This document shows, piece by piece, positions 1 through 64,000 of a stretch of 64,000 nt of DNA (the first letter of the stretch is position 1; every line of letters starts with the position of its first letter). Source of the stretch: Allacma fusca (taxonomy: Eukaryota > Arthropoda > Collembola > Symphypleona > Sminthuridae); contig OX359250.1 in the NCBI GenBank assembly GCA_947179485.1, positions 42,168,600 to 42,232,599 on the forward strand, read 5' to 3'. A program made the translations under genes and the position numbers. Under the pieces are notes generated by a model. The model was given only the letters and a program-made list of their open reading frames with translations. It was not told where the DNA came from and made no database searches.

Positions 1-256
1 TTAGCATTTCTTTCATGGAGTCCTGTGATACAATATATGAAAAATCTTTTTAAACGGATTAATAAAGAAACGCCTAATCTATACAGTAATTGATTTAATG
101 CTTCTTGTATTTTATTCAATTTTTATAACGAAACATTGTGAATACAGCATCAAAAGAAAAGAAGTGAGCACTACGTGTACATACATCCTTTGGCCATTTA
201 ATTTCCGCGAGCAATTGCAGGTGAAAGCTAGTAGCTCGATGTCCAAACCTTTTTAA

Positions 257-699
257 CTATTTATAGTAACCACCCCTACCAAAGGTGTAGGAATTCGGAT
301 ACATATAGTGACGATATCCTCCTCCTCCCCCTCCGCAAAGACCATTTCCAAATCCCCATGATGGTACTCCAACACCTCCTAAGCCACCTCCGTACCCATG
401 TCTATCGCCCAGAAATATTGAGCCAGCGCTCTGCAGATCAGACAAAACACTGGGATCCGTTGTGCTTGCCACCACTGGAATGGAAAGCGCTCCAGCCATT
501 AGGTCAAGTGCAAACAGCAACACGTACGTACCACAAATTCTCTGCAATTATTCAGCAATAAAATACTTTAAAATAAGCCAACTTTGTTCTCCCAATACAT
601 GAAATATTGAACGTCACTTTTATTGTCCAAATAAATCTGCCCTTCTATGCGTAGCAGTACACTAGAACCAAATTTGTTTTAAACTATTACCGATTTCAT
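257..699 (-). CDS. Small glycine-rich secreted protein (2 exons, 97 aa)
   Basis: Coding exons are 699-691 (ATG AAA TCG, then donor GTAATAG) and 541-257 (acceptor TTGCAG), jo joined in phase 0. The predicted N-terminus, MKSRICGTYVLLFALDLMAG, is a good signal peptide. The mature part has a short ordinary stretch, then GYGGGLGG and a run of six glycines, and ends in aromatic residues (RHYMYPNSYTFGRGGYYK). There is no enzyme motif. Gly/Tyr-rich secreted proteins in arthropods are usually cuticular, silk-like or antimicrobial; the sequence does not decide between these. A TATA-like TATAAATA on the same strand at 888-881 is a possible promoter. The large exon alone has no ATG at its start, so the micro-exon is needed. 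The gene is transcribed away from the similar gene at 2876. Confidence 0.75.
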
Positions 700-880
700 C
701 TTAAGAACAGATGCCCTTTTTCCCTTTTGGAAATCTCTACACTTGAAGTACGGACGAATTTTAGCAATACAAAAACCGCAATTTGTATCAATAACCAGTT
801 GAATGGTTGAAACTAGGAGCAAATGGTTATGGTTGCATGTGGTCTCTTTTTTACTCTAAGCTTCAACACACTGAAAGTCC

Positions 881-888
881 TATTTATA
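881..888 (-). promoter_or_regulatory. TATA box for the Gly-rich gene at 699-257
   Basis: On the minus strand the sequence reads TATAAATA, about 180 bp upstream of the micro-exon ATG. A start roughly 30 bp downstream would give a 5' UTR of about 150 nt. Confidence 0.4.
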
Positions 889-2700
889 CTTACTATAACA
901 ATAATGCTACAACCCTTAATTTATTAAAGCTCACGTAAAACTATGGATTAATATTCAAAGTCTAATTTGCTATTAAGAAATTCTCATTGTTAATTACATG
1001 GCTGCGGACAAATGGACATTATTATTAGGTTCCTTTTGCCGTACTTGTTGGGTTCCAACTAATGGGACAGCTGCAGTAAGCCGAACGTGCAGATCAGAGT
1101 TTGATACAATTAACTCAAATCCCAAGCACCAATCTCACTTCCTTAAATGGGCCCGTTAAATTCTACTGTAGAAGATTTGCGAAGCCTTTCTAAATGTTTT
1201 TTTGGGAATTCCAAATGATCCAGTGCATAAGCAGTGCTTCACATTCTATAAAAAAAAAGGAAATTCCAAAATCTTTTGCACCTATATCGGTGAGTGGTGA
1301 GCTAACCTATAGCTTGTATAGCTGGTAACAAACGCATACGTGAAAGAATATAGGGCACTAAGCAATTGTACGCCTGTGATTTAAGAATGGGTCTCACAAT
1401 CCCCCGAAGGAACAACAACAATGAACATTAAAAATTTAATTGGTTTTACTACATGCAACTGCATAATATGTATATATGTATATTTATGCTTTGTATTTTT
1501 TAAGAATTTACATTCATTTTGTGGGCTATTTTTACGGGTGCTATTTTTACTGCAACGAAGTGAGATATATTTTTAATCATGCGTGTATGATATGCACACA
1601 TGAGTTCTTGCAAATTAAAACAGATTCTTTGCAATTTTTGGTCACCTTCCTATGAATTATTCCTTGACAAAATAAGCATTACTTTGTGAAGAAGAAAATG
1701 CTTGGGAAAGATACTTGTTATCTTTACCTTGCGTGCCTGTAAATGAAGATATTTGCTTGGTAGTGACAGTGACAGCTACGACCGCAGGTTTTTTGCTGGT
1801 GAAATTCTCAATCAACGCATTTTTGTGAGTCATTGACGATGAGGGTAAAGGATGAATTCATGCTTGACAACATTATGCAATTTGGTGGTATTTCCTTGGT
1901 TTTGTACGGACGATTTAGACTAATTGATAATCGAGCAAGCTGGCCAGTCTATACTTTTAACTCTCATTATAAGAGACCCTCTTGTAAGAGTTCGTTTTCA
2001 ATAAAACAATATTTGGATATGTTCCATACAATACTACAGTATTAATTTGTCTCCTTCTAAGAACAGTTCACTTGACACTGTAAGAGTCAAATTTTTATTG
2101 CTCTCATGATAATAGAGTTCACTAGCTACAAGGAGTAATTGAGTAACAGTTTAAAACACCTAAGCTTTATTTTACTAAAATACAAGCTGTATCAGTACCG
2201 TATCTCTCTGTCTCCTGATTCCTTCGAAGAGATCTTGTAGAGATTAATGTGTATAATGATAAATGATTTACAAGTTTTATGTAGCATCTATCCAATCTGA
2301 TGCACACAATTAAATGGAGTTAAAACTACAAGGGTATACTGCAAAAGGCCCAAAAAAATAGAGAGGAAAAAAGTAAAGTCAAGATCCCAACAACTGGTTC
2401 CACACACATACCTGTACGAAACTAATTCAGCGTTTTGATTGCAATTGAGTTGGTTTTTGTACTTTATCATAATTGTCAGTCACACTGACATCCTGCCCAA
2501 TAAGGGCATATTTGCACGTTCTCATCCTATCCTTAGAGCTCCTTCCTTTTCGTAAGTGCTTTGTTTATTCCGAGTCTCATCGTGAGATGTACCAGGCATG
2601 GATTGGAACTGAAAAAATTGAGGATATTACTAACCATTGACTGGAATCGGTCCTGGGTTAGTTATAGGGGAAAAAATTGCGGTTCAAAAATGGAGATAGG
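889..2700. other. Intergenic region without a supportable gene
   Basis: AT-rich spacer between two divergent Gly-rich protein genes. Short open frames have no signal peptide, no recognisable domain and no coherent splice context. One MITE-like element near 1958-2125 is listed separately. Confidence 0.6.
1958..2125. mobile_element. MITE-like element, TACAGTGGACTCTC family (diverged)
   Basis: The left end contains AACTCTCATTATAAGAGACC, and the right end read in reverse gives TGAACTCTATTATCATGAGA. These are imperfect terminal inverted repeats of the same type as the clearer copies at 17572 and 25971. The outer CAGT is not clean, so the limits are approximate. Confidence 0.35.
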
Positions 2701-2758
2701 TCTCAGAAGAATTGCAGAGTTTGCAGGGACATTATTTCAGTATCTACCTTCTATTTGG

Positions 2759-2766
2759 TATATAAG
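2759..2766 (+). promoter_or_regulatory. TATA box for the Gly-rich gene at 2876
   Basis: TATATAAG lies 117 bp upstream of the first ATG (2876). A start near 2790 gives a compact 5' UTR. Confidence 0.55.
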
Positions 2767-2875
2767 CCTCATGGAAATCGTCAGAAGTTATCCAGTTCTA
2801 CAGAAGCTGTTCTCCAAAGAGTCAACTCAAAATATTCTCTTGTGAATTCCAACTTTTCAACTTATCTACTTCATT

Positions 2876-3194
2876 ATGATGAAATACGTGGTAAAATTGT
2901 AATATTATTCCGGAATTTGGACTTTTAGAGATTACAATTACGAGGTATGTAATAAGTCTTGTCTTCTTGCCCCAATTTCAGATTGTCGTTTTGGCTATTG
3001 CCACCATCGCTGCTGCTGGACCCATTGGTCTTGGCGGACTTGGTTATGGGGGAATCGGTTTGGGCGGTTTGGGTTATGGCGGACTTGGCTATGGCATTGG
3101 CGGTGCTGGAATCGGTTTGGGCGGCATTGGTTATGGTTTGGGAGGTGCGGGACTCTACGGAGGTGGACTCGGCTACGGAGGACTTATCGGTTGA
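2876..3194 (+). CDS. Small glycine-rich secreted protein (2 exons)
   Basis: Exon 1 is 2876-2890 (ATG ATG AAA TAC GTG, donor GTAAAATTG). Exon 2 is 2982-3194, after a strong pyrimidine tract and AG at 2980-2981. They join in phase 0 to give MMKYVIVVLAIATIAAAGP, a clear signal peptide. Nearly all the rest is Gly-Leu/Ile/Tyr repeats such as GLGGLGYGGIGLGGLGYGG, ending GYGGLIG, so the mature chain is a low-complexity glycine-rich peptide of about 55 aa. A frame opening at 2967 without the micro-exon would also encode this repeat, but its N-terminus is intron sequence. Probably cuticular or another extracellular structural protein, by composition only. An AATAAA polyadenylation signal is at 3385-3390. 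Confidence 0.8.
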
Positions 3195-3399
3195 ATGATT
3201 CCTGACGCTTGACTTTACTTGTGACGCTGAACTTTATAATATTATTTCTCTTAAATTGTATTCGGGCATTAATACTGATTCTTAAAAATCAGTGTATTCA
3301 AAAGTTACTTTTCAGTTTTATTTTTATATTGGAATTTCCCAAGCTTATTCGAACCAAAAATTGCAATTTAAAATATTGAATTTTAATAAAATTTTAGTG

Positions 3400-4104
3400 A
3401 ATATGTAGTAAAAGTATTTGTGGTTTAAGTTCGCCATCCATTTCATACCTCTCACTCTATCCTTTATTGGTTATTGAGTCAAACTTCACAAAATCATATA
3501 CAGGAGATTTTGCTATAATGTGATGCTATGTATGTACAAGCATCGCATGATATCACCATTCACACTTTATTTGCACTCTTAAAATTAGTCGAAGCCTACA
3601 TACACTTGTACGTACTTGTGTAGCATGCATTGGATATAAGATACAAATTATGAATCGAGGTTTATCATTAACTTGGAGCTTCCAGTAATTACAATCCAGA
3701 ATTACAATAGTGTACACGTACAACCTAATTTCTATAAGGGGCCTCCTTACGATAACATTCTCACTCCAGGGGCAAAAAATTGGGCACATTGTAAATGTCA
3801 AATTTTGGTGCTTTTAATGGAAGGAGACACACATTATTAGATTCAGAAAGTCTGGAAAATCTTATTTTTTTAAACATCAAGGGAAGGTTATTTTTTGGTA
3901 CCCTGTGTACAGAGAGGATAAGAAGGTAATTAAGTGTCCGCCCTGCAGGGGTAATTATCGAAGTCGAACGCTATTCTTGAGTAGTTGGGAACTGCATACG
4001 AACAGTATACGGTTAAAACGATAACAATTATTTTTGCTGACACTTATTGTAAAAATCATCTTTGTAGAAGCACAGAAGGTATTTGCAGTTGCTGTCTAAC
4101 TGAC
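3400..4104. other. Spacer between convergent genes
   Basis: Separates the plus-strand Gly-rich gene from the 3' end of the minus-strand serine protease. AT-rich, with no supportable gene, RNA or repeat. Confidence 0.6.
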
Positions 4105-7100
4105 TCATACATTGTTTTTTGCCTGCAACATCGCATCAATCCAATCTCGGTAATGTGTAACTTTTGTAAAAACTGTGTAATATTGTTCCTCACAGCCACT
4201 GCCCCGCCTGCGTTGAACCCCTGCACTCACAATTCCCTTCACTACCAACTTGTCCTTTTCCTGGGGATGCTTAAACATCAGACCTCCTCCACTGTCACCA
4301 TCGCAGGCTGTGGTACCTGTTGATTGTTAGGAAAAATAACTGATCAAAAAGAATGACAGTCAGTAAGTAAGCTACATGCGAAGTTATCGTGAACATGATT
4401 CCTTTTTTGATTTCACTCTCAATAATAATTCCCTTACCGTTCCTGTAGCCTGCACAGAACGTTGAGGCTCGGACCAGCGTTACAAAAGTTGGGTGAGATT
4501 TTTTACAAGTTTGTATATCTACCACGGGTAAATCTACTTCTTGTAATTCTTCACGAATTTCCCGGTTATTGGACCTACCCCAGCCCGGTAACTGTTCCAT
4601 TAAAAATTATAATAAGTTATCAAAATATTTGAAAAAAAATGAAACTATTTAAATGTAACACGGCTACTACAATATGTGATACTATTTTAGAAGTTTTTGC
4701 TATTTATTGTTAGTAACACAATAATGGAACCCACAATTCCTAGGCTGAAATCATCGTCTCCGGGCACAACATCTTCACGTTTAGAGGGAAGACAAGCGGG
4801 TCTCACTCCATCGGTGACATCAACTTCCTGCAAGGAATATTTATTTAGTTTAGTTTTTCAGATTTGTAAGTTTCCGATTGTGCAAGATTTACGATCAGGG
4901 AATTTGCAAATCAATGCTTATGTTTTACCTTATCAAGCCATAAAATGGCAATATCTCCTTCAAAGTTGACTGTATTGTAATACTCATTAACGTCGATATC
5001 AACAACTCTTCGTCTCTGAGCGTACCTGTCCTTGTCGTCATTCTTGTCAAAACTGCGGTGGTATTTTCCGGGGATGACAATAATACGGTCGGTTCGCTTA
5101 TTGGAGGTTCCGGTTGTAGTGGCACAATGGGCGGCTGTAAGTACAGCCCTGAGAGAAATTAAAGTTCCTCCACAGTAGTAATTAAATGTGCCGGAGTTGG
5201 GAGGGTCTTCGTTGTACAAAGCCACATGCCAGGGCCAGTCATAGGGAGCTGCTGTCCGTCCTTGGATTATGAGGGGTATTGGACGCACCGGTTTGAACCC
5301 ACAGGTCAAGTTGCATTTCCAACGTGGATTTCGCGTTGACCAGGTATTGTTTTCCTTACAAGTTATCGAGGCTGTGGTCGCACCTGTTTTGGGGGAGGCG
5401 TAGTACTTGGCACATCTACAATGTTGTAGTAATCACATTTAGAAACAAATATTTGTGTGTGTCCAGTCTTAAAAGACCTTTAATTTTACGAAGTTTATTC
5501 CAACTTACGAGTAGGTGATTTCTGCTCCAATGGGGGATCTTATCTTCGTACAATCAAAAAATCTACCGCTTCTAGGCATATAACAAGAGATCTCAACTCC
5601 TGACTCCTTTGGCAAGACAGGGCATCCTCTCTTTCGGGGCTGGACACGAATTGCAGGTACATTATCTGGTTGTGACAAATCATCAATGTACTGTATACTG
5701 GTGGTAGTTAATGGAGTTGTTGCAGCCTGAGGTGGCCATGTTGAGGAAAATTGTTCGAGAAAACCTGGGAATGGCTGATAATTTTGTACTGGATTGATAA
5801 TTTGAACTGGGTAGAAATTTTGAGTTACTTTTTTGATCGGTTCTATGATTTGTTGGGGTTTGGACGTGGGAGGGCTGAGAGTTGACAAGCGTGGGCGAAA
5901 CGGTCTCCTGAGAAAGTTTCAAGTTTTTTATAAAATTCAGAATCAGTAATTCAGAAGTACATCATTATAATTAAAAAGTGAACAAGTAATCAAAGGGTTT
6001 AAGGCACACTCACTTTGAAGAACAGAGATCGGTGGCTTCATCATTTCCTCCTACAAAATAAATTCCAAATAAAATATTAACTCAATTAATTTCACGTATT
6101 CGAATTAAACCATAATTATTCCTGGATTTTAACATGATTGAACATCCATTGTTCCTATTCATCCACATTTCAGAATGGTCCACGACTCACTGGGAACCCA
6201 TTCGAATTTCTTTCTACATGTAACGAGCCTCTACGACTAGAATTAAAAAGTTCCATTTAATTTTTTTCAAATGTCAGCTTTCGATTAACTTTTTTGGCCA
6301 TGAATGATCTCGAAATGATGACCGGTTCCAAGTGGAATAATTATTTCAATGAACATAATCCATATAACACAAGGGGGGATTAAATCATTCGGGGTTATTT
6401 CTGTTGAGTATAACTGCGGGGATTTGCGACCTTGGGAATAAGAGCGTACTCCGTTGGCTGAATAATTTCTTTAAATTAAATATTTTTGAGCTAATTTTGC
6501 TTGAGTTTCAGTGAGAAAAAGCATATTTTTTGCACTTGGCACGGTATTCCTGATGATTATGTCATGAAATATTTGCACAGGAATTATGGTATTGTTTTTC
6601 TGCCCGATAAAACTTACCCCAGCAGTCGGGTACCCCATCACATTTTTTGCTTTTAGGAATACAACCTCCGAATCGACACTTTAGTTCTTGCAGGCTAAAC
6701 AACATTAAACACAATTAAACACGTAAATAATGTTTAGGTATTTAAATACAATTTAATATACATATGCCATTCATCATGTATTCATTTCTGTAAAAACAGG
6801 AAATGATTACAAGTGTGACATAACTACTAGTTTGGTGACTAACTGGTCTCCATACCTGCACTCCGTCTGTAATGTACTTTTAGTACAGTCCCACTGACTA
6901 TTTCCTTTTTCGTCCTCACCGTTTTGACAATTGTCAATCCCATTGCATAATTTTTCGGTTGAAAGGCAACCCGACTCATCCGCACACCGGAATTCATTGT
7001 GATTACAGGGGTTCTTCAGTTGTCCCGTGACACCTTGGAAACAAATTCACAATTGACTTGAATCAAATAATTACACAATTTTTTTTATCGGGTTTCCCGA

Positions 7101-7254
7101 TTACACACACACTGAGAAAAAAACTCTGGGAATGTATCCCAACACCCCTAATCATGTGTACTTATTAATGTAAAAAGTGACGAGCTGTCCCATACTTACT
7201 GTGGAAAAATAAATAAAGAAGGAATCTTAATAAATGTACTTTTGACACTTCCAT
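4105..7254 (-). CDS. modSP: Modular serine protease, ModSP/HP14-like (9 exons, 563 aa)
   Basis: Exons: 7254-7200, 7033-6856, 6694-6618, 6050-6014, 5907-5509, 5415-4929, 4827-4735, 4591-4438, 4316-4105 (1,692 nt). Order: signal peptide (MEVSKVHLLRFLLYLFFH); LDLa module about 28-63; second LDLa about 84-115 split over exons 3-4; Pro/Gln-rich linker; Cys-rich CCP/wonton-like module about 210-287; S1 domain. The catalytic triad is complete: H345 (VLTAAHC), D403 (DIAIL), S502 (GDSGG). The residue six before the Ser (S1 pocket position 189) is Thr, so specificity should not be trypsin-like. The likely activation bond is Leu-Ile (PLIIQG) rather than Arg-Ile. LDLa plus CCP plus S1 is the layout of Drosophila ModSP and Manduca HP14, initiators of the Toll and prophenoloxidase cascades, so an extracellular immune role is inferred. 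The donor of exon 7 (GTGGGT) is the weakest boundary. Confidence 0.9.
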
Positions 7255-9400
7255 GTCAAATTATTGGCCGTCAATACATGGTGTTGAATGAGCCATCAGT
7301 AGGGAAACTAGTATAGGAAAAAATTATGGAGAGCCTTTGAAGTCCGATCACTACTGTCGTAATCACGGGGGAACTTGCACATTCCGGTACTGGAAGCTCT
7401 GCCTGGAGTACCAACGACTCACGGACTCCAAGAACACGGAAGAACTCAGAGGAGAGGCAGGAAAACAAATTGGGGAGACAAAGGTCACTACTTCAAGTCA
7501 CAAATAAAATTTGAAGATGACTCCCAAAGCAAAGACTAGTTCTCCATGAGCCTCCTTTCCCTTCTCGAGTATATCCATCCACGACAATGACACCACTCTT
7601 TGTTTCCGCAACCAACCCACCTCAATGAAGCTACGTTGTCCACAGGGGATGATTAACAACTATAAGTTTCAATTTGACTTCCTCTATTTCACGAATAATT
7701 ATTTTTCTAATGAATAGTAGCCGTCCGTAGAAGTGAGGATGGACAAGAATTACCTAGGACGTAATTTAATAATTTTTTTTTCCTCCCATAAAGCTATTCG
7801 TGAGTGTCAAGATGGGAGATGATCTTATGCAGAGAAATTTCCATACATGATTTTCTGACGGAACAAAAAAAAGATGGAACAAAAGCTTACTTATACCAAT
7901 TCTCTATGATGGAGTGGATACAGGTGCTCATTGCATCAAGGTTAAGAGACCTAAGTAGGTACTTGTGCCGTTTCATGTATGAAATTACATATGAAAAATC
8001 TGTTTTATTTATTCCGTATTGAGGTATACCCAAGACACGAGTCTCGGCCCCACAAAACTACTTTTCCACAAGAATGACGACTACTCAAGTTCGATATTAA
8101 AAGTTCACACGGTATCAACTTCCCCATAATCATATGCTGGCCATCCCACCCAGCACCTTTCAACACTTTGTCTATTGAGCTAGTCTTCAAATGTGAGGTG
8201 ACCCTTTTGTGAAACATCCCAGGATTCCCACTACATTGTGGTACGTAACTCCTATTATGTCAGTGTTAGAGACCTCAGGAATCATCAGACTTACTCTTCA
8301 TTGGGCCAGTCCCAGCCAGTACACACTTTTGTAGTTTTCCTACCACTTCACTATAGAATATTACATACTGTACAGGTGTACACACAAGTAGTGAACTCTC
8401 ATTATAAAAGCGCCCCTAAAAGGTAAAATTTGACTTGCTGGATTGGATGCTCTTGTAGGGTGAATTTAAATCACCACTGGGGTAAATGGGAATGGGTCCA
8501 AATATTTATGACACTATAGAGAAAGTGCTCTTGTGAGAGTCTCTTATAGTGAGAGTGGATGACTCAGGCTTCCAATATTATGATGTACATAGGAAAGGCT
8601 TAGTTAAGGAACTCTTGGCTATTTCAGTATTTATATTTTCAGCTGTGTTGATTTAAAGGGATTTCTTATTCCGTCCACGTCCAATTATCCCACAGGAATT
8701 GTGGGACTAACCAAACGAGTTTTATGGCCATTTCTTTCAAGCTCCTGCTGGGATAGTTTCCAATAATTATCCCCTCCTCTTTAATAATACTACATAATTT
8801 ATCTTTTTTATTTCCAGTATTTCATAGATACATGTATTTACTGTGTGCATAGCAGTCGACTCTTTATACACCTCATTTAACTTTTGCACTTTGCAGTTTC
8901 TTGCTCACAAAGTATGACTTCTTCCTATTGCATTGGAGTTTGTGGCTGGAGAGAGATAATGAGCCTTTCGTCTTTTTTACGTATGTATGTATGTACTACA
9001 GTTGCTATGGCTCAATGAAATGATGCGAATATTCTTCCAATCCGGGAAATAAAAAAATCCCTCGTGTCTAAGAAGATCCAGAGCAACGTGTGCGTGCAGG
9101 GAATTCATGGGAAATAATATTAGTGTTAATTATTGGGTCGGATATTTTAATTTTAATAATGTATGATAATCTAACTCCCATGCATTCATTCTGATACAAA
9201 TTTTGTTGAACGGGATTCTGAATTTTATTGTGAAAAATCAATAAGAAAAAAATATTGTTTTCTAACATTATTAATAAAAAAATTTAAATTTTTGATGTAC
9301 TATTTTACTTTTTAATGGGCTTCCCCTCCAGTGCCGCTTTCAGGCTGGGCTGCTGCTGCCATCCTGTTCCAGTGCTCCTGCTGCATGCTTCATGCTGCTC
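7255..9400. other. Intergenic region; no supportable gene
   Basis: Between the serine protease promoter and the disordered-protein gene. Apart from one MITE-like element at 8388-8563 I see only short frames without domain or splice support. A relatively GC-rich patch at about 9320-9400 can be read as a short Met-initiated peptide on the minus strand, but nothing supports expression. Confidence 0.55.
8388..8563 (+). mobile_element. MITE-like element, TACAGTGGACTCTC family
   Basis: Left end GTGAACTCTCATTATAA and right end CTTATAGTGAGAGTGGATGA are imperfect inverted repeats. The inside has the family module: a GGGGTAAATGGGAATG stretch followed by TATAGAGAAAGTGCTCTTG. About 176 bp, with no coding capacity. 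Confidence 0.55.
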
Positions 9401-9402
9401 AG

Positions 9403-9408
9403 TATAAA
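9403..9408 (+). promoter_or_regulatory. Possible TATA box upstream of the gene at 9637
   Basis: TATAAA in the context CAGTATAAATTTGG, about 230 bp before the chosen ATG. Plausible position, no other evidence. Confidence 0.3.
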
Positions 9409-9636
9409 TTTGGATTGTACATAATAATTATTTAAATAATTTTGTACGTGTAAGTAATTTTAAAAGTACCAGTAGTTTAAGGGAGTCCGCAAAATCACCA
9501 GTCAGAATGAAAATTAATTGAGGAAGGATATAAATAAGGAAATTGAACTGGTCCGGCTCCTCGTGTGTAAATTTCCTTCCTGGAGGAGTTACTCTCGAGC
9601 GTTGCTAATGTCTTCTGGAACTGAAAAAAATGCAAT

Positions 9637-11389
9637 ATGTATGGAGCCTCAATGAATAAAACTGGGATACTTAGAGCAAGTGATAGGCAAAGCAAAGTGA
9701 CCAAGGTGGGAAGGGGCTCTCCGAAAGGAACATATACTGGGAAAGGTCAGTTGAATCAATCCTCATTGCAGGATAATATTCAAGGCCTGACTCCTATAAG
9801 CTCGACAAACGTCAAACTTGCTCGAAACACTCCACTAACCCAGAAATTCCCCAACCCGGAGAATAACCGACCCAGTACGCCCGTCACTGTGATAGGTTAC
9901 CCGAGTGGTTTCCCCAAAGGTCTTCACATTGTTGGGAACAAATCTCCTCAGCCGGTGAAAGTCACTGCTAATTTCCTCAATCACGAGCTAAATGACATCC
10001 GACAAGACCTGGGCGGTGCTGAAAAGGGTAAATTAGGACACAAATCCATGAGGTTCAACATGAAGATACATGAGGGGCTCCCCGAGAGTTCTGCTTTCGC
10101 GAAAGAGTCTCAGAAAGCCCGGGGGAAAAAACATGGCTCAGGCTGGAGCAAGCGTTCACATGGTCACGCAGAGTTGGACAAAATGAGAGATGATACCCGA
10201 AGATTAAAAGCCCCTGCACTACCCGTTGCCCCTTGGAAAGAAATCAGCTCCTTTCAAAGTCCTGGAGAACATCGACGGCAAACCTTCAACAGTTTCAAAA
10301 TGGTATGTTTCGTTTTGTTAAATATGTAGTCATTCAAATTAATTGAAAGTGTCAGTTCAAGATGACACAATAATTCTAAAAACATAATTTTGTGAGCACA
10401 AAATATTAAAACAACTCTGGAAAAAAAAACAAAATTTTACAGAGAGCATTCCAGTAAGAAATATCAATTAAAAGTAATTATTCGAGTATTATTTTCAGCA
10501 TCAATTTTTCAAAGTACAACATTAAATGGAAAATTGCATTGTTTAGATGTCACCAGATCCACCAAAAACACCAGTGGAGGGTTCACCTCGACATGCCGTC
10601 AAAGGAACGTCTCGAACGAGCCGCGACTCCAAAATGGACCAGACCCATATGAATTTCATGAGCAGTAATATCTGGTCAAGTAGGGAAGACTCTTATTACA
10701 ATTCCGCCCTTATAGCATCTTCCCTCACGAATACGTCCAAGCGGGGTGAAAGATTCGCAAATGGTAGATCCATAACAGGACTCTCGTTATCAGGGAGGCC
10801 AGCCAGTGATCAAGACCCGCTGAAGACAGTCTCTTCCTATACTGGCAATGCCGGGAGGAATAAAAAATTCACTGTGATCAGCCCTGCTCCAGTTGTACTT
10901 CCCTCGAACCAGTCCTTAATTCTTGTGAGTGGGAATGTAACCGCTGCGGAAGTACTGGCTCCCCCAAAGGGATCTGCAGCCACTTTGGGTGCGAACAATT
11001 CGCAAGGTCAATGGAATAGCATCCTGCAGACAAATTCCATCCCGGTCCCACCTTCAAAACGTTTGGAGCAAGCCAGACATATGAATCATATTTTATATGG
11101 TGGTTACAATGGTCACGATGCTGCCAGTGCACGGGTAGAAGCCCGGGAGAAGTATTCTTACCCCTACTACCAGCGATACTCTGGGGCTTCGAGCAGGCAA
11201 GGTCAGTACCAAATGAATGCCTTGGGGCAAACTGCCCCGGCAAAACAGAAACCTCAGAAGCCAATATTGCAGCCTCCAGTCCATGTCCCTGGTCCTAAAA
11301 GGGAGAATATTTATATTGGCCAATACGATGGCTCCGACTCAGACTCAGATGACGATACATCGGACATTGCTTCCAAGCCCACTTCATAG
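9637..11389 (+). CDS. Unrecognised, probably disordered protein (2 exons, about 502 aa)
   Basis: Exon 9637-10302 (donor ATG|GTATGT) and exon 10547-11389 (acceptor GTTTAG) join in phase 0. I recognise no domain. The first two-thirds is rich in Ser, Lys, Pro, Gly and Gln, with many SP/TP sites and basic patches (RQSKVTKVGRG; ARGKKHGSGWSKRSHGHAEL). The end is strongly acidic (YDGSDSDSDDDTSD), a pattern seen in casein kinase 2 targets. No signal peptide, membrane segment or zinc motif, so a nuclear or cytoplasmic disordered protein is likely. The long open frame, balanced codon use and good splice sites support a real gene. The start is uncertain: an AG at about 9672-9673 could accept a further upstream exon. 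AATAAA at 11429-11434, 40 nt past the stop, is the likely polyadenylation signal. Confidence 0.7.
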
Positions 11390-11434
11390 CTTTCGCTTTT
11401 ATTTTCTAAGTCAATTTTTAAAATGAGTAATAAA

Positions 11435-12206
11435 TAGGAAGACGCCGCGATTAGCATGCACACGCACTTTCATGTATATATAATATGAAATTCCATGGAA
11501 TGAAAAAACATAAATATGCTAAAAACAACGGACGTTCCTTCCGCCTAGTACTCGAGTACTCTTGCATGTGGATATAATATCAAGTACAGTCCACAGTCTC
11601 TATACGAGATTCCCTTATGAAAGAACTGTCTCCAAAGTGTTTTAAATATTTGGGCACATTCCCGTTGAGTACTCTTCCTTCTTTTCCTTATGACAGCGGG
11701 ACACTGTGGGTCGAAGGCCGATTAACTTGTTAGAGCTGCGTTTATAACGAGAGTGCGCAGCATATTTGTGGAAATAATTTAAATCCTCTTTAAAAGAAAG
11801 ATTTGAAAAGGCAAAGATCCAAGGAGTATAGCTGGATGCTTACATATATATCTACACATATTCCTTAAAACTTGTAATCATTTAGTAGTACATTCATTTT
11901 GCCAATGCTTATGAAATGCAACAAATTCCAACGCACGGGTAGTTACTTTGTTGAGTTAGTTAAGTACGTAGTAGAAAGTCACACAGTGCCCCAGGAAAAG
12001 TCAAAATTACTCAAAATGGACGTCAGGTCATGAGAATTGAAAGACCAGAAAATTGCGTTATAAATTTGGCGATTAGAAACCACATTTGATCTCCTTGGAT
12101 TATCATTTTAGCGACTTCACATATTTATGGTTATACCTACATAATGGGTAGAAATGAACACTGGTAACAAGAAATTGAAAGACTACAAAAAATTGTTACT
12201 GTTTTA
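11435..12206. other. Spacer between convergent genes
   Basis: Between the 3' ends of the disordered-protein gene and the carboxypeptidase-like gene. No gene or repeat seen. Confidence 0.6.
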
Positions 12207-15161
12207 TCAAGACAAGGCAACGAATAATGTAAGTATTGCAATTAAGACAGAAAAGTAAGTATTCTTTTCTAATCCCTTCCCGTTGTGAGTAACAGTCAAA
12301 GTTCTGGGAAAAGCCTCAAGCTCGTGAAAATCTGAGTCGGGAGTTTCAGCTGACATATTTGAACGTGGATGATTGACCAAATGACGAATCTCCTCAAATA
12401 CTCGAGCGGCTTCAATGTCATCGAAGAAGGGATCATTACTGTGGAGAATTTGTTGGTGATGTGGGGATGATTCAGTGAATCTGTCTGGTTTTAGAACACC
12501 ATTAACTTGCTTATTCCGGAGTCTTCTTCGCTTGCCCTTGCTATCCATCTCAATCCTCAGTTCAAGGGGTCCCTCCATGCTTATTTCAAAGGGCACTGCT
12601 TTTGTGATGTAGTTCTTGAAAAATGCCTGCAATAATATCAAAATATAAAACAAACTGGATTTACCTGAAAAAACGTACAATCAAATCATGTTATTAAAAA
12701 ACTATCCGGTTTGGTAACCTTGAGGCGGTATCTTCCAGGTAATAGCACTCGCCAAAGTTCGCCTCGTGAATTTGTGAAAAATGGCATGGGAGGTCCTTCC
12801 CCCTCAAGGTGTTCACTTCTGTCCACAAAAATGCAAACTTCCACATTCGACATCGGTTCATTGGTTTCTGAGTCTACAACTTGACCCCGGAAGCTGTACT
12901 CGGCTTCACGGATTAAACTGATCATGGCCTGTCGAAATTTGAATCAACAATAACAACAATATTATTATATCTTTATACCCGCATTATTAAGCCTACTAAT
13001 ATTTGAACTGTACGTTAGAATTAACTTACGAATTTATTTATCCTCCAAATATGCTCCAGGTTTTTAGGATTATTATCATTTCGACAGCAGGATACGCCAA
13101 TCAACAATTCAAATACTCCACTGTTGTAGTTGAAGTCCATCATTGTTCCTGAAATTCACATAGATACTTGTAATTAAGTCTTACAGCTAATTTTATCTAC
13201 AGTCATTGTGTAGACAATTTTAGTTCTAAAGTTTCTCAATTATTTCTTTGTACCGAATACTCTCCTTAAGTAGTTCAAAATGTCCGTAAAGTTTTACCTG
13301 ACACGCTGTGCCACTCTGCACCGTTGATGATTCCACCTTGAAATTGTCTCTTCAGAGTTGGACAGTTCCAATCGGTTGTGTTGTGCTGCTCGTTCACAAA
13401 TCCCACGTAATTTCTAGCTAAGAATTGGAACGTCTCATCGTCAGGTGTTTCATGCGCTGTGTTCTGTACATCTATGGGCATGAATCATTGAATCAGAATT
13501 AATTACAAACATTTTGGACGTCGGTATTTCCTGTAATCATGTCGGGATTGATTTGTAGCAAAACGAAAAAAATCTGAAAAAAGTAATGAAGTTGCAGAGA
13601 GCACTCTCTTTATAAGAGACGCACTTGCTGTAGCTCTTACAGTGACTGGCTCTGATACGGCCAGAAATGACATTGGGATAAACATTAAACGGAAATGTAA
13701 CAAAATATTTTTGCTCTTATAGAGGAAGTGCTACTGAACAGGATGTCACTCATAAAAACAGTGGACTGTATTAATTTGAACACAACTCACATCCCTCTTG
13801 AGGAGAGGTGTCATACGGGTAGCTAACAACTTGGGCTCCGCTGATGAAAGAGGCCGAAACAATAAAGTTATTCTGCTTGATCCAACCCATCATGGCCTTG
13901 GTTTCCATCTCCAAGGGAGGATCATCTTCATGATCATCATGGGGATGAAATATGTCCGGAAAATTACGATTCAAATCCACGCCATTAGCATTTAGTCTGT
14001 CATAAATTATTTATTCAGTCAAGTAATTAGCTTTAGATTTCTGAAAGTCAACTCATTTTTTACATATGAATTGTTCCAACAATAAGAATACACTAACGAA
14101 CAAAAAATTAAATCAAATCATCTCATGTCCTGAGACAATATCAGATTCCTTACCTTCCATCCTTCTTAAAGCATTCCCCAGGCAAAGACTTGGCGTATCC
14201 ATCAGGATTCATATTGGGGATGATGTGTACTTCGGCTTTGTCAATCAAATGCTTTAGCTCTGCATCTGTGTCATAATTTTCTAGAAGGAACTACATCAAA
14301 TAAAAAAAATCCCCAAATTACTACGAAAGGCGTTTCCTCAATATAATTTGAATGCTGTGAAAAACTCATTATTAATATTAAATTTAAATAGGGGAATTCT
14401 ATTTTTTGTTACCTTAATGAGCTTAATGAGAAGTACACAGGCTGGTCCGGAGAAACCATTTAAATTGCCCACGAATTTGACTTGCGGTTTCAGTAATCTC
14501 CTTGAAGTAGAATCCTCAGAAATTATTATTGTCCACAGCTCCCGGCCTTGCAACAAACGAAGGGTTTACCTTGATTAGTGTCTATTATCAATTTATAGTT
14601 GACCTTATTTTTTATAGTTGATCTTTTTATTTTTTTTATAGCTAATATTTTTAGTTTTTTTTTATAGTTGACCCCCTATTTATTTACAGACCTTCTAAAT
14701 ACTACAACTTGTTCTAACTTGGACACTCCGTACAATTAACAATAATTATTATAGATTCATCATCAAAATATTACAGTGCCTTGAGCCCTGCAGAGGACCT
14801 ACTCTTCCAAGGGGTCTCTAATAGGAAAGCACATTTGACATTTGCAGATTGTAAATGAGTCCATACCTTGGGTAGAGTTGCCTATTGACACGAGTCTCGC
14901 CACGGAGCTGTATTTAATAGCTACCCAGTTCAGGTAGCGTGTGACATCTTCATGATGACATGTACTCTTGAGGTTCTCTTCCGATATTGCCGTTTCCCGT
15001 TCACTACTGAATTCTGAGTCATCCGCACTGGTGAAGTAGTTACAGTTGAAGAGGAGGACCAGGATTATCACAACTTGACAGAGCGTCATTGCTAAAGAAA
15101 CGTTCCGACGAACTAACGGTGGGCGCGTAATTAGAGGTAGAAGGTAATGAGGGAGCAGCAT
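12207..15161 (-). CDS. Catalytically inactive M14 carboxypeptidase-like protein (8 exons, 564 aa)
   Basis: Exons: 15161-14867, 14546-14413, 14290-14154, 13996-13791, 13471-13298, 13148-13030, 12928-12719, 12626-12207 (1,695 nt). A second in-frame ATG at 15089 gives a cleaner signal peptide (MTLCQVVIILVLLFNCNYF). The fold is that of the CPE/CPM/CPD regulatory carboxypeptidases: GRELW, NMNPDGYA, DLNRNFPD, SYPYDTSP, NGAEW, then a transthyretin-like domain (about 345-440) and a hydrophobic C-terminus suggesting a GPI anchor as in CPM. The active site is gone. The HxxE zinc pair is N128-G-F-S131, the third zinc His is I240 (ASFISGA), the catalytic Glu is G333 (LLIGVSCC) and the Tyr after NGAEW is H312. 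Asn-Arg of DLNRNF remains. So this is a folded pseudoenzyme, perhaps peptide-binding, rather than a pseudogene. The donor of exon 7 (GTTACC) is weak. Confidence 0.88.
13593..13770 (+). mobile_element. MITE-like element in a carboxypeptidase-like intron
   Basis: Left end GAGCACTCTCTTTATAAGAG; right end closes with ACAGTGGACTGTA. It contains the family module GGGATAAACATTAAACGG followed by TTGCTCTTATAGAGGAAGTG. It fills most of the intron between exons 4 and 5. Confidence 0.5.
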
Positions 15162-17571
15162 CTGATGAGCACAGTTCCGTAGGAATTTTTACCAATGCTA
15201 GTCATACTGACGGGAGATAACTGAGCTAAATATGTCAGGGATGAATAATGAGGGGAGAAGATTCACTGGAAGTGTTCTTGTTTTCAGTTTTGACAGATTA
15301 TTGACACTGTTATGGCTCAAGTATTAGGAGGACTAGACTACATGATAATGGAAGGGAGTTCTACGCAGAAACAAAGAGCTAGGAGGAATTTACGACTTGA
15401 GTGCTTTCAACAGGATGTACGAAGGAGAATCTTTTTTTTCCCCACTCTTGATTAAGTATCGAATATCCAACAACTTGAGTATAGTATTGGACGTAAACTT
15501 TCGGCGGATGTTTCCTCCAAGCTTATACATGTGTATAAACTTTGAACGCCTCACAATCAGGGATGAATTGGTATGAGTTTAGAACAGTTAAGAGCTATCG
15601 AGGGGTTTTTGTTTTTTTTGTCTCATGCAACAAATTTAACTCATGGAGATAAAGCCCAAGAGATTTACTCTGCTGGCTGAGGAACATATAATATTTCCTT
15701 CTTCCGTAAGGACTCCATCAAATTGTGACATTATGCTTCCTTCAAATACATTGAAAAGCATGCTAAAAATATTGAGCTTGTAGTTGACAACGTACAGTCC
15801 CCACATCTCCAGGGGGTAAATTATTTTTCTCCTATAAAGAGTGTGTGTTGTGTTGTACATAAATTACTGCACAAATTAATAAATTGTACAAACACAGTCA
15901 GAGTCACGCTATTCCAAGATATGAATCCCAGATAATGTAACAGGACTTATTATTGATGTCAAAATCAGATGAAGTTTCTTCGTATGTACGTATCTATATA
16001 GTGCTAAGATTTCCCAGTAAACTGCCCGGAAATGGAATCCCTGTGTTTGCAAAAGTCAAAACTTGAAACTTGTCAGTAATGTACAAGGCTGCTCGAGCAT
16101 GTATTTGTAAGATTGCCTATATAATATCACCGTACTCCATTTACTGATAATGATCCATGTTTACATGTGGACTGTGTGTAGAAAGCGTTTAAGAACAAAA
16201 AATCATAATATGGGAGTAAGTTGAGGTCTACATAATAAAAAATCCATATGTAGTCCAAGCATTAAGGCTGTTGTGAGGGTCCAAAATGTATATAGCCTGC
16301 ATATTTTAATCTTCCTTTTTAAAACCCATTTGGATTCACTGAAAGCCCATGTTCAGGGACTGGAGAGGAGCTTGTAAATACCCATTAGAGATGTGCCTTG
16401 TGATTGAAGATTTCCGGAGTGTGCAGAGAGATTGGGGCCAGCCCCATCATAAGATGCGTTTACATATAAATACTACAGCGTACATATGCACCTTTATTGT
16501 GTGGGCATAAGTGGGTCTTAAAGTATCGATACATGTGTATATTGTAGCATAAAATATGCTGTTTTTTTCCTACTCTGCAAAAACATTCAATTGATTATAA
16601 ACGGAAATGATTCTTCAAGCATTAGCATTTAATAGTAGGGGCTTAAAATTAGATGTTATTACTGTTTAATCATGATGATTTAAGGCACTGATAAAATGTT
16701 AGTGATTTTTATTATCGGAGGAGGTAATTTGCATTAATACGGAAATTGCCTAGGATTTGGAATAGATGCCTACATACATTATAAGGGTTTAAATAGATCT
16801 GTCAATTTTACTACGTAATCATTATGATGGAGCTTATTTATATGTAGATTTTATTTACTTGATTAATTACTGAATGCCTTATACCAGATTTACGGCTGTT
16901 TAATCTCAATAAAACTAACAGTTTGATTAGTTACAATAATTTAGTTCGAACACTTGATGTAAGATGCTAAGAGAGTTTCTCTTTTTTAATAAAATAACAC
17001 AAACATGATCCAATATTCACGCGTTAATTTATAACATCTCCGATAGTTTACAAATGACAGAAAGAATACTCACATTAATTCACATCAATTGAATAATAAT
17101 AATTGTATTTTCCTGTAAGAAGGAACATTCTCTGATATGTTAAAAATGGGCATGACATATTGATATGTTTCTTGAATCCCAGCAACATTATTGTTATGTA
17201 AAACCAGTTTACATATAATACTGTATGCATGGAAATTGCAAAAAATATAGATACAGTAAAATTCTGGTTTATAAGGACTATAAGGAATCAGAATATGAGG
17301 AATCAGATTATGAGGAATGTCTTGACATTAAGGGAACTTTGCTGTCCAGCAGCCCACTATACTTACTGTAATGAGTGATATAACCATAAACACAAGTGAT
17401 TGACGTTTATAAGAGACACATCCAAAATATTTTACTGTATTTTATAAAAAAGCAGTGCAAAATGACAATATGTCGGAAAGGACATATTGTAGTAAAATAT
17501 TAGAGTTTAATATCATTAATGCTACCCCCTTGCACAATAACCCCCCGTGGTATTTGTACCATTAAAGCTAA
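15162..17571. other. Gene-poor spacer
   Basis: AT-rich intergenic DNA upstream of the carboxypeptidase-like gene. Short frames only, with no domains or coherent exons. A run of related phrases around 17255-17420 (CAGTAAAATTCTGGTTTATAAGG, then TTATAAGAGACA) may be a further decayed repeat. Confidence 0.55.
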
Positions 17572-17780
17572 TACAGTGGACTCTCACTAGAATAAAAGAC
17601 ACCGTTACTAGAATTATTACAGTACTTTATCTACTGGAGAAAAATTTATAATTATTTAAATAAAATTTATCCCAAATTAATTTTTCTCTTTACAAGAGCT
17701 TGACATTGCATTGCAATAATTATTGTAACAGTCAAATTTTGCTACTTGCAGGGACACTCCAATAAAGAGAGTGTACTGTA
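17572..17780. mobile_element. MITE-like element with clean terminal inverted repeats and TA flanks
   Basis: The best-preserved copy. Left terminus TACAGTGGACTCTCACTAG; right terminus reverse-complemented TACAGTACACTCTCTTTATT. Each end is bounded by TA, as expected for a TA target site. About 209 bp, non-coding. CAGT termini and TA targets match pogo/Tigger-type members of the Tc1-mariner superfamily. Confidence 0.65.
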
Positions 17781-17905
17781 CCGTACAGTCCGTACGAAAT
17801 AAAATATTGACTCTTTCAGAAACGTGTTTGACTTAAAAACCAACTGAACTCTTGTCCTGCAATTGAACTCAGCTAATTATAGTATTGCATTGACTTCTTT
17901 TGCAT

Positions 17906-20900
17906 TTACACTTGTTCTGCATCTAATGCTAGCAGCTCAACTAGTTGTGCCAACTCGGCTTGAAGATGAACCTGTGCAAGGCGCTCACCAGACTCTTGCG
18001 TCGGTAAAATATCTCGGTTGGCAAAAATCGAGAATGCCAGTTGACCATTGTGAGAATACGCCGCGGCACCCAATGCTGAAAGCAGCAAAGAAAAAATGTC
18101 ACGGTACTCTTATACTCAGAATTTATAGTGTTAATTTATTTGTATTAATATATAAATAATTAATGTTAATTTTCTCAATAGTACCAGTTTGTTTATACTG
18201 CAGGCCGATTACTTTATACAAATCGACGATATCATGTCCACAGAGCTGAGCCTGTCCATCGTACCCTGGAAGGCTTGTGAATGACATATTTGTGAGGTAT
18301 TTCCTGGAAAGGACCAAACTATAGATTGGAGCAGGTAACAGATTGGCAATTGTACTTTGAAGATCCAGTAGTTTTTGGTAATTGTTCTCGGTAAAGCCCC
18401 GGAAGTACTCCTCCGCTTCATTTAATCTATCCAACGCATTGTGACTCTTCAATGAGACTTTGAAAGATCCGGCACTCCTAAAAAAATAAAAACGTCCTTG
18501 ACATTATCATCATTTATTTTTTTCATTTCTATTTTTGTGTCAAATAATGTCTCATATTTTCTCACCAATGATTGCACATTCTATCAAAAGGGTGGTCAGG
18601 TCTTGGGAGGAGGTGCATGATCTTCAAGAAATCCGGTATTTCATTGATGTCTTGACGAGTTTCCAAAAATAATCTCCGGAGAGCACCCCCAAGTAAACTC
18701 AGCCCAATTGTAGCAAAGTGACAGTTGGTTTTTCTCCGAATGGATTTAATGACTTCTAATGGGATGCTAGTAATTGCCAAAACTCCTGTGGTATCTTCCT
18801 TCCGGTGGTTTATCGGATTTTTTGCGAACATTTCTTCCAGGAAAAAGTTTACTATCCATGCCGGGGCCGTCCAAAAGAAATAGAGCTAGTCATAAAATTA
18901 TAAGGACATTATAGTCATTATTAGGGTGTCACAAACACACGTCAGGTCAGGACTGGGCTAACAACAACTCTCCGTCTGTTATGTTATGAACTTGCTGGAT
19001 ACGCCAATACTAAACACAGCTTGAGACTCCTACGAAGTCCAGTACGCAAAACGTAACATGAATTGCAACACAAATACGAAACGGAGCTCTCTTGCTATAA
19101 GGAACCCCCTTTTATGAAATATTAAATAATATTAATAAATAATGCTAATTTTACTGTTTATAAGAGGAAACCCCTGTAATAACTAAATTTTACAGCTTTT
19201 AGGACCCTCTAATAAAGAAAGTTATGATTCCGAACGTCACCATTTTTAAAACTATATTTCATATACAATGCAGCAAAACAACTTGCAGCTTGGTAAACTA
19301 ATCTCACTACAAAAAATCAATTGAACTGATAATGAAAGCAGTAACGACCTTTAAATTTGCCCTATTACCGATGGTACATTCACTTCAAAAAATTTTGCAG
19401 ACACAGTAAAATCTTGTGAGTAGGGGTCGGTTTATAGGAATTTCTATACATAAGGAAAACATTTACTTGGTCTCACCACCCATTTACAAGACGCTTAAGA
19501 AACTCCTTACGAGAGATAGTTTTTTAAAGGGAAATCAAAAATCCTTTCAAATCCCTCTAACAAGGTGTTTAACTGTAATGCTCAATTTTGCTTCTTGCCA
19601 TTATCTAACAATATTTAAAATATACATTTCGAAATCCATACTTTCTAAATGGAATGACCTGAGCAGGTGGTAATTTTTAAAATTCAGTCAATGTAATGAT
19701 GTAATGGATCCAGTACTCGGAGTTCTGCCTATAATGCATCTTAGTAACGTAATCAATGTTAATAGTAATTAAATTATGTAAATTATTATTGCTTCACTTG
19801 GAAATAGCAGTGCAGGAGAACTTAGGTGAGGAACAACATAAGGTATTGGTATTGGATAAAATTAACTTTCCAAGTTATTATATTATTAACCCTTGTTGGA
19901 GCATTTATCTCTGTAGGAAAATATGTCTCAGATTCCCCTTTACCAATATGTTCATTTGACTCCGTAAAGGAGTATGTCACTAATTATCAGTCAAATTTTG
20001 TGCTTTAGTGGTAATGTTACAGAGCAATGATGGGCACTGCATAATGACAATACAGATACCAAACTCTCCTTCTCATATTCATTCGTACAATTTTGGCAGG
20101 TTGAGCATAAGTTACGTTTACAGAGCTGGACGCAGTTTGTTATGTCAGGATGTATGTATATATGTATAAGTAATGGATTAGTATGCACCTTCTGCTTTAA
20201 GCTGAGTTCCTCCTGTTCCTTTACCAAGTACCGGCTTTCCTTGGAGATCATCTCATCCACAATGGAATTAAGACTGTATCCATCAGCGATGACATGATGA
20301 ACTCGGAGAATAACCACAGATTTCTGTCCCTGGAAATTATTAACCACAACTACTTCCCACAGAGCGCTTTGATCGGGAAATGGACTTGTCATCATTTCCC
20401 CTAAATATTTCGACAGGGATGACTCACTCACGCACCCATTCTTGTTCATATCATCCGTCAGGATGGCCTCCTTGACGTGCAGATCCACATTGACAGGAAC
20501 CTCTGTCCAAAAATAGAACCAGCCGAACCGACGGGGCACTTGATGAAGCCTCTGGAACTGCCATCGGTCCTTGGCCTCACTGCCATGGGAAATTCGCTTG
20601 TATAAAATTTTATTGCAAAATAACTCCCGGATGTCCGACAGACTCAAGTGTCCGTCAAGAATAAAACACTTGAGTGTGCTGGCGTGAGGGCGAGTGTAAA
20701 AGTTATCCACAGCAAAGACAGTGTCAAAAAATGACAAGGGCTCTCTGCATTCCCCTCCACTCACTAAATTACACACCAGTGTGACCAGGAATTTCCAGAA
20801 AATTAGAGGAACCAATGAGAGGAACAGCCCGGGCCCCACCACCACACACCCAATACATGTTAGGAGTCTGCTGATGAACAGGACCACTGGTGTAAATGCT

Positions 20901-20941
20901 GTCAACGTTCCCAGTCTGAGTAACGATCTCTTTGAGACCAT
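17906..20941 (-). CDS. Wax ester synthase/DGAT-type O-acyltransferase (4 exons, 511 aa)
   Basis: Exons: 20941-20189, 18885-18566, 18477-18185, 18075-17906 (1,536 nt). The catalytic motif HHxxxDG is present as HHVIADG at 215-221, in the context VVILRVHHVIADGYS. The N-terminus has about 50 hydrophobic residues (13-60), enough for one or two membrane helices. The C-terminal half carries the family's second domain, with a SLPGYDGQAQLCGHDI stretch and then AAYSHNGQLAFSIFANRD. These enzymes join acyl-CoA to fatty alcohols or diacylglycerol at the ER or lipid droplets, making wax esters or triacylglycerol. Length fits the family. I chose ATG 20941; the in-frame codons upstream have no ATG. Intron 1 is 1.3 kb, but the phases match with no missing exon. 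Substrate preference cannot be read from sequence. Confidence 0.88.
19081..19230. mobile_element. MITE-like element in the acyltransferase first intron
   Basis: Left CGGAGCTCTCTTGCTATAAG; right end reversed AATCATAACTTTCTTTATTA followed by GAGGGTCC. Imperfect terminal inverted repeats of the common family. Confidence 0.4.
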
Positions 20942-23712
20942 GTTCAGTTTCAACCACGACTCTTGCTCTCACCACGTAATCCTTCCGCTGTAACAGTTAC
21001 TGACTATACTCTCACTCTCGCGGCAATAATGAGGCTCAGTCGGTCTGTCAAGTGAGGGGAGAGCCATTCTTTTGAAGTAGCTAAGTCGGTAAAGGTCAGT
21101 CTGAGATTTGAACACAATCGCATGCTTGAGTACCTTCCAAGTTGCAATCAAGTATTTATTTTATTATCTTGCTCATAAAAAAACTTGTACTAAAAAAGTT
21201 GACTACCAAAAATCATGTTCTAAATCCAAAAAAAAGTACTTGTTTGAAGGTGCAATTATAGAAACATGCTTGGCCAACCTGAACCTTCCCAATCCCAAGA
21301 TGGGCTGCCAAAGGGGGAGACTACGGTATCAACGGTTTTGAGAAAAACATAGTCCCAGTATAGTCCCAGAGGTATGCGAAATCTACAAATGTTGTTCCGG
21401 GAAGGAATTTCACTTAATGCTAGAGATGCAAATTTAGATTATAATTTTTACTATTTACGTTCTCCTCCATCTCAGACACATATGTACGTTTTTAGTGGTA
21501 ACATAAATACACCTGCCTTGACAGGTGATCCAGCTCAGAATAATCACTGGTCATGGACAAACGATTCATAGGCTCATAAAAAAGTCCATGTGGAGGAAAT
21601 TAATGTTGTATTGAAACTTTGTGTGTATAGCCAATGGTTAAATACAGTGTAGTGACGGCAAGACTTTATGTCCAAGGTGAGACGGTTTTGGTCTTTAAAG
21701 ACAATACAAAAAGTAACCAATTAACAGGAACTTGTATTTGTATACATGTAGCAAATTACGCATATTATGTGTATTATTACAGTAATTACTTACATATTTG
21801 CGGTTCTCATATATGATGGATCCAATAATTGTGGGAAGGGAATTATGATTGTCAACCCATCACGAATTATTACATTGTAAACAATATTTTACATCACTGA
21901 GAATTCATGCCTTACACTTAACTACAATAATAGTTATTACCCTAAAAAATTGTACCTCCTGTAACTTAATTGACTTGGCACGTAGTGGAAATTGATTCGT
22001 AATTGTCATTTTGATTAGTCTTAAATCTAAGGCCCCTTTTTGCGGTTTGGTTTTTGCAACATTATAAACTGCGGTCTTAAATGTCAACCAATAGGTATAG
22101 ATGCTGGCCAAGCTATTACGTGCCAAGGATCAGGTTAGTTATCTTCAGTTTTATTCTTGGTCATTAATGCTGCTGCCGTCAAGAAAGTATTTTCTTATTT
22201 TGTGCTCATATAATATGTTTCTCTCCTCATGTTGATGTCTATGAGCAGGTTGTGGCGGAGAACCTACGCAGATTATTTTTTCAATTTCCTTAAGTTGTCA
22301 CAGGTTTACAAAAATTGTCTTCATTGGATCAAGTTCAGCTTTCAAGTTATTTTCAGGGATTTTTCCTCCTCAGTTTTACCCCCTTCACACGTCAGTAATA
22401 TTATTCTTCTCATAAACCTCGGAAAAGTATTTTAATTCTTTGATGAATGATACACAGTATAGTCATTCTATGAGAGCACTCCTGTAGCTCTGTTAGGCCC
22501 AAGCTGGGATGTAATGGTATGTACTCTTACAAGGAGAAAAATTAACATTGGGGTAAACGGGAATATAATCAGACCTATGGATAAAATGCATTAGTGATCT
22601 CCCATAGTGAGGGGTCACTGTACCAGCTTATTATTTTTTTTTGTAGTAAGTACTTTAGGAACAAGGATAAACCGTAAGCTTGTATTCTTTTAAATATGAA
22701 ATGCTCTGTGATCCATGCGTTGGAGCGTTACATGATTCATGTTGAGGTATATACGATATATGATGCACTAAATAATGGACTTCTTTAATAATTCTTTGTT
22801 GTCGAAACTGGATAAATTGTTGATTAGCATGCGAGGAAATATTCATGCATGTGTGTAGCCAAGCCTTGAATTCTGGCAACTGATGGGAATGTTCGATGTG
22901 CATACTCACACTCTTGCATAATTATCGTAAAAAAATCTCACGTTACAATTTTTCTTAAATCATATAAGCACTTTATATAGATACGCTCTGAGGAGTATCT
23001 ACGTGAGGGATTCTTACGGGCCAGGTTAAAGGCGTCTGACTCATATTATCAGCAGTCGTTTTTATAGTATTTGATGCAACGTAGATATATGTAGAATGTC
23101 AGTATCGAAGTCTAAAGTCAGCCGTGTATGTATAACCTTCAGTGTTTTCCCGAATCTGTGATCAACTATTATGGGATATGTGGTAGATACTGCTGCCGAG
23201 CTGCTTCGTGCTACGTGCAGAAAGCAAGTACAACTGGAAATCCCGTGCTGATTGTATCTGTTCGATTATCTATGATAAAAGAAGCTTTGCACTTCATTAT
23301 GTAACAAAAAATCGAATGGAAAAACTAAAAGCGGTCGTCTTCCAGAAACATAGATGCTAAAAGCAAGGTCATTGTCATTGCATATAGGTTCGGTTCATGA
23401 TAAGTGACACTTGCAGACACTATAATTATATGTGTATGTCATTTATCGCTTATTTCAAGATCCCTCACAGGAGACTAAGTGCACATTGCAATGGAAAGAC
23501 TCATGGAAGGTGATCATGTGGAATGCTGGCCTTAGAGATTAAATCTCAACAGGAGGATAGCAACATTTCGATAGTACTCATTACGAAATACAGACGCAGT
23601 TACTGCGAAAAAGTTACCACTGTATATAAGATCCCAATGAACAACATTGTTTACTTCTACTAATGACAAATCGTAAAAACTTTGATGTAAACATTTGGAA
23701 ATGAATCATGAT
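20942..23712. other. Intergenic region; no gene recognised
   Basis: Upstream of the acyltransferase and downstream of hydroxylysine kinase. Contains one MITE-like element (22453-22622) and otherwise short frames with no support. Confidence 0.55.
22453..22622 (+). mobile_element. MITE-like element
   Basis: Left ACACAGTATAGTCATTCTAT; right reversed TACAGTGACCCCTCACTATG. The internal module ATTGGGGTAAACGGGAAT matches the copies at 8388 and 45276. Confidence 0.55.
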
Positions 23713-25743
23713 TCATTGTGAGGATGAGGAGTATTCCTTTGATACATTCCTCCAAACTGTTTGGATTTCCTCATCGGAAGTGTTCCGCCATAGTTTCTCC
23801 AGTAACGGCCATCCAATATTAGCCGTGGTGAGTAAGTAAGTATTACCGGGATCCAGGGTGTAGCTGTAGGCCCCCATCACCAAACTTTGGCACAACCGAA
23901 CGGCGATGCATGTCTGAAATTTGAGATTTCAGATCATTATTTACTTACAATAATAATTATTATTAATCCTACTATTCCTACTTTCTATTAAAAAATTGTA
24001 AAGTCACTTATTACTATAAAACGTTACACACCCTGAGAATATTCAGTTCTTCGTCGGGCACTTTTCGGAACGATGAATAACCTGCTAGAACATGTGCAGT
24101 GGATTCCAAGGGATCCATGTTGTGTTTAACGCTCTCGATCATCATGTAACACATGGTTATAGCCAGTTCATTGACGTAATTCCCAACGTTAGTATCCCCA
24201 AAGTCAATAATGCCGTAAATGTCAAACTCGTTGGAATTCGTTGTCGATGGACTGCAAATAATGTTTTGCTCGTTGAAATCCCCATGGAGAACACCTGTGG
24301 GACAAATTATCAGCGAAACACAATAAAACAGTAAATAAAATGTCGTAAAAAGGGATAAGCACTCTGTAAATTGAAGGACGGAGCAAATTCGTCCCTTACT
24401 TATAACCAGAAAACTCTTTGAGCAGTTCCCTGAGAACGAGATTTGGTTATAATAATGATAATAATAGTAGCACTTCATTATATAAATAAAAATAATATAT
24501 AAATAAAAAAAATTTTAAAAATTGAAACAATGCGTACCAGCTTCTAAATTCGGGTAGGCTGGGAGGACTCTTTTTTCAAAAGCTTCTAACACGCTTAAAA
24601 CTAAATTCTGCTTGTCTGTCCTATCGTCCAAAACGTACAGGAACTTCTTTAGGTCCAATGCAGAATTCAAGAACCAAACGGACGTATGACCATCTAGTCC
24701 AACGTGTCTGAAATTCTGATAAACAAAAAAGTTTTCAAATTAAGTACTTATAGAAGCTTCTTATCGAAAAATTGTCCTTAGTGATATTCAAGTAAACAAA
24801 TATTATATGTGATGAAATGAATGTGTATTTTTATAGCTTATTATTAGTTCCTTCCTTAAGGTACCTTCAAGTGCTGCTCAAATTCAGAAATATACTTCCC
24901 GGCTTTGAACAGTAGGTTTGTGGTGAGTTTGGCATCGACGAAGATCGTCCCTGGTATGAAGCTTAGGAGACGAATTAGATGAATTTTGGTCTGACCGTCT
25001 CCTTGAGCTGACAATAAAATTTTATTTAAATACAAAATTATAAAAACGCTTTTTTATTCCTGTTCTTTCAACATAATAGCCACCCAATGGTAGTAATTAA
25101 AGATGTGCAGCGTACCATTATTTTGATCATCAGGAGAAGGTGGGAAAGGCACGAGGGCAGAATTCTTTCCGTCCAAAGTTTTCTGAGGCATGGAACAATT
25201 TATGCCTTTGCTACCTGAAAAAAGTTCAAATTCATTTACATACAATTAAGGGCTCCTTATCGATAATCACCAGGGTCACCCTTGGGTCAAACTGATACTA
25301 CTAATAAAAATATTGCTCCAAACGTACTCAACAACTGCATTATTTGAGCCTGAGCCTCAATATACTGGGGTTTCTTGGAATCCATGGAATTTAAAATTTT
25401 AAAAACAAATTTTTGTGTGGATCCATCTTCAGCATTAACCTGCAATAAATATTCAATGGCATATATGTAACACGTGTATTTTTAGTATGTACATCCTCCT
25501 TTCCTTCAAACGTACATACATATGTATGTGTATTACAAAATGTGATCTCATGAGTTCTTACAAACTTACATCAACTAAATAATTGACATCATCATAACTG
25601 TTGAGCTCCTTGATTTTGATGACATCATACCCGAAATACTCTTTCACTAGTTTAATGGCCAAATTTGGATTCACTTTCGGCCTGATGGTTTCGCCGGGTT
25701 GGAGGAGAGATCCGGGATTGCCCTCATTGGTATTGCTCGTCAT
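23713..25743 (-). CDS. HYKK: Hydroxylysine kinase (7 exons, 389 aa)
   Basis: Exons: 25743-25570, 25439-25328, 25214-25116, 25007-24865, 24715-24538, 24294-24032, 23913-23713 (1,170 nt). This is an aminoglycoside phosphotransferase-fold kinase. It has the catalytic loop LHGDFNEQN (H239, D241, N246) and the metal-binding IDFGD (266-269), with N-terminal lobe features DDVNYLVDV and FVFKILN. Length is close to the vertebrate enzyme. HYKK uses GTP to phosphorylate 5-hydroxylysine in lysine and collagen breakdown. The related APH-type product ETNPPL is a pyridoxal-phosphate lyase, so there is no confusion with it. The ATG at 25743 begins MTSNTNEG; an AG at about 25779 suggests a spliced 5' UTR exon further upstream. 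Exon 6 ends at GTGTGT, an acceptable donor. Confidence 0.9.
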
Positions 25744-25970
25744 TGTTGTGCCGCCACCTGGTTCAGAGATGCTCCTTTCTAAAAATACACACGTGTAGAT
25801 GCATTTAAGTATGTAAGTACGACGGAATAAATTACAAGGCAGGATGCAATGATTCCTCCAACCCTGATTAAAATTGAAAAGGTATATAATAAGCAGCATG
25901 TGCTTAAGCGCACGTAAGCTAATTCAGTAATTAACCTGCAAGACCAGATTTTTTTTTCCTTGTTGAAAAG

Positions 25971-26146
25971 TACAGTAGATGCTCTCTCCCTCTATAAAGA
26001 CACTCCCTACTTACTTACAGGAACATCCTCAAGAGTTTATTTATTTACATGCTAACTATATACACCTGTAACAAAAACGCGTCCTGTACGTATTTACCAG
26101 GAAATTCCATACAAATGGGCTGCCGTTATAGAGAGAGTTGACTGTA
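25971..26146. mobile_element. MITE-like element with clean TIRs
   Basis: Left TACAGTAGATGCTCTCTCCC; right reversed TACAGTCAACTCTCTCTATA. Both ends carry TACAGT, giving TA-flanked CAGT termini over 176 bp. Confidence 0.6.
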
Positions 26147-26764
26147 CATACAATTTTAATTCTATTCATGTTTTCAAATGTTAAAAACTTACGAGGGTGT
26201 ATATACACTCAGCCAGGAGAGAGTTTATTGCCCGACGACTGAAGATGTGTTTTTGAAAGGGAAATGATTCAGTGACTGCAGAGCTCTTGGCAGGTTTTGT
26301 GAGGTTTGGAAGCAATGTCAGTTCTATGTTACGAGCACACGGAGTTTTTGTTATTTATTATCCTGTGTGTAATTTATTTTGTGAGATCTTTGGAGTGTGC
26401 ATGCATCTATGAACAGGCCATGATTTAATGTAGACAGTCAAAAATAAGGTTTGGTCACTGATAATAACTCAAGGTCTCCCTCCTGTTCATGTTCAGTACA
26501 TCAGATTGTTCACTGTATCTATTGGGAGCAGTACGGAGTGTGTTATAAAAAAAATATATCTCCTCTGGATCTGTTAATGCTACACCAAACATCTTCTCCA
26601 CTGGAATAATATTAGAGATTATACATATAGATATACATATAACATACTCCCGCCCGGCTGAGCTTAAGTACTAGATCGATATTGTTTCTTGATGCATTTG
26701 TATGATTTTACATGCACTGCTGTTTGTCAAGTGTACTATTGTACAATCTATACTAGAGTGCACA

Positions 26765-26936
26765 TAGAAGTATCAAAATTTGACTGTAATAGTAGTGGCA
26801 GGCTCTCATGAGGAAAAATAATAATAATTGTTGGGAATCAAATGGGAATTTGTGAAGCGTTTTTGCTCCTATAGAGAAAATGCTTCCATAAAAAAAGGTA
26901 TCTTGTAGCTAAAGCTGTAGGGTCTCTTGTACTGTA
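26765..26936 (+). mobile_element. Decayed MITE-like element
   Basis: Contains GTTGGGAATCAAATGGGAAT followed by TTTTGCTCCTATAGAGAAAA and a terminal TTGTACTGTA. The left end is unclear. Confidence 0.35.
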
Positions 26937-27076
26937 TGGGATCTCCAGGCACTTCAACTTTTCAATCAGTAGTAAATACTTGATTTTTAATTAGTCAATC
27001 TAAAACCCGTTCATATTAATTCAGGCATGTGACGGGCACAAATGAAATGTTGGATGATGTAAAAGTATATATTATG

Positions 27077-27132
27077 ACAAGTACAAGTACAAGTACAAGT
27101 ACAAGTACAAGTACAAGTACAAGTACAAGTAC
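27077..27132. repeat. Hexanucleotide microsatellite (ACAAGT)n
   Basis: About nine tandem copies of ACAAGT over 56 bp, almost perfect. The unit is in frame with itself and reads as Cys-Thr on the minus strand, but no gene covers it. Confidence 0.9.
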
Positions 27133-27609
27133 CAGTAATGACGGGTATTATCGCTTGATTATTATTTCCCCATGAATAAATTATCCAAACAGGAAAAGCA
27201 CGCTTAGTTAATTGTAATTCTTTATTTACTAAAATTTTGACCGAATTTGATAAATTTTGTGAACAATTTCCACTTGGCATTCCCGAATAAGTCATGCAGT
27301 CATGTCATAATACAAGTAATTTTGTAGTGAAAACTAATTATTATGCGTAGGATCTTTTATCCTACAATGAATTACATAATTTCAAGTTGTATCAAAAAAG
27401 GATTTGTGTACGCTTCATATTTAAAGTTATGTTATTCTAATGTATTTCTATACAAAATTTGATCTGATTTTGAAGTCAACGTTTTTTTTTGGTATTTCAA
27501 AAATCTTTTATGGTTTCATCAGCTTTCATTTTTTAGGAGAGTATTTAAGTAAAGAGGGAAGAAGTACTCTATGAATTACCCGCTAGGTTGTACTTTGTAC
27601 TAGAAGATT

Positions 27610-28222
27610 TCAAGGGTAGTATCCACCATTGATTCCATTGTAGTAACCAAGTGCTGTAATAAAATTCCCAGGGTTGGGTTAAATGGAATTTTACAGTAAA
27701 GTGTTCTAGGAACCCAGATGGTAAAATAAATGATTGAAAAAATGAATAATATTCAGACCTGCATGAGAATGAGAGTAATCGTTGTACACTGGCACATAAC
27801 CACCATAGCCATGATGACCGTAGCCTGCATAACCTGGATGACCAATCTGACCAATCTGACCAATTTGTCCGATTTGACCAACCTGACCATACCCTAGGTT
27901 GTAGCCATAGCCAGGATACCCAACAGTGGCAGTAGTGTAAGGAGAATAGCCGAGCCCACTGTAACCATCATAAATCCCGTATCCGATTCCGTATGAACTA
28001 GCTGTTTCCAGCTTCTCCTTATTTTTATCCTCAGGGTCTGGGGAAGCTGGAGCAGTCAAAGCCACTGTGGCAAGAGCCAGGAGAGCGAAGAAAACCTGAG
28101 GAATACAAAACCACAGAATTACATGAAATGGTCTCCCTCACAACCTAAAGTCTAATTTCACTGGTCAACAAGTTCCTTAAAAACAAATAAAATTCTATGC
28201 GTACGCTGGTTTTGTTGGCCAT
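27610..28222 (-). CDS. Gly/Tyr-rich secreted protein with GQI repeats (3 exons, 132 aa)
   Basis: Exons: 28222-28205 (MANKTS), 28095-27759, 27653-27610 (399 nt). The splice joins MANKTS to VFFALLALATVALTAPA, giving a strong signal peptide. A charged spacer (SPDPEDKNKEKLE) follows, then Gly/Tyr-rich sequence with YGIGYGIYDGYSGLGY and four tandem Gly-Gln-Ile units (9-nt repeats at about 27841-27880). The chain ends NGINGGYYP. It resembles arthropod cuticular or byssus-like low-complexity proteins in composition only. Promoter TATAAAAG at 28329-28322 lies about 100 bp upstream of the ATG. The micro first exon with a phase-0 intron is shared with the two genes at 257 and 2876. Confidence 0.8.
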
Positions 28223-28321
28223 GTTGATACTATTGTTGAAACTGAAAGCTTGGAACTTAAAGGGATGTTGAAGTTATGAATACTAAATGTGCACTGTGTT
28301 TAAAACCTTTAATTTTGCAGA

Positions 28322-28329
28322 CTTTTATA
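28322..28329 (-). promoter_or_regulatory. TATA box of the Gly/Tyr-rich gene
   Basis: TATAAAAG on the minus strand, 100 bp upstream of ATG 28222. Consistent with a start near 28298. Confidence 0.6.
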
Positions 28330-28339
28330 CTTTGCCCCA

Positions 28340-30390
28340 GCGTCCGGTGACCATTGTCCATGTCAGAGTCCGTACCTTAGGTTAGGTTTCTGTTGGATTC
28401 ACAAGGTGAAGGGCGGGCAACCTGGTTGGGAATTCTCACCACCACACCTTCATACAGTGTAACATAATATCCGTCTGTTGTGTGAAGCAGTCCTTCAAAA
28501 CAACCCCAAAAAGTATGAAGTACCGTGACCAGGAGAAAAACATGTTCACATGGAATTCTGTAAAAATGATGGTCGTCTTGCTTGGATAATATTTAATGTA
28601 TAGGAAGTTGTACTAAAAATTTCAATGATTGCGTGTTAACTGTTTGCTATTCATTTCTTTACAAGTGCTCGTAGGGATCTTAGGTTCTTATTGTAACCTC
28701 TACCAACTTTAATTAGAATGTATTTAGCACTGATCCTCCCCAGCCCTCAGCAACATTCCCACAACACAATAATTATTCATGTTTACAAACAACCCCAAAA
28801 AAATTCATGTCTAATGAAACATTTTGTCCGGGAGTTGACTACCGGGACCTTGATATGTTACTATTATGACTTCAAAGCTTATGTAGCTCTGTGTGTGTGT
28901 GTGTCGCACGCAATGCATTTTTAATTAATCATTGTCATAATCGTATTACGACGAATCATAATAACTAGAATTAGGGCAAAGAAAAGTAAACTGGGGTTGG
29001 GTACAGAATACTCCGAAGCTTCTTCAATTTAATGTTTTGCAGTGAATCAGAATAGCATCTCCAATTTTATTATTTATGTCAAGTGTAAATGACTTAATAA
29101 AAATTTCTTGGAGAGAAAAAGGGGATGGATTTATTTCTAAAAACAGCATTACATTCCAGCGGTAACGAGTTACAACAAACGATATGCAAAAAAAAAAATT
29201 CAAGCAAGAGCTTGTAGTGTTAACGTTAGTTAAGTCAATAAATTCCGTCTCCTCTGAAATGAAGAAAGCAAAGTGCGTGTGTGGAAATTTCCATGTGTGA
29301 CAGAATCTGATGAAGAATTAAGTGACAAAAAGGTATCAAGTAATTTGAGCATCTACAGTACGCTTAGCACTGTGCTGCTAACAACCCTGTGTGACAATAT
29401 GACATGCAGGAGACGAACAATGACTGACCTGTGAAGATTTGGTAAAGCATGCTATTTCTGGGTGGGGTAGGCGGAAAATTTTACCTTATCATGCGATCAA
29501 ATTGTTCAGTTAAAAGACTGAAAACTCGTTAAAAACCCCCAAGCCCTAGTGTTCTAAACTTGAAGGCGTTTTTCCGAGGCACTTCCGTTACATCAACACA
29601 GAAGACGTAGTTGTAAAAATGCGACATAACCTTTGAAATATTGCAGTGCGGAATTGAAAGCAATTAAAAAACCTGTGAGGATAGAAAACAACACGCGCTT
29701 TGGTATTGTAAATTTAAACGATGGGATGACATTATTTCACTTTCCGTTCCGTGTCTTCCTTCAGAATGGCAGATCCTCAACTTGGGAAAAATAAATTATT
29801 AAAAACTTGCTACAAAAGCGTACAGTGGTTACGTGGAGCCTTAAGGAAAAGTAAAGAGTGGCAAAAACACTCCCATGGACAGGGAAATCAATGGGTTAAA
29901 AAATATGAGTTCTTCCCTTCACCATCTCAACAACTCCTGAAGGTTATATTTTCTCAAATATTAAACGCAGAACTAGGTATAATAATTTATTAGACTACAA
30001 AACAAAAATCTAGACATATTTAATAACTGGGCTTTGTTTTGCCCGGCCACAAGAAGTCATGTTGAGAAAATTACATATCTACGTAAACACGCCGAACCCA
30101 AATATTTACGTTTTGTGTATCATGTCATCACATATGTATTGTCTTATAAATTGCTAGGTCGGACAATCAGATACGTTACTAAATGGTAAATTCCATTGAA
30201 AAAATACGTACACTCATTGTTTTCAGTGAGATATAAGTAATTACTTTATTATACCAGGATAGTGACCAAAGCTCCGGAACAATATTATTAATTGGCGGAT
30301 GAGGCTGATGAGGATGAGAAAAGTACGTAACAAATAGTAATTATTGGTTATCTAAATAATTAGGTAACGAAAACAATAAAATGTTTATTT
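28340..30390. other. Intergenic region without a firm gene
   Basis: A short GT run near 28890-28903. A lysine-rich frame beginning at 29766 after a good acceptor-like CTTCCTTCAG could be an exon, but I found no partner exons or known domain. Confidence 0.5.
30384..30389 (-). terminator. Polyadenylation signal of BBS5
   Basis: AATAAA on the minus strand just past the BBS5 stop codon (30395). Confidence 0.45.
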
Positions 30391-30394
30391 CCAT

Positions 30395-33107
30395 TCATGT
30401 TGAAGGTATCACTTCCCAAAGGGACTGAAGCGTGAACCCATCTTTGGGTTTTTCTACTGCAAGGCCAAGTTCCGGACTGTAGACGATTTCACGAGTCTCG
30501 CCCCCATCTCCAACTCCATCAGCAAAATAGGCTGCAAAAGCATCAGAGGCCATTTCTGGATTGTCCTCAATTTCATCCACCTCATCTGCTATCGCTGTGC
30601 TGAATCTATGCTGCTTCTCGAGCTCCGTCTCCTGCTCGATTGTCTATGGAGTTGGCGGAGTGGGAGGAAATTGTTAAGCTTTAATACCTCTCATAAGAAC
30701 AAACAAATTTAAATCCACAAGTTCAGATCCGTATAACTTACGTCAGGATTGAAATCCACGCCAAATACTGGGTACTGATTGAAGGTTTCATGGATTGACA
30801 GCAAAGTTTTATGGACACCGTAGAGTTTCTCCTTTGGATCAATGCGAAATCCCAGCACATAACTTCCCCCTGTCTCAGCTGTTTCAATCACAAGGGCTTT
30901 CCCGAATTTTGAGTCTCTTATTTTTATCTTCCCAGGTGTATCGAAAAACAGAACAACACATCCCATTGAAATTGAGACAATGTGATTGAAAGCAACCAGA
31001 AAGCATTTCTACATAAATAATGGACTCTCGTTATAAGATACCCCCTTATAGAAGGATTTTATTTATAAATACGGGCATGTAAAAAGGAGCTAAAAGGATT
31101 GAACACACTCCCGTCTATTTCAATATTGAGTTTATTTTTTATTTTTGTGAGAGCATGTCACTTAGAGTGTCAAATTCTGCTCCTTTTATCGTGGGGGTAA
31201 TTACTCTTATAAAGAGAGGGAATCGTGATTGAATGCAAAAGTAACCCCGGAGATTGACTTTCACCATACTTCTGATATCTGAAGGAAAGGAATGGAAGCA
31301 TTGAAGAGCTCATTGCTTGCTGCATACCAAACTACTCGAACATTCGTAATGAAGAAAGAGCCCAAGTTTCCCTGAAAGGAATATATTATTTCATTGAGCT
31401 TCAAAAGTGTCAATGTGTCATGTACAAATTGTGCGTAATAAACGGACCCTACGAATTATAATGAAAAGACTTGCGTCCATGAGGACAAATAGAGACATAG
31501 GTAATCATTACGGTAATTTCCAAATTAGTTTATAGGGAAATTGTCGGCATTGAATCTAACAAAGCAGGTTGTCAGAAGCTCTTACTTGGTCACTTGAAAG
31601 ATTCCAAACGCCATTAATCTGCTCCACTATTTCTTCTTGCTGAAGCATTTGCAACTTTTTGTTGCACACGACCGTCGCACTTCTCATCTTGATCTCTCTA
31701 TAGAGCCGGGACTGGGCATACGCCCTATGTGAAAAAAATTATGAACAAGCTCTGTCAAAATGTCATTGGGCTAATAGCTCATAATAATATAAGTTCCATT
31801 TCTGTCACGCTCAACAAATGGATGAGATATGATTTCTATGTATTTAGTATTCCAAAAGAGGACTGCTCTCCTACTAGTCAGTTTTTCAAGCTTGTGCTTT
31901 TTAATGAAGTTGATTAATTGTTAAAATCATGAAGTGTCTGCTTCCAAATTCTTAGTCAGTGGCATAATTTATTAAAAATGAGTCACCCCTGAAAATATGT
32001 GTAGTATAACTCCAAACTACATCCGAATTGCCCCTGTTCAGTTAATGAAATCAAAAGCTCAAAATTAATTATTAGGAATCTTTTCAGGAGTACTATCAGT
32101 CTCTCTTTACCATAAACCTTCAGGGAACACAGGAAGACGACGTTTCAATAGGCTTGAAAAATGTGTCGTAGATAAGAGCAGCCCTCTAAATTAGTTCCGG
32201 ATCTGTATAACAACCTGTGAACTCCAATGACCAAAGCAAATAACCGATTGTGCTCTTGAACCAAGTTTGTGAAGATGAACTCATAGCGAGAATTTTTCGT
32301 CCGAGCTAAAATATGGAGGGATTCCGTTAGGCCCCTTAGTTTCTAGGATACAAAATTCAGTGACAAGCTGGACTCATTTTGTAATTACGTACCTCGTATG
32401 GTATAACAGCACCGTTTATACCTGGTAATATTAATCGTATGTAATTATGTAAGTACTTACAGATGTAGCAATTTTTACTGTGATGGATGTGATGGGGTTG
32501 AAGCCAATTGCTACATAACAAATTAAGCATACAAAAATAAATCCAGGTTTTTCCAAAATACAATCTCCTCAAAAATTGAATTTTTTACTATATACACAGG
32601 AATGCATTTGCAGTCATTTTTAGGAAGTATGAACTTAAAGTGCATTTTAAAAGTACCTAACCCTATTGGTGAATGTAGCTTGCCATATAGGTACAACACA
32701 TGAGGATAGTAATTAACAATTGATAGCAATTCTTACAGAGGTTAATTTTTGGGAATTTCTTTGATTGCCATATCAGCCGTAAGTTTGTCACTACAAGTTT
32801 CCCTGGTTCCCCATTATTCCCTTTGGTGTCTTCCACCGGTTCCATGACTTCAATAATTTTCTCACCCGAGCAGTACGGTTTTAAATAGCTTCAAATTGCA
32901 TAACAATACATTATTTTTCAAATCAAATTATCTTTGTAGATTGTTTAGAGTATTAGAGGACTATGTGGTTCCATATTTGCCAATTTAAAAAAAGTTTTTA
33001 CAAAACAATGAGAATGTTGTAAATATGACAGAAGATATTTACCGGGTCAGGAGGTCAAACCGTATGTCATGGTCAAACCAGTAGGTCATCACATAGTCCA
33101 GTGGCAT
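30395..33107 (-). CDS. BBS5: Bardet-Biedl syndrome 5 protein, BBSome subunit (8 exons, 356 aa)
   Basis: Exons: 33107-33043, 32888-32737, 32510-32461, 32342-32215, 31724-31586, 31371-31270, 30927-30742, 30643-30395 (1,071 nt). Family blocks in order: [134 protein letters not shown] at the C-terminus. These form the two PH-like domains that bind phosphoinositides in the BBSome, the coat that carries membrane proteins into and out of cilia. Length matches animal BBS5 (about 340 aa). The short exon 32510-32461 was chosen over a competing frame near 32430 because it restores the conserved SxGxN block. An X-box-like site lies upstream. Confidence 0.95.
31017..31230. mobile_element. MITE-like element in a BBS5 intron
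   Basis: Left TAATGGACTCTCGTTATAAG; right reversed TCACGATTCCCTCTCTTTAT. Fills much of the intron between exons 6 and 7. Confidence 0.5.
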
Positions 33108-33140
33108 TTTAGCGATTGCTCACTATTGCAGCTATATAGC

Positions 33141-33154
33141 GTTGCTAACGGGAT
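33141..33154 (-). promoter_or_regulatory. RFX X-box-like site upstream of BBS5
   Basis: On the gene strand ATCCCGTTAGCAAC fits the X-box consensus RYYNYYWWRRNRAC at 13 of 14 positions. It ends 34 bp upstream of the BBS5 ATG, the usual place for RFX control of ciliary genes. Confidence 0.5.
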
Positions 33155-33953
33155 TTAGTATGTAGCAAATTATGGAGCTCAGAGATAAAACTTTCCAACG
33201 AAGATTCCAAAAGTTCTAAAAGTGTGATGTTGAGAACACTTATTTCCTTATTACGTAACTTGAAGCTTTTGAAAATGCTATCACATTTGGTTTGTGGTAG
33301 TCATGAGACAAAAAAGAAATTCAAAGTATCCCCACTTGTTCAAAGATGTTCGTGTTTAGCCCGGTTACTAAGTAACGGGACGGATGTATGGCCTTTGCTT
33401 ACTATAGATCATTATGCAGAAGCAAAGTATGAAAAAAAAATTGAGGAAATATTTATTTTAGATATGTAATATATTTTAAAGCTATAATAATAATTATTCC
33501 ATACAAATAAAACACAAAGGTGATCCCAAACCTTTGACCGGTTTTAAGAAATAATTTATTTGAGGTACTTACTCTCGATACATTAATAAGTAGCATGTCT
33601 TTGAATGCAGGAATATTGTATTTACATACAATGTACCCCATTGCAAGTGTGAAGTGAGTATAGAGGCTCAGCTTACTGTTGAGTTATAATTTCCGGGGGT
33701 TCAGTACTCTGTTTTAGGAAATATTCAAGGTTACTATCCTGAAGTAATAATTTAAAGCGTAGAACGAACTTGACTCTCAAGCTTGATTGTGATTGTGTTA
33801 TTGCATAGTACAAACAAGCCCATGAGACTTTCATGACGAAAGTACATGTTCATATGTATTGTCTTCACATTTGGCAAGCGAAAAGCTTAATATTGATTAA
33901 TTTCATAAATAACTTAGTCTTCTGATCGGCTTCCACCTACTATTTCTAGTATT
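33155..33953. other. Spacer between BBS5 and xylulokinase
   Basis: About 850 bp between the BBS5 start and the xylulokinase stop. An 81-codon frame on the plus strand at 33224 has no domain and no splice context. Confidence 0.6.
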
Positions 33954-36748
<2,795 letters not shown>

Positions 36749-38603
36749 TTTAAAGAACTGATACTAAAATAGTTCTGTAAGGAAAAAAAATGAGCAGATT
36801 ATTATTTTATAAAATTGTTCCTATAATTTAATGAAAAGCATGCACTCTAAATTGACGCTCACAAGAAATTAAATGGAATATTCAGCTGACATGGAGCAAT
36901 AGCTATTGCTGTGTTTTGAATGAGTGCTCTGAGGAGATTGAATCAATGTGCCACATCTAAAGACTCTTGTTCTAAACTTCACATAAGTGGTAGTTAAGTA
37001 TTTCTCAACAAAAATAAAATTACAGTTAGCTAGGTATACAAAAATCCCTGATAGTGCTGATCATGATAAGAGTAATCTAGACTCATTCTGCAAATCCCAT
37101 CTTTAAGCTTGTTTACATAATAATTTATTGTATGTTGCTCCAGCCGGCCAACATTTCTTCACGATCTTTAAGGACAGTGCGTTCTCTTTATATATATATT
37201 CCCTGGAAATATTCTGAAGAGGAGAAATTTCTTACAAATTTCTCACTCTTACAACGGGATACTATTAAGAGGAAACAATTAGCATTGTGCTCAATTGGAA
37301 TGTTTTCAATTATTTTTGGCCCTATATGAGAATATGCTCTTGCACAGGAGTGCCAGAGTGCACTGTGTACATATTTATGTGCTTAAGTATTTGTAATGTT
37401 TGCATACGTTACATGATTATGTAACGCCGAAATTGCCAATGTTGACTGTTGAAGTCATGACCTGAGGAAGGAAAATGAAGTAATCTCAAATATTTGTAAT
37501 TCTTCAAGTTGAAGGTAATTGATAGTGTGTATTCACACATGCATATGAAGTACTTATTTATCTCATATAAAGCACCACTCCTGTCTTTCATTCAACTGCT
37601 TTTATAATGTGATTTTTAAAGGCTGTAAATATCTATATATATGGACTGATTGTGAGTTTGAGTGCTTGTATTTACAGAATTGCGAGACCTGGCACTCCTT
37701 TCATTGAACTTCTGAATTTTGAGCTGTCACCTCATCATCAGTTGACGTGTACCATGGATTGACATACTAGTTGGGGAGCCTAAACATATGCACGTGGGAA
37801 GCTCCGAGCCAAGGTCACGGACACCGGTTAAATGCCACAAAACTTGACTCATCATTGTCCGCATCTCAATGAGCCTATGTGTATGCTCATGCAGAGCGGA
37901 TCATCTCCTAATGTGTACATAACAGTGCTGTGTAATGAGAAAAACGCCATGAGAACTAACTATTGTGAGTTGATCTTTAAACAGTGTTCAGTAGCTTCTG
38001 ATTTTATAAATCTTCCCTGCGTCGTAATCTATATGGCATGTCTATTTGACCCTTAATTCATCTTTGCGAGAATTTAGGGTTCCTTATTTTAAGTGCTTGC
38101 TTTACTTTAAATTCAGTATACCATTGGAAATGGGCCAGTACCAAAATCAAGCACGTCCCAGTCCCACAACTGGCTACCTTTCAGCACATCTCACAGTCAA
38201 ATCACAGTCTTAATTAATTATGCCCGTTTGTCATGTACATCAACTGTGGGGAGTATCGTTTGTGACTCAGACCAAGCATAGATGAAATGAGACTAGTTCT
38301 CACCTATAAAACCTGGTCAAATTTTGCATGTCACATTTCAAGTATTTGTTCCTAGGGTAAGCCGATTTACAATATTTTCAAACTTTTGATCCTATAACGA
38401 ACATTTTCAATATATATTGCCAAACACAGGACTGACAAATTCAGAAGGCGATGAAAACTGAAATTTGATGCATTATATCCTACAATTCCCTTTAAGAGTG
38501 GAGACGTAGTAGATGTTGAAGATTAATTGAAATTCAGACTGCCTATGTTTATTATCTGATGATATGCTATAACTAGCATTGACATCCCTATTTAAGATGG
38601 ACA
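36749..38603. other. Intergenic region
   Basis: Upstream of xylulokinase. One MITE-like element at 37173-37366; otherwise no gene, RNA or repeat I can support. Confidence 0.55.
37173..37366. mobile_element. MITE-like element
   Basis: Left ACAGTGCGTTCTCTTTATAT; right reversed CACAGTGCACTCTGGCACTC. Similar length and termini to the other copies. Confidence 0.45.
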
Positions 38604-38606
38604 TTG

Positions 38607-38834
38607 ATGACATCCTCGCTAGATGATCTCCTCATAGTTGAATATGAACCTGAAATCCAGGGACCATCACCACTGAAAACTGTCAAACGAAAGCGACCAG
38701 GAAAGGCACAACGTGCTCTATTCTTTAAAAGGACTAAATTGGCGTCCTTGACCCCCACGGAGAACAGATACAATCCCACTTCTTCCCCCTCCCTTAGGAG
38801 ATGTCACAATAGTGACGATACCAGATTCTACTAA
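38607..38834 (+). CDS. Hypothetical small basic protein (75 aa), doubtful
   Basis: The frame starts MTSSLDDLLIVEYEPEIQG and continues with a basic cluster (KTVKRKRPGKAQRALFFKR) that could act as a nuclear signal, then a Ser/Thr/Pro-rich end. Balanced composition and an AATAAA at 38940-38945, about 105 nt past the stop, favour a real single or last exon. There is no known domain, no clear promoter, and the reverse strand is also open over most of the stretch. I would treat it as unconfirmed. Confidence 0.3.
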   Translation: MTSSLDDLLIVEYEPEIQGPSPLKTVKRKRPGKAQRALFFKRTKLASLTPTENRYNPTSSPSLRRCHNSDDTRFY

Positions 38835-39091
38835 CAATATTGGTATTTTTATAAAAAATGAATTATAACTACTTTACTATTATCTTTACTATTATGATTA
38901 TGAGTTGAACATAGTAAGAATGTTGAGAATACGAATTGGAATAAAAGGATTAGTGGACTCTTGCTTAGAATCTTGACCTGATTGGACCTACTTTTTATTT
39001 CGTCTGTCACTACATCTATTTACATCTGAGCCACCTTACATATTCTGAGCCACACACCTACAGATCATAACAATTGTGTTCAGCATATCGC

Positions 39092-39159
39092 CGCTGAAGA
39101 GGCAAAATTGTACATGTGCATGCTTTTGTACAACACTTAGACGTTTTGCCTCTTCAGCG
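39092..39159. repeat. Perfect 16-bp inverted repeat (hairpin)
   Basis: CGCTGAAGAGGCAAAA at 39092-39107 is exactly complementary to TTTTGCCTCTTCAGCG at 39144-39159, with a 36-bp spacer. A second short pairing (TTGTAC at 39108-39113 with GTACAA at 39128-39133) extends the stem with a one-sided bulge. Confidence 0.8.
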
Positions 39160-41765
39160 ACTTTATGTAATAATTTATTAATGCATAAAATTTTAAGCCA
39201 AGGAAATTTTGTCATCCTCGTGGTTCAAGCTCTCTAAAAATGTTATCTTTCGTAATTTCTCTCATAATTCCTCCAAGACTAGTATTTACTGCCTAAGAAC
39301 GTCCCAACCTCAAACCCAGTACTACCGTACCTTTACAAAAATACATGCACACATTTTGCACACCGATTTTAACAAATTGTACGTCACTCAAAAACCGGCG
39401 ACGCTGGAGCTACGGAATAGAATTCAGTAAAATCTCGCTAAAGGAAATATCCTTACAACAACATGTCAATGTAGAGCCCGGAATATTTAGACACAATTTA
39501 TTTACTGCCACAACGCATTTTTTTTTCCTTTCAAGAGGCTTTGTTTTTGTCAAATTTTGTCACTTTCAGGACTGCCCTTATAAAGCCAGAGTGTTTTGTA
39601 TTTACTCCCATGTTTTAAGAGCTGGACTGGAACCTACCGTCAACCGTGTGAGCACATAAGAGATCCTCCACTTCTTCCGGTGATATCCTTGTACGAGGTT
39701 CCAAATCCAAACGGAGACCCAGAATCACACATGCATGGAAGTAGGTATTAAATAAAAATCAAACTGAAGACTACGATGAACTCTTGAAGTCAATTTAAAA
39801 AATTTGTTCCAGGGATGACTGTAAATTAAATTACAGCAAGTGCAGCCGGTTCTGCTAATATTGCTCAAGGATAATGTCACTATCAGTAGCTGGAGGGAAA
39901 TATTGGGAAAAAATGTGTCTTCTTGGGATAATTATAAAATTAAATGAAGGGTGATACTGGAATGACAATTTCAGGAGCTGACCACAAAGTGTCAGTTACA
40001 GGTGGGTTTCATCAATAATCTGATGGTAAAGTAGGGAATTATTTTTTGGGAGAGACTCCGCACCGCAGGTTAGTAGTAAGTGCCACAGAAACCTCTCTTG
40101 GAAGTATTTATTTGCGGAGACAAAACTAATGTCGTCTTTGGACTCCCAATGTTTTATGGGTCTTTTGAAACGGGTTGCTCTGTGGATTTGTATTGGAATG
40201 GATTTTGGAATGTGCTTGGAGTTAAATGTTATTTAGTGTTAGTAATTATCTGGTTGGGAAGCTTTCACGCGGACTTTCAGAAGAGTCTGTCTCGTGAGGA
40301 GCTTCACATCCCTTGTGTGATCGTACTCTTCAAGGTTTTTCCTTCACGCTCAGGTAAACCGACGGTCCGTAATAGGAACGTCACGTTCATTTTTTTAAGC
40401 TCATACAAAAGAGATATATGCTTTTAGCTCAAGCATCATTTCAGCTTCAGCTAGTCTCTCGACCTCAGTGTTTTAAGTATTCATACTATAGGGCTGATGC
40501 ATTAAGTACTGTACGTACTGCACCCACCTGTGCTCTGGGAGCTTGAAATGCATCTGATTTTTAATGCAGACATGCCTCATTATACAACTGCATTCTCCTT
40601 GCGTATGGTTTACAAATTAAAAGCTGCAATTCCACAATAATGTTTGACTACTAATTTCTAAAAATGGGCACATGAATAATTCTAAGCAGTTCCTACTTCG
40701 CTGTTGCTAATAATTAAAACTCACAATCAGTCGTTTTAATTTTATCTAAACATAATATATTATCACAGCTGTTCATGGCTGTATTTCTTGGAAAAATTGA
40801 AATTCTTGCTTAATTTTTGCTTGGCAGCTATTATGTACTTGTATGTATTGTTCTATGCATTGCAGCAAAAATACATTTCACTCATTATGTAACAGAGTAC
40901 CTTTACAAAAGTAATTATGGAAATCTGACTTTTTACAATGGCATGCTCTTTTCAGGAGAAAAATTAGCATGTGCTAAATGTGAATGTTTCCCATTATTTT
41001 TGTCCCTTTGGAGCAAAAACTCTAAAAAGGGATCTCTTATAGCGAGAGGGCACTGTATAATAACAAAAGCACTTAAGTGTAATATTGTTAGGACTTCATT
41101 TATGGGAGCCTATAGCTTAATACATGAAAAGTATTATAAGGAGTATGAGACATGTTTGTGGTTTTTGACAGCGGGGATTTGTCTTGTGGGAATTTAAGTA
41201 TAATTACTCGGAGGAACGCCACCGGAGTCATGTGGGCATCATTTTTCAAGAAGTTCTAAAGCAGTAATGAAATTATGTGATGGGATTTTTAAATCTTTTC
41301 AAAATCCCGACTTTGCTTTTTTCCCGACTTGCCATTTTTGACCACCCTCTGATGAGCAATGTTTACACAGATGGATAAAAAAAAGTTTCAGATAATTTGG
41401 AAGAAAATTTCCATCAAAATGGGGGACCTGATCTGATTCTTGATTCTGATGTACTATGTGCTATGGGGAGGGGCAGGGATAATTTGCCCGCTACCTCGGC
41501 GTCAACTCATGTAACATGAGTTCAGTTCCTTACTACTAATGACTGTAAAGGACCAAATCAGGATAGGGTGTAGTATTTTACAATTCCATGCATGATTTCT
41601 ATTTTTTGTATAATTCTTCACTCTCATTACATGGTACACACATGTGTGGGAACGGGGTTTAGCTAAATCTGTGAGGTAAGAGGTAACAATAGACTGTCGC
41701 AACAACTATAAATAGAACGTGAAGGGATTATTGAGATACACTCGTAAAGGATTAAAAACAAAAAG
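39160..41765. other. Intergenic region; no supportable gene
   Basis: Several frames of 70-126 codons (for example at 39345, 40080 and 40817) have low-complexity or membrane-like translations, no conserved blocks and no exon partners. One MITE-like element at 40875-41057. Confidence 0.5.
40875..41057 (+). mobile_element. MITE-like element
   Basis: The right end is clear: reversed TACAGTGCCCTCTCGCTATA followed by AGAGATCCC. The left end (TTCACTCATTATGTAACAGA) is diverged. Confidence 0.5.
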
Positions 41766-44700
41766 CTACTTCGGTAGTTTCTTTTTCACTGATCGACTCG
41801 TCGCGGGATCTGCAGAAGAACTGGGAGAGGATGGTAAAGGGGGGAGAGGTGGTTTTCGTGGAATGCTGCTGGTGCTTAATTGTGGTTTTTCTAAATTACT
41901 GGTACCAGTTTTCCACGTCGTTGTTTTTGTCATAACTTCGCTATTTTCGTTAACACTGTAATTCTGCGGCTTGTCAGCGCTCTGTCTCCCCTCAGGAATT
42001 TGTTTAGCACTTCTAGCCTCGTCCCTTTTTTGATTGGCGTCTTTTCGGTGTTTATCGAAATTTTTCCTCTCAATGGGCATACTTGTATGAGAGGGTTTCT
42101 GACTTCCTTGTTCTTTGAAAGTTAAGGATTTATTCCCGATAGATTTTTCACTGGAGATTATAGGTTTGGGAAAAACTTTCTTTACTTCCTTGGTATCCGG
42201 GTAACTTGGAGGGTTGGGAGGAATGGCTGGTGGTTTTGGGATATTGTTATCGAGATTAGTTGAGGATTGACCACTTGATTTGTCATCACCAGTCTTTGCA
42301 GTGGATCGAACACTTTTCGTAGGAGATGTTTGGGGAGTGACCAGGTCGGAAGACAACTTTTGAGTGTATTTTAAAACTGCAGATTGTACTACAGACGGCT
42401 TTCCTTCCAAGGTTTTCGAATTATCTTCCTTACTGGGCGTTGTCCGAGTCGACGGTGGAGCCTTTGGGGATTTATTCTCCGCTAAATGTTTCGAAGATGA
42501 CGTGGTATCTCGAACAGTTCCGGAACCAGGTACTCCCGTGGAGCTATGCCTTTGTAGACGACCGGTTCTAGACCCACTCCCCGGATGTTTAGCATCCAGA
42601 ACGCTACTACTACTTTGGGTAGTTCTGTTGGTGAAGCTGTAATTTTGATGAATCTGACCGCTGTGTCCACCACCACCTCCTCCAGCCCCATCATGATGTC
42701 CATCTCCCCCCGGGTGGCCCAATCTTAAAAGAACATTATTTATCATGGATTGCAGCTCTTCCATGTCCTCACTTAAAGTAGTTGTTTCTTCGGCGGATGC
42801 CAGAGCTCGGCTCTCCAAATCCGCCTGGTAACGGAAATACCGACGTATTAACGTTTTCACAAAGTCATGGTAAAGCTCCTCCTGCTGCTGTCTCTCCTTA
42901 TCTGTGAATCTGGTCGCCTACAATCAGGGTCATTAATTATTTAGCACAGTATTCACCTATTTGGAATTCTATTAAGTATTCGGCATTTTCGAATAAAAAC
43001 AATAATATGTAAACGAATCATTACTCTAATAATGAACATAAGTGGGACTCACCGAGTGCAAACAAACAGCACAATTACAGGTAAGGAAATACCTATGAGG
43101 ATCTTTCCCAACTTCCCGGATGGTTTTAAAGAAGTGAATAATGTCCCAAATTGTGGGTAGGAGATTTAATGGGGGTGGCATCACCGATGATCTCGAGAAG
43201 TATATCCAGAGCTTTAGAACAATAGGAAATCTGAGAGGAGGATCATGATAAGACCTTATAGGGACTGTACAAGAACAACGCTTCCAACTCACCTCTGCTC
43301 GGCTGAACTTCCAGTTCATCTCATTCTCTTCGATGATAGCTCCAAAAGTGTTCACCATGTAAGCCACCAACATTGAGCTAAAAAGTATTGTAGCGCCCAA
43401 CAATGTGTACACTGTGCGTACAGTGATAAAGCACCAAGGATGACCAATACTCAAAAATTGGCTTGACACATTATGAAATAGAAAATAGTTATTACCCACC
43501 ACTGAAGAGTAATTTTCCAGCCAACTCCGCCGTGATATAATGGTAAGGGTCTGTCTGAGTTCCATTTTTGGAGAGCCATGTCCCCATGTCAGCACTGCTC
43601 GTGTCCGTCATCCCATAAAGTCCCCAGTACATTTGGTACAGAGTATTCATATGAGTCCCCAGGGCATGCTGGGATTCATTTTCTTGAGCAACGGTGACGT
43701 ACGGAGCGTATATTGCAGTTATGGCTGATTTAAATTATATTAATTTAAATTTTATTTCCTCTGGAAAAAGCATTAGGCATTCGCATTTTCGTTCGTCAAC
43801 TCCATGGATTATATCTATAAACTGTCTTTTGACATGTTGGAAATGTACCCAGGGCAAATGAGCTGAAGACAATTGTAAACATGGGGATGAAGAGTGAGAT
43901 GTTCTTTATCATCTTCCCCAGAGCGACTTGAATAGGTCCAATAGTACTGTTGAGCTGAACATATCTCAAGAGCTTCCCGGACGCCATCACAGTTCCAAGA
44001 GCCAAGAAGCAATCCGCTACCATAAATACGTCCATGTAACTCCAATTGAGTCTCTCTGCTGGTTGGTACTTATCAAAAAAGTCGGACTCCTACAAAATCC
44101 ATAATACAGTGTCAATAATGAACATAAGCCCTTTACGTAACCATCTCAGTTATTTTGAGAGAATTTAAATATACTTACATGACCATCTCGCAAATAAAGG
44201 ACTCCCCAACATGCGAAACAGCAGCAGTATAAGCCATAGTTAATGCAGTCATACCAGTTCCAAGCTTGTTTAAAGAATATTTTCGGAGCCGTAAAAAACT
44301 GCTTGACCAGTAACCGAATTTGACCGGCGACGAATATAACCAGGGTAATTTCTAAATCTGCCAATTATGTATAAACGTCACAGTAACAGCTGAATATAAA
44401 ACATTTTAAGTGATTAATAGGAGTTAAGAATAGGAAAGGGAAGTCACATTTATTAGGGGGCTGTCTAAACCGAGGTTGTCTCAACTCAAGTGTCTGCTCA
44501 GCCATGGACAGACCGATGAAGAACACTTGGGAAATACAGGAATAGATGCATCGACTTAGAGGACTCGCCAGAAGTCTTCCATGATTGTTTCCTTGCTCGC
44601 CACAAACAAATAGTAGATACAGAGGTAGGAATAGAGTTCGATAGATAAATTGACGAAACTTCTCAGGAACTGTTAGGAAACGCCATTCATACCAGTCGTC

Positions 44701-46751
44701 ACCGGCCCATTCCATGTATAAAGTCTGGTAAAAAAACGTGGAATTCAAAATATGTCACCATAATATATTCTATAGCTGCCTAACATTATCTTCAGATTAT
44801 ATTATGAATTATTATTGTTTAAAAAAATGGAACCCTTACCCCTTGTGTATGAGGATGTGCCACAAATTCCTTGAATCCCATTTCAATTGCCATAATGACC
44901 CGAGGATATTTATCGTGAGCCCCGTGATATCCTTCTCGTCGTGACAACAGCAGATCCAGTTCCAGAGGGTTTTCGCATTTTGCTAGAGATTTGTAATTTT
45001 AAGATTCTTCACAGTTCATATGCAAATAGTTGAATAATTGTGCAATGAGAATTTACTTATAAGAATAGATAATTACTGTAACGACGAGGAAAAATATCTC
45101 TTACAGATCAATTGCACTGCAAAATCCTTGAGTTTTGTGATGATCTGTTCATACTCATCTCGGAATTCGATTTCGACCATTTTAATCTGCAACAGCATTA
45201 CATTGATTTCAGTCACTTATTTCCTGCTTTAAATGCAATCATACATATACACATTTGTCGATAAATGATTACAAGTACGGTAGGCGCAATCTCATCATAA
45301 CACCCCCCCCCCCCCAAAAAGGTGCAAATTTAGTCTTATGAAGGCGTGCTCTTGTATAGAGAGCAATTAAAATTCTGGTAAACGGGAGTGTCCAAAGTTT
45401 TTTCCCTTTATACAAAATTTGCTCTTATAAGAGAAAGTCCCTTATATAGGGAAAGTCCAATCTAAACCTTCGCTTACAACATTCAATTCATTAATGTACT
45501 CCAGGGACTTCAGAATCGGGTCAAAGTGAGAGCTGTTGTTAGCATAGTAGCAAAGCATCTCCGGACTGGCCTTGGCTTGGTACTCATTGAGTCTTTGGTA
45601 ATCAGCAGCAAGATGATCAAAGAGACCTGACTCAGGTGGTTCAGACATGCAACAGCAGAAACATTCCCCACAACAATTCCGTCTCTGCCGTGCTACTGAT
45701 GTGGGAGGTCTATAATTTCAGAGTATCACCAAACAGGATATTTCAATAACAGTTTCTTGTATGTTGTCTATTTTAAAGGCTACCTTTGCTGATTCTTCAA
45801 TGACGGCTCAATTACCTCCCCACGAGAACCAAAAATCGTTATGAGTTCATAGTTCCCCGTAATGCCAGATAACATCATTGGAGTCATATGAACCGGAAAT
45901 TGAGAGTTGTCCCAACGAGGAAGCTCCGATAAAAGTCCTCTACAGAAATCAAGATAATTTTTAAAATTAACTAATTTGAAAATGTAGTAATTCAGGAAAT
46001 GTTTGTGTTAAATAAGCTTCAGAACCTTTCCAATTTTAACTTCACATTTGAATCAATTTCGTTGAGAATGTTGTGAACAATGCTAACATTTGACTCGCTG
46101 ATTGCCAACATAAGAATGTCATACAAAATATTATCCACGTTAGGGACATGGAAAAAGAGAAATTCCAACATAGCTTCATCTTGTCTCCGGACGGTGACAT
46201 GAAACAATGTGTCCCTCTGTATTTTAGAAGCCCTTATTTTAAAGAGTTTTCAGGGTAGTTTCAATGTCAAATGTACAGGGATAAGGGATATTTTAAAGGA
46301 AGTTACTTCTTCATTATATTTCGTGCTTAGTCTCTGTATGTTTTCGAAACTCATATCTTCGATAAGTTTATTGACAGTGTTAATATCTCCGCAGGCCACA
46401 GCATCAAACAATTCCAGCTCGTCTGGTTCCAATTTAACCATCTCCAGAAGAACTGCCTACAAGACATTACCATAATTCTATTGACACTCTGTCAAGGAAA
46501 AGTATCTACAAGAATCGAGGGATTCAGTAAGGCTGTGTGTTACTTACTGGTTCTTGAATCTCATCTATGTCTGTATCAGTATCAGTATCCTTGCTATCAT
46601 TAAATTCTGCTCTTGATGCTTTTCCCAATTGCGTTCCTGGGTTTTCATTCTCATCATTTATAATCCCTTGGCTGTTGGGGCTCGACGTCGGATTAGGAGC
46701 ATTGTGGGATTCACTCTCATCTAAATGATCGTGGGAGTTTGCTTCTGGCAT
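41766..46751 (-). CDS. TRPC-family cation channel (14 exons, 1,169 aa)
   Basis: Exons: 46751-46548, 46456-46307, 46216-46026, 45939-45784, 45709-45478, 45186-45105, 44982-44840, 44724-44448, 44357-44179, 44089-43849, 43724-43500, 43411-43293, 43211-43053, 42917-41766 (3,510 nt). Acidic N-terminus; degenerate ankyrin repeats (about 75-235, with FPVHMTPMMLSGITGNYELI); Cys-rich linker CCGECFCCC and a TRPC-typical helical linker; S1-S6 about 400-720; pore region YQMYWGLYGMTD; TRP-box sequence NWKFSRAELW; then MPPPLN, a TRPC/TRP hallmark. The long tail (from about 800) is Ser/Thr/Pro-rich and ends with the polyproline stretch PRKPPLPPLPSS. It is expected to be a plasma-membrane, receptor- or phospholipase C-linked Ca2+-permeable channel. 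Sequence is well diverged, so TRP, TRPL and TRP-gamma cannot be separated here. Confidence 0.92.
45276..45458 (+). mobile_element. MITE-like element in a TRPC intron, with a poly-C run
   Basis: Left GTAGGCGCAATCTCATCATA, followed by a run of about 14 C at 45303. Module CTGGTAAACGGGAGTGTCC and then TTTGCTCTTATAAGAGAAAG. It lies between exons 5 and 6 of the channel gene. Confidence 0.5.
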
Positions 46752-48340
46752 TTTTAAATTGTAGTATCACTCTATTTGGGTTATCTGGGAAACGGTTCAC
46801 TAACGGCGTGGGCAATAACTCATCAGAAACCCATCTGGGGGAAACTATTTAGGGAAAGGCTTGTTTAACTTGTTTGATCTGACTGACTCTTCCTTCAAAG
46901 ACATTGATGTGGTTCTCTCACTATAATATGCTAAGATAGAGAGTGTAACTTCTGCTGAGATGACTTCATTCAAATTCCCGATTTCCACCTACTTTATGGT
47001 TTTTGCCCGCAGGTAGTCCGTGTTCTTGTAAATGTAGATTATTCCTTCTCGTTGTTCATGAAGTTTTTCAGGGCATAAATGTCAGATATGATTTATAAAA
47101 TACTGGCATGCTAATTCCAATCCACTTATTCATATGTCACATAAACATCCCAAGATTCCCAATTCCAGATAAAGAGCGGCACATATTTTGTTCTCGCTTA
47201 AAGGCAGTTATGAGATTTCTCTGATCGTGTGTGAGTCATAGTACAAAATATATTGCTTCCATTTTCCGCATCAAACCTTTTTCTTGAAGTAATTGTTCAG
47301 TTTTTGGTCTGGCATTTACAAAATTCACGATTTTTCAGGGAGTAATAATAACTTGATGTCTCATGAGTACCCGAAACCAGAAAGGAAACCCACTACTTTC
47401 TGTCAAAGTATTTGTTTACTTTGTAGAAAAGTACTGTTCGTCGAAGTCGAACTTAAAAGCGAAATAGAAGAAGGCTGTAAAATATTATTGTAGAATAATT
47501 ACGAGATGCCGATTTGATTTATTTATAATAAATCAACTATAAGTATTTAAATCCGTCCACCGTGCTCCTGATTATGGCGGTGAGCTATGGAAGCTTTACC
47601 CAACAAAGATTTCATTTTCAAACGGAGATACAGACTGAAGCAAAAACAGAATCTTCGTCTTGTCCTATCTTTCTGCTGGCGCTTTAATGGATCAGATGAA
47701 TTCAGAATTCTAATCTGAGCCTTTCGGAATTTATTGGGAGTTTTCCGTTCCGAGATTAATTCATTCAAAGCTAAAGGGGAATTTATTATTCTGAAGAAGA
47801 TAGTCTTTTGCAGTACCATCAATCTGAAATCTGAATTGAGTACAAACTTGATAAAGAAAAGCTTATATTCTATTTGAATATATTTGTATTTCATGTGTTC
47901 GTACATACACCAGCATTTCCGTAACAACATCTTTATGTATCACACGGTATGGGCCAGACAAAAATCTTAAATACTAAATGTACCAAAATTATTACGATTA
48001 ACCTTCAACGAATCCAATTGCAATGCAATTAAATCCAGTCAGCTAAATACATTTGGAGTGGAAAATGTGAGACCTCCTAATAATAATAATACATAATCTC
48101 AGTTGCAAAAATATGCAATAATAATTATTATAATGAAGACGTTCAGTAAAAGCTGCAATTTATTCCATTATTTTGAAGCTGAGCTTAAACGAGTCGTGAG
48201 AAACGACAATCCCTCAATCGTTGACATACTAATTAGCAGAAATCAGTAGCCATTCAAAGAATTAAGGACTAATTTTTCGATTTTCCTGTTTAATAATTTA
48301 TTACAACAGTTGTTTTTAGTCCGCGAAACCGCCATTGCTG
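46752..48340. other. Spacer between TRPC and IFT81
   Basis: Non-coding as far as I can see. A 127-codon minus-strand frame (47930-47547) is Lys/Arg-rich at its end but has no domain or splice partners. Confidence 0.5.
48297..48302 (-). terminator. Polyadenylation signal of IFT81
   Basis: AATAAA on the minus strand, 39 nt past the IFT81 stop. Confidence 0.5.
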
Positions 48341-51300
48341 CTAAGACGGCTTCGGCGTTTGCATTCCAGTAACCTTCATATCAGACAAAAAATCTTTTAA
48401 TACTTTAATCTCACCTCAGTTTCAAATATGTGTTGTGGTTGCGACTATTATTGAGAAAAATTATAAAAAGTAAAACCCCATTTGAACAACTAACTTTAAC
48501 AAGTCCTTCCACATGAGTGCTTGATTCGCACGGTCCGTTTGTCGTTCCAAAATATCCTTTTCTTCATCTTTAAGCTTCTTTCCTGTTTTCTCCAACTCGG
48601 ACAGCTTCATAGTAACTTGCTCTCTAATTCAGACATGTAAAATTAATGATACTGAGTTCGATTCTTTAATACCACTCAAAAGTAAACCATAATATTTGTT
48701 GTGTAGTGCTAGGAAGGTATCTTCAAAAGGTCGTATTACTCTTCTGATATTTTTAAAACGTGAGCTATTAGACTAGTGACGGAAAGATGACATTCATTGG
48801 AGTTCAAATATTATCATTAGCCATACAGAATAAACTAAACATACGAAAAAATAAACTACACGAAAAATCGTCCCTACCTACTCACATTGTAAGGCTCAGA
48901 CCGATAATATAATTCGAACAAAATATGGGGCTCACTTAAAAGATTTACGCTTCTCCTCTTTGCCGCCTGTGTAAATCTTCACCTCTTCTTGCATTCTCTT
49001 CAAATTTACTTTGTTGATAGAAATTTCTGTCTTCAGTTTACAGTATTTTAACTGATCGTCCTCGTATTGCTTTCGGAGCCGCTCCACTTCCTGTGGGATA
49101 AATGAGAAAAATGAGATTGGTGCATACAATAAAAGAATAAACAACCAGACGTCTTCCACAAGCTTCACCATACTTTTAGAATCTGGTTAGAAGTTGACTC
49201 CAGGGACGCAGACAAACCATCATAGGTCCTTTTCAACAAATCATGGTCATGCGATATCATTTGTGCTTGCTGGCGGAGATTGTTTAAGCCTAAAAATTCA
49301 GAAAGTATTTTTAATCTGTATTTCGTCATTCGCATAGTAAAATTACACTGTATAGAAAACACTAACACTTACTTTTCATCAATGGTGCTAAGTCGGCCTT
49401 CTTAGATTGCAAAGCATCGTGAAGATCTTGAACATTCAGCGACATTTCATTTAAATGTTTGGACTTCTTCTCGTCAAGTTCTGCTTTCTCTGATGATATC
49501 TTTTCCAGAGTTTCTTTTGTTTCAGTGTATCCTGCTATCCCTAGTCGGGTCTCCAGTTTTGACTGCAACAAACGAAAATATAATTTTTTAACCCGGACTT
49601 TTTACTCTGGAGTTTAATCCTAAGTTAGACAAAATGTCTCAGTAAAGTAGCATACCAAATCATTCATAGTGTCTTTAACTTCCTCCTCCAGAATGGACAG
49701 AGTCTTCGAGAGAACTCCGCTCTCTGACTTTAAGAATGCTAGTTCGGCCTTCATCTGCTTGTAACGAGTGCTCTTGACTCTGAGACTTTTGACATATTCC
49801 TTGAAATCCTCCTCCTTCACTGTCGTCTCCTTGGACAGATTCGTGACGATATTTTTCTTTTCATTTACGTCATCAGTAGCATTTGTCAATTCATTACGGA
49901 TCTCTTGCAATTTCTCAACCAGAGTTTCTTTCTTATTGGCTACAATCGCGGTTTGTTGGCGGAACATCACCAGCTTGTCATCCTCGGTCTTCATCATTTT
50001 TCTCATTACATTGTCGCTCATCTTTGTTTTAGTCTCGTTTATCTAGGAAAAACAGGTTTGGGGAAGAAACAATAATATTGAAGGCTGCATAATTACATTG
50101 CTGTAGCTTGTATTTGATAATCCTGGTATTACTAATTGCAAGTAGAGTATGAGAATGCATGGCTTTTTTTATAATTGATGGCTCAATTTGTATGCATCTT
50201 GGTTAAAAAACTAACCCTATCAACTAATTCCTCTATGTCGCCCTCACTCCAGTTCGAAGCTAGCACACGTTCGTAAATGCTGATTTGAGCTCCACTAAGT
50301 TCCATTTCCTTAGGTAATTTGTCATTCACGATGTAATTAGCCAGCTGAGTATCTTGTTCCAAACGTTGCAGATGACCTTCAGCTGTTGCTCCACTGTTCA
50401 CGGACCGAATTTCCTTTAACTGTCGTGTCAATCGTTGGATTCGTTGCTCAGCCTGATTTTGAGCATGGGATTGAGAGATACCTTGCTCCGAAAGCTCCTT
50501 AGATTGCTCCCGTTCTTTACGAAACTGGCGAACCACAGTTAAAGTATTGGCCATGTTTGGCATTCCGTCCGTCTAAAATCATTACAGAAAATAATGTAGC
50601 CTCAGGAATCAATTCTGACAATTTTTGTAATGACTCTATTGTCACAAAAATCTTAACTTCCATAAAATGGTATTCATTCGAATACTTTCCATGCGAAAAA
50701 ATAGTTTACCCGTCGTTTCATCTTCTCAATTTTCCTCATTACGCTCTCTTGCTCCTGTTCCATCGCTGTGATATCTTTACGGATCTCAGATGTTGTAAAT
50801 CCTTTGCTCTTCATGGATTCCAACTGCTTATGGATGGCTTTGAATTGCTCAATTGCGGACTCATATTGTTGGTAGAGCTCTTCGACCTCGATATCCGCGC
50901 GGATGTCATCCGGGACTTCTACTTTCACCAAGTACTTGGCAAGGTAAGCTCTTGTCTTTAATTCACCTACTCTAGGCAGGAGCCAAGACAGGATTGGGTG
51001 AATTATTTTTGTGTCTCCTGTTACTAACCCGGACCGTAAGGCTGATCTACAACAAATACAGCGACAATAGGTTTATCATCATTACCACATCAAATTATTG
51101 AAGTCTCATTAATCTGTACTCACGGGTTGTCCTCGGGTGGACGATATTTGAGTACCCGGAGAGTGTTTACCATTCGAATCACCGTATCTTCCACGGGCTC
51201 TTCCCTAAGGTCAACCTTAGGGGTCTCTTCAATTTCCGCCAAAACATCGTCCAAAATCTAAAGATTTAAGTATTATAAAACAATTTATAATTCAATCGTA

Positions 51301-51495
51301 TTAAAAGTTTCTTATTTCAATCTAAGCATATTGGGACATATTGGGACAAGCAGTTATTCCAAGCATATTGGAACTTACTTGCAATAGAGCTTCGGGCTTA
51401 AGTGAGTCAAAGGAAATTATGGTAAACTTTTTGTTGAACGGTTCCTTGGCCAATTCGCTCACAACTAACTTTATGATGTCCGTCATCTTTGCCAT
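48341..51495 (-). CDS. IFT81: Intraflagellar transport protein 81 (10 exons, 664 aa)
   Basis: Exons: 51495-51379, 51257-51124, 51046-50710, 50572-50216, 50042-49656, 49562-49373, 49289-49174, 49090-48936, 48623-48491, 48409-48341 (1,995 nt). The first about 130 residues form the calponin-homology-like tubulin-binding domain (KEPFNKKFTIISFDSLKPE; VLKYRPPEDNPSALRSGLV; PILSWLLPR). The rest is coiled coil with family blocks TSEIRKDITAMEQEQ, KEYVKSLRVKSTRYK and a C-terminal QALMWKDLLKL. Length is close to human IFT81 (676 aa). It pairs with IFT74 in the IFT-B complex and carries tubulin into cilia. The last junction is least certain: donor GTTGTT and acceptor GGTGAG keep phase 0 and give VLKDFLSDMKVTG before the stop. 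An RFX half-site pair lies upstream. Confidence 0.93.
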
Positions 51496-51736
51496 GGTTC
51501 ACTTAAACTGGCTAAAACTTAGATTCAAAGGTTTCAGTTATTGCCTACTAACTAGTAAATTAAAGATTGACCGCGGGTAGCCCAAGTAGGCTCCTGACAG
51601 TAAATATTTTGTCAATCTATTTCATTGTAACTTTCAAGAGCAAGTAGTCTAGATATGACATTGTAATGTTGTTGGTTCATAAGACTGAGAAAGTATCTGT
51701 AAGCCTTTAATGTGCAGGAATCGATCCGAAAAAGAC

Positions 51737-51749
51737 GTTGCTTAGAGAC
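51737..51749. promoter_or_regulatory. RFX X-box-like site upstream of IFT81
   Basis: GTTGCTTAGAGAC: half-sites GTTGCT and AGAGAC separated by one base, within the 0-3 bp spacing tolerated by RFX factors. It is about 240 bp upstream of the IFT81 ATG. Confidence 0.35.
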
Positions 51750-52126
51750 GCGCCCTAACAAATAGGAAATATTCCCCACAGTGTTTCCCGTTGCTGTGAA
51801 TTCTATGCCCCTAAAAAACGTACAGAAACATTGAAGACTGCAGGCAATAATAATACTTACGATACTTAGGTCAATAATAGAATTACACCCAAGTACATAT
51901 GAATAATTTTGTGATTATGTACATCAGAGTTACAACTTTCACTCTAATTATTATTGTATGTCCACTGTGGAGTGCATGTACGTCCACACCTGTAATTGAT
52001 GTAGATATTAAAATGTATCTGTATGCACATCATTGCTGAAGTGTCGTTAGTTCCGTAATAATTATTATGGAACGTGTGTTAATTGATTTATAGTTATTAA
52101 AATTAATAAAATCGCAATTTCGAGTT

Positions 52127-52132
52127 TTTATT
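52127..52132 (-). terminator. Polyadenylation signal of the ABCA gene
   Basis: AATAAA on the minus strand, 20 nt past the stop at 52152. Confidence 0.5.
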
Positions 52133-52151
52133 CCGAGGAATAAAAAGATTT

Positions 52152-55100
52152 TCAAGCATAGTCATCCGCACAACATTTCCCCATCAAGCATTGTTGAAGA
52201 CATGTTATTCTAGTAGTGGAGAGGACATTGCTAGAATCCGAATCCATCTCTGCCAAAGCATGGAAAACTTCTTCCAAAGAACTATCTGTAATGCTGTAAG
52301 ATTCAACTCCATCCAGACCGTTTCGAATGGATTCTAATTTCTTAACAAGATCTCCCCAATTTTGACCTCGTTGCGGGATCAGATACCGAAGCATGGTCTG
52401 TAATAATTAAAACGTTCAAAGGAATTCCCTCATATTTTTAAGAAGATGTTAAGATAATGTTACCTCAAGATAAGAGTAACTGTTTTTAACTGTAACCGAG
52501 TTTTCAAATGATATTATTATTTGGAGCTCCTTACCACATGAGCTTCTCTCAGAATGCACTCCCCCAGTACCGTTTCAATCTCTTGCTTCAGATCTCCAAT
52601 GGGAAATAAACTTTCTCCCTTGTCAGAGTGTTTAAATCGGAAGGAGACGGTGAAACCATTCAAGAACATTTTTTTCACTTCTACAGTCGAATCCACGTAC
52701 CGCATTCGTCCAGAAATCAGGAGTCCAATACGACCGCAAAGGATTTCACACTCTTGGACATTATGAGAGGCTAGGACTACTATTTTCCCGATTCTTTGCA
52801 GACGCTGTAGAGTATTCCAAAGATGACGCTTCCCAGCCGGATCTACCCCCGAAGTTGGCTCATCTAACATGATGACCTGGGGGTCACCTATCAGAGCAGT
52901 AGCAACGCATAATCTCCTCTGCATCCCTCCACTGTAGTCTTTGCACTGACGGTCCGCATCATTTTCAAGACCTATGCACATTCCATTATAAATAATATCT
53001 TGACATAAGTTGATTAAAATGCGAAAGGTGAACAACGTCTATGGTATTGACGCTTGTGGCTAACGTAAAATCAGAAATGATAAGATTCATAATTGATGAA
53101 GTCGTAGCTCATTTAACCTAAAGCCGCGAGCCAGTATTGGCATTCTCGAGGTAAGTCCTCCTTCGAGATCCCTCTGAGTGTTCCATACAACACGAGCAAT
53201 TGTCGACCTGTCAGGTCTCCCAGTAAACAGCTCTTTTGGGAACAGTAACCCAAACAAGACAAGTACTGAAAGAATCACTCTATTTTTAAATCCGAATGAA
53301 AGGAGCACATGTATGGGAAAAAATGTGTGAGAGATTTACATCTCGTTTGTCCCCAAGTAGGCTATATGGCAGCAAATAGACATCCCCCACCGCAGGAATT
53401 TCAGCTCCGGCTAGAATTTGAAATACGCTAGTCTTCCCTGCACCTGTCAAGCCCAAAATTCCGAAACATTCTCCGGCTTTAGTTGAAAAGGAAACATTGG
53501 ACACAGCAGCAACGGAACCATAATTCTTGCAGATTCCGTCCACCAGAACACCCGTATTTTTTGGTACGGTGTCACCTTGAGTTATAAAAAATTTATGTTA
53601 TTTTGAAAAACTACTTCATAGTCTTACGATATCTTGAGAGGAGTTAATAACTATTTTAAAGCAAACCTAATCCAACTAGTTTCCGAACTTTTTCCGCCTC
53701 TTGAGCAGCACTTTCATGCATTAAAGACGATAGTTCAATATCATCGGAATCAAATGCCTCAGCCGGAGCCGCCAGACAACATCTTTCGATTTTCTGAAAG
53801 TAACCCGCATCCACCAGGACAACTAATATAAAATATGCAGTGCCGGTTATGCTTAGCATAATCAAGTCGCCGAAGATTGTATACCCAGCCTCGTTGAAAG
53901 ACGTGAAGAAATAAGACATTGGCTTGAAGCAACTACTGGTGTCGCAATTTGCTAAGGATTGAATCAATTTCCATCATTGGATTCCAGATTCACAGTAGCG
54001 GACTTAAGTATACTAATGGTTTAATTCAAGTTCAAATGGTAGGGTCTTACCACAGCACCCATATGCAGGAAGGTATTTATATGACCCACTCTTGTCGCAA
54101 ATGGATTCCAAGACATGTTCTGCAACCACAGCGCATCGGCTATTGTACATGACGACTTTTGCAAAGGAATGCAGCGCATGGACCACAAAAGGGATGGGGA
54201 AAGGAATGGAGCACCAGTAGAACGTACAGGACAATAAATCGTTGATTTCCGGATGAGTTTGGTAAATTATGAAACTGAAGAAAGCTTTCAAAACAGATAA
54301 ATAATATTTTTAGAAATCTTCATTTCAAGTGATGGTTTTTAATATTTGGTTTGGAATTACCTGCCGAAAGATGAAACACATTGAACCATCCGAAACTAGC
54401 ACCAGGGTTCTTCAAGATGTGAATCATACAGTAGGAGAAATTTATGCAGGCATAGCCTCCAACGGAAAATATTAGGAAAAGGGTAACTAGAATAAAATTA
54501 AAATCATTGAGCTCCAAGTTTTAGGCAAATTAATTTTTTAAACAACATTCAAAATGGAATTTACGCGATCCAAGATGTCTGGTGTACAGAGTACTCTCTT
54601 CTGTGAGCCAAACAAGTAGAAGCGCAGCGCCTGATAGCGTCAGGAGATAAGCACCATCTACAAGAAGGTAAGTAAACCAGAAACTAAACGGATGCGTCCC
54701 ACTCATTAGCTGTATGTGCTGGCTCTAGATGTTATGAAAGGTTTACAAACAATTAACAAAAACAATACGATCCTGAATTGACTGTGAGGACATTCGAGCA
54801 TTTACCCCGCAAGATTTTTCTTTCAAAGGCCGAAGTGCAATGAAGGCGCAGACGATTGCCAAGGCGTAGGCAATGTAGAAACAAAATGCTTTAATCACCG
54901 CGCTCTGACCTTCCACACTCACCACGTCCAAGGTTTCCTATTTGGAATTTAACTTTTAAAATGCACTTATTTTTTAAAAATTGAACTTCTTTACCCGAAC
55001 TCTGTGTTACCCTTGACGCAGCCTGCATAGGATGATTTTCCACAGTGATGGAAAGACTACGATTGGGCTCCAGGTATTTCAGCAAGGTATTGCTAACAAG

Positions 55101-58100
55101 GTTGGCCGCCAGTGGCGCCGCATGATACGGGACTGTGTTGAACAGCGCCGTGATCAATGTACTATCAGCCCCTGCCCCAATAATATACTGCTTCCTATAG
55201 TCCTTCTCATTGTCGATACCAACATCATGTAACGTCATCATTAGATTTCTGCTCTCAGTTGACCTCTGACCGTGGCCAATGACAGAATTCCAAGCGAGGG
55301 ACAAGTCCTGTGGATAAAGTTTGTGGGAATGTTGTGTAAATATTAAAGCGCTTGAGATTTGTAGCAGCGCTTTTTGAATCATACCTCGTCGGCTATGTTG
55401 AATAACGAAATTGGATCGTCATAGTCATCCAGAGATATTTTCATTTGACTAAAGCGATCCAAATCTCTATTACGAAAACCACGATTTGCACCAGCAATTC
55501 CCGAGATGACCAGTGCGAGAGGAAGGGCATACTATACAATGCAATATGGATTTTTTCAATAATTTTCAAATCACAATTCTAGTTAATTTCAATATCTTTT
55601 GTACTACTTTCCAGCTACTTTCCTTGGAATACAAACAAAATTACCTGGAAAACGAAAATTAAGGTATTGGCATGAGCCATCCAGAGGTGTTTCTGTAAGA
55701 GAATATTGAATCTCGAGTAAGCTAATTTCACGATACTCATGATTTTTCTAGGTCCCATATGTTTTCGAACAGTGTCTCGCAATTTATCTTTTCTCTCCCG
55801 TTTGCTTGCGTCAAACTCCAGCGTTTCTTTGACTCTAAAAATAATTATTTTGGGATCAAATCTAATTTCGCCTGTTTTTAGCATCGGCTGGAGTTTAAGC
55901 CAATAACTCAAGGCAACTATTAGAATAAAAAACTCCAACCCCAAAAATATTTCCTCCATCGACGTTTGGTGTATATCAATGGAATGAATTCCTAGGAAGT
56001 CTTTGCGCAAATGCAATTGATCGAAAATGGCTGGAAACATTGGAGCGTACTCCGCGGAGACCTGGAAAGAAATATCCTCCCCACCTACACATAATTCCCT
56101 ACTTCGGACCTGAGCTTCAGGAATGACGGTAGTCATGATGCGCAACATTTTTTCGGCGCTCTTTTCTGCCACTCGAAACTTCAAAGTGTAGCCGCTACCT
56201 ATTTTATAGGACATCGCATTTAGTCCTTAATACAAGTGGTTAGTCCAAGCGAATGACGGTTTAAGTGAAAATATTCAATATCGAACCATAAACTTTTTTA
56301 AGAAATTGGGGCGTTCCGAAGCTTTTTAATGTCCCGTCGCTCATTATGGCAATTCGGTCAGCAAGGACATCTGCTTCTTCCATGGAATGTGTTGTTAATA
56401 GAATTGTTCTGTCCTCACGTAGTTTCTTTAACCCAAATAATAGAAAACGTAGTAGTAAAATAATAAAACTTGTTATTAAGCGATGTTTTGCGCTAACATT
56501 CAAGCCAACGCGCGGTCATACCTGCAAGATATTCCAAACTGCTTTTCGGCTCTCTGAATCCATTCCAGTAGTGACTTCATCCAAAAGAATGACCTGCAAC
56601 CAAACATGAATAGAAAAGTTAACAGTTTGGCAGAACAACGAATTCGCATGTAGGAAATTTCTGTACCTTCGGGCCACCAATGACAGCAATGGCGAAGCAA
56701 AGTTTACGCCTCTGCCCACCTGTAAGTTTCGTTACTTGAGTTTTGGCAACGTCTCTCATATTTAATTGAGTTGTTAGCCGTCTGGACTCTACCCGAGCAT
56801 CATGCCAGACTCCACCGCGCAACTACATACATATTTTATAACATTCCTGTACTGTATTTAATATCGTTATTATGGATTTGTTGACACAATTCTATACCCA
56901 TGCAAAAAGCATTAGATGCTCCATGACGGTGAGTTCTTCAAAAAGCATGTCCCCCTGGGGACAAAGTCCAATACTACGGCGAGCTTCGGTTTTGTAATCC
57001 CGAATATCGTATCTATTAATGTAAACCGCTCCTTCTTCAGGGTCCAACATCCCTAATATTAGTAAATAGTATTGACATTATTCTGAGTGGTATCGTATCC
57101 AATGTCAACTGACGAATTTCAAAGTATTTGACATTTAAAATGTCCAAGTTCGGGTACCTGTCAAAATATTCATTAACGTTGTCTTCCCAGCCCCATTGGG
57201 TCCCAGTAAAACAGTGATTTCATTCTTGTAAAAGTCACATGACAGACCCTTGATGACCGACTCGCCTTTGAAGGATTTCGATAAGTTTCTGATTTTGATT
57301 CCCGCACCCTTATTTAAAACCTCCCGCTCAAACAATTCCGTGTCAAAGCGCAGCGCATTAAACAAAGGGGTACCATAAAGGCCAGAAGCTCCCAAGACTT
57401 TAGTGCGCAGGATCCCGATGGCGGAGTGCTCATTAATATCCATTCCCAGAGGGCGCCTGCCTTTCCTCTTATTTTTCTTCCTGCAACAAGCCGAACCACG
57501 TCGGAAGATGGCTAAGCATTCGGGGAAACGCGTGTCGTCGTAAAGGGCCTGGATTTTCAGAAAAATAAGCAATTGCATTTTTTATTTTAATAAATAATTT
57601 TACTTGGAAATTTATTTCTTCGAACGTTTAAACAGTCGACACTTGTCGTTTAAACTTACGTCATAAATCAAGCTTAACGGATTTCGTAGTCTCTTGGATC
57701 TAAAATTACTTTTCCGCATGAACACAGTCAGTATCATGTAGAAAAATCCATCGAATAATAGTTCGGTGACTATCAGTGCCATGTTCTGTGACTCCACAGT
57801 GCTCGGGTACTCGATCATGTTGCTCCATCGGATGCCAATTACTTTAATTGATCATTAATTTCATTAAACCTACTGCAGTTGATTGGCTAACTAACTTGAG
57901 AAAAGCTACTAAGGATGAATTTTAAATAGCTTAGAGCCTCATAAGATAAAATCATGAACGGATTTCGTTATTGACACTGCGCGATATTTTACCTCGAGCC
58001 TCCCAGTTTGCAATAGTATGAAATCCCCAGTACAGACACATATTTGGTAAGATGGATGCCATCAGTTGACTGCCCAAAAATCGTTGCTTGTTTCCGATCA

Positions 58101-60081
58101 ATAGTGCCGGAATTATAAAGCTAGCCATCCAAGCGAGGACACCAAGGGAATTTGCGAAACCACCTGAAATTATTGTTTCCAACATTTATTCTTGAGAATC
58201 ATAAAAATCAGTGTCATTGTACGAAAAAATAATTTTATCTTCGCATCTGGGAAACTCCGATTACTGGAATTAAAAAACGTGGAGATGAAGAGGCAGAACC
58301 AAACGGCGGCAAAAAGATAAACAAAGAGAAAAAGGTAGATGGGTCCCACAGAGGAATAAATCAAAACGGCTCCATCTCCTGACAAGTTCAGTGTTAGAAG
58401 TGCCACTATCATTAGGATTGATATGGAAGCTGGAATAGAAAAATTCACCGTCCAACCCAACCAGTAACCCATCTCGTTTAGACCCAACATGTGCAAGAAG
58501 TGCTGCAAGGAAACATCAAAATGTATTTACGGATTCTGCCTTTTCACCGACGACAAAATTAATGGGTTTTGTAAAATTTTCTTTAAATACCGTAACCCTG
58601 GATTCTCTCTCTTTGGCAATTTCCGTAATGCTGTTCGTAACGAGATAGCTAAACCCAATGATGATAGCTGCTGGGAGCAGCATGGACAAAATCATTGTAA
58701 AATGGGTCTTCTCCAGATGTACGAACGGGGGATACGGGAAGGCTTGCATTTCAATTTTGTAACCCAGAGCAGCTCGGCCATGAACTAATTCCAGAAAGGA
58801 CTGATCTATGGCAAGTTGAAGCCCGAGAAAGCCGCTGGTTTCGTAAATTCTGTAGTCTTTCAAGGAAAGGTTAACAATTGGTGAGCAGCTTAAGACATTA
58901 TAATGTACTGATACAAAACATCGGGTTACGTTTGCCAGGTCCAGGGAATTCCATATCAGCGAATGTTTTCCCCGTTATGAATTTTTGATCGACCAGTCGA
59001 ATTTTGTAAACAAGTTCCCCCGTTTGGGAGTCATCACGATGTGGATGATTCAAGAAAATAACGGCCCCTAGTAGCTTAGTCTTCACTGGAACTTCTGAAC
59101 TGATGTCAGTGTCATTGTTAACTGCAATCATAGCATTGAAGGCCTCGATTTCGGTCTCAGACTCAAATCCTAAGACATCTGTGCAGACAAGATTTACACT
59201 TTAGCATTTCGGCACTTTAAAGTAATTTCCCTGAATTTAAAAAAAATATATACCGAAAGTATCATTTTGTCACATTGACCTATTTCGGCGTTGTTTTCGG
59301 TCACATAATCCTGCACTTTTAGCATTAGATTCGTGACAAAGCTATGATGCTTGTCATCACTCGGTGCGTAGGCCAGGACAGAGCGCATGTTTGGGGTTAC
59401 CCCACAACTAATTTGGCAAAGTTGGCGAACGAGGTACTGTGAGATTTTTAAGTTCGAGTGTCAGTAATGTTTCTTTGAAGCTATTTTAATTCGGAGTTGG
59501 GGGAAACTCCGGCAGATATTTTTACGTCAGGATAAAACATGGGGGGAAATTCCGCGGAATGTTTTTCAATTTCTCAGTAAATAAAATATACAGGAAATTC
59601 ACTTCCTCGAGTGATAAGAATTCTTCTAACCGGAACAAAGCTAGGGTTTGAGAATGTTTGTTGAAAATCAAGGATAGTTACTGTTTGATTTTGTCCCTTT
59701 AAAATTGTGGAGGGGATACCAAAAATAGTGTACTGCATCCGAATCTACAATGTTTATTATTATTTCCTGGAATTATGTCCGCGTAAAAATATCTATCTGG
59801 CATAAAATTATCCGATTGTATTTCAACCCAGAAAATTTAAATTCTAAACGTTACAAAAGTCCCCTCACCTTCATATCATGAGCTACAAAGGTTGTGGATT
59901 TGGATGAATCTTCTGGAAATTCATCTTCCTCCATGACTGCTCGGACAGAGACCAAGAGCAGTACTAGAAGGACTGGAGCGAAGATTTCAACCGTTGTGCG
60001 GACCCAATGACGTTTACGCACTCTCCAGGACTTCCACATGATGGCAAGTACCATCCGATAGCCATATTGAAAGATGGCCAT
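52152..60081 (-). CDS. Full-size ABC transporter, subfamily A (25 exons, 1,763 aa)
   Basis: Exons: 60081-59869, 59436-59274, 59178-58930, 58856-58591, 58502-58265, 58163-57993, 57841-57660, 57548-57158, 57052-56898, 56822-56667, 56593-56522, 56425-56287, 56198-55940, 55834-55645, 55531-55385, 55307-55011, 54937-54806, 54724-54565, 54486-54361, 54284-54051, 53951-53667, 53575-53340, 53265-53118, 52971-52535, 52397-52152 (5,292 nt). Layout TMD1-NBD1-TMD2-NBD2, ABCA3-like in size. NBD1: Walker [10 protein letters not shown] (610-618), Q-loop [15 protein letters not shown], signature LTGGQ (709-713), Walker [13 protein letters not shown], switch His in [14 protein letters not shown]2: Walker [10 protein letters not shown] (1449-1457), signature YSGGMQ (1549-1554), Walker [14 protein letters not shown], switch His in LASHNVQE. 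Both sites keep Walker Lys, Asp and Glu. ABCA proteins move lipids across membranes. Which ABCA member this is cannot be settled here. Confidence 0.93.
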
Positions 60082-60867
60082 TTTTTAGAACCGTTTATTG
60101 TTCCACCTGTTACTTGTATAAATCCTCACCGGAACGCGTCATATCACTCATTCACACAGTTCAAGTTGCGGAGGTGTCAGGTGTCACTTTACACGAAATT
60201 TCCACTTTTTCAGCTGCCGCAGCCAAATACCAAAAATTATATAATAATTTGAATTAAAATTACATAGTTCATTACTTTAAATTAATTATGCTTGGATTAC
60301 ATCGTATCATAATCGTAGTCGTTGTGCATCTGGGCATAATTAATTAAATGTATGTTGAAATAAATGGAATCCAACGTTTATGAGCAAATATTTTGTATTT
60401 AAACCCTTTCTACTGTAAGCTTAAAGTAGATTAATAAATTTAATTGATAAAAACAGCTTGAATTTATCAAAATTCTCTGATCAAAATTTTTTATTTTTAT
60501 AAATTTAATCTCAAATGAATGATTGAAGGATTCTTTCCAAAAGTGGAGCGGGGCATATTTTTTTAAATACTGGTGAAAAAAATCGTTTGCTATTTCTGAA
60601 TCTCAAAAACCTTATTTATTCACTGTTTACTGTGTTCAAGTAAGACTTACTATTTCTCTACTAAATAACATTATTGTACGATTGAACAAATCTCCATCCC
60701 TCAAACAAACAACCTCCCATCCCCCGAAACATCTCATAGTCATAGTATTCATTCCCAAATATTTTAAGCAAAATTGAAAGCAAGCACGTGCATTCAAATC
60801 TTTAGCTTCTTTTCAGCACTATTATTAACGACACTTGCATGTATATAAAGTCTACAAGTGACACTTT
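60082..60867. other. Spacer between ABCA and bestrophin
   Basis: AT-rich; holds the ABCA promoter side and the bestrophin 3' end. No further gene seen. Confidence 0.6.
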
Positions 60868-63800
60868 TCATTCACTCCTCCTGAACTTGTCTCTTAGTTT
60901 TGAGAATTTATGCAAAAGTAAAGTTGCACTGGGTTCTAGCATTTCCACATCAACAGACTCCCCGGTTTGCTCAGCCACTGGATTTGTCGTGACAGCTTGA
61001 GGCTGATTTGGTGCACTTTTTTGACTAGAGGCAGCAGGGACTATTGGGAACTTTTGCAGAAAAAAGGCAGTACTGGGTTTATACATTTCTGGATCGACTT
61101 CAGCAATGTTAGCCGTAGTGGGTTGCTGGATAGGAATTGCGTGATTTGATTTCCTGAGTTGTCCAATAATTTCATGTTGAGGATCACTTGGTAAATGACT
61201 ATTTTCACGAACTGTGGAAGCAGGTGCATAGCTGTCAACGGAGCTTTTCTGAGCTTCTGGTTGGTTATTTTCTAAACGAGAGGCAGGTAACAGTACCTCC
61301 GATAGAGTAATATCCTGAGTATTTACATTCTCTTGCTTTTGATTTTGGATATCATCCCCTGCAATATTCAGTGTACAGTGTTTGGTTTTTGGAATTAACA
61401 TTTTTCAAGAATTATCACAATTATAGTACATACTGCTCTTCAAGAGAATATACAGACATGTATTTGTTACCATCGGATAGTCGGGGGTTCGAAAATGACA
61501 CATGATAACTGGATTGCTTCTCTGGAAGATTCACTTCTTTTTCTCGAACATTCAATAAATCTGCTTTATTCGGGTCGTTACTAGAGTTTGAGGTGAATGG
61601 TGGCAGTGGGTGATGCTGATCGTTATGGCTGCCTGTAATGTGTTCAGAAGTGTGGCGGTAGTGATGGTGATGGTGTTTATGATCATGGAGATGCTCTAAA
61701 ATTGTAGGCGACATTCGTTGAAAGAAAGTGTAGAATAGTACAATTGTTTTAAAATACCAGGAAAGGAAAAACAGAGCAAACTCTCATATTTACCTAAATT
61801 ATGATGCGGCCGTACCTGGCAATTTATGCTTCGACCCAAGTAACCCACTTTTTTTAGCTAAACTTCCTGAGCCCATGATATTCTTTGCACTTAGTTCAGG
61901 AGTGACATCAACCACAAAGCTACCTCCCTTGCCTTTCACTACTTCAGAGGCTGCAGACCCCTGGAATGTTTCAGTTCGATTCTTCAGTTTCATTTGATCT
62001 CGGGCATATGGAAGCTCAACACCACCCTTTTCATTCCAGTACACATCTTGGGCCATCTCCGGCATAAGCGATGTAATGTCATCCACCATAGCATAAGAAA
62101 CTTTAAGGTGTCTGTCAATCAAGTAGTTCACTTCAAAGTCATCATCATCACTTCCGAACGGATTGACCAGTGTTTCAGCAACGTTTAACCAACCAAAGTA
62201 GAAGAAGAACTGAAAAAATAGAATGAGAATAAAAACATATATGAACTCTGTACACAAGCACAGCTTACGGCTGAAAAATGTGGCTCTTATATAATATACT
62301 AACTAATATAATATACTTTGAACGACGAAAAAATAGCATTGTCGTTAACGAGATGTAATTTAAATATTTTTGCTAATATAGTAAAATATTATTATCAGAA
62401 AGTATGAATTTAGCGAGAGAGTATCTTGATTTGTATCAAACTGATAATCTGTCTTAGATCTCACTAACTTCAACAAATAAAAAGATCGGGACGATCACAT
62501 TAAATTCTGCGCCTTCCTGACCAACGACAAACTCTGAGGATTCCAGAAACTGCCTTGCTAACACCATACAAGTGAAGTAAAGGTAGCAGGCAATGGTCAC
62601 CACCTGAAATACATTTAATTAGTTTAACAGAACAAATTCATGTTCGAAACATCTTATTACTATATTCTATACAAATACAGATTGTGCATTGTGCACATCT
62701 ATTTACATGATTACATATGTATATACTTTTAAAATAATATAGTTGAGTGCAATTGAGTACATTCAAATATGAGCTCCATTTGCTTCTGTGCTATTTACTG
62801 CTTATTAATTGTTGCTTCTAACAGAGGTTAGCTCTAGCTTCTAAAATGTTATTGAATAATTTTTGATTTCTAAACACCCTTGTAGGTGTTTACTGTTTAC
62901 ATTCCACATAATTACATACTTTTCAGCAGTTTTGACGATTGCAACAAAACTTGCAAATGAAGACATTTACTTCTTATTGTTAGTCATAATTTATATTAGA
63001 TAGGATCTTCACAGTAATTACCTAACCTGTGTGTAAACAATAGGAATGCATATCCAGTCATAGCACAAAATAGTTTGACATTTTGTGCGGAAAGCGTTCA
63101 CTTCTTTGACCAAGTAGCAAAAGGAAACGTCATCATAAATTTTGTCTTCCTTCCGTGCTCTAAACAAAATTAGTAATCAAATTGAGTTTTAAATTGCTCT
63201 CTATAAAGGATCTTCAATTCTGCATTTCGTTTCCAAAGGATATTTACACAATTAAATATAATTAAAATGAATAGCATTTACGACTAGATATTTATCTACT
63301 AAATATGGGATTCAATAACGTTACTGACTTTGCTGCCACATTCACAGCCCAGGCAAGAGGGAGCCAGTATTTTGGCTCGTCTGTGTGTTCACTTAAATGC
63401 TCAATGATTTCTTTTTCTTGTTCAAGTAAAAAACCTACAAATAATGAAAAAATATTTGAGAAAAATTCATAAAGTTAGTCTATATTTTGTATATAGGAGG
63501 GGATCAATTAAGCTATTTACCTGCTTCTACGAAATGATCCCAAGTAGGAAACCGCTCTTTACAGGGTGGACTACACAACTGCATGGTCATCACGAAGGCC
63601 AAGTTAACATAACGCATGATTGTCCTCCGAATTAGTCGGGATTTGTCATTCTGCAAAAGCATTTTATGACAATTTGGATCTACTGTATCTGTGTAGTGCA
63701 AGGAATTTAAAAGTCTTAAGGTGCCCCACGATCACTGTCATTACTCACCGTGCCTTTGACGGAGGTTATCACAGCAAACCCAACCCCATCCGGCCAAGGT

Positions 63801-64000
63801 ATCTTTGTAAACTGACCCCACCATCTACACAATGAGCATTAAGCAAACTTCATCAAAGATTATTTCTTTTAGTGACACTCTCCATGCTTCCTTTATGGGT
63901 TTTAACCTTTAATTACCTATCCATCACAATGTCAACGTAGAAGCCCAAAATGAATGATAAAGGGATGGTGGAAACATAGCGTCGACAGAAAACACAGATT
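60868..64000 (-). CDS. Bestrophin chloride channel, 5' end outside the window (9 exons seen)
   Basis: Exons in the window: 64000-63917 (partial), 63824-63749, 63650-63521, 63434-63329, 63159-63027, 62603-62469, 62209-61816, 61695-61471, 61358-60868. The start codon and first segment lie beyond 64000. Bestrophin blocks: IPLSFILGFYV, which carries the Ile-Phe-Phe neck residues of the pore; RWWGQF..IPWPD; RLIRRTIMRYVNLA; CYDWICIPIVYTQVV; ARQFLE; FFYFGWLNVAETLVNPFG; then SDDDDFEVNYLIDRHLKVS, the acidic cluster of the Ca2+ clasp. The residue before the four Asp is Ser, where vertebrate BEST1 has Glu. The variable cytoplasmic tail (about 290 aa) has a His-rich stretch (HLHDHKHHHHHYRH) and no known domain. 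It is expected to form a pentameric, Ca2+-activated anion channel. Confidence 0.93.

Follow-up and report, generated by a model that had tools for sequence, protein, structure and literature searches.

The window analyzed here, which is the whole 64-kb stretch of DNA of the springtail Allacma fusca, contains on its minus strand an eight-exon gene (15089-12207) encoding an M14 carboxypeptidase-like protein in which all the catalytic residues have been replaced. We refer to this gene, located on C9 (chromosome X2), as the dead gene, and to its product as the dead protein. All seven introns are of the GT-AG type and the joined exons are free of stops. The features of the gene are given below; the codon positions in exons 2 and 4 were counted by hand from the spliced model.

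Exon 1, 14867..15089, minus strand: N-terminus hydrophobic and signal-like, then the beginning of the M14 domain; ATG at 15089, alternative ATG at 15161
Exon 2, 14413..14546, minus strand, 134 nt: HxxE changed to N-G-F-S; N104 codon at 14460-14458, S107 codon at 14451-14449
Exon 3, 14154..14290, minus strand, 137 nt: NMNPDGY motif and first two bases of the codon for R165 (Arg127 equivalent)
Exon 4, 13791..13996, minus strand, 206 nt: VDLNRNF kept, with the N174-R175 codons at 13971-13966; zinc His replaced by I216 (13845-13843); S1' Asp kept as D227 (13812-13810)
Exon 5, 13298..13471, minus strand, 174 nt: NGAEW followed by His288 in the place of the catalytic Tyr (codon 13310-13308)
Exon 6, 13030..13148, minus strand, 119 nt: catalytic Glu replaced by G309 (13098-13096) and S1' Gln by M295 (13140-13138)
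Exon 7, 12719..12928, minus strand, 210 nt: C-terminal transthyretin-like domain, located after the Pfam M14 match (50-329)
Exon 8, 12207..12626, minus strand, 420 nt: end of the C-terminal domain, linker, and a hydrophobic, GPI-signal-like tail up to the stop

Translation from the ATG at 15089 yields a protein of 540 aa, and translation from the alternative ATG at 15161 one of 564 aa. The former is preferred for two reasons: hydrophobic, signal-like residues follow it immediately, and an acceptor-like TTTCTTTAG lies a short way upstream. The finding of a dead active site is independent of this choice. A previous annotation based on the sequence only (hereafter, the sequence-only reading) had described a reading frame and introns preserved over 564 codons; the uninterrupted frame and the introns hold, and of the two lengths the shorter is preferred. 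An acceptor-like CGTTTCTTTAG is present at window positions 15089-15110, just before the preferred ATG, and a 5' UTR intron is possible. According to its hydropathy, the N-terminus is a putative signal sequence. The C-terminal tail, which runs to the stop codon, has a 17-residue hydropathy of up to 2.21 at residues 522-524 and could, by the same measure, be a membrane (GPI) signal.

Ten of the 38 listed neighboring ORFs were scanned against Pfam, which gave trypsin-like, WS/DGAT, APH, ABC and IFT81 matches and an FGGY match below the cut-off. Four of the 10 had no match, and no functional link to the dead gene was seen among the 10. The trypsin-like domain (4911-5432, minus strand) contains a TAAHC motif, and a proline-rich ORF without Pfam match (5505-5918) is located upstream of it. 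The WS/DGAT match, to an acyltransferase of the wax ester synthase type, is at 19991-20968 on the minus strand. Rfam and tRNA scans of the window gave no match.

The dead protein belongs to the M14 family, as it matches PF00246 with an E-value of 1.4e-54 over profile positions 2-283 of 286. Its five best solved relatives are 1uwy (carboxypeptidase M, CPM), 3mn8 (which we take to be Drosophila Silver, a CPD), 1h8l (CPD domain II), 2nsm (carboxypeptidase N, CPN) and 9j6z (carboxypeptidase D, CPD). The identity to these proteins is 34-38% over 314-361 aligned residues; the best of them, 1uwy, is 36.7% identical over 341 aligned residues. The alignments extend into the C-terminal domain and reach residue 404-424 after crossing the second domain of these relatives, showing that the transthyretin-like domain that follows the catalytic domain in the N/E (M14B) group is present. 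The Pfam scan gave no separate match for this C-terminal domain at E 0.1, and no discoidin domain was found.

The roles of His69, Glu72, His196, Tyr248, Glu270 and Arg127 in bovine CPA have been described (PMC5683605, PMC7698808); the same sources assign binding of the substrate carboxylate to Asn144-Arg145-Asn146, and basic specificity to positions 207 and 255. We derived residue equivalences from a star alignment of the dead protein with its five solved relatives. In the numbering of 1uwy, the zinc ligands H66, E69 and H173 are replaced by N104, S107 and I216, and the catalytic residues Y242 and E264 by H288 and G309, while R127 (R165), N136-R137 (N174-R175) and D184 (D227) are kept. Hence, in terms of bovine CPA, the zinc ligands His69/Glu72/His196 are absent from the dead protein, as are Glu270 and Tyr248, and the substrate-binding residues Arg127, Asn144 and Arg145 are all present as R165, N174 and R175. 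The replacement of every catalytic residue and the retention of the substrate Arg of DLNRNF (R175, aligned with the Arg145 equivalent), both claimed by the sequence-only reading, are therefore borne out. Without zinc, Glu270 and Tyr248, the M14 mechanism is impossible. It should be noted that in M14 carboxypeptidases the zinc itself helps to hold the substrate. Changes are not limited to the catalytic residues. The residue pair responsible for basic specificity in the N/E group is incomplete: the S1' Asp (207) is kept as D227, and the Gln (255; Q249 in 1uwy) has become M295, a loss absent from the list given by the sequence-only reading. Two further invariant residues near the site are changed, a Gly to T293 and a Thr to L307, at positions that presumably line S1'. 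The S1' floor of the dead protein is thus changed (Q>M, T>L, G>T).

Exons that restore the His and Glu residues had been named by the sequence-only reading as a finding that would overturn it. When the motif peptides (zinc, His, Tyr, Glu) of the intact springtail genes described below were compared with the window, homologous context was found only in the known dead exons. A scan of the minus-strand frames of 12100-16499 detected four HxxE motifs, none in homologous context, one of which (12326) is in the frame of exon 8. Neither search of the genomic DNA, therefore, found such an exon.

When the Allacma fusca genome (392,743,791 bases, 91 contigs) was searched with the dead protein, the scored candidates included 21 matches with E-values of up to 10. 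Eight of these are the dead gene's own exons, at C9:42180809-42183688, and the dead gene was found only once. The other 13 are located at four places:

CPD gene, C5, two domains modelled in the stretch examined: 7 matches
M-type gene, C5 (X1): 2 matches
E/N-like gene, C9: 3 matches
Digestive-type ORF, C1: 1 match

The HxxE motif, the third His, the Tyr and the Glu are all intact in the gene models of the M-type gene, the E/N-like gene and both CPD domains, which suggests that the genome keeps active enzymes. The matter of an active paralogue elsewhere in the genome, raised by the sequence-only reading, is thus answered by the intact M-type gene on X1 together with the intact E/N-like and D genes, all predicted to be active. 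The dead gene on C9 (X2) and the intact M-type gene on C5 (X1) reside on two different X chromosomes; the group to which Allacma fusca belongs has paternal genome elimination. The match on C1 (C1:21061339-21062175; ORF L001:1447-2751, minus strand) is an uninterrupted M14 ORF of 434 aa with a digestive (A/B) look, in which HxxE, the third His and the Glu are present. It is the strongest PF00246 match in the genome and is possibly a retrocopy. Genome-wide, there are 116 exon-level matches to PF00246, with clusters on C12 (~11.66 Mb), C1 (~36.1 Mb) and C8 (~16.4 Mb), which suggests that carboxypeptidases have expanded in Allacma fusca.

Exons 2, 3 and 6 have equal lengths in the dead gene and the M-type gene (134, 137 and 119 nt). 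There are two open models for exons 4 and 5 of the M-type gene: spliced alignment guided by 3mn8 or 2nsm gives 188 + 174 nt, and guidance by 1uwy gives 192 + 164 nt. Under the former, which is the one used, exon 5 has the 174 nt of its counterpart in the dead gene and intron 4 has the same phase, and under the latter this is not the case. Introns 2, 3, 5 and 6 are common to both genes in position and phase under either model. As to the outermost shared introns, intron 1 of the M-type gene is seen from its acceptor only, and intron 7 from its donor only. Judged by eye, the exon patterns of the other intact genes differ from that of the dead gene, and the only intron clearly shared with CPD domain I is the one before GMQD. 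The tree, however, leans to CPD domain I: in the best tree, the dead row joins the CPD domain I sequences (support 83/90, without the tool's star), and the identity of the dead protein is highest to CPD domain I (37.3%, versus 35.6% to the M-type gene). In AU tests, neither placing the dead row with the M-type gene (CPM grouping; p 0.35) nor placing it with only the springtail CPD domain I (p 0.19) was rejected. The tests did reject an E/N-like origin, both when the springtail gene was the sole member of that group (p 0.0004) and when CPN was included (p 0.02), and a CPD-II origin (p 0.022); a processed copy is ruled out by the introns. Based on the introns we infer that the dead gene is of M-type parentage; a CPD-I origin is ranked second only because one intron is clearly shared with CPD domain I, compared to four to seven with the M-type gene. 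The description of the protein as CPE/CPM-like by the sequence-only reading therefore survives in part: the intron pattern ties the gene to the M-type, but the E/N-like grouping is rejected and the best tree points to CPD domain I.

Nine active sequences share 62 invariant columns, of which the dead protein keeps 46, including none of the five catalytic ones; in the five-sequence star alignment it keeps 59 of 84. In a leave-one-out comparison, each active sequence loses 1 to 5 invariant columns with respect to the other eight, compared to 16 for the dead protein. All five catalytic columns are among these 16 (hypergeometric p 0.0007), and the losses cluster: 14 of the 16 lost columns are within 7 residues of a catalytic residue, versus 13 of the 46 kept ones (p 5e-5). 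Clustering is also observed within 5 residues (p 0.0002) and within 10 residues (p 0.002), and when the five catalytic columns are left out of the 7-residue test (9 of the 11 lost ones near, p 0.002). Replacement of the five catalytic codons needs at least 9 changes in 15 bases. In a neutral simulation that started from the present coding sequence and included substitutions only, without indels, the frame remained free of stops in 11 of 400 runs at 0.05 changes per site, in 1 of 400 at 0.1 and in 0 of 400 from 0.2 up. Under this simulation an open frame is implausible at the divergence observed, and long selection on a non-catalytic role is therefore likely. The identities between the dead and the M-type genes at codon positions 1, 2 and 3 (0.47, 0.575 and 0.32 over 247 codons) fit a coding sequence under selection, but they reflect both lineages. 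The branch of the dead row is very long (4.91; 1.94 under LG+G4), which fits relaxed selection as well as redirected selection. Most likely, selection was still acting on the gene when the substitutions arose; selection, which the sequence-only reading had favored over decay, is thus the better explanation in the light of the simulation.

In its architecture the dead protein resembles carboxypeptidase M (M14B; 1uwy) in that one catalytic-type domain is followed by a C-terminal domain; it has a hydrophobic C-terminal tail, and its intron pattern fits that of the springtail M-type gene. CPM is GPI-anchored. Unlike CPM, the dead protein has no zinc ligands, catalytic Glu or Tyr, and its S1' Gln is replaced. 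Table 2 of a 2024 review lists as M14 pseudopeptidases AEBP1, CPXM1, CPXM2, CPD-III and Ecm14 (PMC11266112). According to this table, His69 is kept in all five, Glu72 in four and Arg127 in three, and Arg145 is substituted in all five. The dead springtail protein is the mirror image of these five, having lost His69 and the other zinc ligands and kept Arg145. Like the dead protein, whose anchor is putative, CPD domain III has been conserved during evolution as an inactive M14B domain of a membrane protein. However, it is reported to keep His69 and to have replaced Asn144/Arg145/Asn146 and Arg127 (PMC5683605, PMC11266112), whereas the dead protein keeps N-R-N and the Arg127 equivalent and loses all zinc ligands; moreover, CPD-III shares its protein with two other domains. 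AEBP1/ACLP, CPXM1 and CPXM2 are likewise inactive M14B homologues with non-enzymatic roles, and CPXM1 and CPXM2 also keep Arg127, but according to the review they differ in keeping two or three zinc ligands, in the substitution of Arg145 and in having a discoidin domain (PMC11266112). Yeast Ecm14 is similar in being an inactive protein with a single M14 domain and Arg127 kept, and is described as different in being of the A/B type with a prodomain, with its zinc ligands kept, Arg145 changed to His and Glu270 to Lys (PMC11266112). No arthropod protein of the CPM type with a dead site was described in the open-licence full texts that were searched, a negative that carries little weight.

Taken together, we tentatively propose, with rather less than even confidence, that the dead gene is an old M-type duplicate kept under selection, and that its product is a pseudopeptidase that binds C-termini non-hydrolytically at the cell surface by means of its clamp. 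An old duplication of a single-domain M-type gene would have generated an intact copy, now on X1, and a copy on X2 that lost zinc binding and hydrolysis while its product stayed folded, secreted and probably GPI-anchored. The carboxylate clamp (R165, N174, R175) would bind the C-termini of peptides or proteins at the cell surface without hydrolyzing them, and the protein may function as a peptide co-receptor, a receptor modulator or a sink. Retention of the clamp points to a free C-terminus that is bound and not cleaved. It should be noted that 46 of the 57 non-catalytic invariants are kept and that the chance of keeping all four of R165, N174, R175 and D227 is about 0.41, and the clamp is therefore not singled out. 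Since the S1' floor is changed, the ligand need not end in Arg or Lys. Kinin bound to CPM activates the B1 receptor even though no agonist is generated, and CPM modulates the receptor (as reported in PMC5539221). Peptide binding has also been proposed for CPD domain III, and Glu270 is described as not needed for binding (PMC5683605). A more specific version, namely a pure C-terminal-peptide receptor or decoy in springtails, with no chemistry left, the clamp retained and a pocket adapted through Q>M, T>L and G>T to a different C-terminal residue, we consider unlikely.

Doubtful, though a possibility to be reckoned with, is that the pseudopeptidase is selected and its pocket irrelevant. The protein would then be an adhesion or receptor module at the cell surface that acts via other faces of the fold, the clamp having been left by chance or for structure. 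The loss of pocket residues around the dead site agrees with this, as does the fact that the clamp is kept no more often than the other non-catalytic invariants. Some metallopeptidase homologues do use other surfaces, in the case of AEBP1, CPXM1 and CPXM2 probably the discoidin domain (PMC11266112). With respect to structure, all five tabulated M14 pseudopeptidases have a substituted Arg145, and the fold therefore does not require this residue (PMC11266112). Yet the dead protein has kept it, together with the Arg127 and Asn144 equivalents. It is improbable that the dead protein is a regulatory partner of its intact paralogue, associating with the M-type enzyme or competing for its substrate: a paralogue with matching gene structure is indeed present, but we know of no requirement of CPM for a partner. 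We give as little credence to recent silencing, by which a gene functional for most of its divergence would now be a pseudogene yet to gain a stop. The gene is fast-evolving and was found once, in one species, which would fit; the frame and splice sites, however, are undamaged, as are the two hydrophobic ends, and the rarity of stop-free frames at even 0.05 and 0.1 neutral changes per site implies that any silencing must be very recent. Finally, an artefact, namely an intact enzyme masked by misplaced or alternative exons or by a sequencing error, is very improbable and largely refuted, for although the gene model comes from sequence alone, exons 2, 3 and 6 match the paralogue in length and two of them carry replaced catalytic residues, no alternative exon was found, the changes are spread over four exons and need at least 9 bases, and the assembly has a reported QV of 58.7 (PMC10427803).

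The dead protein, with its intact sister gene as a built-in control, would provide a direct test of whether the carboxypeptidase cleft can function as a peptide receptor without metal or catalysis. Such a role of the cleft has been proposed for CPD domain III, and is a reported side activity of CPM.
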